From Pseudosulfitobacter pseudonitzschiae (GTDB taxonomy: Bacteria > Pseudomonadota > Alphaproteobacteria > Rhodobacterales > Rhodobacteraceae): 64,000 bases of DNA. This document shows positions 1 through 64,000 of the stretch, piece by piece. The position numbers and the translations under genes were made by a program. Within the stretch, counting starts at the first letter, position 1. Every line of letters starts with the position of its first letter. The stretch is taken from the NCBI RefSeq assembly GCF_002222635.1, contig NZ_CP022416.1, forward strand, positions 1 to 64,000, given 5' to 3'. Under the pieces are notes generated by a model, which saw only the letters and a list, made by a program, of their open reading frames with translations, had not been told where the DNA came from and made no database searches.

Positions 1-135
1 AAGCGTCTTGACCCACAAGAACACGGGCGGGTGACCGGCAACAGCCGTCACATCCAGCTCCTCGGCCTGCAGGCCCGGCGCAAACGACATGGCTGTGGCC
101 AGCATGCCGCCGGCCAACAATGTAATGAATCTCAT
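1..135 (-). CDS. TRAP transporter substrate-binding protein (DctP type), N-terminus only
   Basis: The first 45 codons of a minus-strand gene that continues off the left edge. ATG at 135 follows a strong Shine-Dalgarno (GGAGGAGA). The translation starts with a Sec signal peptide (MRFITLLAGGMLATAMSFAP..LQA) and then ELDVTAVAGHPPVFLWVK, typical of the mature N-terminus of DctP-family periplasmic binding proteins. A TetR gene diverges from it at 271 and probably regulates it. Substrate cannot be read from so short a piece. Confidence 0.8.
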   Translation of the reverse strand, partial: MRFITLLAGGMLATAMSFAPGLQAEELDVTAVAGHPPVFLWVKTL

Positions 136-270
136 CAAAGTCTCCTCCCAGTTGCGCCGAAGCGTAACCTCCGGCATTCTCTCCTCAAGACAAACTATCT
201 GAACGTCCGTATAAAAAGTCAATCCTTGGATTTTATCGCGCCACCCAAGCGCTTTCTGGAGACCCGCTGC

Positions 271-948
271 GTGCCGCAACTGCCCGATACCAATGACCAA
301 TCCCGCCCCACTGACGGAAGACTCGCGCGTGGAGAAGCCACCAAAGACCGGGTTCTGGATGCAGCCGAAAGGTGCTTTGCTGCCCACGGCTTTGCGGCGG
401 TCACGATTCGCCAGATCGCGCGCGAAGCAGAGGTGACCCTTGGCGTCGTCGGTTTTCATGGCGGCTCAAAAGAGGAATTGTTCAGCACAGTTCTTGCCCG
501 ACGCACCGCCACGCTGAACGCTTTGCGAACGGACGCATTAGTTGCGCTGCAAACCCGCGGTGATTTCACCATCAGGGATCTGATCGACGCCTATTTGACG
601 CCCTATCTTGAAATTGCATCGCGCGGCGATCCGCAATGGCGTGCCTATGCGCAACTGATCGCGCGCATCGTGTCCGACGACCAGTATTATCCGCAGGTGC
701 GCAATCTTTATGATCCGGTGGCGAAGAAATACATCACTGAGATCCAACGCATCCGCCCCGATGCCACAGCCGAGGCCCTCGCCACCGTTTTGACGCTGAC
801 AGTCGCCTCGATGTTGTCGATCGTGGCCAGCCGCGTCAGGATCGAAGGTCTCTCCGGCGCTCCGGCCAGCGAAAGCCCGATGGACTACCGGCAGATACTG
901 GTCGATTTCTGCGCAGGCGGAATCGAAAACGCTCTTTCTGCAGGCTAG
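271..948 (+). CDS. TetR/AcrR-family transcriptional regulator
   Basis: About 225 residues, normal for the family. GTG at 271 is preferred because GGAG lies at 258-261 with 9-nt spacing; the longer open frame upstream would run through the divergent promoter and into the TRAP gene. Residues about 18-65 form the HTH domain (KDRVLDAAERCFAAHGFAAVTIRQIAREAEV, here shown only to describe: RVLDAAERCF then TIRQIAREAEV). The C-terminal ligand domain is CecR/YbiH-like (YPQVRNLYDPVAKKYI). Divergent from the TRAP binding-protein gene, which it most likely represses; the ligand is unknown. Confidence 0.85.
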   Translation: MPQLPDTNDQSRPTDGRLARGEATKDRVLDAAERCFAAHGFAAVTIRQIAREAEVTLGVVGFHGGSKEELFSTVLARRTATLNALRTDALVALQTRGDFTIRDLIDAYLTPYLEIASRGDPQWRAYAQLIARIVSDDQYYPQVRNLYDPVAKKYITEIQRIRPDATAEALATVLTLTVASMLSIVASRVRIEGLSGAPASESPMDYRQILVDFCAGGIENALSAG

Positions 949-961
949 ACGCGCGTTTGCA

Positions 962-1189
962 TCACACCAGCACCAACATCTGCGCCGTAATATCCGCAAG
1001 CTGCACATCCCGAAGCGTCACAGTCACGTCTTGATCGTAAAAGACTACGTCACCGCCGACCTGTTCGAACTGCGCCATCGCGCCGCTCGTGTCACCATAA
1101 CCGAACCCCTGCAATTCGATCCGGCCCCATGCCTCGAGATCCACCACGATATGATCGCCGCCATCAAAAGCGGCAAAAACGAACGTGTC
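962..1189 (-). pseudogene. C-terminal fragment of an RTX/calcium-binding-type secreted protein
   Basis: The last 75 codons of a gene. The translation runs DTFVFAAFDGGDHIVVDLE...VQLADITAQMLVLV-stop. The DTFVF motif followed by a beta-rich tail is the usual C-terminal end of RTX (type I secretion) proteins in Rhodobacteraceae. The nonapeptide repeats that should precede it are missing: at about 1189 the similarity stops and the opposite-strand glycosyltransferase gene begins. No start codon is associated with the fragment. Family call is inference from composition and motif. Confidence 0.55.
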
Positions 1190-2081
1190 GGACAGCACGC
1201 CCCCTCTGACCGTGCTGATGGCCACCCGAAACGGGGCCGCGCATTTGCCTGCGCAACTGGCCAGCCTTGCCGCGCAGATCCATCGCAACTGGCAACTGTG
1301 GGTATCGGATGACGGATCGCAAGATGCGACCCGCGCGATCATTCTGGACTTTGCCCGCACCCACGACGTGCGGCTGATCGACGGGCCGCAGCGCGGGGCG
1401 GTGGCAAATTTCATGCACTTGTTATGCCATCCCGAATTACCGCCCGCACCCGCGGCCCTGTCCGATCAAGATGACATCTGGCTGCCCGACAAACTGGCCC
1501 GTGCAGTCACCGCCCTGACCCGCACGGATGCGCCAGTGATTTATGGCGGCAGCAGCGTACATATCACCAACAACGACAAGCCCGTGGGCACCTCGCCCAA
1601 ATGGCCGCGCGGACCCAGCTTTGAAAACGCGCTGCTGCAGAACGTGGTTTCGGGCCACTCGACCGTCCTGAACCCCACCGCTCTGGACATCGTGCGCCGC
1701 GCGGGCGTGCCTGCGGGCATCGCCTTTCACGATTGGTGGCTGTACCAATTGCTGACCGGCGCGGCCGCGCGGGTGGTGCTGGACACCCAAACGGTGCTGC
1801 ACTACCGCCAGCACACAGACAACGTCATGGGCAGCTTTCGCGGCCCGCTGGCACGGCGGCTGGGGCTAATGCTGGACGGCACTTTCGGCGGCTGGATGGC
1901 GGTAAACATGGCCGCATTACAGGCCACAGACGTGCTGACCCCCGCTGCGCGTGCTAAAATTGAGACAGTTTTGACCGCCCCGCGCCGCCTCGCCCGCGCC
2001 CTGAATCAGACCGGTACCCACCGACAAAACCGCGCGGATAATGCCGCCCTGTTTGCGGTGGCGGTACTGGGCCGGATTTAG
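1185..2081 (+). CDS. Family 2 glycosyltransferase
   Basis: 298 residues from GTG 1185. GT-A fold N-terminus LTVLMATRNGAAHLPAQL, nucleotide-binding region WVSDDGSQD, the family signature LSDQDDIWLPDKL (metal/nucleotide-sugar binding) at about residues 92-104, and a late HDWWLYQLL motif. This subgroup transfers rhamnose or related sugars to surface polysaccharides. The start overlaps the RTX fragment on the other strand, so the natural 5' end may have been replaced at the junction, but the domain itself looks complete. A broken kpsT-like export gene lies about 1 kb downstream; the sugar and acceptor are unknown. Confidence 0.85.
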   Translation: MSDSTPPLTVLMATRNGAAHLPAQLASLAAQIHRNWQLWVSDDGSQDATRAIILDFARTHDVRLIDGPQRGAVANFMHLLCHPELPPAPAALSDQDDIWLPDKLARAVTALTRTDAPVIYGGSSVHITNNDKPVGTSPKWPRGPSFENALLQNVVSGHSTVLNPTALDIVRRAGVPAGIAFHDWWLYQLLTGAAARVVLDTQTVLHYRQHTDNVMGSFRGPLARRLGLMLDGTFGGWMAVNMAALQATDVLTPAARAKIETVLTAPRRLARALNQTGTHRQNRADNAALFAVAVLGRI

Positions 2082-2111
2082 GGTTAAAGCCGCCATCACC
2101 CCGTATGGCAC

Positions 2112-2140
2112 TTGATAATCAGTCATTATAACGCTATATA
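2112..2140 (+). promoter_or_regulatory. Sigma-70-type promoter of the toxin-antitoxin pair
   Basis: TTGATA (2112-2117) and TATATA (2135-2140) with exact 17-bp spacing, 30 nt upstream of the antitoxin start, followed by AGGAG at 2158-2162. The area is AT-rich compared with its surroundings. Read by eye; no start-site data. Confidence 0.5.
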
Positions 2141-2169
2141 CTGCCATAAACACTGACAGGAGCCGCACA

Positions 2170-2520
2170 ATGCAGATCGCAAACTTTGCCAAAAGCGGGC
2201 AGTTCGAACCGCGCAACATCGCCACAGCCCTGCGCACATCTGCCGAAGAAATCGCCATGACCGTGGGTCTCAGCAAAGACGCGCTGCAACGGCGCACGCG
2301 CGTGCAATCGGACAAAACCCAACGCCGCCTACGCGAACTGGTCGAGGTGCTGAACAAGGTTGAACCGCGCTTTGGTTCGGAACTGATGGCTTATGCCTGG
2401 TACCGCTCGGAACCCCTGCCCGGCTTTGACGGACGCACCGCGATGCAGTTGGTCCAAGAGGGCAAGGCGCAACAGGTTCTGGAATATATCGACGCGGTTG
2501 ATGCGGGCGTCTTTGCCTGA
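2170..2520 (+). CDS. Antitoxin of RES/Xre type (MbcA/ParS/Xre, DUF2384)
   Basis: 116 residues from ATG 2170 with AGGAG ahead. The N-terminal half is a Xre-like HTH (ALRTSAEEIAMTVGLSKDALQRR), the C-terminal half the DUF2384 antitoxin-toxin-binding region (SELMAYAWYRSEPLPGFDGRTAMQLV, positions about 76-101, where the P-L-P-G-F-x-G-x-T-A pattern is diagnostic). Its stop overlaps the toxin start (TGATG), giving translational coupling. It should neutralise the RES toxin and repress the promoter at 2112-2140. Confidence 0.9.
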   Translation: MQIANFAKSGQFEPRNIATALRTSAEEIAMTVGLSKDALQRRTRVQSDKTQRRLRELVEVLNKVEPRFGSELMAYAWYRSEPLPGFDGRTAMQLVQEGKAQQVLEYIDAVDAGVFA

Positions 2521-3032
2521 TGCCATTGCAAAACGGGCGCTACCAAGGACCGCTTTACCGCGCCCTGAACCCAGCCTATGCCCGCGAACCCCTGTCAGGG
2601 CGCGGCGCGGGTCTCTATGGCGGGCGGTTCAATACCAAAGGCACGCCAACGCTCTACACCGCGCTTGATCCGGCCACGGCACTGCGCGAGTCCAATCAGG
2701 TGGGCAATTTGCAGCCAACGGTTCTGGTGTCCTATCACGGTGATCTGGGGCAGATATTTGACACGCGCGACGCTGCCGCGCTGGCCAGTTACAACATGAC
2801 AGGGCAGATGCTGGAAAACCCCGACTGGCGCGCCGCCATGCTGGACGGCAGGCCGGTGCCAACACAAACCTTTGCAAATGCCCTGATCAGGGACGGTTTT
2901 GCCGGTCTTCTGGTGCGCAGCTTTGCCAAGGGCACGACATCAGACAACCTGAATCTTGTGCTTTGGCACTGGATCAACGGCGATTGCACGCTTCAGGTCA
3001 TTGACGATGAAAACAGGCTGGGCCGGATGTAA
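2520..3032 (+). CDS. RES-domain toxin (NAD+-depleting type)
   Basis: 170 residues, full length for the family. Conserved RES features are visible: YRALNPAYA near the N-terminus (Arg), GGRFN at about residues 36-40, YTALDPATALRES (Tyr and Glu), and a late TTSDNLNLVLW with the Ser. Known RES toxins (e.g. MbcT) degrade NAD+, and the arginine, tyrosine, glutamate and serine form the active site; all appear present. Start overlaps the antitoxin stop. Looks functional, standing between two decayed genes. Confidence 0.9.
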   Translation: MPLQNGRYQGPLYRALNPAYAREPLSGRGAGLYGGRFNTKGTPTLYTALDPATALRESNQVGNLQPTVLVSYHGDLGQIFDTRDAAALASYNMTGQMLENPDWRAAMLDGRPVPTQTFANALIRDGFAGLLVRSFAKGTTSDNLNLVLWHWINGDCTLQVIDDENRLGRM

Positions 3033-3497
3033 TCACGGCCCCGGCGGCGCGGCCATATTGCGCTCGTGATGGTCAATGGCCTCTTCCAGATCGTCGTAAT
3101 AGGTCAGCGTCCCACGCTCCAGCACCGCACCCGCATCACCCACCGCCGTCACCTCGTCGATCAGATAGGTGTCAAAGGCGATGCCCATCGAGGTGCCAAA
3201 GGCCAGCCGCGATTTCATCCCCGAAGAATAGGATTTCAGCGGCAGGTGAAAATGCTGACCAACTTCGGCAAAGCCCTGTACAAAATCCACCAGATCGCCG
3301 GTATCAACGCCGTAAATCCGCGCCACAAAACGCACGTTCTGCGCGCCTGTCAGTTCGTTATGGAACGATCCGGCAAAGCCCACCGGCCACGAAATCGTGC
3401 CATTCGAAACGATGCGCCCGCTAGTGGGTTCCATCGTCCCCGCAACCATACGCAAAAGACTGGATTTCCCCGCCCCGTTGCGCCCCAGCAACGTCAC
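3033..3497 (-). pseudogene. KpsT-like capsule/polysaccharide-export ABC ATPase, doubly deleted
   Basis: What remains: Walker A LGRNGAGKSSLLR, the KpsT-type middle (GFAGSFHNELTGAQNVRFVARIYG), signature SYSSGMKSRLAFG and Walker B YLIDEVTAVGDA. About 30 residues that should follow Walker B, including the switch (H-loop) histidine, are missing: VGDA joins directly to GAVLERGTLTYYDD, the normal C-terminal tail. The roughly 40 residues before Walker A are also not KpsT-like (upstream frame reads SLFGKPAYSFHRKNLRR). Only 154 of about 215 residues remain, so it should not be a working ATPase. It probably served the same polysaccharide locus as the glycosyltransferase. Confidence 0.75.
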
Positions 3498-3635
3498 CCG
3501 CCGCAGGTTTTTTCTGTGGAAACTGTAGGCCGGTTTGCCAAAGAGTGATCTTTCAGGGTGCAGCTAAATTTCTATCTGCACTAGCCCTACCGTACCGACC
3601 TTAACCGAGTCTAAACAAGCTTCACCGCCATCCCG

Positions 3636-4940
3636 TCAACTCAACCCCGGCAGCCACAGGATCACCTGCGGAAATGCCACCATGATCGTCACAACCACAG
3701 CATCCGCCACCAGAAACCAGATCACCCCGCGAAAAATCACGCCCAAGGAAATCGTACGATCCACCACGCCTTTGATCACAAAGACATTCAGCCCGACGGG
3801 TGGGGTGATCATCCCGATTTCAAGGAATTTAGCCACGAACACGCCGAACCAGATCAGCGAAATGCCCGCCTCGTCCACCACGGGCAACAGCACCGGCAGC
3901 GTCAGCAGCATCGCGCCAATCGGGTCAAGGAACATACCAAGGATGATATAGACAAGCGCGATTCCCAGAACCAAGGCCAGTTCAGACGCGCCAAAGGTCA
4001 GGATCGTCTGGGTTATCAATTCGCCCGAACCGGACAGCGCCAAAAACCGCGTCAGCAGGTTGGCCCCGATGGCGATCAGGAACAGCGCCGCAGTGGTCAC
4101 AATGGTTTCGTTCACCGAACGGCGCAGGGTGGCCATCGTCAGCCCGCCGCCGGCCCATGCGATGATACAGGCCGCCAGCGCGCCCACTGCCCCCGCCTCG
4201 GTTGCGGTGAAAAGACCCGCGAACATGCCGCCGATCACCACCACGAACAGCAAGATCACCGGCCAGATGCCCCGCAGGTGGCCGAAGCGTTCGCGCCAGC
4301 TAGCCGGATCTTCGCGCACGGGTGCCAGCGCCGGATTGATCCGCACGCGGATATAAATCATTGCCGCATAGACAAGGGCCGTCAGAACGCCCGCGCCGAT
4401 ACCGCCCAGAAACAGCTGGCCAATCGGCACTTGGGCAAAAATGCCGAACAGGATCAACAGAATCGATGGTGGGATCAGCGCACCCAGCGTACCGGCTGCC
4501 GCGATTGACCCCGTCGCCAGCCCCGGATCATAGCCCGCGCGCGTCATCTCGGGCACCGCGATCCGCCCCATTGCAGCCGCGCAAGCCACCGACGAACCGG
4601 TAACCGCAGCAAAGCCGCCCGCGCCGAACACCGATGCAATTGCCAGACCACCAGGCAAGGCCCCCAGCCACGCCCGTGCCGCAGCAAACAGCGCCCGCGT
4701 CATGCCGCCATGATAACAGACATATCCCATCAACAGAAACATCGGCACTGACGACAGCGTCCATTTTGCCGCGAACTGATAGGGCACGCTGGTCAGAATA
4801 CCCCATGCCGGGCGCGGTCCCAGCAGGATGTAAATGCCGGTAAAGCTGACAAGGATCAGCGACAACCCGACAGGCATCCGCAGCAGCAAAAGCAGCGCCA
4901 GCACGGCCAGTCCGGCCAATCCGATAATTTCCGGTGTCAT
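3636..4940 (-). CDS. dctM: TRAP transporter large permease, DctM family
   Basis: 434 residues, hydrophobic throughout, about 12 membrane helices; start MTPEIIGLAGLAVLALLLLL is the first helix. Family motifs include GMTRALFAAARAWLGALPGG, AAAGTLGALIPPSI and MGRIAVPEM. It forms the Na+-coupled channel of a tripartite importer with the small permease and binding protein encoded directly upstream; its start overlaps the dctQ stop by 4 nt (ATGA). Last gene of an operon that begins with the carboxylase at 11746. Confidence 0.93.
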   Translation of the reverse strand: MTPEIIGLAGLAVLALLLLLRMPVGLSLILVSFTGIYILLGPRPAWGILTSVPYQFAAKWTLSSVPMFLLMGYVCYHGGMTRALFAAARAWLGALPGGLAIASVFGAGGFAAVTGSSVACAAAMGRIAVPEMTRAGYDPGLATGSIAAAGTLGALIPPSILLILFGIFAQVPIGQLFLGGIGAGVLTALVYAAMIYIRVRINPALAPVREDPASWRERFGHLRGIWPVILLFVVVIGGMFAGLFTATEAGAVGALAACIIAWAGGGLTMATLRRSVNETIVTTAALFLIAIGANLLTRFLALSGSGELITQTILTFGASELALVLGIALVYIILGMFLDPIGAMLLTLPVLLPVVDEAGISLIWFGVFVAKFLEIGMITPPVGLNVFVIKGVVDRTISLGVIFRGVIWFLVADAVVVTIMVAFPQVILWLPGLS

Positions 4941-5488
4941 TGGCCGGTCTCCCCTGCGGTCTCTGCGACATCGGGCACCAGCGGCAGGCGCGCCTCTTCA
5001 ACACCCACAATACCCAGAACGATACGCAGCAAATATGTCATCGCCAGCAGGGCAAAGCCTGCGGGCAACAAAAAGTAGCCTTGCCAGACGGCCATCGACA
5101 CGCCGTCTTCGACTGCGACTGACCCGCTGGCATAGCGGCGCATCGCCTCGTCCCACATTGTTGACGTCAGCCCGCAACAGGTCGCAAAAGCCAGCACATG
5201 CACCAGCATCCCGACCCACCGCTGCGCCACTGGCGGCAGGTTGCCATAGACCAGATCGACAGAAATATTGCGGTCCTGCGCCTCGGCCATGGCCAGCGGC
5301 AAAAAGGCAATCGCAACCATAAAGTAATTGGCCACGATCACCGACACGAAGGGAATGCGCATGTTGAACACCTGCCGCGAGAATGCGTCAGAGGCGACGG
5401 TCAGCATCATCGCTATCACCGCAACGGCGGCAATCGCGGCAGCGATGCGGGTCAGCAAAAGGTCGATGCGGATCAAATGTGCCATCAA
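4937..5488 (-). CDS. dctQ: TRAP transporter small permease, DctQ family
   Basis: 183 residues with four hydrophobic segments (first about residues 8-30, RIAAAIAAVAVIAMMLTVA). Family hallmark: MLTVASDAFSRQVFNMRIPFV, where a membrane helix is followed by an R/F-rich amphipathic loop. Overlaps dctM by 4 nt and lies 87 nt after dctP, so the three are co-transcribed. The small permease joins the binding protein to the large permease. Confidence 0.9.
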   Translation of the reverse strand: MMAHLIRIDLLLTRIAAAIAAVAVIAMMLTVASDAFSRQVFNMRIPFVSVIVANYFMVAIAFLPLAMAEAQDRNISVDLVYGNLPPVAQRWVGMLVHVLAFATCCGLTSTMWDEAMRRYASGSVAVEDGVSMAVWQGYFLLPAGFALLAMTYLLRIVLGIVGVEEARLPLVPDVAETAGETGQ

Positions 5489-5575
5489 TATAGCTTTCGT
5501 TGGTCTGGGGTCTGGCAGGAACGGGCAAAAGATGTCCCGCCGCAGCCAAAGCAGCGCGGCGGGACCAAAGCGCGG

Positions 5576-6688
5576 TTAACCCAACGACGCAGGGTCGATT
5601 TTCGAGAACACTTCGCGCAGGTACAGATCGCCCACGACCTTTGGGTCGCTGGTGTCGATGTCCTTGACCAAAGCATCCCACTTGGCGACCAGTTCCTGAA
5701 ACCGAGCAACCTGTGTTTCGGCGTCCGCGATACCATAATCATCACGATTCAGCGTCACGACGCTGGCCATATCCGACGTGCGGAAGGCTTCGGATTTCTC
5801 CTTTACGTCGTCTTCAGGCTCCAGCAACTCGACGCCGTGCGCCGCAGGATCGGCAAGGATCATTTCGGCCTGATTGACGCTGTCGATGGTCGCAATGGCG
5901 TGACCGATGGCGGCACCATCAATCATCGCGCGCTTGGTCTGATCGCTCAGCCCCGCCCATGTCATCGCACTGACGTTGAACATGGTATTGCCAATGAACA
6001 CAGCAATCGGCTGGTTCAGCGCATAGTCGGCAACTTCACCGGTCGACAGCGTGTCCAGTGTTTCCAGCGTATGTACGTTGCCGTCGATGTGGCCCTGACT
6101 CATGCTTTCGTAAATATCGGTCGCACCCAAAGTAACGGCCGATGCACCCATCGCGTCCAGCCAGCGGGCAAAGGGACCAAACCCGCGCACCTTGATGCCT
6201 TCAAAGTCGGCAAGCGTCTTCACCGGCTTCTGGTTGTACATGTAGTAGGGGCCGGTCACCGTGTTGCCCAAAAAGATCTGGCCCGCCGCGTTGAATTCGG
6301 CAAGGCAGGGCGCGCAGGTGAACATGAATTCGTTCGCCGCCCCCGCCATGGCAACCGGATCGACACCCGCCGTGCCCATATCGCTCAGCAGGTTGGCATA
6401 GGGCAATTCCGCGCGGTGATAGGCCGGCACGACAAAGCCGCTGTCGGCAATGCCATCGCGCAGCCCGGTGAAGGTTTCGGTAAAGTTCAGCAATGATCCG
6501 GCATATATCTTGATCTCGGTCTCGCCACCTGTCTGGTCCTTGATATAGTCGGCCCATGCTTCGGTGCCGTCGATCAGCCCGCTGACCCCCGCCGATCCGA
6601 CCGCGTGGCGCAGGGTTTCTGCCTGAACCGTCGGTGCCAGTGCAATTGCCGCAGTGGCCGCCAATGTCGTCAGTTTGAAAAGTTTCAT
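5576..6688 (-). CDS. dctP: TRAP transporter substrate-binding protein, DctP family
   Basis: 370 residues. Sec signal peptide MKLFKLTTLAATAAIALAPTVQAE. The mature protein has the family core: ...DFEGIKVRGFGPFARWLDAMGASAVTL (positions about 160-190, the R-x-x-G...lxxlGa substrate carboxylate-binding region) and the E-S/M-x-x-G-x-I-D segment (YESMSQGHIDGN). Shine-Dalgarno GGAGGATT precedes the ATG. Encoded after an acyl-CoA ligase and a carboxylase, so the ligand is probably an organic acid destined for CoA activation. Confidence 0.9.
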   Translation of the reverse strand: MKLFKLTTLAATAAIALAPTVQAETLRHAVGSAGVSGLIDGTEAWADYIKDQTGGETEIKIYAGSLLNFTETFTGLRDGIADSGFVVPAYHRAELPYANLLSDMGTAGVDPVAMAGAANEFMFTCAPCLAEFNAAGQIFLGNTVTGPYYMYNQKPVKTLADFEGIKVRGFGPFARWLDAMGASAVTLGATDIYESMSQGHIDGNVHTLETLDTLSTGEVADYALNQPIAVFIGNTMFNVSAMTWAGLSDQTKRAMIDGAAIGHAIATIDSVNQAEMILADPAAHGVELLEPEDDVKEKSEAFRTSDMASVVTLNRDDYGIADAETQVARFQELVAKWDALVKDIDTSDPKVVGDLYLREVFSKIDPASLG

Positions 6689-6771
6689 GTAATCCTCCCG
6701 ATATACAGTTTGTGTCGTCTCACGCCACAGGCACCTCCCTGTGCTGCGGCATCCGGTCTTGTGCGAAGCTG

Positions 6772-8481
6772 CTAGAGCAGGTCCGCCAATTCTTCCTTTT
6801 TGACCTTGCCCGTGGCAGTCATCGGCAGCCCGTCAACCAACCGGATTTCCGGCACCTTGAACGATGCCATCTGCTCACGGCACCACGCCCGCAGGCTGTC
6901 GGCGTCGATGCCCTCGGCCTGCTCGGGGTCAAGATGGACAAAGGCCACCGGCACTTCGCCCTTGGCCTCGTCCTTGCGACCGATCACACCCGACCCAAGG
7001 ATGGCTGGGTGACGGCCCAGCAGCATTTCGATCTCGGCGGGGAACACCGGCATGCCATTCACTTTCAGCATTTCCTTGCGCCGCCCGAGGTAGTGGACAA
7101 AGCCGCGTTCGTTCACCATTCCGATGTCGCCGGTGTGCAGCCAGCCGTCGCGCAGGGCGTGGGCGGTCTCGTCGGGTTTGTTCCAATAGGACTTCAGAAC
7201 CGCAGGCGACCGGATGCAAATCTCGCCCGTCTCGCCGATTTCTTTCAGTGCGCCGGTTTCGAAATCGCAGATGATAATGTCGGTTTCCGGCACCGGAAGA
7301 CCCACAAAAACCGGCTGCTGTTGCAGATCGTAGTCACCGTCTTGCAGGCCCACGGTAAAGGTGTCGCAGGTGTTAGTTTCGGTCATGCCATAGGCCGCTT
7401 CGACCATCGTACTGTCGGTCAGCGCCCGCCATTCGGTACGGAACGCAGCGCCCAGCTTTTTGACGAACGAACAGACAGATGTGTTCCGCAACGAGGTCAG
7501 ATCGTAGGTTCGGGCCTGCGGATGGCGCATCACCTCGACCGCATTATCGACGAGCAGCGTAACAATGGTGGCACGGTGTTCGGCCACGGCAGCCATCCAG
7601 CCCACCGCATCCCACCGGTGCAGGATACAAACCGCCGCCCCCGTATAGACAGGGGCCAGCACGCCCAGATCCTCACCCGCGATCCAGAACATCGGGAAAA
7701 AGTTCACAACAACATCATCCGCGCCCGCATCACCCATCGCGCAGCCGCAATAGGACGCGACCGTATACAGCATGTCGCCGTGGGTGTGGACGCAGCCCTT
7801 GGGCATCCCCGTGGTTCCGCCCGTGTAGTTCAGCGCGGCAACTGCATCCAGATCGGTACAATCGGGACCGGCAAACGGTGTGGCGGCCTCCAGCGCGTCC
7901 AGCAACCGCTCGACTCCTTCGGCCTGCGGCGCGTCGCCCATGCCTGCGGGGCGCGGAATGACCCCGGTGTCGCCCGCCATCTCGGCAGCCCCTGTCGCCA
8001 GCATCATCCGCAGCGATGTATCGCCCGCAACCGATGCGACCAACGGGGCCAGATCATCCTGAAACACCAGTGTTTCCGCACCGCTGTCGTTCAACTGATA
8101 GGTCAGCTCGATCGCCTTGAACATCGGGTTCACCGGCACCAGAACCGCGCCCAGCTTCATGATCCCCCAAAAGCAGATCAGAAATTGCGGACAGTTGCCC
8201 ATCATCACGGCCACACGGTCACCCGCAGCCACGCCCCGCGCCTGCAACAGACCGGCAAAGCGGTCCGACGCGGTGTCAATCTCGGCCCAACTCAGCGTTC
8301 GGCCATAGTAATGCACCATCGTATCATCGGGCCGCGTGCGGGCTTCGGCGCGGACATACTGGCTCATCGGGACTTTACCCAGACGGTAACCTATCTCGCG
8401 CGAGACGCCCTTGGGCCAGCTTTCGGCCTGACGTTTGCGCAGGTCCACAATGTGGTCTTCGATCTGCTGGTTTTGGGTCAT
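6772..8481 (-). CDS. AMP-dependent acyl-CoA ligase (CaiC-like)
   Basis: 569 residues. ANL-superfamily motifs: P-loop LNYTGGTTGMPKGCVHTHG (about residues 217-235), AYGMTETNT (A5-like), and the A10 lysine motif ATGKVKKEEL close to the C-terminus. The N-terminal region (SWAEIDTASDRFAGLLQARG, NPMFKAIELTYQL) resembles crotonobetaine/carnitine-CoA ligases. It should make an acyl-CoA with ATP and CoA, trapping the acid brought in by the TRAP genes 80 nt downstream. Its product is a plausible substrate of the carboxylase encoded 37 nt upstream. The exact acid is unknown. Confidence 0.85.
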   Translation of the reverse strand: MTQNQQIEDHIVDLRKRQAESWPKGVSREIGYRLGKVPMSQYVRAEARTRPDDTMVHYYGRTLSWAEIDTASDRFAGLLQARGVAAGDRVAVMMGNCPQFLICFWGIMKLGAVLVPVNPMFKAIELTYQLNDSGAETLVFQDDLAPLVASVAGDTSLRMMLATGAAEMAGDTGVIPRPAGMGDAPQAEGVERLLDALEAATPFAGPDCTDLDAVAALNYTGGTTGMPKGCVHTHGDMLYTVASYCGCAMGDAGADDVVVNFFPMFWIAGEDLGVLAPVYTGAAVCILHRWDAVGWMAAVAEHRATIVTLLVDNAVEVMRHPQARTYDLTSLRNTSVCSFVKKLGAAFRTEWRALTDSTMVEAAYGMTETNTCDTFTVGLQDGDYDLQQQPVFVGLPVPETDIIICDFETGALKEIGETGEICIRSPAVLKSYWNKPDETAHALRDGWLHTGDIGMVNERGFVHYLGRRKEMLKVNGMPVFPAEIEMLLGRHPAILGSGVIGRKDEAKGEVPVAFVHLDPEQAEGIDADSLRAWCREQMASFKVPEIRLVDGLPMTATGKVKKEELADLL

Positions 8482-8518
8482 CCCGTCATCCTTTTCGAAT
8501 ATGTGTCAGTGACCTGCA

Positions 8519-11500
8519 TCACCGCAGCGCCGCCATGCGCATGCCTTTTGCAATCCATCCGCGCGTGTCCGCCGGATCAATCACCCCGTCGATCTCATGG
8601 GTCGATGCGACGTTCATCGCGCTGCCCCGTTCGTAGAGCCCGTTCACCAAACGGTCATAAAGTGCTGTGCGCTGTTCGGGATCAGTCTCGGCCTCCAGCT
8701 CTTTGCGATAGCCAAGCTGCACCGCGCCTTCCAAGCCCATCGGCCCGAATTCACCAGTGGGCCACGCCAGCGAAAACGCAGGTTCCCCCAGACTGCCCGC
8801 CGCCATCGCCTGTGCGCCAATGCCATAGCCCTTGCGCAAGCAAACAAAGAACATCGGCGCATTCAGGTTCGCGCCCGCCGAAATCAGATCACAGGCCGCC
8901 GCAACCGCCCCTTGGGTTTCGCTTTCCGGGCCAACCATGAACCCTGGTGTGTCGCACAGCGACAGAACCGGCAGATTGAACCGCGCACACAAGTTGATAA
9001 ACCGCGCGCCCTTGGCCGACGCCGCCGCATCCAGCGCACCGCCCAGATGCTGCGGATTGTTGGCGATCACGCCCATCGGTCGGCCTTCGATCCGCAAGAA
9101 CCCCGTGACCATGCCCTTGGCGTGTCCGGCCCCCAGTTCAAAGAAACTGCCCGTGTCGGCCAGCCCTTCGATCACGGGGCGGATCGTATAAGACCGCTTG
9201 CGGTTTTCGGGGATCATGTGGCGCAACAGGCGCTGGTCGGGGGCGTTCCAATCGGCCAGATTGCCCTGAAAATACGACAGCACATCGCGGGTTGCGCGAA
9301 TGGCGGCATCGTCATCCTCGGCCAGAATATCCAGCAGACCGTTTTCCGCATGCATCGGCGCGGGGCCGATCTCTTTGGGGTGAAAGGCCCCGATACCGCC
9401 CGCTTCGATCATCGCAGGGCCGGCCAGCCCGATCCAGCTGTTGCGCGTCGCGATACGAACATCACCCGCCCCGAACAGTGCCGCGTTGCCCGCAAAACAA
9501 AAGCCCGAGCTAACCGTGATCCGTGGCCCCCAGCCGCGCAGCCGCGCATATTCAGCAAAGGTGGTGACTTTCAGCCCCGATTGCACGGTTTCTGCAAAAT
9601 CATCATCGTTTGGCCGCCCGCCACCCCCTTCGGTAAAGAATACCGAGGCCAGCCCGCGATCATGCGCAACCTCGATCATGCGGTCGGTTTTCAGGTGCCC
9701 AAAATAGCCCTGCGTGCCTGCCATTACGGTGGAATCATAGGCCATCATCGCCACTTGCGCCCGATCTTCCGCAAAGCGGTCGGCGTTCATCGACCCCACA
9801 CCCGTCACAATCCCGTCGGCGGGCGACACGTCAATCAGGGCATCAATGCCCAGCTTGCGCCGTTGCCCCGCCAGAACCAACTGGCCGTATTCATGGAAAT
9901 CCCCGCCTTGACACAGGGCCTGCACAATCTCGCGCGTGGTGCGCTGGTTGCGGCTGCGGCGGCGTTCGACCGCTTTGGGGCGGTTTTCGTCCAGCGTTCG
10001 GGCCAGACGGTCTTGGACCGCCTGTAAATCGGCGCGAATGTGGTCGGGGTCCGGCACCGCTTCATCCGCTGCAACCTCGTCCAGTGTGTCGTCTGGTGTG
10101 AACGCCAGAACCGGTGCGCCAAGCGACACGGTTTCGCCCGCCTGCGTGAAAACCGCAACCACGGTTCCGCCCGCTTCGGCCAGCACGGTATGCTGCATCT
10201 TCATTGCCTCAATGATGGCCACGACCTGACCCTTGGCAATCCGCTCACCAACTGAGACTTGCACCTCTTGCACCATCGCCTGCATCGGCGCGCACAGCGC
10301 CACTGCCCCGTCGGGAATGTCGTGCGTTGCGACGGTCTCGGCTGTGTCTGCATCAAAGTAGCGCGTCTGCCCGCCCTCGTCCGCAGAAAGATCTTGCGAT
10401 TGCGTGTCCAGCGTGCGCACGTCCACATCCCACGCGGTGATCGCAGGCAGTTTCAACAGCGACCGTAGAAAACCGATGTTTGTGCCAACGCCGTCAATCT
10501 GGAACTCTGACAGCGCGCGTTCTGTCTTGAAAAACAGGCGGCCCAAATCGCCCGATGTGTCATGCACAACCAGCTTGGCCAGCATGGAATCGAAACCGGG
10601 GTTGGTGCTGTAGCCCGCATAGGCATAGCTGTCGATCCGCACCCCCGGCCCCGATGGCGCCGCATAGCTGCTCAGCCGCCCGCCCGTGGGGGTGAACCCG
10701 CCCTGCCCGTCCGGCGTTTCGGCGTTGATCCGCGCCTGCACCGCAAAACCGTTGGGACGGGCGGGCGCATCGCCCAGACCCATATCGGCCAGCGTGCCGC
10801 CCGCAGCCAGCCCAAGCTGGATTTCGACCAGATCAAAGCCGGTGATTTCCTCGGTGATGGTATGTTCAACCTGAATGCGCGGATTGGTTTCGATGAAATA
10901 AAACGCGCCGCTGTCTTCGACCAGAAACTCGACCGTGCCCAACCCGCGATATTCGCAGGCCTGCCCGATTGCCACGGCGGCCTTTAGCAAACCGTCGCGC
11001 GTCTCGTCGCGCAGGTTCGGCGCGGGGGCCAGTTCGATCACCTTCTGATGGCGGCGCTGCACGGAACAATCGCGTTCCCACAGATGGGTCACGTTTTGGC
11101 CGTCACCGATAATCTGCACCTCGATGTGGCGCACGGATTGCAAAAAGCGCTCGGCATAAAGCTGGTCATCGCCAAAGGCCGACAATGTCTCGGCCCGCGC
11201 CTGCGCAAATGCTGTGTCGATCGCGGCGGCATTCTGCACCACTCGCATCCCGCGGCCGCCGCCGCCATTAACCGCCTTGATCATCAGCGGCGCGCCGCCT
11301 TGGGCATCAAAGAACCTATGCAGGTCCGCCGCCGTCGCCAACAGATCTGACCCGCGCAACACCGGCACGCCCGCCTGTTCGGCCAGCGCACGGGCAGACA
11401 CCTTGTCGCCCTGACGGCGCAAGGTCGCGGCATCCGGCCCGACAAAAATCAAACCGGCCTTGGTGCAGGCATCGGCAAAATCGGCGCGTTCGCTTAGCAA

Positions 11501-11746
11501 TCCGTAGCCGGGGTGAACCGCATCACATCCGGTTTCGCGCGCAATGGCGATCAGCGCATCAATATCCAGATAACCGGCCACACCCGCCTGCGGCAGCACG
11601 CGCACCGTATCGGCGTGTTTGATATGCAACGACGTTGCGTCGTCCGCCGTGTGCACAGCCACCGTCCGAACCCCAAGGGCCGCCGCAGTCCGTGCCACGC
11701 GAATCGCGATCTCTCCGCGATTGGCTATCAACAGCCTCTCGATCAT
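8519..11746 (-). CDS. Fused biotin-dependent acyl-CoA carboxylase (BC-BCCP-CT)
   Basis: 1075 residues in one chain. Residues 1 to about 450 are biotin carboxylase (MIERLLIANRGEIAIRV, ATP-grasp glycine loop NGGGGRGMRVV, and FIETNPRIQVEHT). A biotinyl domain follows with the lysine in EAMKMQ at about residue 513. Residues about 560-1075 are carboxyltransferase, both halves (TEGGGGRPNDDD; FNLPVLSLCDTPGFMVG). This single-chain arrangement occurs in actinobacteria and alphaproteobacteria; members carboxylate acetyl-, propionyl- or larger acyl-CoAs. First gene of the operon that continues with the CoA ligase and TRAP genes. A TetR gene diverges from it. Acyl specificity is not readable. Confidence 0.9.
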   Translation of the reverse strand: MIERLLIANRGEIAIRVARTAAALGVRTVAVHTADDATSLHIKHADTVRVLPQAGVAGYLDIDALIAIARETGCDAVHPGYGLLSERADFADACTKAGLIFVGPDAATLRRQGDKVSARALAEQAGVPVLRGSDLLATAADLHRFFDAQGGAPLMIKAVNGGGGRGMRVVQNAAAIDTAFAQARAETLSAFGDDQLYAERFLQSVRHIEVQIIGDGQNVTHLWERDCSVQRRHQKVIELAPAPNLRDETRDGLLKAAVAIGQACEYRGLGTVEFLVEDSGAFYFIETNPRIQVEHTITEEITGFDLVEIQLGLAAGGTLADMGLGDAPARPNGFAVQARINAETPDGQGGFTPTGGRLSSYAAPSGPGVRIDSYAYAGYSTNPGFDSMLAKLVVHDTSGDLGRLFFKTERALSEFQIDGVGTNIGFLRSLLKLPAITAWDVDVRTLDTQSQDLSADEGGQTRYFDADTAETVATHDIPDGAVALCAPMQAMVQEVQVSVGERIAKGQVVAIIEAMKMQHTVLAEAGGTVVAVFTQAGETVSLGAPVLAFTPDDTLDEVAADEAVPDPDHIRADLQAVQDRLARTLDENRPKAVERRRSRNQRTTREIVQALCQGGDFHEYGQLVLAGQRRKLGIDALIDVSPADGIVTGVGSMNADRFAEDRAQVAMMAYDSTVMAGTQGYFGHLKTDRMIEVAHDRGLASVFFTEGGGGRPNDDDFAETVQSGLKVTTFAEYARLRGWGPRITVSSGFCFAGNAALFGAGDVRIATRNSWIGLAGPAMIEAGGIGAFHPKEIGPAPMHAENGLLDILAEDDDAAIRATRDVLSYFQGNLADWNAPDQRLLRHMIPENRKRSYTIRPVIEGLADTGSFFELGAGHAKGMVTGFLRIEGRPMGVIANNPQHLGGALDAAASAKGARFINLCARFNLPVLSLCDTPGFMVGPESETQGAVAAACDLISAGANLNAPMFFVCLRKGYGIGAQAMAAGSLGEPAFSLAWPTGEFGPMGLEGAVQLGYRKELEAETDPEQRTALYDRLVNGLYERGSAMNVASTHEIDGVIDPADTRGWIAKGMRMAALR

Positions 11747-11879
11747 CGGTGGCCTTCCCCTGCTACCGTTCTCCCTCTGCCGTGGTTGGGTTCAAAAACC
11801 ATAACCGTCCGGCGCTTTGGTAACTCATAGTCACCAAACTTGCCGGAGATTAGATTTACGTCTTTCGGGAAGTCAACTT

Positions 11880-11897
11880 AATACTGGTCGTTCTATT
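11880..11897. promoter_or_regulatory. Candidate operator between carboxylase and TetR genes
   Basis: Imperfect inverted repeat AATACTGGTCGTTCTATT (AATA..TATT ends, ACTGG/TCGTT inner part only partly symmetric) in the 184-bp divergent region. Its position suits autoregulation by the TetR protein. Weak, motif-level evidence only. Confidence 0.25.
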
Positions 11898-11930
11898 GAC
11901 GCCGTAACGTCGCCAGAGGATAACGCATGG

Positions 11931-12539
11931 ATGAAAGCAATGAGCGGCTTCCCGACCAAAGAAGAAATGCGCGATCACAAGCGCAGGGAAATCGTGCGCT
12001 GCGCGTCCGAAAAGTTCGGCACCGAAGGTTATGAAAACGTCCCCCTCGACGCCATCGCGGCAGAACTAGGCGTGACAAAAGCCGCGCTTTACAACTATGT
12101 CAGCAGCAAGAACGACCTGCTGATGCAATGTTACGAAGTCGGGATGGACCGTCTGATCGCGTCGGTCGAACAGGCGATGGACACCCAAGGTACAGCCGCA
12201 GAACGCCTGCGGATCGGCTTGGAAACCTATGTGGTCACCATGACGCGCAAGGACATGCAGTATCTGTGGAACTACATCCGCCCCCTGCTGTCCCCCGGTG
12301 ACAAACGCAGCGTCCAGACCAGCCGCGATAAAATCGACAGCCTGTTTCGCGCCATGTTGCAAAACGGAATCGACGACGGCTCGCTGCGCGCCGATCTTGA
12401 CCCGAAACTGGCCAGCCTTGTGATATTGGGCGCAATCAACTGGGTCGGCATCTGGTTTCGCCCCTCGGGCCTACAAAAATCGCAGGACATTGCCCGCGAC
12501 GTGGTCGGTGATGCCCTGCACGGCTATCTTGCCAGCTAG
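11931..12539 (+). CDS. TetR-family regulator of the carboxylase/ligase/TRAP operon
   Basis: About 202 residues from ATG 11931, chosen because AGAGGA ends at 11920 (10-nt spacing); ATG 11940 is an alternative. HTH in residues about 14-62: EIVRCASEKFGTEGYENVPLDAI then LGVTKAALYNYVSSKNDLL. The C-terminal domain resembles the HTH-type regulators of acyl-CoA/fatty-acid genes (TetR_C, ELG-VTKAALYNYV type). Divergent from the carboxylase gene, which it likely represses until an acyl-CoA binds. Confidence 0.88.
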   Translation: MKAMSGFPTKEEMRDHKRREIVRCASEKFGTEGYENVPLDAIAAELGVTKAALYNYVSSKNDLLMQCYEVGMDRLIASVEQAMDTQGTAAERLRIGLETYVVTMTRKDMQYLWNYIRPLLSPGDKRSVQTSRDKIDSLFRAMLQNGIDDGSLRADLDPKLASLVILGAINWVGIWFRPSGLQKSQDIARDVVGDALHGYLAS

Positions 12540-12592
12540 AACGAAACCCGTTCAACTAACCCCACCGTAATCGTGAATAGAAAGCAGCCCAG

Positions 12593-13504
12593 TTGAACAA
12601 CCGTCTGCGCATGCGCCACATCCGCTGTTTTCTGGCCGTCGCCAAGGCCGGATCAGTCACCGGTGCGGCCACGGCCATGAACTCGTCGCAGCCCGCCATC
12701 TCGCGGTCACTGGCCGAAATCGAAGACATGATCGGTCAGCCGCTGTTTTCCCGCACAGGCCGCGGGCTGGTGATGACCGACGCGGGCCAAAAGCTGAACC
12801 GCCACCTTGATACTGCGATGGCGCAGATCGAAACAGGCACCCGCGCCGCCAGTGGCACAGCACCGCGGCCACGTGTTGCGCTGGGTATGCTGCCCAACGT
12901 GGCACGCACTTTGGCCGTGGATGCAGGTGCCTCGTTCAAGGTCGCGCACCCCGATATCGACCTGTCGCTGTACTGGGCGGGCGTGCCCGAACTTATCACC
13001 CGCCTGCACCGCAACGACATCGACTTTATCCTTGGGCGGTTGCTGTCGCTGGAACATATGTCAGGGGTCAGCTTCGAACATCTCTATACCGAAGCACTGA
13101 TTTTTGTCGTCAGCCGCGACCACCCCTTTGCTGCCACCCCTGATGCCATCGACCTGCCCGACCTACTGCCGGAAATGATGATCCTGCCCATCGCCGACAC
13201 GATCATCCGCCGCGAGTTGGACAAGTTTTTGACCGCACGCGGCATCGCGGATTTCCCCAACAAGATCGAAACCGTCTCGTTTGAGTTCACCCGCAGTTTT
13301 CTCAAACAACACAGGGGGGCAGCCTGTGTGCCCGTCGGTGCCGTTCGCCGCGAACTGGCCGAAGGGGCGCTGGTTCGTCTGGGCATTCAGGGCGAGGAAC
13401 TGGTCAGCTCTGTGGGTATAACATACGCCGCCGGACGCGCCCTGTCCGACGACGCGCAACGGCTGGCGGATCACGTACGGGCTGCGGCAAAATCAAGGGG
13501 CTGA
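12593..13504 (+). CDS. LysR-family transcriptional regulator
   Basis: 303 residues from TTG 12593; ATG 12611 is a possible later start, but NNRLRMRHIRCFLAV matches the usual LysR N-terminus so the TTG is preferred. HTH: GSVTGAATAMNSSQPAISRSLAEIE. The effector domain resembles the PcaQ/GbpR group (RLHRNDIDFILGRLLSLEHMSGVSFEHLYTEAL around residues 140-170). Same strand as, and 110 nt before, the sulfatase-family hydrolase and TAXI-TRAP genes; it may activate them. Confidence 0.88.
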   Translation: MNNRLRMRHIRCFLAVAKAGSVTGAATAMNSSQPAISRSLAEIEDMIGQPLFSRTGRGLVMTDAGQKLNRHLDTAMAQIETGTRAASGTAPRPRVALGMLPNVARTLAVDAGASFKVAHPDIDLSLYWAGVPELITRLHRNDIDFILGRLLSLEHMSGVSFEHLYTEALIFVVSRDHPFAATPDAIDLPDLLPEMMILPIADTIIRRELDKFLTARGIADFPNKIETVSFEFTRSFLKQHRGAACVPVGAVRRELAEGALVRLGIQGEELVSSVGITYAAGRALSDDAQRLADHVRAAAKSRG

Positions 13505-13614
13505 TATGCCGGTCTTGATATATCAACACGGCAATCGCTATTTCCCGATCCCGCGCTCCTGCGTTACACCTCTTGCAGGGACTGCGTCTAAACAACGCGA
13601 CGGGGGGAATATTT

Positions 13615-15294
13615 GTGGCCAAACCAAAGAACATTCTGTTCATCATGTTCGACCAGCTGCGCTGGGATTATCTAAGCTGTTATGGCCATCCCCATCTGAA
13701 AACGCCGAACATCGACCGTATCGCCGCGCGCGGTGTGCGCTTTGACCACGCCCACATCCAGTCGCCTTTGTGTGGCCCGTCGCGCATGTCCACCTATACG
13801 GGGCGGTATGTCCACAGCCACGGGGCATCGTGGAATCAGGTGCCGCTGAAAGTCGGCGAACGCACAATGGGGGACCATCTGCGCGATCTGGGCATAGGCT
13901 GCTGGCTGGTAGGCAAAACCCACATGGCCGCCGACGCCGAAGGGATGCGCCGGTTGGGCCTTGAACCCGACAGCGTCATCGGCGCGCGGGTCGCGGAATG
14001 CGGTTTCGACATCTGGGAACGCGACGACGGTATGCGCCCCGAAGGGCCGGACGGCATGTATGATCCGGGCGGTGCGCTGAAATACAACGATTACCTGCGC
14101 GACAAAGGCTATGACAGCGACAACCCGTGGCACGACTATGCCAACTCGGGCGTTGACGATGATGGCAACGTGCTGTCGGGCTGGTTTCTTGCCAACTCGG
14201 ACAGTCCCGCCAACATCCGCGAGGAAGACAGCGAAACCCCCTATCTGACCCGCCGCGGCATCGAGTTTATCAAGGCGCAGGGCGACCAGCCGTGGTGCTG
14301 CCACCTAAGCTATATCAAACCGCACTGGCCCTATATCGTGCCTGACCCCTATGCGGGCATGTACGGCCCGGAACATTTCCTGCCGCCCGTCCGCGGCGAT
14401 GCCGAGCGCGAAACCGACCACGCCGTATTCAAGGGGTTCCAGGACGCGCCCGTGGGCAAGGCCTTTGCCCGTGACGACATCCGCAACAAGGTTCTGTCCG
14501 CCTATATGGGCCTGATCAAACAATGTGATGACCAGATGGGCGTGCTGTTTGATTGGCTGGAAGAAACGGGCCGGATGGACGACACGATGATCGTAATCAC
14601 CTCGGATCACGGCGATTTTCTGGGCGATCACTGGCTGGGCGAGAAAACCTTTTTCCACGATGCTTCGGTCAAAGTGCCGATGATCATCTACGACCCCTCT
14701 GCCGAAGCTGACGCGACCCGTGGCACAACCACCGACGCACTGGTAGAATGTATCGACCTTGCACCGACCTTTGTCGATTTTGTGGGGGGTGATGCAACCA
14801 AACTGGATCACGTTCTCGAAGGGCATTCGCTGCTACCCTTCCTGCGGGGCGGTCCGGCTCCGGCCCGCGACTATACAATCTGTGAATACGATTACTCGGC
14901 CACGCCGCTGGCCGCACGGCTGGAACTGCATCCCGACCAGTCACGCATGTTCATGGTCGCAGACCACGACTGGAAAATGATCCACTTTGAAAGCGGTCAC
15001 CGGCCGATGTTGTTCGATCTGAAAAACGATCCGGACGAGTTGAACGATCTGGGCGGCAGTGCCAAGCACGCGGATGTCATTGCGCAGATGTATCACAAAC
15101 TGGCCGCATGGGCACGCCGTCCTGCTGCCCGCACCACGATGGCAAACGACACATTCGTCAAATACCGCACCGACGCTCCGCGCACGGGCGTCTTGATCGG
15201 TGTCGCTGATGCAGCCAGCGCCGTGGGCGAAACTGCCGCAAAATACGTAGGACGCAAAGCCGACAAGAAGCGGGAGACTTCAAAGCCGGCTTGA
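13615..15294 (+). CDS. Sulfatase-superfamily hydrolase (sulfatase or phosphonate/phosphate monoester hydrolase)
   Basis: 559 residues from GTG 13615, which follows GGGGGGAA; the open frame extends further upstream without an RBS. N-terminal metal motif NILFIMFDQLRWD. Modification motif SPLCGPSRMSTYTGR places the cysteine that becomes formylglycine at residue 53 (C-x-P-S-R). Second metal site ITSDHGDFLGDHWLGEK and FFHDASVKVPMIIYDP. The last two motifs and the GPEHF region also suit the phosphonate monoester hydrolase branch, so the ester type is uncertain. No signal peptide is visible, so a cytoplasmic enzyme acting on a substrate imported by the TAXI-TRAP system immediately downstream is likely. 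Confidence 0.85.
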   Translation: MAKPKNILFIMFDQLRWDYLSCYGHPHLKTPNIDRIAARGVRFDHAHIQSPLCGPSRMSTYTGRYVHSHGASWNQVPLKVGERTMGDHLRDLGIGCWLVGKTHMAADAEGMRRLGLEPDSVIGARVAECGFDIWERDDGMRPEGPDGMYDPGGALKYNDYLRDKGYDSDNPWHDYANSGVDDDGNVLSGWFLANSDSPANIREEDSETPYLTRRGIEFIKAQGDQPWCCHLSYIKPHWPYIVPDPYAGMYGPEHFLPPVRGDAERETDHAVFKGFQDAPVGKAFARDDIRNKVLSAYMGLIKQCDDQMGVLFDWLEETGRMDDTMIVITSDHGDFLGDHWLGEKTFFHDASVKVPMIIYDPSAEADATRGTTTDALVECIDLAPTFVDFVGGDATKLDHVLEGHSLLPFLRGGPAPARDYTICEYDYSATPLAARLELHPDQSRMFMVADHDWKMIHFESGHRPMLFDLKNDPDELNDLGGSAKHADVIAQMYHKLAAWARRPAARTTMANDTFVKYRTDAPRTGVLIGVADAASAVGETAAKYVGRKADKKRETSKPA

Positions 15295-15355
15295 GCTGAA
15301 AAATTGGTCAGGGCAGGCCACTGCCCCGACAAGTAAAGTCAAAAGGGAGGAAACC

Positions 15356-16417
15356 ATGACTTTTGTTTTCAAGAAGGCCGCTGTCACGCTGGGTTATGTC
15401 ACAGCGTTCGTATGCGCCGCCGCCGCTTCGGCGCAGGAAAACCTGACAGCCGAAACATCCAGCCCCGGCAACTCGCCCCATACGGTGACAATCCATCTGG
15501 CCGACGTGCTGGCCCGCGAAGGCATCGCAAACATGCAGGTGCAAGAGGGCCAGACCGCGACCAATTCGATGGTCAGCATCGCCGAAGGCAAATCGGACAT
15601 GGTCACCGCACCGCTGGTTCTGCACTTTTTGCTGGAAAAGGGCCGTGGTCCGTTTTCCAAACTGGGCGAGGACGGCAAGGCACTGGCCGACAACGTGCGC
15701 GCAATTTTTCCTTATAACGCAGGTGCTTATGGCTTGTTCGCGCCCGTATCGACCGGCATCCAAAGCTATGAGGACATCAAGGGCCGCATCATCTGGAACG
15801 GCCCGCCACGCGGCGCTGCCCTGACCCTTGGTCGCCAGACGCTGCTGTTGGGGTCCGGTGGTTTCAAGGACGGCGAGGATTACACCGGCCTGCAAACCAA
15901 CTGGGGCCAGTTGCCAACCGCCCTTGTGGACGGCTCTGCCGAGGCGTTCATGGTGCCGATCACCTTCCCCTCTGATCGCGTGACAACCGCGCTGGCGGCG
16001 GGCGACGTCAACATCATCTCGTTCCCTAAAGCGATCTGGGAAACCGAAGCGATGCAAAAATTCCTCAGCGCGCCGGGCAACAGCCCGATCGAGATTGAGG
16101 GCACGCAAATGGGCTATGGCGAAGGTCAGGGCGTCAACCTGATCTCTGAAGACGGCATTTTTCGTTCGCCAGGCGTTCCCTTCGCGACCTATGTCAACGT
16201 CAACATGCCGGACGCGCTGGTCAAAACCATCGTCACCGCCTTTATCGGTTCGCTGGACGAATTGAAAACACGCGCCCCCTATGCGGCCAACGTGAACTTT
16301 GGTGTGCTTGACCAGCGGGTCAGCGGTTTTTGTGGCGGCCTGTCGCTGAAGTACCACCCCGGTGCCATCGCCGCGTGGGAAGAAGCAGGCTATGACGTGC
16401 CTGACTGCGCCAAGTAA
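15356..16417 (+). CDS. TRAP transporter substrate-binding protein, TAXI family
   Basis: 353 residues with signal peptide (MTFVFKKAAVTLGYVTAFVCAAAASAQ). TAXI-type features: short NMQVQEGQTATNSMVSIAEGKSDMV segment and FAPVSTGIQSYEDIKGRIIWNGPPRGAALTLGRQTL, the phosphate/carboxylate-binding P-R-G-A motif of the family. Shine-Dalgarno AAAAGGGAGGAAACC ahead of the ATG. It pairs with the fused permease encoded 70 nt downstream, across a strong hairpin. Confidence 0.85.
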   Translation: MTFVFKKAAVTLGYVTAFVCAAAASAQENLTAETSSPGNSPHTVTIHLADVLAREGIANMQVQEGQTATNSMVSIAEGKSDMVTAPLVLHFLLEKGRGPFSKLGEDGKALADNVRAIFPYNAGAYGLFAPVSTGIQSYEDIKGRIIWNGPPRGAALTLGRQTLLLGSGGFKDGEDYTGLQTNWGQLPTALVDGSAEAFMVPITFPSDRVTTALAAGDVNIISFPKAIWETEAMQKFLSAPGNSPIEIEGTQMGYGEGQGVNLISEDGIFRSPGVPFATYVNVNMPDALVKTIVTAFIGSLDELKTRAPYAANVNFGVLDQRVSGFCGGLSLKYHPGAIAAWEEAGYDVPDCAK

Positions 16418-16427
16418 ACCCGACAAC

Positions 16428-16452
16428 GCCGGGCGGACCTGAACCGCCCGGC
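16428..16452 (+). promoter_or_regulatory. Intercistronic hairpin between TAXI binding protein and permease genes
   Basis: Perfect 9-bp inverted repeat GCCGGGCGG / CCGCCCGGC with a 7-nt loop (ACCTGAA), starting 11 nt after the stop at 16417. No U-tract follows (ACCCTTTG), so it is better read as a partial terminator or 3'-end stabiliser that keeps binding-protein mRNA more abundant than permease mRNA. Confidence 0.65.
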
Positions 16453-16487
16453 ACCCTTTGTCACGCACCCGAGGGCGACCTATTCAC

Positions 16488-18839
16488 ATGGACTCCGTAT
16501 CCGATATCCGACCTCCACTTGCGATCAGGTTTCATACCATCGCCCGCATTCTGGGGCTGGTTCTGGTTGTCATCGGCCTATTCAACACCACGCCGTCGAT
16601 TCCCGGTCTGGACGCATGGATCGCGGGACTAAGCGGCAACCAAAGCTTTGTGATCCGCAAGTTTCCCTACGAATATCTCTATCCGCTGGCCTTTGTGCTT
16701 ATGATGGTGATCGTGGCGATGAACCATTCGTTCTGGGTCGATGCCATTGGCAAAAGCCGTGGCAAGCGCATCTTCGGAGCTGTGATGGACGTGGCACTGG
16801 TGACGATGGCCATTGGTATTTCGCTGTCCTATGTGATTGAAATCGACTCGATCTGCCTGATCGACCAGTTTACCGGCGAACGCGCCGACCTGATCGCGCG
16901 GGCGCTGATCGAAGAGAAAGAATTCGCCGAACTTTACGGCCTGCCTGCCCCTACCAGCGTCGATGATCCGTCTTGTATCAACACCCTTGGCGTCTGGCTG
17001 TTTGCTGTCGTCGGCGCAGGGATCGCCGTGTTTCTGGGCTATAACGTCAAGGTCTGGGGCTTTCCGCTGGTCGCCGTGGCCATCATCGTTGCCGCCTACA
17101 CGCTGATCACCGTGCTGATCTGGTATTACTTCGGGGCCGACGACATCAACAAATACCTGATCACCAAGCTGGGCGGCGAACCGCGCTCGTTGCTGGACGG
17201 GCGCCCCAATATCGAAGACGTGCTGGTCAACACATCCCAAGGGTTGATGGGCCGCTTTATGGGCATCCTGCTGGGCACCGTGTTCCCCTATATTGTCCTC
17301 GGCTCGCTGTTCGGCATATCGGCGGGGGGCAAGTCCCTGATCAAACTGGCGTTCCTGTGGACGCGCAAGCTGCGCGGCGGTCCTGCCCACGCGGCCATCG
17401 TGTCCTCGGCGCTGTTTGGCACCATCTCGGGCGGGCCTGTTGTCAACGTATTGTCCACCGGCGTGCTGACCATTCCGATGATGCTCAAGCGCGGATTCAA
17501 CAAGAGCTTCGCAGGCGGTATCGAAGCTGCGGCTTCCTCCGGCGGGCAAATCATGCCGCCGGTCATGGGTGTCGCCGCCTTTGTACTGGCAGCCATGACC
17601 GCCGTGCCCTACCGCGAGGTGATCATCGCCGCGATCATTCCGTCGGTCGCCTATTTCGGCTGCCTGTTCCTGGCGGTCGTCTTTCAGGCCCGCAAACAAA
17701 AGATCGAAGCGGTGGGTGCCAAGACACCCGATATGATGCTGAACCGTCAGGACGTGCTGAATCTGGTCATGATCTTTGGCCCGATCCTGCTGATCCTGTT
17801 CCTGCTGGTCACCCCCAAAGAGGCCATCGGCTGTGGCCCCGTAGCCGCTCTATTCAACGTGCAGACCATCGTCACCGACACAACCTGCCGCGCCGAAAGT
17901 CTGCCGTTCCTGTTCCAACTGGTGCAAAACAGCGCGGGCGATGCAGGCTCTGCAGGCTGGTGGGCGGTGTTCCTGCTGGCCATCCTGTTCCTGCTTGATC
18001 CTGCGTTTCGTCGCAAGCCGGGCCAGTTGATCGGCGCGCTGGCCGATGCCGGTATCCTGATTTCGACGCTTTATCTGATGTTCCTGTCAGTCTCGGTCAT
18101 CGACTTTTGCCTGAACTTCACCGGCCTGTCAGGGTTCATCGCCCGCGACGTGCTGTCAGGCCTGCGCCTGTTCGGCACCGAGCTTGAGGCAGGCGGAATC
18201 TTCCTGTTCGCGGCACTGTTCGTGACGATGCTGATGTCGATCCTGCTGGGCATGGGGATGCCGACGGTGCCTGCTTATGTGAACGTCGCCCTGCTGATGG
18301 GGCCGCTGGTCATCGGGCTGGGCATCGCGCCCTTCACCGCGCATATGTTCATCTTCTTCTTTGCCGTCGCCTCGGCCATCACGCCTCCTGTCGCGGTGGC
18401 CGCCTTTGCCGCAGCATCCATCACCAAAGCCGACCCTATGCGTACAGGATTTTCCGCCGTGCGCGCGGGTGTGGTCATGTTCGTGCTGCCCTTTGTCTTT
18501 GTGTTCTACCCCGAATTGCTGTTGATCGACGCCGCCAAGATCGACCCTAACGCCCAGCCCGGAGCCGAGGCCTATCTGGCAGGTTACAGCGCAGGCGTTG
18601 ACTGGCCCGCGCTGGCGATGGTTGTCGCACGGGTGATACTGGGCCTGTACCTTCTGGCCAGCGCCCTGACGCGCTATGACCGTCACCCATTGGGCAACAA
18701 GGAAATCGGGTTGCGCCTCGCCCTCGCCCTCGGCGTTGTCATGCACAACCCGATGATCTGGGGACCCGCCGCGGGACTGACTGCCGCCTACCTTGCGTGG
18801 TACACCATCGGAACCGCACAACGGGCGGCAGCGCCCTAG
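16488..18839 (+). CDS. TRAP transporter fused permease (DctQM, 4TM/12TM)
   Basis: 783 residues from ATG 16488; the upstream extension of the frame overlaps the hairpin and lacks an RBS. Small-permease-like helices occupy the first about 230 residues. The DctM part carries GTISGGPVVNVLSTGVLTIPMM, AAASSGGQIMPPVMGVAAFVLA and later LLGMGMPTVPAYVNVALLMGP, signatures of the fused TRAP permeases that work with TAXI proteins. Substrate is unknown; the adjacent sulfatase-type hydrolase suggests a sulfate or phosphate/phosphonate ester. Confidence 0.92.
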   Translation: MDSVSDIRPPLAIRFHTIARILGLVLVVIGLFNTTPSIPGLDAWIAGLSGNQSFVIRKFPYEYLYPLAFVLMMVIVAMNHSFWVDAIGKSRGKRIFGAVMDVALVTMAIGISLSYVIEIDSICLIDQFTGERADLIARALIEEKEFAELYGLPAPTSVDDPSCINTLGVWLFAVVGAGIAVFLGYNVKVWGFPLVAVAIIVAAYTLITVLIWYYFGADDINKYLITKLGGEPRSLLDGRPNIEDVLVNTSQGLMGRFMGILLGTVFPYIVLGSLFGISAGGKSLIKLAFLWTRKLRGGPAHAAIVSSALFGTISGGPVVNVLSTGVLTIPMMLKRGFNKSFAGGIEAAASSGGQIMPPVMGVAAFVLAAMTAVPYREVIIAAIIPSVAYFGCLFLAVVFQARKQKIEAVGAKTPDMMLNRQDVLNLVMIFGPILLILFLLVTPKEAIGCGPVAALFNVQTIVTDTTCRAESLPFLFQLVQNSAGDAGSAGWWAVFLLAILFLLDPAFRRKPGQLIGALADAGILISTLYLMFLSVSVIDFCLNFTGLSGFIARDVLSGLRLFGTELEAGGIFLFAALFVTMLMSILLGMGMPTVPAYVNVALLMGPLVIGLGIAPFTAHMFIFFFAVASAITPPVAVAAFAAASITKADPMRTGFSAVRAGVVMFVLPFVFVFYPELLLIDAAKIDPNAQPGAEAYLAGYSAGVDWPALAMVVARVILGLYLLASALTRYDRHPLGNKEIGLRLALALGVVMHNPMIWGPAAGLTAAYLAWYTIGTAQRAAAP

Positions 18840-18844
18840 GGCGC
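18831..18844. repeat. 14-bp perfect palindrome at convergent gene ends
   Basis: GCGCCCTAGGGCGC spans the TAG stop of the TRAP permease gene and the 10-bp gap before the convergent TetR gene end. It has no loop and no T-tract, so its role as a terminator is doubtful. Confidence 0.4.
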
Positions 18845-18848
18845 AACC

Positions 18849-19463
18849 TCACGCCGCAATCGAAGCCCAGCTCATCTGCGCGATGTTGTCTTTTTGCTCA
18901 TCGCTCAGATGGTTCTGGGTTGCGCGGTGCCATTTCAACGCATTGCGAATACCTCCACCGACAAAGCCAGCCATCGACCTTGGTGCAAAGGATTTCAGCA
19001 CGCCCTGTTCCTGCGCAAAGGTAAAAATCGCCCGATTGTAATCACGCAGCGGTTTGAATACTTCGGCAACTTCCGGCGTCTCGATCATCGGCAAATTGGT
19101 CAGATACTCAAACAGAATGGCGCGGTCTGCATCGGCCCAGAAAAACTCGATATAGCTGTGGATATAGGCCATGACCATCGCCTTGGGGTCGTCAGACCCC
19201 GCGTCATCCGTCGCAACAAATGCCGCGTTTATCTGGCTGGCAAGATGTTGATAGACGCCCAGGACCAGCGCGCTCTTGGACGGGAAATAATTATAGATCG
19301 ATCCCACTGCGATACCGGATTCGCGCGCAATTCGCGACATCGGAAACTCAAGCCCATAGCGCACGATCAACGTCTCGGTCGCCCTTAGAATACGCACGCG
19401 TTTGTCGCTTTGCTGCTCGGAAGTGGTGTCATCGGCTGTCTGTGTCTGTTCTTGAAGTGTCAT
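18849..19463 (-). CDS. TetR-family transcriptional regulator
   Basis: 204 residues; Shine-Dalgarno GAGGAAAAA just before ATG 19463. HTH region: RVRILRATETLIVRYGLEFPMSRIARESGIAVGSIYNYF, listed by its landmarks ILRATETLIV and IARESGIAVGSIYNYF. It lies 60 nt downstream of, and on the same strand as, a metallophosphoesterase gene and probably shares its transcript. A TetR-type inverted repeat lies in the divergent region at 20431-20446 and is a candidate binding site. Confidence 0.88.
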   Translation of the reverse strand: MTLQEQTQTADDTTSEQQSDKRVRILRATETLIVRYGLEFPMSRIARESGIAVGSIYNYFPSKSALVLGVYQHLASQINAAFVATDDAGSDDPKAMVMAYIHSYIEFFWADADRAILFEYLTNLPMIETPEVAEVFKPLRDYNRAIFTFAQEQGVLKSFAPRSMAGFVGGGIRNALKWHRATQNHLSDEQKDNIAQMSWASIAA

Positions 19464-19523
19464 TTTTTCCTCATGCCGCCAGAAACACTGAAATGGGCCA
19501 AACCCGGTGGCAAACGGTTGCGG

Positions 19524-20354
19524 TCAAAGAGCATAGACTTTTCTCAACACTTCGACTTCGGGATGGAGCATAGCGGGCGGAAACTGCAGGTCGACCTCGA
19601 CGGCATCGGGTGAGAACCGGTAAGAAACCAGCCCGCACCGTTTGTCCCCTACGCGCGGCTGTACATCGTCGGGCAGGGTAAATGCCGTAGCAGGGCACCA
19701 CACATGACGGGTGTTCCCGCGCCAGTGGTCGCGGGCCTGATGAACGTGCCCACAGGCAAACAGCCGCACATCGGCGGCATCCATCGTCGCGGCCAGCGGG
19801 TCGCGATTGACCAGCGGCACATAGCGGTACGGCACGTCCACCGGCTCATCAATTGCATCACGCAGCAACGGCTTGTGACAAAACACCGCCACAGGTCGGC
19901 CATCCGTTTCGGCCAGCATCCGGACCAGCCAGTCATGCTGCTGCTTTTCACGCACCAACCCCGAACTGAACAGTTGCGCGTTCAACCCGATCAACCGCCA
20001 GCCCGCTTGATCAATCGCCCAGTGATCCGGCCCAAAGTGGTCCTCATAGGTCTGCACCAGCGCGTCCGTCACCGGTTTCGGCGGCACATAGCCGTGATCC
20101 GACGGGTTATCGCCTACATCATGATTGCCCGGTATCGCGCGAAAGGGAGTGTTCAGACTGTCCATCGCCTCTTTGCCGAACAGCAGATCATCGCTGCGCG
20201 CAGTCGCCTCGACGGCGATATCGCCGGTGTGAACCACCAGATCAGGCTTGTCCTGTTGGATAATCTGTGACGCGACTTCAAAGTTGCCCGCAAACTCGGG
20301 GCGTGCGCGTGACAGATGGGTGTCGGTGATCTGTATCAGGGTGAATGTGTCCAA
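19524..20354 (-). CDS. Metallophosphoesterase, CpdA/GpdQ-like class III phosphodiesterase
   Basis: 276 residues from TTG 20354, chosen because GAGG lies 7 nt upstream and the protein then begins MDTFTLIQITDTHLS as relatives do; the in-frame upstream extension is improbable. All dinuclear metal motifs are present: D-x-H (TDTHLS), GD (VVHTGDIA), GNHD (IPGNHDVGD), H (FCHKPLL) and GHxH (CGHVHQARD). Relatives hydrolyse 3',5'-cyclic nucleotides (CpdA) or glycerophosphodiesters (GpdQ). Divergence from a UgpBAEC-like importer favours the glycerophosphodiester reading, but this is inference. Confidence 0.85.
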   Translation of the reverse strand: MDTFTLIQITDTHLSRARPEFAGNFEVASQIIQQDKPDLVVHTGDIAVEATARSDDLLFGKEAMDSLNTPFRAIPGNHDVGDNPSDHGYVPPKPVTDALVQTYEDHFGPDHWAIDQAGWRLIGLNAQLFSSGLVREKQQHDWLVRMLAETDGRPVAVFCHKPLLRDAIDEPVDVPYRYVPLVNRDPLAATMDAADVRLFACGHVHQARDHWRGNTRHVWCPATAFTLPDDVQPRVGDKRCGLVSYRFSPDAVEVDLQFPPAMLHPEVEVLRKVYAL

Positions 20355-20430
20355 AACGTACCTCGCAATGGCCCTTCGGGGCCGGTTTCCTAACGGGGTC
20401 GTAACGTGGTTTCGTGGCAGTTTTGTAATA

Positions 20431-20446
20431 GAATGAACAATCATTC
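20431..20446. promoter_or_regulatory. Candidate TetR operator in the phosphoesterase/ABC intergenic region
   Basis: Inverted repeat GAATGA-ACAA-TCATTC, a common TetR/AcrR operator shape, between the divergent starts at 20354 and 20537. It would suit control of both operons by the TetR protein encoded at 18849-19463. Confidence 0.4.
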
Positions 20447-20536
20447 ATTTCACACAACTGTCACCTGCATGTTGGAAAACCGCAATCTAACGGTGGTGTA
20501 ACGCCGGTTGTCACTTCCTTCCAACCGGAGAACCCC

Positions 20537-21811
20537 ATGCTGTCCTTTTCGCTCAAGACCTTCACCCTTGGTGCGGGACTGGCCGTTGCTGCGTCCCTTG
20601 GCGTTGCAACCGGTGCCTTTGCCGAAACCGAGATAACCTTTTACCATTACCAGTCGGGCGGGAACTACGAAGCCTTCCGCGCGATCCTTGATGATTTCGA
20701 GGCCCAGAACGAAGGCATCGAAGTCAAAGACATCTTTGCCCAGTCCCAACAGATCACTGCCGAAGTACAGGCTGCCCTTGCTGCCGGTCGTCCTGTCGAT
20801 GTGGCCACGGTGATCGGCAAGAATATCGTCTATTTCCTGAACAACACCGATGCCGTCGATCTGGTCGAAGCCTCGAAGGGCGACACCGGATGGCTGGACG
20901 GCTATCTGCCGAACTTTCTGGATCTGGGCCGCGTGGACGATGCGGTTTATGCCATCCCCCACGCTTACGGCACGCCGATGCTGTATTATAACCGCGCCAT
21001 CTTTGCCGAGGCAGGGCTGGACCCAGAAACACCCCCGACCACATGGGCAGAGTTTCTGGCAGCAGGCAAAACCATCACCGAAAAGACCGGCAAACCGGGT
21101 GGTGCGCATCTGCACGCTTCGATGGGTGATTATGGCACTATGGTCATGGTCACCAACGCAGGCGCGACCTATCTGAACGCCGACGGCACCAAAGCAGAAT
21201 TCGACAGCCCCGAAGGCATTGCAGCCCTGCAGAACTGGCAGGACATGGCCAAGAACGGCATGATGCCCATCGCAACTGATCGCGATTGGAGCGGTGCATT
21301 CATGGGTGGCCAGATGGGGATGTATATCACCTCGTCTGCGGCGTTGCGGTCGGCGGTTGATGCCTCGGAAGGCAAATTCGAACTGGGTATCGCGAACTAC
21401 CCGCTGTTCAGTGACGCTCCGCGGCGTGTGAACAACTCGGGGGCGGCCTTGATGCTGTACTCCAAAGACGCTGAAAAACAGGCCGCCTCAATGGCCCTGC
21501 TACGGTTCATCTCGCAGAAAGAGATCGCAAACCGCTGGTCGCGTGCCTCTGGCTATATGCCGGTTGTCCAAGACCCGCTCAGCGATCCTGCGATGCAGGA
21601 ATATGTGGCTTCGTTCCCCTATTTGGAACCAGTGATCACCCAGATGTCCCAAACGGTGCCAACCAACGTCTGGCCCGCAAAAGGCACGCTGGAAGCGCAA
21701 ACCGTCATCCGCGCCATGCTGGATGAATTGTGGGCCGCAAAACGCCCCGCTTCGGAAATCGTGCCCGAAGCCGTGGCCAAGGTAAACGACGCGCTGGCAG
21801 TAAACCGGTGA
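20537..21811 (+). CDS. ABC transporter substrate-binding protein (CUT1, UgpB-like)
   Basis: 424 residues; Sec signal (MLSFSLKTFTLGAGLAVAASLGVATGAFAE), RBS GGAG before ATG 20537. The mature N-terminus TEITFYHYQSGGNYEAFRAIL and YAIPHAYGTPMLYYN are typical of family 1 solute-binding proteins for sugars and glycerol-3-phosphate. The next gene starts inside its stop codon (GTGA). Glycerol-3-phosphate or a glycerophosphodiester is the favoured ligand because of the phosphodiesterase next door, but a sugar cannot be excluded. Confidence 0.88.
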   Translation: MLSFSLKTFTLGAGLAVAASLGVATGAFAETEITFYHYQSGGNYEAFRAILDDFEAQNEGIEVKDIFAQSQQITAEVQAALAAGRPVDVATVIGKNIVYFLNNTDAVDLVEASKGDTGWLDGYLPNFLDLGRVDDAVYAIPHAYGTPMLYYNRAIFAEAGLDPETPPTTWAEFLAAGKTITEKTGKPGGAHLHASMGDYGTMVMVTNAGATYLNADGTKAEFDSPEGIAALQNWQDMAKNGMMPIATDRDWSGAFMGGQMGMYITSSAALRSAVDASEGKFELGIANYPLFSDAPRRVNNSGAALMLYSKDAEKQAASMALLRFISQKEIANRWSRASGYMPVVQDPLSDPAMQEYVASFPYLEPVITQMSQTVPTNVWPAKGTLEAQTVIRAMLDELWAAKRPASEIVPEAVAKVNDALAVNR

Positions 21812-22779
21812 GCCTTCACCGGCCCGAAACACAACTAGTCACCGGAGCGGTCCCTGTCGGGGCCGCTTCTGGTCAACCGTTAGCGCACCCCAAACGCACC
21901 GACATTGCGGCCCGCCTTGCGCCATGGCTTTATCTTGCGCCGACGGTCCTGTTGCTGGCTGTGTTCACCTATTGGCCGTTGCTGCAAACTGCATACCTCA
22001 GCATGGTTGACTGGAACCTGAACCCCGGCCAGCCAGCCGAATTTGTCGGGCTGGACAACTATGGGCGAGTCACTGGATCAACCTTGTTTCAGGCCGCATT
22101 CGTCAACACGCTGATCTATGTCGGCGCCTCTATTCCGCTGAAGGTTCTGTTGCCCATTCCCGTCGCTGTCTTTTTATGGAGTGTCGGGCAAAAGGGCCAT
22201 TTCTATCGCGCGATCCTGTTCATGCCGACGCTAATCAGCTTTGTGGTGGCGGGCATCGCGTTCTTGTGGATTCTCAATCCGATCTTTGGCTATGCCAAGG
22301 TCATCTTCGCCGAGCTTGGCCTGCGCTTTCCCAACCTTCTTGCAGATCCTGATTCCGCGATCTGGGTGATCATCGGCATCTCGACGTGGAAGGTGCTGGG
22401 CTTCAACGTATTGATCTATCTGGCTGGTCTGGCCAGCATCAACAAAGAGCTGATCGAAGCCATGCGCATGGACGGTGCCGGAGACATCACGATCTTTCGC
22501 CGTCTGATCTGGCCGCTACTGACGCCGACACTGACTTTCGTGACGATTTCTACCGTGATTTTCACGATGCAACAGGTGTTCACCCCAATCGACCTGATGA
22601 CCGAAGGCGGGCCGTCCAATTCGACGACGAACCTGTTTTACATGATCTACCAATACAGCTTTGTCACCTTTGACGTCGGCGGCGGCGCGGCAGGAACGAT
22701 GATCCTGTTCACCTTCCTGATGATCATGGCGTTTGTGCAATTCCGCGTGCTCGACCGGCGCGCGCATTACCAACAGTAG
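21808..22779 (+). CDS. ABC transporter permease (CUT1, UgpA-like)
   Basis: 323 residues from GTG 21808, overlapping the binding-protein stop by 4 nt. About six membrane helices, first in residues 34-55 (LYLAPTVLLLAVFTYWPLL). EAA loop present: ELIEAMRMDGAGDITIFRRLIWPLLTPT, the site that docks the ATPase. Operates with the second permease six nt downstream. Confidence 0.9.
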   Translation: MSLHRPETQLVTGAVPVGAASGQPLAHPKRTDIAARLAPWLYLAPTVLLLAVFTYWPLLQTAYLSMVDWNLNPGQPAEFVGLDNYGRVTGSTLFQAAFVNTLIYVGASIPLKVLLPIPVAVFLWSVGQKGHFYRAILFMPTLISFVVAGIAFLWILNPIFGYAKVIFAELGLRFPNLLADPDSAIWVIIGISTWKVLGFNVLIYLAGLASINKELIEAMRMDGAGDITIFRRLIWPLLTPTLTFVTISTVIFTMQQVFTPIDLMTEGGPSNSTTNLFYMIYQYSFVTFDVGGGAAGTMILFTFLMIMAFVQFRVLDRRAHYQQ

Positions 22780-22785
22780 GGCCAA

Positions 22786-23604
22786 ATGCAACTTTCCCGT
22801 CCCATGCTGATCGTCGGACATATCCTTGTGCTGGCAATCTGCCTGTCCATCCTCTTTCCTATGGCCATCGTGCTGGCCACCGCATTCAAGCCGATGAACG
22901 AAATCTATGCAGGCGGACTGTTGCCGCAGGTGCCCACCCTCGAGAATTTTGGCAGACTGTTCGAGAAAACCGCCTTTGGCTGGTATATCTGGAACTCGTC
23001 CGGAACCACCCTGTTGCGGGTGATCGGGCAGTTGATCATTGGCGTGCTGGCCGCCTATGCCTTTGCGCGGTTCCGCTTTCCCTATCGCGATGTGCTATTT
23101 GCACTGGTGCTGGGAGCGATGATGATCCCGCAGGTGCTGACCATGCTGCCGATTTACATCATGATGGCACAGCTGGGCTGGTTCGACACATGGTGGGCAT
23201 TGATCGTGCCCAATCTGGCGACACCCATCGCGGTGTTCCTGCTGCGCCAGCACATGATGTCCTTTCCCAACGAGCTGATCGACGCCGCCCAAATGGACGG
23301 GGCCGGACATTGGACAACCCTGTGGCGGGTGATCGTGCCCAACCTCGGTCCGGCAATGTCCGCACTGACCATCATCATCTTCATCGACAGCTGGAACGAA
23401 TACTTCTGGCCGCTGCTGGTCACCGAAAGCGCACAGTCGCGCACAATCCAGATCGGTCTGCGCGAATTTCTGCAAGAGGACATGAACGATTACGGCGCTC
23501 TGATGGCCGGTATCATCGTCGCCAGCCTGCCCGCAATTGCTGTCTTTCTGTTCTTTCAACGGCGGGTGATGGACACCTTCGTGTCCTCCGGCCTCAAAGG
23601 ATAA
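22786..23604 (+). CDS. ABC transporter permease (CUT1, UgpE-like)
   Basis: 272 residues, six predicted helices. EAA loop NELIDAAQMDGAGHWTTLWRVIVPNLGP; the C-terminus VMDTFVSSGLKG is the usual end of MalG/UgpE-type permeases. Lies 6 nt after the first permease gene and 3 nt before the ATPase gene. Confidence 0.92.
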   Translation: MQLSRPMLIVGHILVLAICLSILFPMAIVLATAFKPMNEIYAGGLLPQVPTLENFGRLFEKTAFGWYIWNSSGTTLLRVIGQLIIGVLAAYAFARFRFPYRDVLFALVLGAMMIPQVLTMLPIYIMMAQLGWFDTWWALIVPNLATPIAVFLLRQHMMSFPNELIDAAQMDGAGHWTTLWRVIVPNLGPAMSALTIIIFIDSWNEYFWPLLVTESAQSRTIQIGLREFLQEDMNDYGALMAGIIVASLPAIAVFLFFQRRVMDTFVSSGLKG

Positions 23605-23607
23605 CCC

Positions 23608-24702
23608 ATGGCTTCGATCTCTTTTCACAACATCGCCAAACGCTTTGATACCGCGCAGGCGGTTGCCGACTTCAACCTTGATATTGCCGACGGCGAATTT
23701 GTGGTGCTAGTGGGCCCCTCGGGTTGCGGCAAGACTACGTCGCTGCGGATGCTGGCGGGGCTGGAACAACCGACCGGTGGCAGCATCCATCTGGACGGGC
23801 AGGACATCACCCATGTGCCCTCCAAGTCACGCGCCCTTGCGATGGTGTTCCAATCTTACGCGCTTTATCCACACATGAGCGTGGGCGAAAACATCTCGTT
23901 CGCGCTGTCTCTGCAAAGGGTGCCCAAGGCGCAGATTGTCCCGCAGGTTCAACAGGCCGCAGCGCTTTTGGGCATCGAACACCTGCTGGACCGCAAACCC
24001 CGCGCACTGTCCGGCGGCCAACGCCAGCGCGTCGCCGTGGCCCGCGCCATCATCCGCAACCCAAAGGCGTTCCTGTTTGATGAACCGCTCAGCAATCTTG
24101 ACGCCAAACTGCGCCACTCGGCGCGGGTCGAGATCCGCAAGCTGCAACAAAAGCTGGGCACCACCACCGTTTACGTGACCCACGACCAGATCGAAGCGAT
24201 GACCATGGCCGACCGGATCGTGGTCATGGAAGGCGGGCGCATCCGTCAGGTCGGTACCCCGATGGAGCTGTACCGAAAGCCGAACAGCAAGTTCGTCGCC
24301 GCCTTCCTTGGATCGCCGCCGACCAACTTTATCACCGGTCAGTGTATCCACAATAACGGCAGGGTCCGGTTTGTGAATGACCGCATGGAAATTCCGCTAA
24401 ATCCGGGCGTTGCAAGCGGCGAAGTCACCTTGGGCATCCGGCCCGAACACGTTACGCCAGTTCACGCCTCGCAAGACCAGATCAGAATTTCCGGTGGCAT
24501 CCGTTTCGTCGAAGCCTTGGGCGCGGAAACCCTGATTGATATCGACCTTGGCCAAAGCCAGAATGTGACCCGAACGTTGACGGCACGGCTGGCAGGCCAG
24601 CACAACCTTGCCCCCGGATCGACGTTGGAAATCGGCTTTTCGCCGCGTGATTCCATGCTTTTTGATGCGCAGGGCGACGCGGTTCCAGAGGCCTTTGCGT
24701 GA
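23608..24702 (+). CDS. ABC transporter ATP-binding protein (UgpC/MalK-like)
   Basis: 364 residues. Walker A GPSGCGKTTSLRMLAG (about residues 36-51), Q-loop MVFQSYALYPHMSV, signature [15 protein letters not shown], Walker B AFLFDEPLSNLDAKLR and the switch histidine VTHDQIEAM. The C-terminal about 120 residues are the TOBE/MalK regulatory domain (LGIRPEHV). Energises the importer of the two preceding permeases; ATPases of this type are sometimes shared between sugar systems. Confidence 0.93.
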   Translation: MASISFHNIAKRFDTAQAVADFNLDIADGEFVVLVGPSGCGKTTSLRMLAGLEQPTGGSIHLDGQDITHVPSKSRALAMVFQSYALYPHMSVGENISFALSLQRVPKAQIVPQVQQAAALLGIEHLLDRKPRALSGGQRQRVAVARAIIRNPKAFLFDEPLSNLDAKLRHSARVEIRKLQQKLGTTTVYVTHDQIEAMTMADRIVVMEGGRIRQVGTPMELYRKPNSKFVAAFLGSPPTNFITGQCIHNNGRVRFVNDRMEIPLNPGVASGEVTLGIRPEHVTPVHASQDQIRISGGIRFVEALGAETLIDIDLGQSQNVTRTLTARLAGQHNLAPGSTLEIGFSPRDSMLFDAQGDAVPEAFA

Positions 24703-24724
24703 CCACACACAGAGGCAAAACCCC

Positions 24725-25087
24725 CTATCCGTCGCCCACCAAGATGAACGGCGCCCAATAGCGCGGGTGGGCGTATTTTATCTGGGGATCATCGCGCATC
24801 AGCCGCAGCATCGCCTCGACCCGCATTGCCCCGCCGTGTTCAACCGGCGTGTCCAATGCGGTGACCATCGGTGCGGCAGCTTCGGCGGCGCGTTGGTAAT
24901 ACCGTAGTTGCAGCGCCAGCCGTGCCACCAGAAGATCAGGCAACCAAAATCCCTTATGGTCGCCCATGAAGTCTGCGTATTTGTCCACTTCGGTATTCAG
25001 CGTCTCGGCGGCGGCCATCGCTTCGGCAGTCTTGCCGTTAAAGAAATCGTCCTGAATCACCCGCGTGCGTTGCCTGATCCAATCCGT
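24725..25087 (-). pseudogene. C-terminal fragment of a large TPR/CHAT-domain-like protein
   Basis: About 120 codons remain. Translation: WIRQRTRVIQDDFFNGKT...YLR-type helical repeats, ending HPRYWAPFILVGDG-stop; the H-P-x-Y-W-A-P-F-x-L-V-G-D-G ending is the usual C-terminus of CHAT (caspase-like) domains. The frame is closed upstream by TAA at 25088-25090, just outside the IS6 element whose end is 25105, so the N-terminal part (including any His-Cys protease dyad) has been lost. Convergent with the ABC operon. Confidence 0.6.
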
Positions 25088-25104
25088 TTAACTGTGGGTG
25101 TGAG

Positions 25105-25921
25105 GGGTGTTGTCACGTTAACTTCCGACCCAGGAAGGTATCCTGACGCTCGGGTGTCAAGCTGCTCGGGTGGCGGCATTCCAGGCGTCAAATGCTTCGA
25201 GGCGGTGATATCGGATTGTGAGGGCCGAGCGACGGCTTACAGGAACACAAAAGCAATTCCGAATGGCTGAATGAGTAGCCACGAACCGCTGCAAGCCTCC
25301 TGGAGACCGATGTCCTTGCATCGTCCGTTCCCGCTTTCGGAATGGGAGATGGCTGTTTTCGGCACGGTTGTTCAGCCCTTTATGCGACCAATGATCCAGG
25401 CCCGGCGCAACCTCTCGCTTGGCAGCACCATACGACCGCAGCTTGTCCGTGATGATCCGCTTGGGAATGAAACCAAGACGCTTTATCAGGCTGCGCAACA
25501 GCCGTTTTGCGGCCCGTTTGTCCCGTTTCGGTTGGAGTATTTCGTCCAGCACGACGCCATGCTGATCGACCGCGCGCCAAAGCCAATATTTGCGACCAGA
25601 GATTTTCACAACGACTTCATCGAGATGCCAGAAATCACCTGGACGATCCTGGCTTAGTCGCAGGTTTCGAGCGATGACCGGCCCGAACTTAATGACCCAA
25701 CGCCGGATAGTCTCGTAAGAAACGTCGATCCCGCGCGCAAGCAGCATCTCTCCCACTTCGCGAAGGCTCAAATTGAATCGGACATACAGCCACACCGCGT
25801 GGGCAATGATTTGAGGAGGGAATCGGTGACGCTTGTAGCTGATGGAGGATGAATTCATCCCTGCAACCTACGCTCAAACCCAGACACGAGCAACCGATCG
25901 AGGGTTAACGTGACAACACCC
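25105..25921 (-). mobile_element. IS6-family insertion sequence (817 bp)
   Basis: Bounded by perfect 18-bp inverted repeats GGGTGTTGTCACGTTAAC (25105-25122 and complement 25904-25921), with one full-length transposase gene inside. Flanks are GGTGTGAG (left) and TTGGAATA (right), so there is no 8-bp target duplication; adjacent material must have been deleted or exchanged after insertion. Left neighbour is the CHAT fragment; right neighbour is an IS1111 5' end. Confidence 0.92.
25157..25858 (-). CDS. IS6-family transposase
   Basis: 233 residues, full length. N-terminal HTH-like region (FPPQIIAHAVWLYVRFNLSLREVGEML), then the DDE catalytic residues: D in FWHLDEVVVKI, D in RIITDKLRSYG and E in LNNRAENSH. 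No frameshift. It lies 52 bp inside one terminal repeat and 46 bp inside the other, as expected for the family. Confidence 0.93.
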   Translation of the reverse strand: MNSSSISYKRHRFPPQIIAHAVWLYVRFNLSLREVGEMLLARGIDVSYETIRRWVIKFGPVIARNLRLSQDRPGDFWHLDEVVVKISGRKYWLWRAVDQHGVVLDEILQPKRDKRAAKRLLRSLIKRLGFIPKRIITDKLRSYGAAKREVAPGLDHWSHKGLNNRAENSHLPFRKRERTMQGHRSPGGLQRFVATHSAIRNCFCVPVSRRSALTIRYHRLEAFDAWNAATRAA

Positions 25922-26042
25922 TTGGAATACATTCTTCGCCAAATCGAGTCCGACTGTGATAGTATCCGACATGACCGCTCTCCTTTTTGTGGATCATTGC
26001 AGACCCACCTTGGCACATCGATGCCGTCGGGAGGCGGTTACA
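25922..26042 (-). mobile_element. 5' end of an IS1111-group element, cut off by the IS6 element
   Basis: On the minus strand an RBS (AAAAGGAGAG) and ATG at 25972 begin MSDTITVGLDLAKNVFQ, the N-terminus of an IS110-family (DEDD) transposase with the first catalytic Asp. The frame is broken after 17 codons by the IS6 end at 25921. Upstream, 26011-26026 (TGGCACATCGATGCCG) is a variant of a motif shared with the other IS1111 elements in this window, followed outward by the probable subterminal repeat GGGAGGCGGTTAC at 26030-26042. Confidence 0.75.
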
Positions 26043-26117
26043 TCATCAGAGCCGCTTACACAGTCTGCTTCGAGGCTCGCGAGATACCATCAGATTACCT
26101 TATTACCCCACCACAGC

Positions 26118-27413
26118 TCATCTCTCTCGACCACCTTGTAGTTTGGCGATAGCAATCTCGATCTGTGCGCCGACGCTGCGCAAGGGTTCGGGCGGAAGCC
26201 AAGTCGGCCTTTTCATCCCTAAGCGGTCTTTTAGAAGTTGAGAGGTTTGACCACTGGCTAACTCAGCAAGCAATCTGCCATGGATCGCCCCGCGTGCTAA
26301 GCCGGCTCCACCACATCCTGCCGACACATAAATACCCGGCTTGAACTGACCAAAATGATAACCGCCATTCCTCGTAATAGAGGTCACACCACCCCAAACG
26401 TGCTGAAACTCATGAGAACGCATTTGAGGAAAGCGGTTTGAGTAGAACGTCGCCAGTAAAGCCCTTACATGACTGCTACTTTGCTCGCGTTCATAGGAGT
26501 CTCCACTGCGGATCAGCAGGCGCCGCCCCACCTTGCGAAGCGTGGTACCAATGCGGTGTGCAGGTAGGAGGCCCCAGCTTTGCGCCTCACCCAGCTTGGA
26601 TAGCTCATCTGCAGGAAGTTCAGGCGTCAGGGCCGCATAGGTAAAAATTCCTACCATACGCCCGATGTTCAATCCCATCGCTCTGGCGTGCAGATTGTTG
26701 GTGATGAATATCTGCTCTGCAACAAAGGCACACTTCGAAGTCCGCACCTCGAACGGTCCAAGGCCCGTAATCTCCGTAACAGGTGACTGCTCCAGCAGTG
26801 TCACATTGCTTGGCAACGCATCGGCCAAACCGCGATGAAGGGCGGCTGGCTGGACCAGAGCGCGAGTTAGGGACTGAAATCCATACGAGTAGTAATCGGT
26901 CCCCGCCAACTGTGATAGGGATGTCCTATTATATTCGGCCTGGTGCATTCCCAAAGCGCGATACGCTTCGTGCGTCTGACGTGCGCCCGCTTCAACCCGA
27001 GGAGAGGCCGCGACCGTGACAGTTGGCGAGGTTTCATCCCAGCTGCAATCTATGGCATGACGCTCCGCACTGGTCTTCAGCCAATCGATCCCGGCTTGCG
27101 CCATACCCATTTGTCTTTGAGCCCAATCCCTAGAGAAATCTGTCGCATTTGCACTCGGCTCACCTGGGTTCACCAGCAGGTAGCCGGAATTTCGCGAAGT
27201 GGCGCCCTCGCCTACAGTCGATGCTTCAAGTACTAAAATGGGATCACCATTTGAAAGCTCGGCAAGTCGGTGAGCAGCAGCAAGTCCAGTGATCCCGGCC
27301 CCAATTACAATAGTTTTATACCGCCGCTTCATCGGAAGATCGGTGCGCGGAATCCTTGGCGAGAGCAAGGCGTTCCAGCCTGAAGGCGAGTGGTAGGAAG
27401 GTGCATTTAGCAT
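26118..27413 (-). CDS. FAD-dependent oxidoreductase (DadA/PuuB-like amine oxidase)
   Basis: About 431 residues if started at ATG 27413 (MLNAPSYHSPSGWN, as in relatives); the frame is open to 27515. The FAD-binding Rossmann motif TIVIGAGITGLAAAHRLAE lies at about residues 34-52, followed by EASTVGEGATSRNSGYL, typical of glycine-oxidase/gamma-glutamylputrescine-oxidase-type enzymes. C-terminal motif HVWGGVTSITRNGGYHFG...YVSAGCGGAGLARG. It would oxidise an amine or amino acid. Divergent from the DMSP-lyase gene; gamma-glutamyl chemistry is also suggested by the gamma-glutamyltransferase operon 1 kb on. Confidence 0.85.
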   Translation of the reverse strand: MLNAPSYHSPSGWNALLSPRIPRTDLPMKRRYKTIVIGAGITGLAAAHRLAELSNGDPILVLEASTVGEGATSRNSGYLLVNPGEPSANATDFSRDWAQRQMGMAQAGIDWLKTSAERHAIDCSWDETSPTVTVAASPRVEAGARQTHEAYRALGMHQAEYNRTSLSQLAGTDYYSYGFQSLTRALVQPAALHRGLADALPSNVTLLEQSPVTEITGLGPFEVRTSKCAFVAEQIFITNNLHARAMGLNIGRMVGIFTYAALTPELPADELSKLGEAQSWGLLPAHRIGTTLRKVGRRLLIRSGDSYEREQSSSHVRALLATFYSNRFPQMRSHEFQHVWGGVTSITRNGGYHFGQFKPGIYVSAGCGGAGLARGAIHGRLLAELASGQTSQLLKDRLGMKRPTWLPPEPLRSVGAQIEIAIAKLQGGRER

Positions 27414-27613
27414 TGGAGAAACTTCTGGAAGATTGCGGCCACAGGATCGTATTTTATCATGCCAGCATAACTCTGCGAGAGGACCAGCCCAACCTCTGCG
27501 AGAAGGATTATTCATAACCTATACTTATGAATTAATTGCGCTCAGGCCGTATCGACCTGCATTCATCTCTGCGATGTTAAAATCAAAAATGCCCCTTTAG
27601 GAAGAATGAGAAC

Positions 27614-28219
27614 ATGACAAGCCGTTCTACAGAACTGGTATCATTTTTGAGAACATTGAATGAGTTTCTTGTGCCACGCGTCAGTGGAAATGCGCAGAAA
27701 CTTGTTGGACGTATCGACCGAAAACTGGCTTTCCCTGGGCAGACCAAAGGTCCCGCCCGTATATCTCCACCTTTGGTTTGTACACATCTGTTTCCAGCGT
27801 TAACCGATGCCGCAAATTCTGACTCGCAACTTTCGCCACTGGTGAACGAACTACGCACACTTGAGCCTTCACTCGTTTGGCGACCAAGAACGGCCGGTGC
27901 CGGCGCTAGCGCCAATTTCCTGAACGATCATGCCAATGCGATGATAATCGGCCCAGGCGGGATTGAGGAACGCAGCGATGTGTGGATTGGCCTTTCGCTA
28001 TTGGCCCCTGGAACTCGCTATCCTGATCATAATCATGCCCCGTCCGAAGTATACTTGGTTCTTTCACCGGGCGAATTTAAGCAAGCGGGTGGGGCTTGGT
28101 TTAGCCCAGGTGTTGGGAAGACATTTTACAATTCACCTGGAATCCTGCACGCAATGCGTTCCACACCGGATGAACCCTTGCTGGCACTTTGGCTGCTCGA
28201 TGTTGAGCGTGAAGAGTGA
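27614..28219 (+). CDS. dddQ: Dimethylsulfoniopropionate lyase, cupin type (DddQ-like)
   Basis: 201 residues; start ATG 27614 with AGGAAG ahead. The C-terminal cupin carries YPDHNHAPSEVYLVL and GILHAMRS: Y136, H141, E145, Y147 and H179. By recalled numbering of the Ruegeria lacuscaerulensis DddQ structure (Y120, H125, E129, Y131, H163) every catalytic and metal residue aligns with one constant offset of 16. Other family stretches are NDHANAMIIGPGGIEER and KTFYNSPG. The enzyme cleaves DMSP to dimethyl sulfide and acrylate in the cytoplasm. It stands alone on the plus strand between two minus-strand genes, in DNA less GC-rich than the flanks. Confidence 0.87.
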   Translation: MTSRSTELVSFLRTLNEFLVPRVSGNAQKLVGRIDRKLAFPGQTKGPARISPPLVCTHLFPALTDAANSDSQLSPLVNELRTLEPSLVWRPRTAGAGASANFLNDHANAMIIGPGGIEERSDVWIGLSLLAPGTRYPDHNHAPSEVYLVLSPGEFKQAGGAWFSPGVGKTFYNSPGILHAMRSTPDEPLLALWLLDVEREE

Positions 28220-28270
28220 TCTCATCGCAGCTATGTGTGCCAACTTAGGACTCACTAAATAGTACTAGGG

Positions 28271-29509
28271 CTAGCTGGCCGACTTGCTGACACCGCTGGC
28301 AAAAAGCTCCTCTATCTCTTGATCGTTCAAACCAAGTTCGCGCAACACCTCTGCCGAATGCTGCCCCAACCTTGGAGCAGCGATGTCTTGTGCTGCAGTG
28401 GTATCCGGCATCTGCACAGGGTTGCGCATACTTACAATGCGCCCCTCGGTCGGATGTTCGTGCGTGCGGAAAAAACCAACTTCATTCAAGTGTTCATCCT
28501 TCAGAACACTTTCCAGAGTATGCATTGCCATGACTGGTACATCGGCATCATCAAGTATCTTGACCCAGTCCTGCGACGTGCGTTTCAGAAATACCTCGGC
28601 CAAAAAGCCGTAAACATGATCAACGTTGTCCATACGTGAAGCAAAAGTGGCAAAACGGGGATCTTCGTCCATGACTTCCGCGCGACCTATACACGCGAGA
28701 AATCGATGCCAGTGGTCGTCTGTATAGAGAAGCACACAAAGATGCCCATCTGCGGTGCGCACTGGCCGTCGAGATGCAGACAATTGGCGGACATAGCCAC
28801 CCCGATCCAGAGGTGGATCGAAGGTTAGCCCACCCAGATGATCGCTCAGTACGAAGTTCACCATCGTTTCAAACATCGGCACGTCGACTCGTTGGCCGCG
28901 TCCTGTTCTGTCACGCTCAATGATTGCAGCCATAATGCCACTCAGCGCAGTCAAGCCCACGATCCGGTCGGCTATGGCTGCCGGCACATACCTAGGCTCA
29001 TCAGATCCAGAAAGCGTGAACAAATGCGACAAGGTTGATCCACCTTGAATCAGATCATCATAAGCAGGACGTGCGGCGTATCTGCCAGCCTGTCCATAAC
29101 CATAGAGGCCAGCGTATATGATACGGGAATTGATGGCGTGAATATCGTCCCATGATAACCGTAGCCGACGCATGGCCGCGGGACGTACGTTGTAGACCAA
29201 CACGTCGGCATTACGGCAAAGATCCAATAAAATCTGGCGTCCAGCATCTGTTTTAAGGTCGAGTACCAGCGACCTTTTTGAACGGTTTGAATTGAGGAAC
29301 AGAGGCCCCATGCCACTGTGACGAGATGGTCCAACGCTGCGCACCATATCACCTGTTGGCGGTTCAACCTTAATGACGTCAGCACCATAATCGCCCAGAA
29401 ACTGCGTAGCATAGGGTCCCATCAAAACGGAGGTCAGGTCGATCACCCGCACACCATTCAATGCAGAGATACGGACGCCACTCATGGAATCTTTGTCAGT
29501 TGGCTCCAT
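28271..29509 (-). CDS. Type III (CaiB/BaiF family) CoA-transferase
   Basis: 412 residues. N-terminal GVRVIDLTSVLMGPYATQFLGDYGADVIKVEPP, then NRSKRSLVLDLK and the catalytic aspartate region ARPAYDDLIQGGS. Its start codon shares a base with the stop of the ABC ATPase gene, so it is the last gene of the ggt/peptide-ABC operon. It should move CoA between carboxylic acids. Single-domain, so not the two-domain DMSP CoA-transferase/lyase DddD (about 830 residues). Substrate unknown. Confidence 0.9.
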   Translation of the reverse strand: MEPTDKDSMSGVRISALNGVRVIDLTSVLMGPYATQFLGDYGADVIKVEPPTGDMVRSVGPSRHSGMGPLFLNSNRSKRSLVLDLKTDAGRQILLDLCRNADVLVYNVRPAAMRRLRLSWDDIHAINSRIIYAGLYGYGQAGRYAARPAYDDLIQGGSTLSHLFTLSGSDEPRYVPAAIADRIVGLTALSGIMAAIIERDRTGRGQRVDVPMFETMVNFVLSDHLGGLTFDPPLDRGGYVRQLSASRRPVRTADGHLCVLLYTDDHWHRFLACIGRAEVMDEDPRFATFASRMDNVDHVYGFLAEVFLKRTSQDWVKILDDADVPVMAMHTLESVLKDEHLNEVGFFRTHEHPTEGRIVSMRNPVQMPDTTAAQDIAAPRLGQHSAEVLRELGLNDQEIEELFASGVSKSAS

Positions 29510-31119
29510 CAGGTGGTTCCCTTCAATCGTGGCATCGCAGCGATTAGGTTTTGTGTGTACGCATTTGCGGGCGATTCGAAGACGTCTCGCACTAAGCCAT
29601 GTTCCACGATCCGCCCCTCACGCATGACGATGATCTCGTTGCAGATGTTCGAAGCGACGCGCAGATCATGCGTTATAAAAATCATCGAAAAGCCCATCTC
29701 GGTGCGAAGTTCGTCAAAAAGGGCAAGGACTTGCGCTTGCACGGTCACATCAAGCGCCGAAACCGCTTCGTCCGCGACGATGATCTCGGGGCGCATAACC
29801 AATGCGCGGGCAATGCAGATGCGTTGCCGCTGCCCGCCTGAAAACTCGTGTGGAAACCGGTCCATGGCAGTTTTGCTCAGGCCAACCCGCTCCAACATCG
29901 CAACAGCGTCTTGGCGGGCATCTGCTATTGGCATCCCTTGCCGCACTGGCCCTTCGACCATTGATTGGCCGACAGTCCTGCGGGGGTTCAGAGAACTATA
30001 GGGATCTTGAAATACCATTTGGACGCGGTTGCGCAATACAGCTTTTGCGCGACCTTTCAATTCTGCACTCTCACGCCCTGCAAAAATAAGACGTCCGCTG
30101 CTGGGGGCTTCGAAGCCGACGATTGCGCGTGCCAGAGTGCTTTTACCCGATCCAGATTCTCCAACAATACCAATGGTTTGTCCACTTCGGAGCACCAGAG
30201 ATGCGTCCTGAACGGCACGCACTTCGCGGGTGGGCCTCAAAAACCCTTTCTGCCGGTAAGTGACAGAGAGATTTTCCACTTTAAGGACCGGTTCCGCGTC
30301 GCGCACGGGGGCGGAAAAGCGCAAGCGTGGCACCGCGGCAATCAGATCTCGGGTGTAGGGATCGCGCGGATTGTAAAGCACATCTTGCGTGCTGCCTGCC
30401 TCTACGATTCGACCGTGGCGCATGACAACAACACGGTCGGCTACTTCCGCAACGACGCCAAAGTCATGGGTAATCAACATGATGGCGCTGTTGTGCTTAT
30501 GAAGCAGTTCGCGAAAAAGTTTCAGAATTTGTGCCTGGGTCGTCACATCAAGCGCGGTCGTTGGCTCGTCTGCAATGATAAGTGCCGGCTCCATTGCTAA
30601 GGCCATCGCAATCATCACACGCTGTCGCTGACCCCCTGAAATTTGGTGCGGGTATCGTCCATAGATCTGTTCGGGCGTTGGGAGGTGGACATCTTTCATC
30701 AGTTCTAGCACACGGCTTTTGATCTGCGCGCCAGAGAGGTCGCGTTTGTGAAGCAGCAACACTTCGGCGATCTGGCGGCCCAGTGGCATCACTGGATTAA
30801 GCGCCGTTAAAGGCTCTTGAAAGATCATGGCCATGCGGTTCCCACGCAACCAATCAAGCCGCTGGTTCGAGGCGTGTGTAATATCCTCACCCTCAAGCAT
30901 GACGCTGCCGCTTTCGATGCGAAGAACGTTGGGTGGCAGAAGGCCCATAACGACTGAAGCCGTGACAGATTTTCCCGAGCCTGATTCACCTACGATGCAG
31001 AGAATCTCGCGCGAGGCAATTTCCAAGCTCACATCCTCTACCGCGTAGCGTCGATCCAGCCCATCGGGCAACGCAACAGTCAGGCTACTTATTTCAACTA
31101 CAGGGGGTGTGGGGATCAT
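29509..31119 (-). CDS. Peptide ABC transporter ATPase, two fused nucleotide-binding domains (DppDF type)
   Basis: 536 residues with two NBDs. NBD1: Walker [13 protein letters not shown] (about residue 43), signature [14 protein letters not shown], Walker [17 protein letters not shown]2: Walker [14 protein letters not shown] (about 320), signature [14 protein letters not shown], Walker [14 protein letters not shown]. Each has a switch histidine (LITHDFG; FITHDLR). Overlaps the upstream permease gene by 4 nt. Confidence 0.93.
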
Positions 31120-32036
31120 GAAGAAACCTTTGCAGCGCGGGAAAGACGGGGATCAAGCCGGTCACGCAGCGAGTCTCCGAGCAAGTTGACAGCCATAACC
31201 GTGATCGCCAGCAAGATGCCCGGCGCGATGATGGTCCATGGTGCCCGAATAAATACAGAGCGTCCTTCAGCAAAAACGTTGCCCCATGTGGCTGTCCCTT
31301 GAGGAAATCCCACCCCGAGAAAACCCAGAATGGCTTCCGACAAAATCGCGGATGCAAAGACATAGGACGTCTGCACGATCAACGGCGCTATGCAGTTTGG
31401 CAAAATGTGACGGAAGAGGATCAGCGGGGTCTGGATGGACATCCCTACCGCAGCCTGAACATACGGTTCCTCGCGCGTGGTCAGCACGACACTGCGCACC
31501 AGACGCACCATCCGTGGAATTTCGTTGAACACCAGCGCAGACACAATGGTGACCAATGAAGCCCCCATTAGGGACACGACTGCGACCGCAAACAGAATGT
31601 TCGGGATGGCCATGATCGCATCCATTAAGCGCATGATCACACCATCCAGCCGTCGGAAGTACCCGGAAACGAGGCCGATCACCGTGCCAAAAAAGCCTGC
31701 TACCGTTGCGGTCAACAGCCCGACGAGAAGAGACAGTTTGGCTCCTTCCAGCGTCAGCGCAAAAATATCACGACCCATCGCATCAGTTCCAAAAAGTGCC
31801 AGATCGGAAGGAGGCTGCAAGCGCATCCGTGGACGCAGGCGGGTCAACCCGTCATCCATCAGGAAAGGGGCGACTATTGAAACAGCCGCGATTGCAAGCA
31901 GCAAGAAGGCACAGACCAAAGGCAAGCGATAGCCGCTGAGAAAAGAGCGCGCACTATGCAGGCGCGCAGTCGGGACTGATGGGGTCAATGAGGGCACCTT
32001 AGTATCTGATCCGAGGATCGATGAGGAGGTATGCAA
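31116..32036 (-). CDS. Peptide ABC transporter permease (DppC type)
   Basis: 306 residues, about six helices. Motif FGTDAMGRDIFALTLEGAKLSL and the EAA loop YVQAAVGMSIQTPLILFRHILPNCIAPL are standard for DppC/OppC. The gene begins 38 nt before the end of the dppB-type gene and ends in a 4-nt overlap with the ATPase gene. Confidence 0.92.
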   Translation of the reverse strand: MHTSSSILGSDTKVPSLTPSVPTARLHSARSFLSGYRLPLVCAFLLLAIAAVSIVAPFLMDDGLTRLRPRMRLQPPSDLALFGTDAMGRDIFALTLEGAKLSLLVGLLTATVAGFFGTVIGLVSGYFRRLDGVIMRLMDAIMAIPNILFAVAVVSLMGASLVTIVSALVFNEIPRMVRLVRSVVLTTREEPYVQAAVGMSIQTPLILFRHILPNCIAPLIVQTSYVFASAILSEAILGFLGVGFPQGTATWGNVFAEGRSVFIRAPWTIIAPGILLAITVMAVNLLGDSLRDRLDPRLSRAAKVSS

Positions 32037-32940
32037 TGTCGATCAACAGGTTGATACCGACGTAAATCATCGCAAAGAACAGCATCAGCCCCTGTACGAC
32101 CGGGTAGTCCCGTGCGAGGATGGCATCGATGGTCAATCGCCCGATACCGGGGATATTAAATACGCTTTCAGTGACCACTACGCCGGAGATCAACATGGCT
32201 ATGCCTAACCCGATCACCGTGATGATCGGCACCGCCGAGTTCGGCAGTGCATGACGCCATAAGATGCGACCGGCAGGATTGCCTTTGGCTCGAGCGGTGC
32301 GCACAAAATCTTGCCCTAAAACTTCAAGCAGACTGGACCGCGTGACGCGGGTGATCAACGCCATGAACACAAGTGCGAGCGTAATCGAGGGCAGCACCAA
32401 GTGTCGCAATCCAGTCAATGGGTCATCAAAGACACTGACATAGCCTTGCACTGGCAGCAGTTGCCACTGCACTGCGAAAAGCAGCATTAGGATATAGCCC
32501 ACAACGAAGGCGGGCATCGAAAAACCCGCGACGGAAAAAGCCATAACCAGACGGTCTGTCAACGTGTTATGGCGCAAAGCTGCAAAAGCCCCGAGCGGCA
32601 CGGCGACAATCACGGTGAGAACAATGGCAGACAGTGCCAGCATAAGCGTAGCCTCTAGTCTGTCGAAGATCAGCGTAGTGACAGGGAGACGTGATAGCAC
32701 GGATTGACCCAGATCTCCGGTCACCACTCCGCCTATCCAGCTTGCGAACTGGACCAGCAGTGGCTGGTCCAGACCCATTTCGCTTCGGATAGCAGCAATC
32801 GCTTCGGGCGTAGCGGTGTCACCGGCGATGATCGCCGCCGGATCACCGGGACTGAGCCGCAGCAGGCTGAACACGATAACCGCGACAATCAGCATAACCG
32901 GGACCGCGGCCAAGACGCGCAAAACGATCAGTCGCAGCAT
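31999..32940 (-). CDS. Peptide ABC transporter permease (DppB type)
   Basis: 313 residues. Starts MLRLIVLRVLAAVPVMLIVAVIVF, with SPGDPAAIIAG (DppB hallmark) and the EAA loop DFVRTARAKGNPAGRILWRHALPNS. Start shares one base with the stop of the binding-protein gene. Confidence 0.92.
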   Translation of the reverse strand: MLRLIVLRVLAAVPVMLIVAVIVFSLLRLSPGDPAAIIAGDTATPEAIAAIRSEMGLDQPLLVQFASWIGGVVTGDLGQSVLSRLPVTTLIFDRLEATLMLALSAIVLTVIVAVPLGAFAALRHNTLTDRLVMAFSVAGFSMPAFVVGYILMLLFAVQWQLLPVQGYVSVFDDPLTGLRHLVLPSITLALVFMALITRVTRSSLLEVLGQDFVRTARAKGNPAGRILWRHALPNSAVPIITVIGLGIAMLISGVVVTESVFNIPGIGRLTIDAILARDYPVVQGLMLFFAMIYVGINLLIDIAYLLIDPRIRY

Positions 32941-34529
32941 CAGGCCTTATCCAGCCCGTAGACGACGTGGATAGGGGCATTTTCGAAATCCGAAAGTTCG
33001 GGTCGGAGAGCTGTGTATTGCGCGTAGGTGCCCAGAGGAATGTAGAACACCTGATCGTAAGCGCGTTCTTGCATTTCTTCGACGATGGCGAAGCGCTCGT
33101 CGTCAGTGCTTGCCGCCTGATAGCGCGATTTCAACGCTTCGGTTTCGGGGTCATCCACGAAACCTGTATATCCGTCGAGGCCGCGTGCATCAAAATTTGG
33201 GTTGCCTAAGGGTGAGATCAGATCAATCAGGTCAAACACAGCATGGGCAAGGTTCCAGCCCCCTTCGGATGGCAACGTAGTCCGCGTCCTTCGCTCAAGA
33301 AAGGCGGACCATTCCATAGTTTCGATCTTGCTCGGAATGCCGATGGCCTCAAGCACCTGTTGCGTCATAGGAGCGAGGGCAGAGAATGATGCAATATCGC
33401 CCGGTGTGATGATTGTAATCGGCGTGCCGTCATAGCCCGCTTCAGCCACGAGGGCGCGCGCTTCTTCTACGTTGTCCAAACTGCCTTCGACATATCCGGC
33501 GTCGGTTTCCAGCGGAGTACCGCATCCGAAGTATGCGGGGCAAGTTTCATACGCGCTTGGGTCGCCCACCACGATATCCATATAGTCGATCTGGCTAACG
33601 ACCAGTTGAACCGCACGGCGCATCCGCACATCGTCGAAGGGCGCTTGCGACCAGTTGAACCGAACAGTTGATGCCGTAGGGCTGGCACGTGCCACCAGCT
33701 TCACATCAGTGCCTTCAAAGCGGCTGCGCCCGTCTGGACTTACACTTTCGATGATGTCCAATTCATTATTAATCAACGCACTGATGGCCGTATCGGGGCT
33801 TGGGAACCAGATCACTTCAATCCGTGCCGCACGCGGAACCTTTCCACCCGCCAGACCGTCCGCAGGCTCGTCACGCGGAATGTAGTCTTCGTTGCGCGCG
33901 TAGGCCCAGCTTGCGCCCGGACGGAATTCATCCGCTAAGAACTTGTAAGGACCCGAGCCCACAACCTCTTCCAGCATGGTAGAAGGATCAAGGTCGGCAA
34001 TCCGTTTCGGCATCACGAATAACGGCCGAGAGCTAGGGCGCGCCATCGCTTCGATCATAGCTCCAAAAGGTTCCTTCAAGCGGAACATAAAGGTTTTGTC
34101 GTCTACCGCTTCGAGTGTTTCAGTCACCTCTTTCAGCCGCAAGCCAACGACGTCCTTTTGCCACCAGCGGGTTATCGAAGGTACAACATCTGCAGCGGTC
34201 ACGGGAGCACCATCATGAAAGGCTAGTCCATCCCGCAAGATGAATGTCCATTCCAGTCCATCATCGGTAACTTCGTGCGAGCCGATCATTTGCGGCTGAG
34301 GCGTAAAGCTAGAATCCAGCGAATACAAAGTGTCGTAAACAAGATAGGAATGGTTCCGTGTGATATACGCGGGTGTTGCGACCGGATCTAGCACGCGCAA
34401 GGCCGCGTGAGGCGCAAAGCGGATAACCGCATCACCGGTTTCAGTTTGAGCATAGGCAGACCGGCCGGTTGCGGCCATCAGCATTGCGCTTGCAGACATT
34501 ATCAGCGCTTGGCGACGGTTCATATTCAT
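32940..34529 (-). CDS. Peptide ABC transporter substrate-binding protein (DppA type, SBP family 5)
   Basis: 529 residues. Signal peptide with twin arginines (NRRQALIMSASAMLMAATGRSAYAQ), so Tat export is possible although the motif is not a perfect match. Family 5 features: DGLEWTFILRDGLAFHDGAPVTAADV and the late WNLAHAVFDLIDLISPLGNP. RBS AAGGGAGC ahead of the start. Downstream of a gamma-glutamyltransferase gene, so glutathione-like or other gamma-glutamyl peptides are plausible ligands. Confidence 0.92.
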   Translation of the reverse strand: MNMNRRQALIMSASAMLMAATGRSAYAQTETGDAVIRFAPHAALRVLDPVATPAYITRNHSYLVYDTLYSLDSSFTPQPQMIGSHEVTDDGLEWTFILRDGLAFHDGAPVTAADVVPSITRWWQKDVVGLRLKEVTETLEAVDDKTFMFRLKEPFGAMIEAMARPSSRPLFVMPKRIADLDPSTMLEEVVGSGPYKFLADEFRPGASWAYARNEDYIPRDEPADGLAGGKVPRAARIEVIWFPSPDTAISALINNELDIIESVSPDGRSRFEGTDVKLVARASPTASTVRFNWSQAPFDDVRMRRAVQLVVSQIDYMDIVVGDPSAYETCPAYFGCGTPLETDAGYVEGSLDNVEEARALVAEAGYDGTPITIITPGDIASFSALAPMTQQVLEAIGIPSKIETMEWSAFLERRTRTTLPSEGGWNLAHAVFDLIDLISPLGNPNFDARGLDGYTGFVDDPETEALKSRYQAASTDDERFAIVEEMQERAYDQVFYIPLGTYAQYTALRPELSDFENAPIHVVYGLDKA

Positions 34530-34594
34530 TGTGGTAGCTCCCTTTTATGTTCGTTGAACTCTTTTAAGCTTCTCGGCGTATTTAATTCTTGTTC

Positions 34595-36295
34595 TTAGTA
34601 GCTCTTGCCGCGGCGTGGATCCGGCCAGAATGAGGTATTCGCCCGCGCAGGTCCGCCACTTGCAGCCATTGGGACTCCGTCTGCCCGCCAACAAGATGCG
34701 CCTTCCATCTGCCCACCGGGGAGAAAGCGGATTGCGCCCATGCCGCCAGCTACGTGAGCCACAGGCAAAATGGTATGACCACGCGCAGCCAGCGCATTAC
34801 GGGTAGCCTCGGGGATGCTGTCTTCGATTTCGACTTCTTGCCCCCACGTAAAAATCCGCGGCGCCTCGACGGCCTGTTGCAGTGTCATATTGTGATCTAT
34901 CAGGTTGATTACCGCCTGTAGTGCGGATGCTGGAATGCGGTGCGCACCAGGCAACCCGAGGGCAAAGGCCGGTTTTCCATCACGCCGCACAATAAGCGCG
35001 GTGATGCCGCTAGTGATCCGCTTGCCAGGCATCAACGACAGCGCGTTTCCCGGATGAGGATCGAACAGGTACATGTAGTTGTTGGGAATGATGCCGGTGC
35101 CTGGAACGACGACTCGCGCACCAAAAAGGCTGTTTATCGTCTGGGTCGATGAGACGATGTTACCCTCTGCGTCGGCGATGGTTACATGCGTGGTGTTATT
35201 GGATTCATTCGTCAGGATACGCGCCTCTTGAAACCGCGCCCTATCAGGGTGGATATCGCCGCGCCGAATATCGGCATAGTCTTTGGAGACCAAACGTTCC
35301 AGCGGCACGTCAAAGAAGTCGGGGTCGGCGGTGACAGCTAGTCGGTCGGCCGCGGCAATTTTTAGCGCCTCGATCAGCCGGTGCAGGGTCTTTTCACTAC
35401 CAAACCCATCTCCACCGACGTCCCAGGGCTCCAACAAATTGAGAACTTGCAAAACCTGTACTCCACCGGAACAGGGCGGCGGTGGTCCGAAAATCTCATG
35501 CCCCCGATAGGTGCCCGTGACGGGGGCGCGGCGGATCATTTTATAGTCCCGGATGTCCTGCTCGGTAACAAGGGTACCCGAACCTGCCAAAAAATCGCGC
35601 AGCTTTTCACCCAACGGCCCTTGCAACAATGCATCGGGGCCACCTTTGGCAATGGCACGCAGGGTCTGCGCATAATCGGACTGCACAAGCCGCTCACCGG
35701 CCGCAAGAGGTTCTCCATCAAGCAGGAAGACCGAAGCAATAGAAGGATCAAGCGCGAGGTCAGGCGCAATTTCGGCGATGCAGGTAGCAAGGTAAGGCGA
35801 CAGAACAAAACCGTCCTCGGCATACCGGATTGCGGGACCAATCAATTGCTTTAGTGGCAATTTCCCGTGGCGCTCTGCCATGTCGCACCATGCGATCAAA
35901 TTGCCAGGAACGGCGATGGCCCGCGGCCCGACCCGATTGGCACGACCACGTGTCTCCATGTAGTCCGGCCAAGTGTCGGCGATGGGTTCGTATATGTCTG
36001 GGCGGGCAGCAGCGGGCGCACGTGCCAGCCCATCATAGACGTGAACCGCACCATCTGCTTGCTGCACCACTGAGGTGCCGCCCCCGAAAATACCCACCAT
36101 CATCGGCTCGACCACGGTCAACGCAAACAAAGCTGCTACCGTTGCATCAAAAGCGTTTCCTCCAGCGGCTAACATCTCGAGTGCCGCGGCTGAGGCAAGT
36201 GGATGGTTGGTAACGGCCACCCCGCCAGAGCCTGACACCGGCTGTTTCTCGCAAGCGAATATCAGGTCGGTCTCGTCAGTGGATAGTTCAGCCAT
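34595..36295 (-). CDS. ggt: Gamma-glutamyltransferase / gamma-glutamyl hydrolase family protein
   Basis: 566 residues from ATG 36295, preferred over 36310 because GAGGAGA lies just upstream. The autoprocessing threonine is in SNNTTHVTIADAEGN (about residue 375), where cleavage makes the small subunit. Other motifs: ALTVVEPMMVGIFGGG and MPGKRITSG. The usual S-P-G-G loop reads LGLPGAHRI, as in many GGT paralogues. No signal peptide is apparent, so processing of an imported gamma-glutamyl compound in the cytoplasm is likely, contrasting with the periplasmic E. coli enzyme. First gene of a six-gene operon. Confidence 0.88.
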   Translation of the reverse strand: MAELSTDETDLIFACEKQPVSGSGGVAVTNHPLASAAALEMLAAGGNAFDATVAALFALTVVEPMMVGIFGGGTSVVQQADGAVHVYDGLARAPAAARPDIYEPIADTWPDYMETRGRANRVGPRAIAVPGNLIAWCDMAERHGKLPLKQLIGPAIRYAEDGFVLSPYLATCIAEIAPDLALDPSIASVFLLDGEPLAAGERLVQSDYAQTLRAIAKGGPDALLQGPLGEKLRDFLAGSGTLVTEQDIRDYKMIRRAPVTGTYRGHEIFGPPPPCSGGVQVLQVLNLLEPWDVGGDGFGSEKTLHRLIEALKIAAADRLAVTADPDFFDVPLERLVSKDYADIRRGDIHPDRARFQEARILTNESNNTTHVTIADAEGNIVSSTQTINSLFGARVVVPGTGIIPNNYMYLFDPHPGNALSLMPGKRITSGITALIVRRDGKPAFALGLPGAHRIPASALQAVINLIDHNMTLQQAVEAPRIFTWGQEVEIEDSIPEATRNALAARGHTILPVAHVAGGMGAIRFLPGGQMEGASCWRADGVPMAASGGPARANTSFWPDPRRGKSY

Positions 36296-36569
36296 AATGC
36301 GTCTCCTCAAGCACAGATTTCAATGGCCCTACACCCTTCCGATGCGAACGACCTGCCGTGCAACCCCGCCGTCCACTTGAGTATGAGTCCATCATGTCAA
36401 TCACATCAATATATAGAAGGCTCAAAATGCATAACTTTAAGTTCTACGATTTTTGACGCAGCCCGTGCGTCTTTCACTGACCATCTCGAATAATCTCAAC
36501 ATCTGCAAAAGGGATTGCCTATTGGCTGCGCTTATTCATTATTAGCTCTTACAGCATAAGGAAAATCCC

Positions 36570-37499
36570 TTGGGACAGCGCCCCAGTACCGGCAACATCG
36601 AACTTCGGCATCTGCGCTACTTTCTCGCAGTGGTTGACGAGATGAGCTTCAGCCTCGCGGCAGAACAGCTCAACATTGCCCAACCCGGCCTTAGCCAGCA
36701 AATCAAAACGCTTGAAAGCATCTTACGCGTTACCCTTCTCGATAGGTCCCGCCGCCAGCTAAGGCTAACACTGGCCGGAGAGGTCTTTGCCAAGGATATC
36801 CGCCGCATCCTCGCACAGGTTGAGCGCGCAACTCAGACCGCGCAACGTGCAGCACGGGGGGAAATAGGCTCACTTGCTATCGGCTATGTCGGATCTGCAG
36901 CTTATGCCGGTGCGCTAACCAGACTGGTCGGAGCATTTCGCAACAGCCATCCCGATGTCGATCTCGAGATCGCTGAAATGGAAATGCTGTCGCAGATCGA
37001 AGCCATCGGTCAGGGGGGTCTTGACATAGGGTTCATTCGCCCACCTGTGCCGCTGCCTGACGGAGTCGCCACAGTGACTGTACTGCTGGAGGATTTGTTG
37101 ATCGCCTTACCAGGAGTTCACCAGCATGCCCCCGACGCCAAGGTGAAGCTGACCGATTTGGCCGAAGACGACTTTATTACCCCGCAACATCCACCTCAGG
37201 TCAGCTTCCACGCCTACACGGTCGATGCCTGCGGGAAGGCGGGATTTCATCCACGGCTAGGGCCGCAGGGGCGCGATTTCATGACAATTGCCAGCATGGT
37301 TTCTGTCGGGCTCGGCGTGGCACTGGTGCCCCAATCTGTACAATGCATCCAACTGCCAAATGTTGTTTACCGCCCCATCGCCGACACACCGCCGAAAGGA
37401 GAACTGGCGCTTGCCTATCGACGTGGCGATCCATCCGCAGCGGTTCAGAACTTCGTACAACTTGCCCGTAGTGCAGCCAAACAAGAGCGACGACCATGA
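36570..37499 (+). CDS. LysR-family transcriptional regulator
   Basis: 309 residues from TTG 36570, supported by AAGGA 8 nt upstream. HTH: FSLAAEQLNIAQPGLSQQIKTLESIL; the effector domain resembles the CatM/BenM/CbbR-like group (LEIAEMEMLSQIEAIGQGGLDIGFIRPP). Divergent from the ggt operon across 274 bp, so the natural target is that operon. The next gene overlaps its stop by 4 nt. Confidence 0.9.
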   Translation: MGQRPSTGNIELRHLRYFLAVVDEMSFSLAAEQLNIAQPGLSQQIKTLESILRVTLLDRSRRQLRLTLAGEVFAKDIRRILAQVERATQTAQRAARGEIGSLAIGYVGSAAYAGALTRLVGAFRNSHPDVDLEIAEMEMLSQIEAIGQGGLDIGFIRPPVPLPDGVATVTVLLEDLLIALPGVHQHAPDAKVKLTDLAEDDFITPQHPPQVSFHAYTVDACGKAGFHPRLGPQGRDFMTIASMVSVGLGVALVPQSVQCIQLPNVVYRPIADTPPKGELALAYRRGDPSAAVQNFVQLARSAAKQERRP

Positions 37500-38101
37500 G
37501 TTGGTTGCATGATAGCCCCACCGTCTCAAGTGCCACAGCGCCAATTATTGCAAGAGTTTCCTACCACAAAGACAGCATCAACGGGCGCACCCATTCCCAT
37601 GACCGCGCACAGTTCATACTCGCAGTGACGCAGCCAGCGCGCCTGACACTACCAGGAGGCGATTTAGTTCTGAAATCTGGAATGGGAGCATGGCTTCCCG
37701 AGCGGATACTGCACAAGGTGTCTGCAAGAAACGGCCCGATGTTCCATTCTCTTTACATCGAACCGGAGTTGGCGAACAAAATACCTTTACGCACGGGCCC
37801 GATTGAACCCACACCGCTTTTATCCCACATGATCACACGTCTGGTAACACTATCAGAGCATGAAGAGGCCGCCGCAGTTTACCCACACTTGGTCGCACTA
37901 ATATTGGCAGAGCTAGAGGTTTTAGCGAGCTCGGAGAGCGCCACTCTAGTTTTGCCAGACGATCAGCAGTTACGTCGGATCTGTGAAACTTTGCTCCACC
38001 ATCCCGCTGACGGACGTACGCTAGATGACTGGGCGACGGTTTTAGGCAGCAGCCGAAGAAGGCTTGAAAGGCACTTTGCCGCCGATGTCGGAATGACGTT
38101 T
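37496..38101 (+). pseudogene. AraC-family regulator, C-terminus removed at an IS3 element
   Basis: 202 codons survive. The N-terminal cupin-like sensor domain is present (HSHDRAQFILAVTQPARLTLPGGDLVLKSG) and the first HTH begins (GRTLDDWATVLGSSRRRLERHFAADVGMTF), but the second HTH, roughly 50 residues needed for DNA binding, is missing: reading stops 1 codon into the IS3 element. Overlaps the LysR gene by 4 nt, so the two were co-transcribed. Confidence 0.85.
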
Positions 38102-38153
38102 TGAATCGCCCCGGGTTTGTCGGAGACCATCAACTTAAGTAAGGATGATGGTT

Positions 38154-38486
38154 ATGACGAAAAGCAAAATGGCAAATCGCTACTCGCCTGAGGTCCGCGC
38201 ACGTGCGGTCCGGATGGTGTTTGAGCATCAAGGTTCATACGAAACGCAGGCGGGCGCGATTGCGGCCATTGCACCCAAGATCGGCTGTATTCCCCAGACC
38301 TTGAGCGGATGGGTCAAGCAGGCCGAGAAAGACAGCGGCATGCGCGACGGGGTGACAACCGAAGAGCGTGATCGCATCAAGACGCTGGAACGGGAAAACC
38401 GTGAGCTGCGCCAGGCGAATGAAATTCTTCGCAAGGCGTCAGCTTATTTTGCGCAGGCGGAACTCGACCGCCCACTCAAGCGATGA
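38154..38486 (+). CDS. IS3-family OrfA (HTH protein)
   Basis: 110 residues from ATG 38154 (AAGGA ahead; 38145 and 38148 are other ATGs). HTH-type start [20 protein letters not shown] followed by a leucine-zipper-like stretch [33 protein letters not shown]. It ends in ATGA overlap with orfB, suggesting translational coupling or a frameshift-made OrfAB fusion. Confidence 0.9.
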
Positions 38487-39388
38487 TCGGCTTCATCGAC
38501 GATCAAAGGGCTGTTTACGGTGTCGAGTCGATCTGCAGGGTGCTGCCGATCGCGCCGTCAACATATTACCACCGATTGGCGTGCCTTGCTGATCCATCCA
38601 GAACTTGGGCCCGGCATCAGCGCGACACGGAGCTGCGTCCCGAGATCAAGCGTGTCTGGGATGAGAATTATCAGGTCTACGGGGTGCGTAAGGCATGGCA
38701 TCAGCTGAAGCGGGAGGGCTTTATGCTCGCGCGTTGCACCGTGGAGCGCCTGATGAAACAGATCGGGATCCGTGGGGCTGTGCGCGGCAAGGTGGCCAAA
38801 ACAACCGTCCCTGACACGTCAGCGCCTTGTCCGCGTGACAAGGTGAACCGCGTGTTCCGAGCACCAGCTCCGAACCTTCTCTGGGTCAGCGATTTTACGT
38901 ATGTGTCGACGTGGCAGGGCTTTGTCTATGTGGCCTTCGTCATCGATACGTTTGCTGATCGCATCGTCGGATGGCGGGTCTCGCGATCCGCCAAAACGGA
39001 CTTTGTTCTCGATGCTTTGGAGCAGGCCCTGCATGATCGACGGCCGGTCCAGAAAAGTGGATTGGTTCACCATTCGGATCGCGGCGGTCAATATTTGTCC
39101 ATTCGTTACACCGAGCGTTTGGCTGAGGCTGGCATCGAACCGTCGGTCGGCAGCGTCGGGGATTCCTATGATAACGCCCTCGCTGAGACAATTAACGGTC
39201 TCTACAAAACAGAGCTGGTCCATCGCCAAGGACCGTGGCGCAACATGCAGGATCTGGAACTGGCCACCCTCGGCTGGGTCGATTGGTTCAACAACCGGCG
39301 CCTGCTGGGCCCCATCGGAAACATCCCGCCAGCAGAGGCTGAACAGAACTTCTATGCACAGCACGACGTGCTCGATATGGTCGCGTGA
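38483..39388 (+). CDS. IS3-family OrfB transposase
   Basis: 301 residues. HTH_21 region ([17 protein letters not shown]) then the integrase core with DDE residues: D in [23 protein letters not shown] in [12 protein letters not shown] in [18 protein letters not shown]51/IS911-like branch. Full length. Confidence 0.93.
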
Positions 39389-39427
39389 AATGAAGCTATA
39401 GGTCTCCGACAAACCCGGGGCGATTCA

Positions 39428-39690
39428 TTTCTCGTCTTCGGGAAAAGCCCTTAGATCTTCCGGCGAGAAGGAAGGTTCAGCAGTACCGCTAACGCTAAGC
39501 ACTTTGGAGTTGCCCTGATTAAGTACCATGAGCGCAATCTCAGGATTGCTCAGAAGGTTGCCTATCGTGTCAAGCCTGCGGTTGCCGCGATAGTCGGGCA
39601 GCAGCCAGCGTCCTGCCGCATCTACCGTTATAACTGAGGGCTGACCGCCTCTAGGCGTCACGTCAAGATGCCCTTCACGCCCCACGAATG
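39428..39690 (-). pseudogene. Pyridoxamine-5'-phosphate-oxidase-like FMN protein, both ends missing
   Basis: Minus-strand frame reading LTFVGREGHLDVTPRGGQPSVITVDAAGRWLLPDYRGNRRLDTIGNL (given here by landmarks GHLDVTPRGG, LLPDYRGNRRLDT and NPEIALM). These are the flavin-binding part of PNPOx-fold proteins (D-x-S/T-P-R-G ... D-x-x-G-N-R-x-x-x-T). The 3' end runs into the IS3 terminal repeat and the 5' end stops at the IS1182 fragment at about 39690. Confidence 0.7.
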
Positions 39691-39692
39691 TC

Positions 39693-40150
39693 AGCAAGGA
39701 CGGTTTGATCCGCTACAGGGCGCGCAAACAAGATTGCGACACCTGCCACCTGAAAGCGCAATGTTGCCCGACCCAACCTGCCAGGAAAGTGCTTCGATCC
39801 GTTCACGAAGCAGCAAGAGACATCGCCCGCGACATCCGCAAAACCGACGCCTACATGACCTCGTTCATGCAAAGGCGAAAGGTCGAGATGCTCTTTGCAC
39901 ATCTGAAGCGATACATCGGGCTGAGAATGATGCGACTGCGTGGACCCAAAGGCGCAACCGAGCAATTCCAGCTCGCCGCAACCGCCCAGAACCTCCGCAA
40001 ACTGGCCAAATTGGTGCCCCTGCCAGCCTCCGCATGAGCGGGACTGGCAATCGGCTCGCTTTGGATGCCAGTCAGAACGCTTCGAACGCCGACTTTTTCA
40101 ACAGTACCCGGACATAGCTGCGGCTCGCCCTCCCATTGCCCGATCTTTCT
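39693..40150 (+). mobile_element. C-terminal remnant of an IS1182-family transposase
   Basis: Open frame to 40037: GLIRYRARKQDCDTCHLKAQCCP (Cys cluster C-x2-C-x6-C), then VHEAARDIARDIRKTDAYM, RRKVEMLFAHLKRYIGLRMMRLRG and QLAATAQNLRKLAKLVP. This is the end of the DDE domain with the catalytic Glu (VEMLFAHLK); the N-terminal two thirds are absent. Downstream DNA to about 40150 probably includes the element's 3' end. Confidence 0.8.
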
Positions 40151-40215
40151 GAAAACTCAGCGCAGACGGGAGGCTAATCGTCGAGGGTCTGTCGGCCTCA
40201 GCTTGCCCTAAGCCC

Positions 40216-40869
40216 TTATGGCCCGCAGCGCCAAAGCCCCTCTGTCACTATCTCGGTACCGCCGTCCGGCAGGACAGTCAGCGTCGCCGGACGGGCCGGA
40301 GACTCGCCACCCTCGGTCGTCTGCCCCGTCACCTCGACCTTTGCCGAACCGCCGGTGCCAGTGAACGCGGTGCCCGCGGTGATGGCGTCGAACCCGCCCT
40401 GGGCGCTCAAGCTCATTAGCTGGCTGGACAATTTGAAAGCAGCTTCCGCCGGCTGTTCCGAGGCAACATACCCCGCGGCAAGCAGCAGCGTTTCGCTCTC
40501 CGCCTCGAAGCTGCAGAAAAGCTCACCGGCTAAGGCCGCGTTCTCGATGTCGTTAGCGGTCAGCGGCTGCAGTCCGGGCAGCGTGACCGCGATGTCCAGT
40601 TCGCCACCAATCTGAACCTCACGGGTTTCCTTGTCCAAAACGCAGATTACGCTCGCAACGCGGTCATTTGCCAACCGCCCGCTTATAATGGCCAGACCGT
40701 AGCTTTCGCTACCGAAGGGGTCGACTACCGCCGATGCATCTGAAATCGAGCTGCCCGCAGCGACAAGGCATGCGTCTTCGACCTCGGCAGCAAATGCAGA
40801 CCAAGCTTCATCGCTTGATCCGAAGGCGGGGCCTGTGAGCAGAAGGGAGGCGGCGAGAGGCTTCAACAT
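40216..40869 (-). CDS. Predicted secreted protein of unknown function
   Basis: 217 residues from ATG 40869; the frame is open to 40971 but the later ATG gives a signal peptide (MLKPLAASLLLTGPAFGSSDE). The mature part is acidic, rich in Ala and Ser, with three well-spaced cysteines (DACLVAAG, VICVLDK, LFCSFEAE) and a fourth near the end (LWRCGP-stop), so disulfides in the periplasm are likely. Relatives annotated as hypothetical exist in Rhodobacteraceae as far as I recall; no function can be named. Confidence 0.65.
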   Translation of the reverse strand: MLKPLAASLLLTGPAFGSSDEAWSAFAAEVEDACLVAAGSSISDASAVVDPFGSESYGLAIISGRLANDRVASVICVLDKETREVQIGGELDIAVTLPGLQPLTANDIENAALAGELFCSFEAESETLLLAAGYVASEQPAEAAFKLSSQLMSLSAQGGFDAITAGTAFTGTGGSAKVEVTGQTTEGGESPARPATLTVLPDGGTEIVTEGLWRCGP

Positions 40870-41122
40870 CAAAATGTTCCTTGCGTGGCGGCAAAGGACT
40901 GAACGGCAATAGGCGAGGTTCCGGTCACTCCCGCACGTGATCCGCGCATCGCGCGGTGTTGCAGATATCATCGCGCGTCAGTGTTCACTGCGCGCGCTCC
41001 TTGTGGCCATTACACTATGACTGCTTTGTTTTATAGCAGAAACACCGGCGCGGCGAGCAACCGGTAGCTCTGCGGGTCGCCATGTAGAAGACCACTGGCA
41101 CTAGCCCCACAACCTACGGCCA

Positions 41123-41860
41123 TCAATTTTGACGCGAGGCAATTGCGCTGCCGTCTTCATTCCAATCAGCCCAGCTTGGAACGCTAAGGGGTTCGACCTC
41201 GTCCAGGCTCAACAGGCATGAAGACCAGTCATCCAAGTTGCGACTGAGCCTGTCTCGCAGGCGTCCTTCGCCTTCGTAGCTATAACCATGCCCCTGCACA
41301 CCGTAGGAAACGAAGGGCCGCAGGACCGAGAACCCCATATAATGCATTGAGTATTGCACCGGCCACAGCAGCGTGTCGAAATCACCGCCCCGGCTGCCCT
41401 GACCAAATGCTGCGCGAGGCGCTCCTGTCGTGACTGAGATGAGCGCACGACGCCCCCGGAAATAGCCAGCGTCATAGCGCATTTTTCTGGTATAGAGCCC
41501 GCCGCTGATGAAGACCCTGTCCATCCATCCTTTCAGCATAGCAGGCGGGCCATGCCACCACAGCGGGAACTGCAGGATGACCAGATCGGCGCGTTCCAAG
41601 TTGTCGATCTCGTCTACGACATCTCCGGGTAAGGTGTCGGTCGCCCACGCGTTGCGCTGCTCGCCAAGCGCTGCGAAACGATCCGCCTCGACCCTGTTCG
41701 CATAATGACCAAAACGCTCAACAGGATCGAAGCCCGCCCGGTAGAGATCAGTGACCGTTACCATGCCACCTGCTGTGCGCAAAGCGTGTTCGGCGGTTCG
41801 CGTGAGTGCGCCATTGTAGGAAGCGGTCTCGGGGTGAACGTGAACGATATGGGTGTGCAT
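41123..41860 (-). CDS. NAD(P)H:quinone oxidoreductase, flavodoxin fold (KefF/MdaB-like)
   Basis: 245 residues from ATG 41860, with GGAG 8 nt upstream (open to 41914). N-terminal phosphate-binding strand HTHIVHVHPETASYNGALT, central LVILQFPLWWHGPPAMLKGWMDRVFISGGLY (FMN and quinone site, a hallmark of NQO1-like enzymes) and SVTTGAPRAAF. Divergent from a LysR gene 95 bp away, the usual arrangement for inducible quinone/azo reductases. Confidence 0.9.
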   Translation of the reverse strand: MHTHIVHVHPETASYNGALTRTAEHALRTAGGMVTVTDLYRAGFDPVERFGHYANRVEADRFAALGEQRNAWATDTLPGDVVDEIDNLERADLVILQFPLWWHGPPAMLKGWMDRVFISGGLYTRKMRYDAGYFRGRRALISVTTGAPRAAFGQGSRGGDFDTLLWPVQYSMHYMGFSVLRPFVSYGVQGHGYSYEGEGRLRDRLSRNLDDWSSCLLSLDEVEPLSVPSWADWNEDGSAIASRQN

Positions 41861-41954
41861 CTGATAATCTCCAGCAGTTGCTCGTATCTGCCCTGACATT
41901 AAATGTTCATTCATGATAGATATTCAGAAGATCTGACAATCTGGCCTTTCAGAA

Positions 41955-42827
41955 ATGAACAACAAACTCGACTGGAATGATTATGAGATCGTTCTGAGGA
42001 TCGCGGACGCTGGCTCTTTGTCCAAGGCGGCACATCTGGCGGGATCAAGCCATCCGACGATGTTCCGCAGGATAAATGCTGTGGAAGAGAAGCTCGGCGT
42101 CAGGCTCTTTGAACGATTCCGGACAGGCTATCAACCGACTGCGGCCGGTGAAGATCTGGTATCCGTCGCCCGACAAATAGCCGAACTGACCAATGACACG
42201 GAACGGCGCATCTCAGGGCGGGACCTACGGCCTTCCGGTGTGGTGCGTGTGGCGACGACAGACACATTGCTCTTTGGTCTCCTTGCACGGGAGATCGTGC
42301 TTTTCCGGAAACTGGAGCCTGGCATCACCCTGGATATCGCCGTGGCGAACGAGATATCCAACCTCTCGCTCCGCGAGGCGGATATTGCGATCCGGCCCGC
42401 ATCATCACCGGACGATCATCTCATCGGACGAAAGCTAGGCCCTATCCGACAGGCTGTCTATGCAGTTCGCACGCTTGATCTTGGACAGAACCCACAGCCG
42501 CCGTGGACCACCCTGCCCTGGATCGGGCCAAGTCCGTCGATGGCTTACAGCCAACTTCACGCATGGATGCGCAATGTGGGGTGCGACGAGAAATGTGTTT
42601 GTCACCTGGACAGCGTGCTCGCCATCTATGCGGCGGTCAGAACCGGCGTTGGCGTTGCGGTTTTGCCCTGCTATCTCGCCGAGACCGACAGCGAATTGAC
42701 GCGCATTGGAAACCCGATCGATGAACTTGCCGTGGACCTTTGGCTTTTGACCCATCCGGACCTTCGTCACTCGGCGCGCGTGCGAACAGCACTCAACTTT
42801 TTCGGGAAACTTGGTGCGATTCTGTAG
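41955..42827 (+). CDS. LysR-family transcriptional regulator
   Basis: 290 residues. N-terminal HTH WNDYEIVLRIADAGSLSKAAHLAGSSHPTMFRRINAVEEKLG, characteristic of the group that pairs with flavodoxin-fold reductases; effector domain with VAVLPCYLAETD near the C-terminus. Divergent from the quinone reductase gene, its probable target. Confidence 0.9.
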   Translation: MNNKLDWNDYEIVLRIADAGSLSKAAHLAGSSHPTMFRRINAVEEKLGVRLFERFRTGYQPTAAGEDLVSVARQIAELTNDTERRISGRDLRPSGVVRVATTDTLLFGLLAREIVLFRKLEPGITLDIAVANEISNLSLREADIAIRPASSPDDHLIGRKLGPIRQAVYAVRTLDLGQNPQPPWTTLPWIGPSPSMAYSQLHAWMRNVGCDEKCVCHLDSVLAIYAAVRTGVGVAVLPCYLAETDSELTRIGNPIDELAVDLWLLTHPDLRHSARVRTALNFFGKLGAIL

Positions 42828-43040
42828 TCGGATATAGTGAAAGCTGCGGTTCGCTATAGCATGGTGAATGAGGAGAAGGCCTCTCTTCCGGTATTCCCCG
42901 AACAGGCCACGAAGGGCCGCTGTTGGGCAAAAAACTCTGGTCACAACCTGTGTGCCATAAACGGTTCTCTGATTGCGGCTTTGTCAAGCGGGATGGCGAT
43001 CTGTCCGTTCGGGGTCATGGTTCTTCTATGGTTGCCGCCC

Positions 43041-43297
43041 GTAGTGCAAGAACTCTTTCCCTTTATTGGCGAGTGATCGAGTGCGGTCTTCTATAAGGCC
43101 TTGGTGTGCGGCGCTAAAGAAGCCGCTGGCCGGTATGGTGATCAGCGGGTCGGGTCCAAATCTCTCCGCAGAGCTGAAGCGCTCACAGAACCACTCTGGT
43201 TTTCCCGATCCAGATCTGTTCGATCATTTTGCCCATTCGAGGGATCGACTTCTTGGACTATTCCTTTCCGCCCTTTGGGTTTCGTTATGCTGTGCTG
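43041..43297 (-). ncRNA. Candidate seekRNA/bridge-RNA region of the IS1111 element at 43-44.4 kb
   Basis: Non-coding DNA between the transposase stop and the 3' subterminal repeat; IS1111 elements encode their guide RNA here. In the RNA sense, TGGTTCT (complement of 43187-43193) is followed 18 nt later by CGGAGAGAT (complement of 43160-43168). The first is complementary to the 3' target flank (AGAACCA, outside 43030) and the second equals the 5' target flank (44408-44416). A TCAGC/GCTGA stem can enclose the second. Confidence 0.5.
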
Positions 43298-44326
43298 TCA
43301 GGCGATCGCAACTTGTGCGGGGTCCCGGTAGTCTTCCTTTTTGGTGAGCATCGCCCAGATCGCGCGTGCCATCTTGTTTGCCAGGGCGATCGCGACAAGG
43401 AGCCTCGGTTTTCTGTCCAGCATCTTTGCCAACCATGAACCGGGCTGGATTCTTTTCCGGCCGAGCCAGTTCAATCGCGTCATCGCGCCGGTGATCAACA
43501 GTCTTCGGATGTCTGCCTGTCCTGCCTTGGAGATACGTCCCAGCCTGGCTTTGCCGCCGGAGGAATGCTGCCGAGGGACGATACCAAGCCAGGCTGCGAA
43601 GCTGCGGCCGCATTTGAAAGTCTCCATTGGCGGCGCGAAGGTTTCGATGGCCAATGCCGTGATCGGTCCGAGACCGGGCATCGTCTGGAGCCGTCTCGCC
43701 GTTTCCGCATCTTTTGCGAGTTCCCTGGCCATCTGCGTCTTCGTATTGATACGCGTTGTCTTTTCTGCGATCTGCTCGATCAAATCTAGACACTCTGTGC
43801 GGACAATATCGGACAACACGGTGGCGGGATCACGAAGCGTTGCCTCAATGCGTCCGATTTGCTCGAAGCCTGTCGGGAACGTGAGGCCATGCTCATAGAG
43901 AATGGAGCGAACAACGTTGACCAGTTCGGTCCTTTGGTAGAGCAGTCGCTCGCGTGCACGGAAGACAACTGCTCTTGCCTGCTGTTCTTCCGTCTTCGGC
44001 TCGACGAAGCGCATTTCCGGACGTTGCGCGGCAATGACAATCGCTTCCGCGTCCGCCGCGTCGTTTTTCTGCCGCTTAACAAACGGTCGAACGTACTGAG
44101 GTGCTACGAGTTTGACATCATGGCCCAGCCCGGCCAATTCCCTTGCCCAGAAGTTGGCACCGCCGCAGGCTTCCATAACGACCACCGCTGGATCATGCGA
44201 TTCCATGAACCGCACAAATCCCTGTCGCGACAGTTTCTTTCGGAACTTCAGTTCACCCGTCATTGATGTGCCGTGCAGCTGAAAAACTGACTTCGACAGG
44301 TCAACGCCAATCATTGTATCCTTCAT
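43298..44326 (-). CDS. IS1111-group transposase (DEDD/Ser recombinase)
   Basis: 342 residues. RuvC-like N-terminus MKDTMIGVDLSKSVFQLHG (D), VVVMEACGGANFW (E), KRQKNDAADAEAI (D,D); C-terminal Tnp domain with MPGLGPITALAIETF and WLGIVPRQHSSGGKARLG containing the conserved serine. RBS GAGGACGG. Full length, distinct from the 53-56 kb transposase (about one half identical by eye). Confidence 0.93.
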   Translation of the reverse strand: MKDTMIGVDLSKSVFQLHGTSMTGELKFRKKLSRQGFVRFMESHDPAVVVMEACGGANFWARELAGLGHDVKLVAPQYVRPFVKRQKNDAADAEAIVIAAQRPEMRFVEPKTEEQQARAVVFRARERLLYQRTELVNVVRSILYEHGLTFPTGFEQIGRIEATLRDPATVLSDIVRTECLDLIEQIAEKTTRINTKTQMARELAKDAETARRLQTMPGLGPITALAIETFAPPMETFKCGRSFAAWLGIVPRQHSSGGKARLGRISKAGQADIRRLLITGAMTRLNWLGRKRIQPGSWLAKMLDRKPRLLVAIALANKMARAIWAMLTKKEDYRDPAQVAIA

Positions 44327-44579
44327 TTTGCCGTCCTCTCTTATTGATCATCAACAAAATCAATATGGCACATTGCGATGCCGTTTCGGGAGGGCGGCAA
44401 CCATCCCATCTCTCCGAGGTCGCGCATTGCGCCTCATGATGGTTTTCGGTGGTGGATCGTCTCCAATGTCGTTTGCGGGGTGGGCAAGCGAGCCTGCGCC
44501 CCAACCGTTTTTACGAGATCGATCTACCTCCGTCCCGTCGGGACTTCGCTTCCCGCCTTCTCAGCGGCGGAAATTCAGA

Positions 44580-45620
44580 TCAGGCAGTGGCCTCCTTTGT
44601 CCAGTGATAGTCCGCGCCAGATTTCCAGATCGTCAGCATCAGGACTGCGATCTTGCGCGCTGTTGCGACTGCGGCCTTTCGGAACCCGCGTCGTCCGGCC
44701 AGTCGCACAGCCCAGCTCTTCAGTGGCGAGAAACGCTTCACCTGGCGGATCAAGCAGGACGCTGCCTCGAACAGCAGTCCGCGCATCGTCCCGTCTCCGC
44801 ACTTCGACACCCGTCCCGACCAATCCATTTCGCCAGACTGGTGCCTCTTTGGTGTGAGCCCGAGGAATGCGCCGACATCAGTCACCCGGCTGAACCGGTC
44901 TGGATTATCGACCAGGGCAATGAAGCTGAGCGCATTCACTGGCCCGACGCCAGGAATGGTCATCAGGCGACACGCAACGGGGTGGGCCTTTGCCTTTTTC
45001 TTCACAGCCTTATCGAGATTGTCCGCCGCTTGGCACAACGTGGAGTGGGCCGTAATAAACCCATCGGCGATGGCGCGCAGCACCGGATCGGTTTCCCCCG
45101 CTGCGGCCAGTTGGTCGCGAAAATTCTGGCGCTGCCGACCTTGGCCGATGCCGGTCATTCGGATGCCGAAGGTTTTCAGCACGCCCCGGATGTGACCTTC
45201 GAGGTCTTTGCGCAACCGGATCATCCGTTCTCGCGCACCGACCAGACTTCGCAGCCTGTCAGCATCTTCGCTGCGGATGTGGACCGGTGTAAACCAGCCG
45301 GTCCGCGCGAGCTGCGCCAGTCCTTCAGCATCAGCGGCATCGGACTTGTTGAGCCGGGCCGACAGAGCCTTGTGCGCCTTCCGGGCATCGATGCATGTCG
45401 CTGGAAGACCAAGCCTCATCATCCCGCGCTGCAGCCAGATCGAAAGCATCCCGCTCTCATGTACGATCCGGTGTGGCGTGAGCGATCGGTTGCGAAACCA
45501 ACCTGCCACGCCCTCCGGGTCCGCAGGGCACGTCCCGCGCGCGATGGTCTTGCCATCATGATTGACAACGCAGATCGAAATTTCTTTCAGTGACACATCC
45601 AAACCAGCATAATGTTCCAT
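44580..45620 (-). CDS. IS110-family transposase
   Basis: 346 residues; RBS GAGGAGAACG before ATG 45620. N-terminal DEDD part: YAGLDVSLKEISICVV (D), HESGMLSIWL (E), NKSDAADAEGLAQL (D,D). C-terminal part: TIPGVGPVNALSFIAL, FLGLTPKRHQSGEMDWSGR (Ser). A different branch from the two IS1111 types here. Non-coding DNA upstream (45621-45799) would hold the bridge RNA in IS110-group elements; its ends were not located. Confidence 0.92.
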   Translation of the reverse strand: MEHYAGLDVSLKEISICVVNHDGKTIARGTCPADPEGVAGWFRNRSLTPHRIVHESGMLSIWLQRGMMRLGLPATCIDARKAHKALSARLNKSDAADAEGLAQLARTGWFTPVHIRSEDADRLRSLVGARERMIRLRKDLEGHIRGVLKTFGIRMTGIGQGRQRQNFRDQLAAAGETDPVLRAIADGFITAHSTLCQAADNLDKAVKKKAKAHPVACRLMTIPGVGPVNALSFIALVDNPDRFSRVTDVGAFLGLTPKRHQSGEMDWSGRVSKCGDGTMRGLLFEAASCLIRQVKRFSPLKSWAVRLAGRRGFRKAAVATARKIAVLMLTIWKSGADYHWTKEATA

Positions 45621-45799
45621 AGGTCGTTCTCCTCACGGCTTATATCCATGAGGCCAACATACCGGACCTCGTTCGCCACTGGAGAGCGACCGCCGCAATC
45701 ACACCATGTCGTTCTGGTCAGGGATAGAAACGCCTGAGTTCTGGCCCCGACAGCACGCGAAGAGCCGACAACGGACGGTCACAAAGGCGGTGATCTATC

Positions 45800-47059
45800 T
45801 CACCTTTTATCCTGGTCATCCCGCCTGCTTTGCCGCCCCGCGAGGATGCATGCAATCGCGGCGAACTGAATTGCGGCGGCGCAGAGGAACAGCGCGGGGG
45901 TTCCGACTGCCTTGTCTTCCACCCGCAGCAGTCCGAACGCCGCGGGCGCAAAGGCGTATCCGGCCTGACCGATCGCGACGATCAATGGCACCACGCGGGC
46001 GGTCTCGGTCGGGGAAAACTCCTGCTGCGCGATCAGCGGCGGGAGCGATGTAGCATTGCCGATGCCTAACCCGAACAGCGCAATACCAAGGATCAGCCAC
46101 AACCCACCCTCGCCCGCAGCCAGAATGAACAGCAGCGATCCGATCACCTGCACGCCGTAGCTGGCACAGGCGACATGGCGGCGGTCGGCCGAGGCGGGCA
46201 TCATCCAGCCCACCAGCGACCACCCAAGGATCGCGGCGACCGTTGCGCCGCCCATGGCAAGGCCCGTCAAACCCTCCCCCAGCACCGGAACGAGCAGCGA
46301 GAACAGATGCGCCAGCAACCCGATCTGGGCGAAGAGCCCCAGCGTCATGCCAGCCGCAAGGGTCAGGAACCTGCGGTCGCGGATGAACGACCTGTGGGCG
46401 GGCGATCCGCCCTGCGCCTGCGGCCGGACGGGCGTGCCCTCTACCCCGTCCGGGTATTGCCCCATGCTGTCGGGCGTGTGCCGGAAGACCCGCACCGACA
46501 GGAGCGCGACGACAGCCACCATGACGCCGCCGATCATCAGCGCAGCGGGCGCAAAGCCGATGCCTGCAATCAACGCGATCCAGAGCGGAGAGAAGATGAC
46601 ACCCCCGAGGCTGGCACCATTATAGGCCATGCCGAGCGCTGCAGGCCGCCGCAGGTTGAACCAGGGCGCAATCAGCGCATTCACAGCGACAGCCCCCATC
46701 GCCACCCAGCCCGCACCGCTGGCCATCGCCGCCACGAACAGCTGCCACGGATGTTCCGCCAATGCCCAGCCAGCGATGCCAAGCGCCAGCAACGCAGCAC
46801 CTGCCACCGTTACCATGGGCACACCAAAGCGCCGATAGAGGCGCGGCAGATTGGCCACCACTCCGGCCCCCAGCAGAAAATGCACCGTCACCGCACCCGA
46901 GACCATCGCCACCGGCCAGCCGGTCCGCTCGACGACAGCGTACAGAAACACCGGCGGGCCATAAAAGCCAACGCCCCAGCCAAAGGTGGCGGCGACGACA
47001 TGCCAGCCAAAGAACGGGCGGGCAATGGATGCAGATAGGGTCATGGGCGAAACTCTCAT
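45800..47059 (-). CDS. MFS transporter
   Basis: About 419 residues from ATG 47059 (alternatives 47044 and 47095; the upstream part is not MFS-like and overlaps the divergent regulator). Twelve hydrophobic segments; FGWGVGFYGPPVFLYAVVERTGWPVA at the N-terminus, FRHTPDSMGQYPDG in the central loop, AILGWSLVGWMMPASADRRHVA. Resembles monocarboxylate/OFA-like MFS carriers. The substrate is unknown. Divergent from an ArsR-type gene. Confidence 0.85.
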   Translation of the reverse strand: MRVSPMTLSASIARPFFGWHVVAATFGWGVGFYGPPVFLYAVVERTGWPVAMVSGAVTVHFLLGAGVVANLPRLYRRFGVPMVTVAGAALLALGIAGWALAEHPWQLFVAAMASGAGWVAMGAVAVNALIAPWFNLRRPAALGMAYNGASLGGVIFSPLWIALIAGIGFAPAALMIGGVMVAVVALLSVRVFRHTPDSMGQYPDGVEGTPVRPQAQGGSPAHRSFIRDRRFLTLAAGMTLGLFAQIGLLAHLFSLLVPVLGEGLTGLAMGGATVAAILGWSLVGWMMPASADRRHVACASYGVQVIGSLLFILAAGEGGLWLILGIALFGLGIGNATSLPPLIAQQEFSPTETARVVPLIVAIGQAGYAFAPAAFGLLRVEDKAVGTPALFLCAAAIQFAAIACILAGRQSRRDDQDKR

Positions 47060-47166
47060 TGATGTTTCGCCGGTTATGGGCGCAATTGGTTCCATGATGC
47101 TTCGGCGAAGACCGAAGTATTCTGCGCGTTTCTGCGCTAGATTGCCCCTCAACCAGAGGAGGCCCC

Positions 47167-47871
47167 ATGGCCACATCGAATCGCATTGCCGAGGTTGCCG
47201 CCGCCGTGGGCGAGCCTGCCCGTGCCGCCATGCTGGCGGCGCTGATGGACGGGCGCGCCCTGACGGCCACCGAACTGGCCGAGGTTGCCGCGATCACACC
47301 GCAGACCGCCAGCGGTCATCTGGCCAAACTGGCCTCGGTCGATTTGATCGCCACCGAGAAACAGGGCCGCCACCGCTATCGCCGCCTCGCCAGCCCCGAG
47401 GTTGCGCGGATGATTGAAAGCGTGATGCAGATCGCGGGCGGTGTCACGCTGGCCCGGTCACCGCGCCGCGTCGGCCCCAAAGATGCGGCCTTGCGTCAGG
47501 CGCGCACCTGCTACGACCATCTGGCGGGTGCGCTTGGCGTCAGCATCGCCGATGCACTGCAGTCCAGCGGCGTGGTTGAGATTGCAGGCGGCGCCGCCGC
47601 CCTGACCGAAACCGGACGCGCACAGATGCGGGCCCTCGGCATCCTCGCGCCCGACGGCAACACGCGCAGCACCCGCCCGGTCTGCCGTCCCTGTCTGGAC
47701 TGGAGCGAACGCCGCCCGCATCTGGCCGGGGTGCTGGGGGCCGCCATCTGCACCCATGCGCTGAATCAGGGCTGGGTGCGGCGCCGCCCCGGAACCCGAG
47801 CGCTGGAGATCACACTTTCGGGCAGAACTGGTTTTAGGCAGGCGTTCGGGATGGAATCTGCTTCCAGCTGA
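47167..47871 (+). CDS. ArsR-family (HTH_20/winged helix) transcriptional regulator
   Basis: 234 residues. Winged-helix domain in the first 90: VGEPARAAMLAALMDGRALTATELAEVAAITPQTASGHLAKL and a basic wing EKQGRHRYRRL. The about 140-residue C-terminal part has HL-x-G-x-L-G and VCRPCLDWSERRPHLAGVLG; its three-cysteine count is too low for a clear metal site. Likely controls the divergent MFS gene. Confidence 0.88.
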   Translation: MATSNRIAEVAAAVGEPARAAMLAALMDGRALTATELAEVAAITPQTASGHLAKLASVDLIATEKQGRHRYRRLASPEVARMIESVMQIAGGVTLARSPRRVGPKDAALRQARTCYDHLAGALGVSIADALQSSGVVEIAGGAAALTETGRAQMRALGILAPDGNTRSTRPVCRPCLDWSERRPHLAGVLGAAICTHALNQGWVRRRPGTRALEITLSGRTGFRQAFGMESASS

Positions 47872-48138
47872 TCATACCTGCGGCGCGACCTTTATACTTA
47901 CGTCCGCAGCCATCGCCGCTTCGACAAGCACAGACGCCAGCATTGTCCGCGAAACCGCTGGTCAGCAGGGACAAATCCTTTTGTGGTCTCCGCCTGTGAC
48001 AGAAACGGTTGAGTTTTGGCCAGCGAAAGCTTGACAGCGGACCTTGACCTACGAACTGGTCACTGCCAGCAGTGCGGGAATTGCCGCCGTTCGGCCGCTC
48101 AATCGGGATGTCCTCTCTTGATGATCCATCCCTTTAGC

Positions 48139-48519
48139 TTACGAACTTTCATCATATCTTCGTTTCGCTACTTCGATGGCGTCCAGCTCATTGCCAATCC
48201 ATCCGGTCAGTTGTTCCATCACATCGAGCAATCCTTCTCCGCACTGTGTGAGGCTGTAGCTGACCTTGGGCGGCACACTCGGCTCGACGTGACGGGAGAT
48301 AAGACCGTGGCGGCAAAGATCCTTCAACGCGCTTGATAACACGCGTTCGCTGATGCCTTCCACCGCATCGCGGATGCGGTGGAAGCGCACCGGGCCGAAC
48401 TTAAGCGACCAAAGGATCAGAAGGGTCCAACGACCAGTGATGAGCTTGAAAACCTCCCGACCCGGACAGTCCGAGTGCATCGGATTCGATGGGTCGGCGG
48501 GAATCGAACTTACTTCCAT
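48139..48519 (-). CDS. HxlR-family transcriptional regulator
   Basis: 126 residues from ATG 48519 (AAGGA ahead). HxlR core: CPGREVFKLITGRWTLLILWSLKFGPVRFHRIRDAVEGISERVLSSALKDL, seen as VFKLITGRWTLLILW and ISERVLSSALKDL, with a leading Cys (SDCPG) that can be redox/electrophile-sensing in this family. Divergent from an antibiotic-biosynthesis-monooxygenase gene, a very common pairing, with TGTAAGCG repeats between them. Confidence 0.9.
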   Translation of the reverse strand: MEVSSIPADPSNPMHSDCPGREVFKLITGRWTLLILWSLKFGPVRFHRIRDAVEGISERVLSSALKDLCRHGLISRHVEPSVPPKVSYSLTQCGEGLLDVMEQLTGWIGNELDAIEVAKRRYDESS

Positions 48520-48553
48520 GTCAGGTCCTTATCTGAAAACCGGGTCTTCACTA

Positions 48554-48579
48554 TGTAAGCGCCTTACTTATTGTAAGCG
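48554..48579. promoter_or_regulatory. Candidate HxlR operator
   Basis: Direct repeats TGTAAGCG at 48554-48561 and 48572-48579, 18 bp apart start to start, the first also part of the inverted repeat GTAAG-CGC-CTTAC (48555-48567). They lie in the 98-bp divergent region between the HxlR and monooxygenase starts. Confidence 0.4.
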
Positions 48580-48617
48580 TCAGGCGAAACCCGATTCGAT
48601 GCAAGGACGAAAGATCA

Positions 48618-49826
48618 ATGACCAATGATACCACCCACACGCTGATAAACACCTTCACGCCAAAGGGAGAGAGCGTCGAGAAGCTGCTGAAACTGCAGCT
48701 CGAAGAGATTGCGACAATGCGAGAGAAAGCTGGCGAGATTGGATGGCTTGGCAACGAAGTCTATCGGGTGACTGATGGCAGCCAACTGGTGATCGTTACG
48801 CGTGTTGATTTTCACTCAGAACTGAGCCGGCTCAGTTCTGGGTGCAAATCAACAGCCTGGGCCAAAGTCAAGACCGACAAGATCGACGCGTCGGTTCTGG
48901 CGAAACTACACGCCAGTGGGTTTCTGCCTGAGGTTTGGATGCCAGATGAGGAAGCAGAACGGCTTCGTCGCGTCGTGGCTGAACGGGTGCAACTGGTCTC
49001 CCAGATGACCCGTCTCAAAAACCGGATCCATTCGGTTTTGCATGCCAATCTGATCCCGCCCTTTTCCGGCTCTCTGTTCTCAAAGCGCGGAAGGGCCTGG
49101 CTTGAGGCGCTACCTGTTGCCGAAGATCAGCAGCGCGTCATCCTCCGCCATGCCAGCGAACTTGATCGGCTCGGTCACGACCTCAAGCAGATCGATGAGG
49201 ATCTTGCACAGGCAGCACTCCAGGAACCGCGGGTGAAGCAACTGATGACTATCACCGGCGTCAACATGATCGTCGCATTGAGTGTCCTGGCTGCCGTTGG
49301 CGATATCGGACGGTTTTCATCGCCAGAGAAGCTTGTCAGCTATTTCGGCCTCAATCCCCGGGTACGGCAATCTGGTGACAAGCCTGCCTATCACGGGCGC
49401 ATCACCAAGCAGGGTCGATCACATGCGCGAGCGATGCTGGTGGAGGCAGCCTGGTCGGTGTCCCGAACACCTGGCCCGCTGCGAGCCTTCTTTCAACGGA
49501 TCAAAGAAAAGCGCGGGAACCAAGTCGCAGCAGTCGCGACAGCGCGTAAGCTGACGGTGGTCATCTGGCACATGCTGTCGAAGGGCGAAGAGTACATCTG
49601 GAGCCGTCCTGCTCTCCTGGACTGGAAGCTGAGAAAACTGGAGTTGGCCGCAGGGTACCCTTCTAAACGGGGTGGCAGGACGAAAGGGTCAGCAGCCGAC
49701 TACAGCCTCAAATCGGTGCGCGATCGGGAAAGAGAGGCTGTCGGTCACGCGGAGGAAGTATACCGCCGCTTCGTCACAAAATGGAAGCAGAGGTCGCCAA
49801 TGGCCAATCCGGTTTCACATCAGTAG
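48618..49826 (+). pseudogene. Chimeric ORF: monooxygenase N-terminus joined in frame to an IS110-family transposase
   Basis: 402 codons without a stop. Residues 1 to about 64 (MTNDTTHTLINTFTPKGESV, EVYRVTDGSQLVIVTRVDF) are the front half of an antibiotic-biosynthesis-monooxygenase (ABM) domain, the usual partner of HxlR genes. From about residue 78 the sequence is an IS110-family transposase lacking its N-terminal 70 or so residues: AWAKVKTDKIDASVLAKLHASGFLPEVW, TITGVNMIVALSVLAAVG, YFGLNPRVRQSGDKPAYHGR. The first DEDD Asp and the Glu are absent, so no transposition is expected; the ABM domain is also incomplete. The junction is the 50-bp palindrome at 48804-48853. Confidence 0.85.
48804..48853. 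repeat. 50-bp near-perfect palindrome at the monooxygenase/transposase junction
   Basis: Two 25-bp arms without a spacer, centre at 48828/48829, with a perfect 24-bp core (48817-48840) starting CAGAACTGAGCC and mismatches at only two arm positions further out (GTTGATTT-T/G-CAC-T/C). Could fold into a hairpin in DNA or RNA. It marks the exact joint of the chimeric ORF. Confidence 0.85.
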
Positions 49827-50365
49827 GTCAACCAAAAACAAGGGGCTCCGTACTTCAAAAACTTCAGGTCAAATACATCCGTGAGATATGTGGAACGATA
49901 AACCCTTATCCGGCGATCGGAACCGACCTTTCGAAGCGCGGCGTTCATCCCCTTCAGGCCGGTAGTGTTCGCCCCGCTCTTGTCGATTGCGCAGGCCCGG
50001 GGGAGCCCGTTCGACGAGATCGTCTGCGCCGCCGCCTCATCGCGATGCTCAGAGAGCATGAAGTCAAGGGTTTGGCCCTTTCGATCGACCGCGCGATAGA
50101 GGTAACACCACTCGCCGCGGACCTTCACATAAGTCTCGTCTAGGCGCCACGACGGCTCCGTCGTGGCTTTCCTGCGTTGCGCCACCGTGGCCAAAACCGA
50201 GGCGTACCTGACCACCCAACGGTTCAGAGTAGCGTGGTCGACCACCACGCCGCGCTCCGCTAGGATTTCTTCGAGATCACGGTACGACACACCATACCGC
50301 ACGTAGAAGAAAACGGCATGCAGGATCACGTCCTGCGGAAACTGAGCACCTTTGAACGACACCAT
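49820..50365 (-). pseudogene. IS6-family transposase, C-terminally truncated
   Basis: 181 codons. Good IS6 N-terminus (VSFKGAQFPQDVILHAVFFYVRYGVSYRDLEEIL), first Asp (SWRLDETYVKVRGEW) and second Asp region (RACAIDKSGANT) are present, but similarity ends after IRVYRSTYL (about 49880). The catalytic Glu and the last roughly 55 residues are gone; the remaining codons read through the tail of the IS110 fragment. Inactive. Confidence 0.85.
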
Positions 50366-50431
50366 CTGACGGACCTCATCGGCAAATTACGCTGCCTCAT
50401 AGACCATCACGCCAAAGTTTGCGACAGAACC
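49880..50431 (-). mobile_element. IS6-family element remnant with one terminal repeat
   Basis: The outer terminal repeat is readable on the minus strand from 50431: GGTTCTGTCGCAAACTTTGG, a standard IS6-family end. The other end has been lost where it meets the IS110 fragment (about 49880). Between 50432 and 50642 no gene or further repeat is apparent. Confidence 0.75.
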
Positions 50432-50642
50432 GCTTCGAGCCCTTCCACGACATTCGTTCCGCCCGTGCAATGGGTGTGGGCAATGCATTCGGACGTTTTT
50501 CAACTGCCTGCCGCCGCACTGTGTAGGGGGTGCTGCGGTTCCTGTTCGGGGAACAGTCCGTCCTTCCCTGGCCGGAAGTTCACCGCAGATCCTGTGTTCG
50601 CCGGATAGCGTCGGCTTCCCTATCATTTCTGCTCCTTCGATT

Positions 50643-50696
50643 TATGCAGGTAATTGCCTGCAGGTATTGACGTGCAGGCAATTACCTGCATATATG
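50643..50696 (+). promoter_or_regulatory. ArsR operator and promoter
   Basis: Perfect 20-bp inverted repeat arms at 50643-50662 and 50673-50692 (each containing TGCAGGTAATTGCCTGCA or its complement form) separated by 10 bp. Each arm is itself nearly palindromic. The -35 TTGACG (50667-50672) sits in the spacer and a TATATG -10 at 50691-50696 overlaps the end of the second arm, so a bound ArsR dimer pair would block RNA polymerase. Confidence 0.75.
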
Positions 50697-50721
50697 ATTC
50701 CTGCTGCATATGGAGGCATCG

Positions 50722-51042
50722 ATGAGTGACGACAAAGTGTTCAAGGCCCTGGCCGATCCCGGCCGCAGGATGCTGCTCGACCGTCTTTGTGACAGGAACG
50801 GTCAGACGCTCGGGCAGCTCTGCGAGTCCATGGGCATGAAACGCCAATCCGTGACCCAGCATCTTGGCCTCCTGGAACAGGCCAATCTCATCAGCACGGT
50901 GCGCCGTGGGCGCGAGAAACTACATTTCATCAATCCGGTCCCGCTTTACGAGGTCTACGAGCGTTGGATCCGCAAGTTTGAGGAAGGACGCCTGAGCCTT
51001 CTCCATGACCTCAAACACGAACTTGAAAGGAAGAAGACATGA
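50722..51042 (+). CDS. ArsR-family transcriptional regulator (SmtB fold, YczG-like)
   Basis: 106 residues from ATG 50722, where GGAGG (50712-50716) sits 5 nt upstream; ATG 50710 has no RBS. Winged helix: DDKVFKALADPGRRMLLDRL, SMGMKRQSVTQHLGLLEQANLI, VRRGREKLHFINPVPL. It lacks the cysteine metal motif, so it belongs to the non-metal group that precedes SRPBCC genes. Stop overlaps the next start by 4 nt; autoregulation through the 20-bp repeats is likely. Confidence 0.92.
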   Translation: MSDDKVFKALADPGRRMLLDRLCDRNGQTLGQLCESMGMKRQSVTQHLGLLEQANLISTVRRGREKLHFINPVPLYEVYERWIRKFEEGRLSLLHDLKHELERKKT

Positions 51043-51485
51043 CCGACAAATCAGCCAGCTTCGTCTATGTTACATTTATCCGCACGACGCCTGAAAAGGT
51101 GTTCGAAGCGATCACAAGGCCGGAAATGGCCCGCCGTTACTGGGGCCATGAAAACGTCTCGGATGACTGGCAGCCTGGCTCCAAATGGCAGCACATTCGC
51201 ACCGATGAGGCGCGCACTATTGAGCTTGTGGGCGAAGTCATTGAAAGCGACCCGCCGAAGCGGTTTGTCATCAGTTGGGCAAATGAGAGCCAGAAGGACG
51301 ATCCCGACCAATACAGCCGTGTCACCTTCGACATCGAACCGCAGGGCGACGTGGTCAAGCTGACCGTCGCGCATGACGAGTTGCAGCCCGGCAGCGGCAT
51401 GCTGAACGGCATCAGCAAGGGCTGGCCGCACGTGCTGTCCAGCATGAAGTCCTTCCTCGAAACCGGTCAGGGATTTGATCTCTGA
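51039..51485 (+). CDS. SRPBCC/AHSA1-domain protein
   Basis: 148 residues. Landmarks: FVYVTFIRTTPEKVFEAITRPEMARRYWGHENVSDDW, PKRFVISWANES, RVTFDIEPQGDVVKLTVAHDEL, and GWPHVLSSMKSFLETG. A START-like hydrophobic-ligand cavity protein; with ArsR partners these are often ligand-binding or stress-linked proteins of unclear chemistry. Translationally coupled to the regulator (ATGA). Confidence 0.92.
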   Translation: MTDKSASFVYVTFIRTTPEKVFEAITRPEMARRYWGHENVSDDWQPGSKWQHIRTDEARTIELVGEVIESDPPKRFVISWANESQKDDPDQYSRVTFDIEPQGDVVKLTVAHDELQPGSGMLNGISKGWPHVLSSMKSFLETGQGFDL

Positions 51486-51525
51486 TCGCACACAGAAACA
51501 TCAGGAAATAAGAAGGAAGACCTAA

Positions 51526-51945
51526 ATGAGCACGAAGACCTATAAGGGTGGCTGCGCCTGCGGCGCCATCCGCTATGAAACGAAAAGCGAGCCCATCTTC
51601 GAGAATCATTGCCAATGCACCGATTGTCAGAAACGTAGCGGCACCGGGCACGGGTCCTATCTAACCTTCCCGCAGCGCGCTGACATGAAAATTATCGGCG
51701 AGGCGTCACAATGGAGCGTGACTGCGGATAGCGGGAATGACAAGGTTCATTCCTTTTGCCCGACATGCGGAACACCGGTCTATCTGACATTTACGGCGAT
51801 GCCGGATTTGATCGCGATCCACGCGACCAGCCTTGACGACCCAGGTCAATTCAATCCGCAAGCGCTTACATACAGCATCCGCGGACATGCGTGGGATATG
51901 ATTGATCCCTCGGTGCAGAGGTTCGAACGGATGGTTCCCGACTGA
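51526..51945 (+). CDS. GFA-family (CENP-V/GFA) zinc protein
   Basis: 139 residues; RBS AGGAAG before ATG 51526. Zinc ligands: GGCACGAIRYE (C-x-C), HCQCTDCQKRSG (C-x-C-x2-C) and FCPTCGTPVYL (C-x2-C). The founding member was reported to speed glutathione-formaldehyde adduct formation, but most relatives lack proven activity. Third gene of the ArsR operon. Confidence 0.9.
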   Translation: MSTKTYKGGCACGAIRYETKSEPIFENHCQCTDCQKRSGTGHGSYLTFPQRADMKIIGEASQWSVTADSGNDKVHSFCPTCGTPVYLTFTAMPDLIAIHATSLDDPGQFNPQALTYSIRGHAWDMIDPSVQRFERMVPD

Positions 51946-52120
51946 CTGCCGATGGGCGTATAGCGGAGCTCGTGATAGCTTAGATAGCTCGAGGTCAATG
52001 ACGGTTTCGTTCGCAAAGTGTGTGTCAGCAAACCTCACGATTTTGCTCCTGCGGCGAATGGCCGGTCTGGTGAACCTGCATTGCGGCGCTTACGAGCGTC
52101 GCGAAGGTCCGGAAACGGTA

Positions 52121-52603
52121 TCACCTCCTTGTTATTCCTTCGGTCGCTTGGAGTGGTGCCGGGGATGTTACATTTTCAGGCCGACGCTTTTCGTAGAAGG
52201 CATTTCCCCCTGTCGTCAGCACATAGTGCATATTGTTATAAGGCGCTTGATACCAAGCCGCATGGAAAAATTTTGCGCCCGCGATATCTGGGTGCCTTTC
52301 TCCACTGTAAACCGACTGTGCGGCAGCTTTGGCAAGGGGGGCCGATCTGCTGCCCATTTCCTTTGTCATGACGCCAGGAGCAAACTGGTTCTTCTGGCTG
52401 ACCACACCGCAGATGGTATTGGGGAAAGCGTCGGATTGAACGCGATTAATAACCACGCTCCCGACTGCGATCATCCCGTCACGGCTGGAGCGGTTAGATT
52501 CAAAATACATAGCCCGCGCCATACAATCGAGTTCAGTTGCAGGCGGAGATAGCGGCGATGAGGTACCGCACGCCGCCAGTATGGAGAGGCTGCCTAATAC
52601 CAC
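52121..52603 (-). CDS. Cell-wall hydrolase of the SleB family, lipoprotein
   Basis: 160 residues; lipobox LSILAACGT at residues 5-13, so attachment to a membrane is likely. Hydrolase_2 motifs: LDCMARAMYFESNRSSRDGMIAVGSVVINRV (the catalytic Glu is in YFESN) and TICGVVSQKNQFAPG, ending with AKFFHAAWYQAPY. It should cleave peptidoglycan like SleB/CwlJ germination enzymes; in Rhodobacteraceae such proteins are common without sporulation. Confidence 0.9.
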   Translation of the reverse strand: MVLGSLSILAACGTSSPLSPPATELDCMARAMYFESNRSSRDGMIAVGSVVINRVQSDAFPNTICGVVSQKNQFAPGVMTKEMGSRSAPLAKAAAQSVYSGERHPDIAGAKFFHAAWYQAPYNNMHYVLTTGGNAFYEKRRPENVTSPAPLQATEGITRR

Positions 52604-52816
52604 GGTGATCCGTTGTCTGGTGTTAGAGCGCGTCAGATTTACGACCTTCCGAGCGTTTCATGTCGTTGATTTTGATTCCGCCCAAGTTTCCAGCAAAATC
52701 CGATGCAGGCAAGTGCTATACGTTCGTATTTTTCTGGACCCCCTACTCACACGCTGAATGGGAGCCTCATCCGGCACCGTTATTCCCTCGCGGAAGTGGT
52801 CGGGACAGATAGCAAG

Positions 52817-52951
52817 CCCAAGCGCACCCCAGTCGCACCAAAATACCAGCACCCTGAGAACTCGGCCGTCATCTGGTCCGGTCGTGGGCGTAAACCGCAG
52901 TGGTTCGTTGACTCGCTGAACGCTGGCAAAGACCTTAGCGGTCTGACGATG
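52817..52951 (+). pseudogene. C-terminal DNA-binding fragment of an H-NS-family protein
   Basis: In an open frame (52703-52990) only the part KPKRTPVAPKYQHPENSAVIWSGRGRKPQWFVDSLNAG is recognisable, shown by landmarks PKYQHPEN, WSGRGRKPQWF and AGKDLSGL. W-S/T-G-R-G-R-x-P-x-W-F is the H-NS/HvrA DNA-contact loop. The N-terminal oligomerisation coiled coil is absent. Upstream of 52817 and from 52952 to 53122 nothing coding is evident. Confidence 0.7.
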
Positions 52952-53147
52952 ACGTCAGTTTCACGGACCTTTTTTGCATTCCCAAGTTAAGGAAATGGCT
53001 TTTTGCTGACATTCCATTTTGCTCATGTTAGCAAAGCGGCACTTTCTTAACGCGAGGCAGGGAACATGTTAAAGCCGACCTATGCCATCCCCGTGCTGCC
53101 CCCCCGAGGCGGAAGTCGAAACGGTATTGCCATGTGTGGACGGTTCC

Positions 53148-53394
53148 TGTTTAGCAAGGTTTTTTTGACGTCATGATCATCGCGGGTTGCGGTCATGTGT
53201 CCGGCCTTTTCGCGCGGCACCGTTGGCCGCTGGCCCTGATGAAGTCCGCCTGCCAGATCCCTATCAAGTTGTCGGACTTCGTCTGTCCTGGCAATACCTC
53301 GGGGTGTTCTGGCTGCGGCTTGCTTTGATCATCATCACGTCTTTTGCCCTTGCATCTCAGTGTGCTGCGTAAACAATGCAGCGCTGTTCACTGT
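53148..53394 (-). ncRNA. Candidate seekRNA/bridge-RNA region, copy A
   Basis: Mirror image of 56381-56627. Contains the guide-like segments at 53289-53298 (RNA sense GGTATTGCCA) and 53263-53272 (RNA sense ACAACTTGAT). A 61-codon open frame over this stretch (53187-53372) has no RBS and no recognisable protein content and is read here as chance. Confidence 0.6.
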
Positions 53395-54408
53395 TTATGA
53401 GGCTCGATAGGTTCCTCCTCTCGCCAAGAGTGCCCATATGATCCGAGCGGTTTTGTTGGCCATTGCGACACTGACCAGTCGAGAGGCCTTGCGTTCTAGC
53501 AGGCTGCGGATCCAATTCGCGGTTCGCGTTTGCGTATCAGCAACACGCCTCAGAATAGCTGTGGCCCCAACCACGAGGAGTTTACGCAAATATCCGTCAC
53601 CCATTTTGGTAATACGTCCCAATCGCTCTTTGCCGCCGGATGAATTTTGTCGGGGAACCAACCCGAGAAAGGCTGCAAATTGGCGTCCGGATCGGAAGAG
53701 CGAGGGGTCCGTAACCGAAGCAGCCATCGCTGTCGCGGTCAGCACTCCAACTCCCGGAATGGTCGATAATCGCTGGCTGGTTTCACTCGAGCGATGCCAT
53801 GCAAGGATCTTGCGATCAAGTGCGCTGATTTCTTGTGTCAGACTGGTGAGTTGGCCGGCCAGACTCAGCAAAGCAGATCGGGCGACCTCTGTGATGCCGC
53901 CATTGCTGTCCTCTTCGAGTTGCTGGATCAACCCGAGAACATTCTGAGGCCTCTGTGGCGCAATGATCCCCAGCTCAGCCATATGCGCGCGCAGTGCATT
54001 TATCAGCATTGTGCGCTGCCGTACGAGAAGGTCACGGACCCGGTGCAGCATCATGGCCGCCTGCTGATCGACACTTTTTATGGCCACAAAGTGCATATTC
54101 GGGCGCGTAACAGCCTCGCAAATAGCCTCCGCATCAGCCGCATCATTCTTTTGCCGCTTAACGTAGGGTTTTACATAGGCCGGGGGAATGAGCCGCACAT
54201 CGTGGCCTAGTGCCGTGATCTCACGGGCCCAATGGTGCGACGTCGCACAAGCCTCCATGCCGATCAGGCAAGGGGGCAATTTAGCCAAGGTATCTAGGAC
54301 TGCACTCCGGCGAAGCTTCTTCTGCAGAACGGTCTGGCCTGCCGCATCGACACCGTGAAATTGAAAAACTGACTTTGCAATGTCGATTCCTATCGTTGTA
54401 ATTTCCAT
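53395..54408 (-). CDS. IS1111-group transposase, copy A
   Basis: 337 residues from ATG 54408 (AAAGGA 9 nt upstream; open to 54447). Catalytic landmarks: TIGIDIAKSVFQFHG (D), IGMEACATSHHW (E), KRQKNDAADAEAI (D,D), TIPGVGVLTATAMAA and FLGLVPRQNSSGGKERLG (Ser). Identical to the plus-strand copy at 55367-56380. Confidence 0.95.
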   Translation of the reverse strand: MEITTIGIDIAKSVFQFHGVDAAGQTVLQKKLRRSAVLDTLAKLPPCLIGMEACATSHHWAREITALGHDVRLIPPAYVKPYVKRQKNDAADAEAICEAVTRPNMHFVAIKSVDQQAAMMLHRVRDLLVRQRTMLINALRAHMAELGIIAPQRPQNVLGLIQQLEEDSNGGITEVARSALLSLAGQLTSLTQEISALDRKILAWHRSSETSQRLSTIPGVGVLTATAMAASVTDPSLFRSGRQFAAFLGLVPRQNSSGGKERLGRITKMGDGYLRKLLVVGATAILRRVADTQTRTANWIRSLLERKASRLVSVAMANKTARIIWALLARGGTYRAS

Positions 54409-54534
54409 CTGGGCGGTTCCTTTCAGAGCTGGTTCAAACACCAGCACTTTGGCACATTGCGATGCCGGTGGGTGGAACCGTCCACCTCATCAAGTTGTTG
54501 ACAGCGGATTGTGCTTCCCTGGGAAAGGTGTGGA

Positions 54535-55245
54535 TCACGCGGTCATCTCAGCGGTGTAATCGGCCCAGAGGCTGAACGCATCGTTGCGGGCGTGGCGGTA
54601 TGAGGTTGCTGTGAGTTGATAGCGCCGGGGACGGAAAATGAGGTTGATTTGGTCGTGCGCGGATAGAAACCTCTGTGCCTGCCGGTGAGACTTGAACCGA
54701 CCCATTATTTTCTCTCGTTTGCGGGTTGGCCGATGCGAAACTTCTATCGCGTTGTTTAGGCCTTTGTGGGCCCGGTGGTCAGCGTTCGGAGCCTGTGTTT
54801 TGACCGGCTTGATATAGCTGCGCAATTTGTCGGTTATGACCACCCTCGGCTCGCCAAACTGTGAAACCAATCTTTGGAAAAAGCGCTTTGCTGCTTTGGC
54901 ATTCCGAGGTGTCTGCACGAGAATATCGAGAACGTCTCCATCTGCGTCGATCGCGCGCCACAGCCAATGCTTCTTGCCACGGATCGTGATCACGATCTCA
55001 TCCATGTGCCACTTGTCGTTCGGCCGCGGACGTTCGCGGCGGATGCAATCTGCAAAATGCGACCCAAAGCGACTAACCCACAGTCGGATCGGCTCCCGGC
55101 TGACAATCACACCCCGAACAGCCAATAGGTCTTCAACATCAGCCGTGCTCAGGGCCAACCGGTGATACGCCCAGACAGCGCACGCGATGATTTCACGAGT
55201 GTAGCGGAAGCCCTTCAGGGGCGGCAAATCGGTCGGAATGTTCAT
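54535..55245 (-). CDS. IS6-family transposase inside the nested element
   Basis: 236 residues, full length. GFRYTREIIACAVWAYHRLALSTADVEDLL at the N-terminus; DDE residues D in WHMDEIVITIRG, D in VVITDKLRSYI, E in LNNAIEVSHRP. Intact, although both terminal repeats of the element are interrupted, which should stop it moving unless the compound ends are still recognised. Confidence 0.93.
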   Translation of the reverse strand: MNIPTDLPPLKGFRYTREIIACAVWAYHRLALSTADVEDLLAVRGVIVSREPIRLWVSRFGSHFADCIRRERPRPNDKWHMDEIVITIRGKKHWLWRAIDADGDVLDILVQTPRNAKAAKRFFQRLVSQFGEPRVVITDKLRSYIKPVKTQAPNADHRAHKGLNNAIEVSHRPTRKREKIMGRFKSHRQAQRFLSAHDQINLIFRPRRYQLTATSYRHARNDAFSLWADYTAEMTA

Positions 55246-55366
55246 GCGGCTGACATACCTCTACCAAACCCAGTCAACAACTTGATGAGGTGGACGGTTC
55301 CACCCACCGGCATCGCAATGTGCCAAAGTGCTGGTGTTTGAACCAGCTCTGAAAGGAACCGCCCAG

Positions 55367-56380
55367 ATGGAAATTACAACGATAGGAATCGACATTGCAA
55401 AGTCAGTTTTTCAATTTCACGGTGTCGATGCGGCAGGCCAGACCGTTCTGCAGAAGAAGCTTCGCCGGAGTGCAGTCCTAGATACCTTGGCTAAATTGCC
55501 CCCTTGCCTGATCGGCATGGAGGCTTGTGCGACGTCGCACCATTGGGCCCGTGAGATCACGGCACTAGGCCACGATGTGCGGCTCATTCCCCCGGCCTAT
55601 GTAAAACCCTACGTTAAGCGGCAAAAGAATGATGCGGCTGATGCGGAGGCTATTTGCGAGGCTGTTACGCGCCCGAATATGCACTTTGTGGCCATAAAAA
55701 GTGTCGATCAGCAGGCGGCCATGATGCTGCACCGGGTCCGTGACCTTCTCGTACGGCAGCGCACAATGCTGATAAATGCACTGCGCGCGCATATGGCTGA
55801 GCTGGGGATCATTGCGCCACAGAGGCCTCAGAATGTTCTCGGGTTGATCCAGCAACTCGAAGAGGACAGCAATGGCGGCATCACAGAGGTCGCCCGATCT
55901 GCTTTGCTGAGTCTGGCCGGCCAACTCACCAGTCTGACACAAGAAATCAGCGCACTTGATCGCAAGATCCTTGCATGGCATCGCTCGAGTGAAACCAGCC
56001 AGCGATTATCGACCATTCCGGGAGTTGGAGTGCTGACCGCGACAGCGATGGCTGCTTCGGTTACGGACCCCTCGCTCTTCCGATCCGGACGCCAATTTGC
56101 AGCCTTTCTCGGGTTGGTTCCCCGACAAAATTCATCCGGCGGCAAAGAGCGATTGGGACGTATTACCAAAATGGGTGACGGATATTTGCGTAAACTCCTC
56201 GTGGTTGGGGCCACAGCTATTCTGAGGCGTGTTGCTGATACGCAAACGCGAACCGCGAATTGGATCCGCAGCCTGCTAGAACGCAAGGCCTCTCGACTGG
56301 TCAGTGTCGCAATGGCCAACAAAACCGCTCGGATCATATGGGCACTCTTGGCGAGAGGAGGAACCTATCGAGCCTCATAA
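55367..56380 (+). CDS. IS1111-group transposase, copy B
   Basis: 337 residues, same sequence as copy A. ATG 55367 follows GAAAGGAACC. All four DEDD residues and the C-terminal serine are present. Stop at 56380 is followed by non-coding DNA that carries the putative guide RNA. Confidence 0.95.
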   Translation: MEITTIGIDIAKSVFQFHGVDAAGQTVLQKKLRRSAVLDTLAKLPPCLIGMEACATSHHWAREITALGHDVRLIPPAYVKPYVKRQKNDAADAEAICEAVTRPNMHFVAIKSVDQQAAMMLHRVRDLLVRQRTMLINALRAHMAELGIIAPQRPQNVLGLIQQLEEDSNGGITEVARSALLSLAGQLTSLTQEISALDRKILAWHRSSETSQRLSTIPGVGVLTATAMAASVTDPSLFRSGRQFAAFLGLVPRQNSSGGKERLGRITKMGDGYLRKLLVVGATAILRRVADTQTRTANWIRSLLERKASRLVSVAMANKTARIIWALLARGGTYRAS

Positions 56381-56627
56381 ACAGTGAACAGCGCTGCATT
56401 GTTTACGCAGCACACTGAGATGCAAGGGCAAAAGACGTGATGATGATCAAAGCAAGCCGCAGCCAGAACACCCCGAGGTATTGCCAGGACAGACGAAGTC
56501 CGACAACTTGATAGGGATCTGGCAGGCGGACTTCATCAGGGCCAGCGGCCAACGGTGCCGCGCGAAAAGGCCGGACACATGACCGCAACCCGCGATGATC
56601 ATGACGTCAAAAAAACCTTGCTAAACA
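56381..56627 (+). ncRNA. Candidate seekRNA/bridge-RNA region, copy B
   Basis: 3' non-coding region of the IS1111 element. GGTATTGCCA (56477-56486) is the reverse complement of the 3' target half TGGCAATACC (56643-56652). ACAACTTGAT (56503-56512) equals the 5' target half (55277-55286). The second sits at the start of a 24-nt loop closed by the 8-bp stem GAAGTCCG (56495-56502) / CGGACTTC (56527-56534). Two target-matching arms of opposite sense next to a stem-loop is the expected design of an IS1111 seekRNA. Transcript limits are not known. Confidence 0.7.
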
Positions 56628-56749
56628 GGAACCGTCCACACATGGCAATACCAGGCAGCATGATCTTCCAGCCAGACAGGGGTTGTTCATATCGCATCAA
56701 TTAACGCAGCAGAACACCGTGTGAACATTAACCTTTGTCACCCGCCCGA

Positions 56750-57910
56750 TTACAGCGCCTCGACTATGGTGACGTTGGCGATGCCGCCGCCTTCGCACAT
56801 GGTTTGCAGGCCGTACTTACGCCCGCTGGCGTGCAAGGCGTGCACCAGTGTCGTCATCAGCTTGGCCCCTGAGGCACCAAGTGGATGCCCCAGCGCAATC
56901 GCACCGCCGTTCACGTTCAGTTTGGCCGGATCGGCGTTCAACTCTTTCAGCCACGCCAACGGGATCGGGGCAAAGGCTTCGTTCACCTCGTACAGGTCGA
57001 TATCGTCGATCTTCATGCCCGCCCGTTCCAGCGCACGTCGGGTGCCGGCAATCGGCTCTTCCAGCATGATCACCGGGTCGCCCGCAGTCACGGTCAGGTT
57101 CACGATCCGCGCCACGGGCGTCAAACCGTGTTTCTTCAACGCGGCTTCGCCGACCACCAGAACACCCGCAGCGCCGTCACAGATTTGCGAGGCGTTGGCG
57201 GCGGTGATCATGCCGCCCTCTTCCAGCAGACGCACGCTGCCGATGCTGTCCAGCGTTGCGTCGGCGCGGATACCTTCGTCGCGCGTGTGCAACCCGCCCT
57301 CGATGGCCAGCGGCACGATCTCGGCGTCGAATGCGCCTGCTTCGGCGGCTTGTGCCGCGCGATGGTGGCTTTCCAGCGCAAAGCGGTCCAGCGTCTCGCG
57401 GTCAAAGCCGTATTTGTGCGCGATCATCTCGGCGCCTTTGAACTGGCTGAAATCCCTGGTGCCGAACCGCTCAGCGATCCGGTCGGAAAACGGACCTTCG
57501 CCCAGACCTTCCTGCATATGGAATTTCACGTTCGAGAACATCGGCACGCGGGTCATGCTTTCAACGCCCATCGCGATCACCACGTCCTGCGTTCCCGACA
57601 TCACCGCTTGCGCTGCAAATTGCACCGCCTGTTGCGAACTGCCGCACTGGCGGTCGATGGTCACGGCGGGCACCGATTGTGGCAAGTTCGACGCCATGAC
57701 GCAGTTGCGCCCAAAGGCAAAGGCCTGTTCGCCCGCCTGAGTCACGCAGCCGACGATCACGTCGTCCACCGCGGCGGGGTCTATTCCCGAGCGGTCGATC
57801 AACGCATTGATAACTTCGCCGCCCATGTCAGCGGGATGCCAGCCTGCCAGCGCGCCATTGCGGCGTCCCCCTGCGGTGCGTGCGGTTGTGACAATATATG
57901 CTTCAGCCAT
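56750..57910 (-). CDS. Acetyl-CoA C-acyltransferase (thiolase)
   Basis: 386 residues. Catalytic residues: C89 in TIDRQCGSSQQAV, H342 in GGAIALGHPLGASGA and C372 in MCEGGGIANVTIVEAL. The FadA/PcaF type that cleaves 3-ketoacyl-CoA with CoA. Last gene of a minus-strand operon, 31 nt after the kinase gene. Confidence 0.93.
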   Translation of the reverse strand: MAEAYIVTTARTAGGRRNGALAGWHPADMGGEVINALIDRSGIDPAAVDDVIVGCVTQAGEQAFAFGRNCVMASNLPQSVPAVTIDRQCGSSQQAVQFAAQAVMSGTQDVVIAMGVESMTRVPMFSNVKFHMQEGLGEGPFSDRIAERFGTRDFSQFKGAEMIAHKYGFDRETLDRFALESHHRAAQAAEAGAFDAEIVPLAIEGGLHTRDEGIRADATLDSIGSVRLLEEGGMITAANASQICDGAAGVLVVGEAALKKHGLTPVARIVNLTVTAGDPVIMLEEPIAGTRRALERAGMKIDDIDLYEVNEAFAPIPLAWLKELNADPAKLNVNGGAIALGHPLGASGAKLMTTLVHALHASGRKYGLQTMCEGGGIANVTIVEAL

Positions 57911-57941
57911 TTGGTGTCTCCTGAGAATCCGGTGATGGGGC

Positions 57942-59024
57942 TCATCTACAAGCGTCCATCGCCTCTTGCGCCAGTGTCAGCAAGCGCGGATAGGCAACAA
58001 GTCGCTCCGCCGCATGTGCGGACGAGGCCTGTCCGCGCGCGACGCGCCCCTTAATGCCGTGAAAGATCGCCGCCATCCGGAAAAAGTTGAAGGCGATGTA
58101 AAAGTCGTAATTCGGAATGCCCGTGCGCCCGGTGTTGGCGCAATATTCCGCGATGTACTCTGCCTCGGTCGGCAGCGACAGGATCGTGGGGTCCACCCCG
58201 CCCAGACCGGCCACGATCTCGGGTGGCATCCGGTACATCAGCGCATGATAGGCGAAATCCGCCAGCGGATGCCCCAGCGTCGAGAGCTCCCAGTCCAGCA
58301 CCGCCAAAACCCGCGGTTCCGTTGGGTGGAAGATCAGGTTGTCACAGCGGAAATCCCCGTGAACGATAGTGTTTTCGTCACCTTCGGGGATCGCCGCAGG
58401 CAACCATTCAATCAGCCGGTCCATGATCGCGTCACGGCCCGCGTCGGTGTCAGCCAGATAGCTTTTCGTCCAGCGCCCGATCTGGCGTTCAAAATAATTG
58501 CCCCGACGGCCATAGTCGCCCAAACCAATCGCCTCGGGGTCGTAGGAGTGCAGCTGCGCCAGCACCCGGTTCATTTCCGAGAAATAGGCCGCGCGCTTTG
58601 GCGCGGGCACATCGCGGAACCCGGCATCCCAGAAAATCCGCCCCTCGACCATGTCCATGACAAAAAACATCGATCCCACAATGCTTTCGTCAGTACACAG
58701 CCCATGCACCTTAGCCACCGGATACCCCTGCGCATGCAACGCGCTCAGCACCCGTGCCTCACGATCCACCGCATGGGCACCCTTGGCCAGTTGCCCCGGC
58801 GGTTTGCGCCGCAGGACATAGTCGCCGCTGTCGGCCACCAGCTTGAAGGTCGGGTTGGATTGCCCACCCTTGAACTTGAATAGCTTCACAGGTCCACGGA
58901 ACCCGGCCACGTTATCCTGAAGCCATTCGGTCAGCCGGTCCATATCAAAGCCATGGTCCGGACCGACCGGATCGACTCCGGCATTGGCGTCTGCGCTTAG
59001 GGCATCACTGGAGGCGTCGCTCAT
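57942..59024 (-). CDS. APH-fold phosphotransferase (ACAD10/11- and LvaA-like)
   Basis: 360 residues from ATG 59024, which overlaps the dehydrogenase stop (ATGA); the longer frame upstream is a shadow of that gene. Kinase motifs: FKGGQSNPTFKLVADSGDYVLRRKPPG (nucleotide loop), catalytic loop NTIVHGDFRCDNLIF and metal Asp VLDWELSTLGHPLADFAY. In animals this domain is fused to an acyl-CoA dehydrogenase (ACAD10/11) and phosphorylates 4-hydroxyacyl-CoAs; LvaA of Pseudomonas does the same in levulinate breakdown. Here it is a separate, coupled gene. Confidence 0.88.
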   Translation of the reverse strand: MSDASSDALSADANAGVDPVGPDHGFDMDRLTEWLQDNVAGFRGPVKLFKFKGGQSNPTFKLVADSGDYVLRRKPPGQLAKGAHAVDREARVLSALHAQGYPVAKVHGLCTDESIVGSMFFVMDMVEGRIFWDAGFRDVPAPKRAAYFSEMNRVLAQLHSYDPEAIGLGDYGRRGNYFERQIGRWTKSYLADTDAGRDAIMDRLIEWLPAAIPEGDENTIVHGDFRCDNLIFHPTEPRVLAVLDWELSTLGHPLADFAYHALMYRMPPEIVAGLGGVDPTILSLPTEAEYIAEYCANTGRTGIPNYDFYIAFNFFRMAAIFHGIKGRVARGQASSAHAAERLVAYPRLLTLAQEAMDACR

Positions 59025-60211
59025 GCTTCGTTTGCCTTTCGCCAATCGCGCTTGATCTTTTTCGCCAGGCTCCATTTGTGAACCTCGGTCGGGCCGTCGT
59101 AGATGCGGAAGGCGCGGATTTCGCGGAACACCTGTTCGACAATGGTGTCCTGCGTGACCCCCTGCCCGCCCATGACCTGCACACAACGGTCGGCCACACG
59201 CATCAGCGCCTCGGAGACGGCCACCTTGGTCATCGAGCTTTCGGCGGTGCCCAGAACGCCGGTGTCCAGGATATCGGCACACCAATAGATCATCAGTTCG
59301 GCCTGTTTGAGGTCGATCAGGTTCTCGGCCAGCATAAAGCCGACACCTTCGTGATCGACCAGCGGTTTGCCGAATGCCATGCGACGGTTGGCATAATCGC
59401 TGGCGATTTCATTGGCGCGGATGCAGGCCCCCAGCCAGCGCATGCAATGGGTCAGGCGGGCGGGCGACAGGCGCACCTGAGCGTAGTGGAATCCCTCGCC
59501 GCTTTGACCCAGCATCTGGCTGGCGGGCACCCGCAGGTTGTCGATGCTGATTACCGCATGACCGCCGGGCATAGAGCTGTCGATGGTGTCCATCACCCGT
59601 TCAATGCGGATTGCGGGATCGGGCAGATCGACCAGAAACATGCAGGCCCCATCGTCCGACTTGGCCATGACAATGCCCAAACCGGCCCCTTCCGCCCCGG
59701 TGATATAGGTTTTGCGTCCGTTGATGACCCAGTGGTTGCCATCCATCTTGCAGGTGGTCTGCATCATCATCGGATCGGACCCTGCCCCGCCGTCGTCGGC
59801 CGGTTCGGTCATGAAAAACGCCGACCGCATTTCGCCGCGCACCATCGGGTCAAGGAACCGTTCTTTCAACTCGGGCGAGGCTTCCTTGCCCAGCAGATAC
59901 ATGTTCCCCTCGTCGGGGGCGGCGACGTTGCAGGCCACCGGCCCCAGCGGCGACAACCCCGACCGGATCAGCACGGCAGCGGTTTCCAGATGGGTCAGGT
60001 GGTCGCCGCCCTCAAGGATATGCGGCGTCAACACACCGGCCTCGCGCGCCTTGGCCTTCATCTCGTTGGCCAGTGCGTCGGTGGGGCCGTGCGACGTCTT
60101 GCGCGGGTCTTTCTCGTAGGGCGCGATCGTTTCGCGCACAAAGTTCTCCACGCGGTCGGCAATCTCCAGCGCGCGGTCAGTCATGCGGGTGTTGTCGAGG
60201 GTAAAGCTCAT
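59021..60211 (-). CDS. Acyl-CoA dehydrogenase family protein (ACAD10/11-, LvaC-like)
   Basis: 396 residues. Landmarks: FFMTEPADDGGAGSDP (FAD/acyl site), HWVINGRKTYITGAEGA, QVMGGQGVTQDTIVEQVFREIRAFRIYDGPTEVHKWSLAKK. The I-Y-D-G-P-x-E-V-H ending is typical of the ACAD10/11 branch rather than of ordinary medium-chain enzymes (Y-E-G-T). With the kinase it may eliminate phosphate from 4-phosphoacyl-CoA to give an enoyl-CoA. 4-nt overlaps with both neighbours. Confidence 0.9.
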   Translation of the reverse strand: MSFTLDNTRMTDRALEIADRVENFVRETIAPYEKDPRKTSHGPTDALANEMKAKAREAGVLTPHILEGGDHLTHLETAAVLIRSGLSPLGPVACNVAAPDEGNMYLLGKEASPELKERFLDPMVRGEMRSAFFMTEPADDGGAGSDPMMMQTTCKMDGNHWVINGRKTYITGAEGAGLGIVMAKSDDGACMFLVDLPDPAIRIERVMDTIDSSMPGGHAVISIDNLRVPASQMLGQSGEGFHYAQVRLSPARLTHCMRWLGACIRANEIASDYANRRMAFGKPLVDHEGVGFMLAENLIDLKQAELMIYWCADILDTGVLGTAESSMTKVAVSEALMRVADRCVQVMGGQGVTQDTIVEQVFREIRAFRIYDGPTEVHKWSLAKKIKRDWRKANEA

Positions 60212-60969
60212 TTCGGTGCCATTCTGATTGCGCCGTCCAGGCGGATCGTCTCGCCATTCAGCATGATGTTGGTCACGATGCTTTGCACCATGGCAGCAAA
60301 TTCGGTCGGGTTGCCCAGACGCGGCGGGAACGGCACCTGACGGCCAAGGCTGTCTTGTGCCTCTTGCGGCAGCGACGCCATCAGCGGGGTCAGGAACAGA
60401 CCCGGTGCGATGGTCATGACACGGATGCCATAACGGGCCAGCTCGCGCGCGACAGGCAGGGTCATTCCGACGATGCCGCCCTTGGACGCAGCATAGGCCG
60501 CCTGCCCGATCTGCCCGTCAAATGCCGCGACAGACGCCGTGTTGATAATCACGCCGCGCTCTTCCCCGATGAGGTCGGCGGTGTGCAGGCTGGCTGCAAA
60601 TTTCGACAGCACATTAAACGACCCGAACAGGTTCACATTCACGATGGACGTGAAATCCTTCAGCGGAATAGCATTCCCCTCGCGGTCGATCACCTTTTTG
60701 GGCGGCCCGATGCCCGCGCAGTTCACCAGAATCCGCGCCTTGCCATGCACACCTTCGGCCTCGGCGATGGCCGCTTCAACGTTGCTTTCATCGGTGACAT
60801 TCACCTTGATAAAAGTGCCGCCGATCTCGGCGGCCTTCGCCTTGCCCAGCTCCTCGTTCAGATCGAAAATCGCGACCTTGGCGCCGACCTGTGCCAGCAT
60901 GTCGGCGGTTGCACCGCCCAGCCCCGATGCGCCGCCCGTTACGATTGCGGCCTGCCCTTTGATGTCCAT
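60208..60969 (-). CDS. Short-chain dehydrogenase (3-hydroxyacyl-CoA dehydrogenase type)
   Basis: 253 residues. TGGASGLGGATADML (NAD-binding Gly motif), NCAGIGPP, Ser in IINTASVAA, and YAASKGG (catalytic Tyr and Lys). Closest in pattern to type 2 (HSD17B10-like) 3-hydroxyacyl-CoA dehydrogenases: ERGVIINTASVAAFDGQIGQAAY is written here as landmarks GVIINTASVAA and DGQIGQAAY. Overlaps the dehydrogenase gene by 4 nt. Confidence 0.92.
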   Translation of the reverse strand: MDIKGQAAIVTGGASGLGGATADMLAQVGAKVAIFDLNEELGKAKAAEIGGTFIKVNVTDESNVEAAIAEAEGVHGKARILVNCAGIGPPKKVIDREGNAIPLKDFTSIVNVNLFGSFNVLSKFAASLHTADLIGEERGVIINTASVAAFDGQIGQAAYAASKGGIVGMTLPVARELARYGIRVMTIAPGLFLTPLMASLPQEAQDSLGRQVPFPPRLGNPTEFAAMVQSIVTNIMLNGETIRLDGAIRMAPK

Positions 60970-61071
60970 ATTTTATCCTTTGTCGTTCATGCTGTTGACC
61001 GATTGTCTGGCCAACACGCGTCGTTCAATTTGCGTTTGATCAGGTCCGGGGGGAACGCCCCGTGGTTTCAG

Positions 61072-62220
61072 TCATCTGCGATCGCCCAGCCCCAGCTTGC
61101 GCCCGATGATCTCCTTCATGATCTCGGACGTACCCGCATAAATGCGGCTGACCCGTGCCGCACAGTACATCCGCCCGATCTCGTATTCCTCCATAAATCC
61201 CGCGCCGCCGTGCAGTTGCAAACAAGCGTCAACGACCTCTCCCTCGATCTCGGAACACAACAGTTTGGCCTGCGCGGCCATATCGGCGGTCAACGCACCT
61301 TCCAAATGTTCCTGCGCGCAATGATCGACAAAGGCCCAACCTGCGTCGATCCTGGTTTTCAGTGCCGCCATCTGGAAACGCGAGTTCTGGAAGGTGCCAA
61401 TCGCCTGCCCAAAGGCCTTGCGTTCGCGGATATAGTCCAGCGTGATGTCAAAAGCGCGCTGCGCATGGGCGATAAACTGGTTAGACCCCACCAGCCGCTC
61501 TTCGGCCAGATTCTGCATCATCATGCCAAAGCCCCCCGCAGGTTCGCCCAGCACCGCATCTTTGGGCAGCTTCACGTTGTCGAAATGCAGCTCGGCTGTG
61601 TCTTGCGATTTCAGGCCGATCTTTTCCAGCCGACGGCCACGGGTGAACCCCGCTGTGCCGTCCGGCACCAGAAACAGCCCGATGTCGTGGCTGCCCGTTC
61701 CGGTGCGCGCCGCGACAATCACCAACCCCGCCAGAATACCATTCGAGATATAGGTTTTCGACCCGTTCAACAGCCAGTGGTCGCCACGATCCTCCGCGCG
61801 GGTACGCATACTGGCCAGGTCCGATCCGATATCGGGTTCCGTCATCGCAATCGCCAAAATGGTGTCGCCCGACACCACACCCGGCAGATACCGGCGCTTT
61901 TGCGCGTCGGTGCCAAAGCGGTGGATATAGGGGCCGACGATGCGATTGTGCAACGGAATGTACAGACCGTTTTCACGCGCCGCCAACTCCTCAGTCAGCA
62001 CCATGTCGAACCGGAAATCATCCAGCCCCAGCCCGCCATAAACGGGATCGGCATACATCGCCAAAAACCCTTGCTTGCCTGCCGACGCCCAGACATCGCG
62101 CCCGACCATACCGTCACGGCGGAACTCTTCGCTGCGCGGGTACACCTCGGCCTCGGCCCATTTGCGAACCGTGTTGCGGAACATCTCGTGTTCCGGCTCG
62201 AATATCCGTCTGCGGATCAT
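61072..62220 (-). CDS. Acyl-CoA dehydrogenase (LCAD/IVD-like)
   Basis: 382 residues from ATG 62220 (GGGGAC ahead; open to 62250). IAMTEPDIGSDLASM and GSKTYISNGILAGLVIV form the FAD/substrate site; LQLHGGAGFMEEYEIGRMYCAARVSRIYAGTSEIMKEII is the C-terminus, seen as LHGGAGFMEEYEIGR and YAGTSEIMKEII. Ala replaces the Glu of the medium-chain Y-E-G-T motif, as in LCAD/isovaleryl enzymes whose base lies elsewhere. Separated from the SDR gene by 102 nt. Confidence 0.92.
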   Translation of the reverse strand: MIRRRIFEPEHEMFRNTVRKWAEAEVYPRSEEFRRDGMVGRDVWASAGKQGFLAMYADPVYGGLGLDDFRFDMVLTEELAARENGLYIPLHNRIVGPYIHRFGTDAQKRRYLPGVVSGDTILAIAMTEPDIGSDLASMRTRAEDRGDHWLLNGSKTYISNGILAGLVIVAARTGTGSHDIGLFLVPDGTAGFTRGRRLEKIGLKSQDTAELHFDNVKLPKDAVLGEPAGGFGMMMQNLAEERLVGSNQFIAHAQRAFDITLDYIRERKAFGQAIGTFQNSRFQMAALKTRIDAGWAFVDHCAQEHLEGALTADMAAQAKLLCSEIEGEVVDACLQLHGGAGFMEEYEIGRMYCAARVSRIYAGTSEIMKEIIGRKLGLGDRR

Positions 62221-62268
62221 GGCATGTCCCCTATCCCTGCCCCGATGCATCCTGGGAAGGGCCTTGTT

Positions 62269-63849
62269 TCAGTCATTTGCGAACACATCGTCATACTGCT
62301 GGCGCAAATCCCGTTTCAGGATCTTGCCGCTGGCGTTCTTGGGCAACTGGTCTGTGATCGCCACGTGTTTGGGCGCCTTGTAGTGGGTTAGGGTCTCGCG
62401 GCAGTAGGCGTTTATATCCTCGACCGTGGCCGACGCGCCCGCCTTGAGCACGACAATCGCCGTCACTGCCTCGATCCACTTTGGGTGCGGCACGCCGAAC
62501 ACGGCCACTTCGGCCACGTCAGGGTGACGAAAGATCGCTTCCTCAACCTCGCGGCTGGCGACGTTTTCGCCGCCCGTCTTGATCATGTCTTTCTTGCGGT
62601 CGACGATATAAAGATACCCCTCTTCGTCATACCGCCCCAGATCACCGCTGTGGAACCAGCCGTTGCGAAAGGCGGCGGCGGTCTTGTCGGTGTCGTTGTA
62701 GTATTCGGAAATCAAATGCGGGCTGCGGTGTACGACTTCGCCCACTTCACCCACGGCGACAGGATGGTCGTTGTCGTCAACCACTCGGGTTTCCACATTC
62801 AGCGCAGGACGCCCCGCCGACCCCAGCTTGCGCACCTGATCCTCGGGCCGCAGGATTGTGGCGACGGGGGCCATTTCCGTCTGACCGTAAAAGTTGAACA
62901 ACCGCATGTTCGGCAGACGCTGCATCAGCTCTTCGATCACTGCGGTCGGCATGATCGACGCACCGTAATAGCCCACGTTCAAACTGCTTAGGTCGCGTTT
63001 GTCGAAATCGGGATGGCGCAGCAGCGCAATCCACACGGTAGGCGGGCAGAACAGTTTGGTCACACTATGTTCTTCGATGGCCACCAGCATATCGGCGGGG
63101 TCGGCCTTTTCGTGCAGAATAGACGTAACGCCCAAGTACAGATCAGGGCTGAGGAAACAGTCAAGCTGCGCACAGTGAAACAGCGGCAGGCAATGCAGCG
63201 ACACGGCGTCGCCCGTCATCTCGCCGTCGACGATACAGCTGACATATTGCGCATACAGCGCATCCGACGACAAAAGCGCGCCTTTGGGGCGGGATTCCGT
63301 GCCGCTGGTGTACATCATCTGCACAGGATCATCGCCCGCAAGATCGGTCCAGGCTTCGGACGTATCATCATGGTCCAGAATGGCCGCAACCGGTTCCCAT
63401 CCTTCTGTGACATCAGCGCCCGCGTGGGGAATGACCAGCTTGGGCATATCGCTGTTCATGGACACCAGCGCCGCATCTGCCACAGGGCACAGCGCGTCCT
63501 CGGCAATCAGCATCTGCGCGCCGGAGTGGCCAAGGATATAGGCAAAGTCTTCGGCGTTCAGCATGAAGTTCACCGGCGTCGCAATCGCACCCAGCCGCGC
63601 CAGCGCAAAGCGCAGAACGACAAAGCTACGGTTGTTGTGAGTGAACAGCGCCACGCGGTCGCCCTTGGCGATGCCGCGCACCTTCAATGCGTTTGCCGCG
63701 CGGTCCACAGCTTTGTCCAGTTCGGCAAAGGTGTCGCTTCGGTCGCGAAACACCAGCGCCGTTTTGTTGGGTACGCGCGCAGCCGAGCGCCGCAACAAAT
63801 CGCCCAGTTGCTGGCTTCGGGCACGACGAACAAGACGTTCATTTCCCAT
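62269..63849 (-). CDS. AMP-dependent fatty/organic acid-CoA ligase
   Basis: 526 residues from ATG 63849 (AAAGGA ahead; open to 63876). ANL motifs: VQMMYTSGTESRPKGALLS, NFYGQTEMAP, GWFHSGDLGRYDEEGYLYIVDRKKD and the A10 lysine NASGKILKRDLR. Starts the catabolic part of the operon, 48 nt before the acyl-CoA dehydrogenase, and follows a TRAP permease gene 55 nt upstream. Confidence 0.92.
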   Translation of the reverse strand: MGNERLVRRARSQQLGDLLRRSAARVPNKTALVFRDRSDTFAELDKAVDRAANALKVRGIAKGDRVALFTHNNRSFVVLRFALARLGAIATPVNFMLNAEDFAYILGHSGAQMLIAEDALCPVADAALVSMNSDMPKLVIPHAGADVTEGWEPVAAILDHDDTSEAWTDLAGDDPVQMMYTSGTESRPKGALLSSDALYAQYVSCIVDGEMTGDAVSLHCLPLFHCAQLDCFLSPDLYLGVTSILHEKADPADMLVAIEEHSVTKLFCPPTVWIALLRHPDFDKRDLSSLNVGYYGASIMPTAVIEELMQRLPNMRLFNFYGQTEMAPVATILRPEDQVRKLGSAGRPALNVETRVVDDNDHPVAVGEVGEVVHRSPHLISEYYNDTDKTAAAFRNGWFHSGDLGRYDEEGYLYIVDRKKDMIKTGGENVASREVEEAIFRHPDVAEVAVFGVPHPKWIEAVTAIVVLKAGASATVEDINAYCRETLTHYKAPKHVAITDQLPKNASGKILKRDLRQQYDDVFAND

Positions 63850-63904
63850 ATCAAGGGTCCTTTTATCTGAGGCCACCCGGAGTTTATCCCGCCGGGCTAC
63901 TACT

Positions 63905-64000
63905 CTATTGCATCATTTCGGGAAGGGTCAGGATCAGCGCGGGGAACGCGCACAAGATGGCAACCAGAACCAGATCCATGACAAAGAACCACGCCACGCC
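63905..64000 (-). CDS. TRAP transporter large permease, C-terminus only
   Basis: 31 codons and the stop (TAG at 63905-63907) at the right edge. Translation GVAWFFVMDLVLVAILCAFPALILTLPEMMQ is a final membrane helix with the ending usual for DctM proteins. It belongs to a TRAP system feeding the acyl-CoA operon that follows. Confidence 0.75.
   Translation of the reverse strand, partial: GVAWFFVMDLVLVAILCAFPALILTLPEMMQ

Follow-up and report, generated by a model that had tools for sequence, protein, structure and literature searches.

A predicted guide RNA of an IS1111-type insertion sequence matches the tip of an IS6 element in Pseudosulfitobacter pseudonitzschiae

IS4321 and IS5075, two IS1111 elements, were reportedly described by Partridge and Hall in 2003 at the terminal inverted repeats of the Tn21 family. 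The guide-RNA mechanism has been known since 2024, and the closest described systems are the IS1111 seekRNA systems of ISEc11, ISKpn4 and ISPa11 (Siddiquee et al., 2024; PMC11187229). They combine a DEDD recombinase with sub-terminal repeats, outside of which IS1111 elements carry extensions of 7 bp at the left and 3 bp at the right end. The RNA stems from the 3' non-coding region, the complement of the top strand comes first, and the two matches overlap in the target (PMC11187229). In the bridge RNA of the IS110-type element IS621, target and donor guides each include the core dinucleotide, and for many IS1111 RNAs potential donor-binding nucleotides lie in a multi-loop (Durrant et al., 2024; PMC11208160). 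For genome engineering, the programmable recombinases of the IS110 family are attractive (PMC11187229; PMC11208160).

Here, a new member is described from Pseudosulfitobacter pseudonitzschiae. The window, i.e., the whole stretch of DNA that was analysed, comprises 64,000 nucleotides (NCBI RefSeq assembly GCF_002222635.1, contig NZ_CP022416.1, positions 1 to 64,000). The element shares with ISEc11, ISKpn4 and ISPa11 all the features listed above, and with IS621 the presence of the core dinucleotide in target and donor guides. Very probably, a guide RNA directs the insertion sequence into the terminal inverted repeat of an IS6 element, in one orientation and at either tip.

The insertion sequence and its place in an IS6 element

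The window contains two copies of the insertion sequence, which are mutually inverted and 100% identical over 1380 nt, including 10 bp of common flank per side. The features of the locus are as follows:

55283..56642, plus strand: IS1111-group insertion sequence, copy 1 (1360 bp without flanks)
53133..54492, minus strand: second copy, inverted, at the opposite tip of the same IS6 element (identity 100%)
55328..56380, plus strand: IS110-family (IS1111-type) recombinase, 350 aa from the first listed start
55290..55301, plus strand: left sub-terminal inverted repeat GTGGACGGTTCC (12/12 bp)
56628..56639, plus strand: right sub-terminal inverted repeat GGAACCGTCCAC (12/12 bp)
54535..55245, minus strand: IS6-family transposase between the two copies, 236 aa (PF13610; NF033587, 208.2 bits)
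55273..55282, plus strand: left target flank GTCAACAACT, inner part of the IS6 tip
56643..56652, plus strand: right target flank TGGCAATACC, starting with the core TG, outermost 10 bp of the IS6 tip

The recombinase is recognised by PF01548 (62.2 bits), PF02371 (88 bits) and NF033542, "IS110 family RNA-guided transposase" (347.8 bits), its phmmer matches include the solved structures of the ISCro4 and IS621 recombinases, and the motif GL-P----S(T)G is present as GLVPRQNSSG at residues 262-271. The 12-bp repeats are followed outwards by TGATGAG (7 bp) on the left and ACA (3 bp) on the right, and therefore the ends were placed at 55283 and 56642 in analogy to the extensions of IS1111 elements (PMC11187229); the empty site in uninterrupted relatives is a further basis for this placement. 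The non-coding region 3' of the gene comprises 262 nt (56381-56642), in contrast to 45 nt upstream of the first listed start. The element is assigned to the IS1111 group of the IS110 family: profile matches and motif indicate a DEDD recombinase with a C-terminal Transposase_20 domain, the repeats, extensions and long 3' non-coding region are present, no target duplication occurs, the orientation relative to the target is always the same, and removal of the element regenerates the site exactly. Placement in the IS110 group (IS621 type) was ruled out by the location of the predicted guide RNA downstream of the gene and the repeats of 12 bp.

The window contains a further IS110-type gene at 43527-44383, which is 41% identical, and two more copies of it are found elsewhere in the genome (L116-L118). 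An ALIL pseudoknot, a frameshift signal of IS3-type elements, is located at 38441-38557 (RF01497, 111.5 bits).

The joined flanks, GTCAACAACT|TGGCAATACC, represent the predicted 20-bp empty site. IS6 relatives in plasmids were searched for it; 453 records matched, and seven were compared (L109-L115). The exact 20-mer is present at one end of three of these seven uninterrupted relatives (L109, L110, L111), their opposite ends deviate by 1, 1 and 2 mismatches, and the two ends of the other four (L112-L115) have 1-4 differences. The occupied site is therefore the terminal inverted repeat of an IS6 element, which is characterised here by an IS6 transposase and by short terminal inverted repeats with tips recognised via L109-L111. 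The same comparison reveals that TG is common to the left end of the insertion sequence, the right flank and the RNA. The guided site is the 16-bp sequence ACAACTTGGCAATACC, and both arms of the guide include the core TG.

Both tips of the only such IS6 element in the window are occupied by the two identical, inverted copies, and the IS6 interior lies on the left of the insertion sequence in both of them as well as in those relatives that adjoin an IS6 element. An intact CAACTTGGCAATACC with fewer than two mismatches was not found anywhere else in the genome; with both tips occupied, no further site of this kind is available. The remaining IS6-like matches in the genome do not exceed 81% identity over short pieces, or 72% where they span 100 nt or more. 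IS6 elements usually make an 8-bp direct repeat. Such a repeat is absent at the outer IS6 ends (53115-53122 and 56653-56660; GTCGAAAC versus AGGCAGCA), and therefore the IS6 region may have been rearranged later.

The predicted guide RNA encoded downstream of the recombinase gene

The non-coding region 3' of the recombinase gene contains the following elements of the predicted RNA:

56441..56582, plus strand: predicted guide RNA core (target loop and donor guides), with a conserved fold in an alignment of 23 sequences
56457..56529, plus strand: closing stems of the target loop, CCGC/GCGG, GCCAGA/TCTGGC and CCC/GGG
56477..56486, plus strand: right target guide GGTATTGCCA (10/10; swap test)
56487..56501, plus strand: hairpin GGAC/GTCC between the target guides (100% of cells paired, 23/23)
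56503..56510, plus strand: left target guide ACAACTTG (8/8; swap test)
56532..56538, plus strand: TTCATCA, the probable right donor guide (pairs with the left end TGATGAG, one G-U pair included)
56575..56582, plus strand: left donor guide ACACATGA, equal to the right end ACACA plus TGA of the predicted circle junction

The right target guide is the reverse complement of TG plus GCAATACC, and the left target guide equals ACAACT plus TG. The two stretches are complementary to one target strand each, and the complement of the top strand precedes the match to the bottom strand, as in IS1111 seekRNAs. An initial annotation of the window had proposed a two-armed guide of the seekRNA or bridge type at this position. 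Its letters and coordinates were right (GGTATTGCCA at 56477-56486, TGGCAATACC at 56643-56652, ACAACTTGAT at 55277-55286 and 56503-56512), and so was its view that a chance occurrence of both arms is very unlikely: when the non-coding region was shuffled 20,000 times with its dinucleotides preserved, 4 shuffles contained the first 10-mer and 138 the 8-mer ACAACTTG, but none contained both. ACAACTTGAT had been taken as the 5' half of the target, which is true for 8 nt, but its last 2 nt are the element's own left end. The proposed 19-bp site joined at a T had to be replaced; the arms overlap by TG, the guided site has 16 bp, and the empty tips read ACAACTTGGCAATACC.

That the 3' non-coding region encodes a natural guide of the seekRNA or bridge type, with two target arms of opposite sense, is well supported by swap tests of guides and flanks, by a conserved and covarying fold and by the exact empty site. 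The initial proposal was thus borne out in kind but not in its site and its stem; the second identical copy, the IS6 tip as the target and the donor guides come in addition to it. No Rfam family matched positions 56300-56700 up to an E value of 1.

The swap tests were based on the best 80 of 409 relatives plus the element of the window. Ends could be placed in 65 of the 81 loci, and the 57 with full flanks were kept; left out were the other 16 and 8 of the 65 with incomplete flanks, odd length or a lost left end. A MAFFT alignment of the whole non-coding regions misaligns the arms, and arm 1 was placed by a conserved TGANNGGGA-type motif instead. The 49 distinct guides agree with their own flanks at 6.39 of 8 positions (arm 1) and 4.27 of 6 positions (arm 2), compared to 4.69 and 1.91 with swapped flanks, and none of 50,000 swaps, which ignore relatedness, reached either value. 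For the close clade of 22, the values are 6.86 versus 5.65 and 4.36 versus 2.69, again with 0 of 50,000 swaps as high and relatedness ignored. The comparison of guide arms with flanks across elements, which the initial annotation had suggested, thus revealed that guides follow their sites; the opposite pattern, the same 10-mers at unrelated sites without covariation, was not found in these tests, which take no account of relatedness. In the relatives the agreement is mostly imperfect. Among 58 rows, only the window element and L027 score 8/8 plus 6/6, arm 1 matches at merely 4-5 of 8 positions in L036, L038, L047, L051, L060, L104 and others, and the outermost position of the left arm agrees in 9 of 49 guides, compared to 49 of 57 for the core.

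A tree-aware pairing, based on a quick tree with too small a number of independent pairs for p to fall to 0.05 (and with a broken frame and a wild branch for row L064), mostly pointed in the same direction, with opposite results in some pairs at position -4 of the left flank; no position was significant (best median p 0.0625), and only 2 pairs were available for the right end versus the donor guide. A held-out set was also collected, 29 loci from 394 genomes of the family, 10 of which were testable (the ends could not be placed in 16) and at least 3 of these 10 repeat loci of the first set (L134, L135, L136; judged by equal flanks and RNA). In these 10, arm 2 exceeded all 50,000 swaps and the value of arm 1 was reached by 13 of 50,000; arm 2 scored 0/6 in L157 and L159, perhaps because of a misplaced anchor. 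The genome of the window itself contains cousins of the element. Of 17 stretches, only L127 and L129-L132 have convincing ends, and L129-L132 represent one guide at four places with one site consensus, i.e., a right TGGGA[AG]G and a TCAT-like left half, as the guide demands with some mismatch.

The fold was derived from the window sequence and 22 relatives. In this alignment 97.1% of the cells are paired and 7 pairs are changed on both sides; sliding the fold by one base lowers pairing to 32-44%, and it collapses at shifts of 1-3 columns. RNAalifold predicts nearly the same structure, with the outer stem shifted by three bases. Covarying pairs are found in GCCAGA/TCTGGC and CCC/GGG, while CCGC/GCGG is nearly invariant; one pair of the GGAC/GTCC hairpin occurs in GC and AU versions, and 3' of the target loop the alignment also retains a GCGGC/GCCGC hairpin. 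When the window sequence is folded alone, the conserved stems are present together with extra pairs between the arms. Its 130-nt stretch does not stand out in stability (z -1.71; 7 of 200 shuffles did equally well); the whole non-coding region is unusually stable (z -4.44; 0 of 200 shuffles). Covariance folding across homologous 3' regions, also put forward in the initial annotation, has thus yielded a conserved fold with 7 double-changed pairs, which differs from the 8-bp stem seen there (GAAGTCCG at 56495-56502, CGGACTTC at 56527-56534, 24-nt loop). That stem is present in the window but not conserved, with 70.5% of the cells paired in the alignment of 23 and no change on both sides.

Donor guides seem to be present alongside the target guides, because a stretch of the RNA follows the right end of the element in 41 of 43 distinct elements (55 of 57 loci; exceptions L038 and L080). 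Five versions of the right end exist (ACACA, ACAAA, ACATA, ATACA, ACACG), the left donor guide follows all of them, and none of 50,000 swaps reached the observed agreement. The count omits 8 of the 65 rows, of which L082, L083, L084, L090 and L048 agree, L091 does not, and L058 and L095 lack reliable ends. In the held-out set the donor arm agrees in 7 of 10 elements (not in L150, L157 and L159). For TTCATCA, the variable positions 6-7 covary with positions 6-7 of the left end (0 of 50,000 swaps). The probable donor role of this stretch is nevertheless the weakest part of the assignment and less certain, because the same stretch pairs with TGATGA (56441-56446) inside the RNA. The presence of donor-binding guides, as in seekRNAs and bridge RNAs, is thus indicated for the left guide and more weakly for the right one.

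TGATGA at 56441-56446, the 5' side of the outer stem, copies the left end of the element and pairs with 56533-56538. This outer stem recurs, as judged by eye, in distant relatives as TAATGC/GCATTA and TGAAGG/CCTTCA, and it may therefore hold the right donor guide until DNA arrives. Two distant relatives, L048 and L091, have the RNA and the right end, but their left end reads gattAC[CG]CCAT instead of TGATG; in L048, the RNA is similar to the guide that the window element carries for the IS6 tip.

The anatomy, both sets of matches, the covariation, the fold and the empty site are read directly from the sequences, and a course of events can be proposed that joins them. The steps of transcription from a circle, binding of the RNA by the recombinase, pairing and exchange at TG are modelled on the described systems (PMC11187229; PMC11208160). 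The excised element would close into a circle, the junction of which would create a promoter (TTGCTA, 17 nt, CATGAT; 8/12 agreement); a promoter scan found no promoter. The non-coding region downstream of the recombinase gene would be transcribed, most likely from this junction, to yield a bridge-type guide RNA (seekRNA). Read from its 5' end, this RNA would consist of the right target guide, a small hairpin, the left target guide, the closing stem, the right donor guide, a further hairpin and the left donor guide. The RNA-bound recombinase would pair its RNA with both strands of target and donor, strands would be exchanged at TG, and the insertion sequence would enter either IS6 tip in one orientation, its left side facing the IS6 interior.

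Alternatively, the recombinase alone might read the target, and the matches might be captured remnants of target sequence that do no work; capture could account for two short matches within a single element. However, the matches occupy fixed positions of the fold and, across 49 distinct guides, vary together with the site, and in the same family the seekRNA or bridge RNA is needed and programmable (PMC11187229; PMC11208160); we regard capture as highly improbable. Hardly credible either is the target of 19 bp with a single T as the joint and with arm 2 in the 24-nt loop closed by GAAGTCCG/CGGACTTC. Its letters are present, and the two bases after the core are common to the RNA and the left end in 37 of 57 loci, but this agreement is one of a constant left end (AT in 56 of 57) with a varying RNA. 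Furthermore, the uninterrupted tips read ACAACTTGGCAATACC, which argues against 19 bp, and the 8-bp stem is broken at two positions in 20 and 21 of the 23 sequences without compensatory change, in contrast to GGAC/GTCC, which pairs in all 23. In a third scenario, which concerns only the origin of the two copies, the element inserted once and was then duplicated in inverted orientation, or recombination took place around the IS6 element. Such a history would agree with their 100% identity and with the missing 8-bp direct repeat at the outer IS6 ends, which makes a rearrangement possible. Yet the two copies occupy different IS6 tips, each at the position and in the orientation that the guide predicts and with a different inner IS6 sequence on its left; a duplication would need no landing at guided sites, and recent transposition predicts identity as well. 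Such a duplication appears improbable.

IS6 elements as targets among the relatives

Flanks were inspected in the same set, the best 80 of 409 relatives plus the window element. Of the 63 elements with a left flank longer than 40 nt, 15 have a whole or partial IS6-type transposase gene within 210 nt of the left junction; for the right junction the count is 0 of 61, and the nearest such gene there is 777 nt away. In the close clade of 27, which includes the element of the window, 13 have an IS6 gene near the left junction; 14 do not, a few of their flanks being too short or masked. A further search added L137, with an IS6 gene at 47 nt. Pfam detected PF13610 in five of 30 left-flank frames from 27 loci (L030, L035, L040, L046, L064) and in none of 10 right-flank frames. 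Both ends of IS6 genes are targeted among the relatives, and CC at positions 9-10 of the right flank, the outer GG of the IS6 tip, is found in 21 of 26 close-clade elements. Tropicimonas IMCC6043 has three elements (L040, L041, L050) with three guides at three tip sequences, each with an IS6 gene 41-49 nt to the left. In two Pseudosulfitobacter loci (L027, L107), the same insertion sequence, 99% identical, lies beside the remnant of a close relative of the window's IS6 element.

A second matching tip was searched for, with the values for L031, L052 and L055 excluded. The only clear case is L099, with 18/18 at a distance of 817 nt. The best second tips of L035, L029 and L064 score 13/18 at 805, 657 and 808 nt; this is about the best shuffle and is also reached by L032 and L038, which have no IS6 gene, and therefore only the distance supports these three.

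The preference for IS6 tips might be a by-product of guides that recognise short common sequences, with IS6 tips being merely abundant. The 14 of 27 close-clade elements without an IS6 gene near the junction would fit, as would three elements that share another target, one of them (L039) beside a phage capsid gene. On the other hand, the CC at right-flank positions 9-10 in 21 of 26 close-clade elements and the strictly one-sided position of IS6, 15 on the left to 0 on the right, argue against it, and we consider a mere by-product rather unlikely.

The three elements with the other target are sister elements (L039, L047, L051) with the common site CCCA|TGGCC, the joined flanks of which read like a start codon. 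At L039, the next frame is that of a phage major capsid protein E; at L047 and L051, the frame to the right is equally long (332 aa). To judge by these flanks, the guides have been switched from IS6 tips to another site. At L079, a locus of the Bradyrhizobium group, the joined flanks form the palindrome GTCCGCTTT|TGGCACAAAGCGGAC. Partly similar flanks occur in several relatives, and this subclade may therefore aim at a repeated hairpin-like sequence and not at IS6.

We give about even chances to the wider proposal that an alphaproteobacterial clade of RNA-guided IS1111 elements is specialised on IS6, with guides that track the varying tip sequences, with elements that fill one or both tips and immobilise the IS6 element by splitting its terminal repeats, and with sisters that have switched targets. 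The anatomy of the locus suggests that the IS6 element would lose its mobility: the outer 10 bp of a filled tip are now 1360 bp away from the rest, and the tip would therefore be unusable.

Relation to described systems

The predicted guide of the window matches a natural 16-bp site without mismatch, and the empty site is known. In relatives, even closely similar IS6 tips are matched by different guides, three of them within a single genome. The elements thus form a natural data set from which rules for the pairing of target and donor arms in IS1111-type RNAs may be derived. Specialists may find two points of interest: donor guides can be mapped by covariation within an IS1111 clade, and one clade seems to follow IS6 tips. 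Cargo genes are spread by IS6 elements, and their movement could be affected by an RNA-guided element that splits the IS6 tips. If the proposed specialisation is true, it would be a natural RNA-guided brake on another mobile element.

While the guide-RNA mechanism itself is established and the element is a new member, the proposed specialisation on IS6 tips is the fresh part. An earlier description of IS1111 elements at IS6 tips was not found in the literature searched, which included few subscription papers and no preprints. Like IS4321 and IS5075, the element enters the tips of another transposable element; unlike in that case, the victim is an alphaproteobacterial IS6-family element, and both tips of one copy are filled. 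It differs from ISEc11, ISKpn4 and ISPa11 in that its target is an IS6 tip and its RNA is predicted from sequence (PMC11187229). The guides for the donor ends, mapped here by covariation, do not appear in the consulted parts of that paper, and they fit the multi-loop donor nucleotides of IS1111 RNAs (PMC11208160). Compared to the bridge RNA of IS621 (PMC11208160), the order of the arms is reversed, and the RNA is encoded 3' of the gene.
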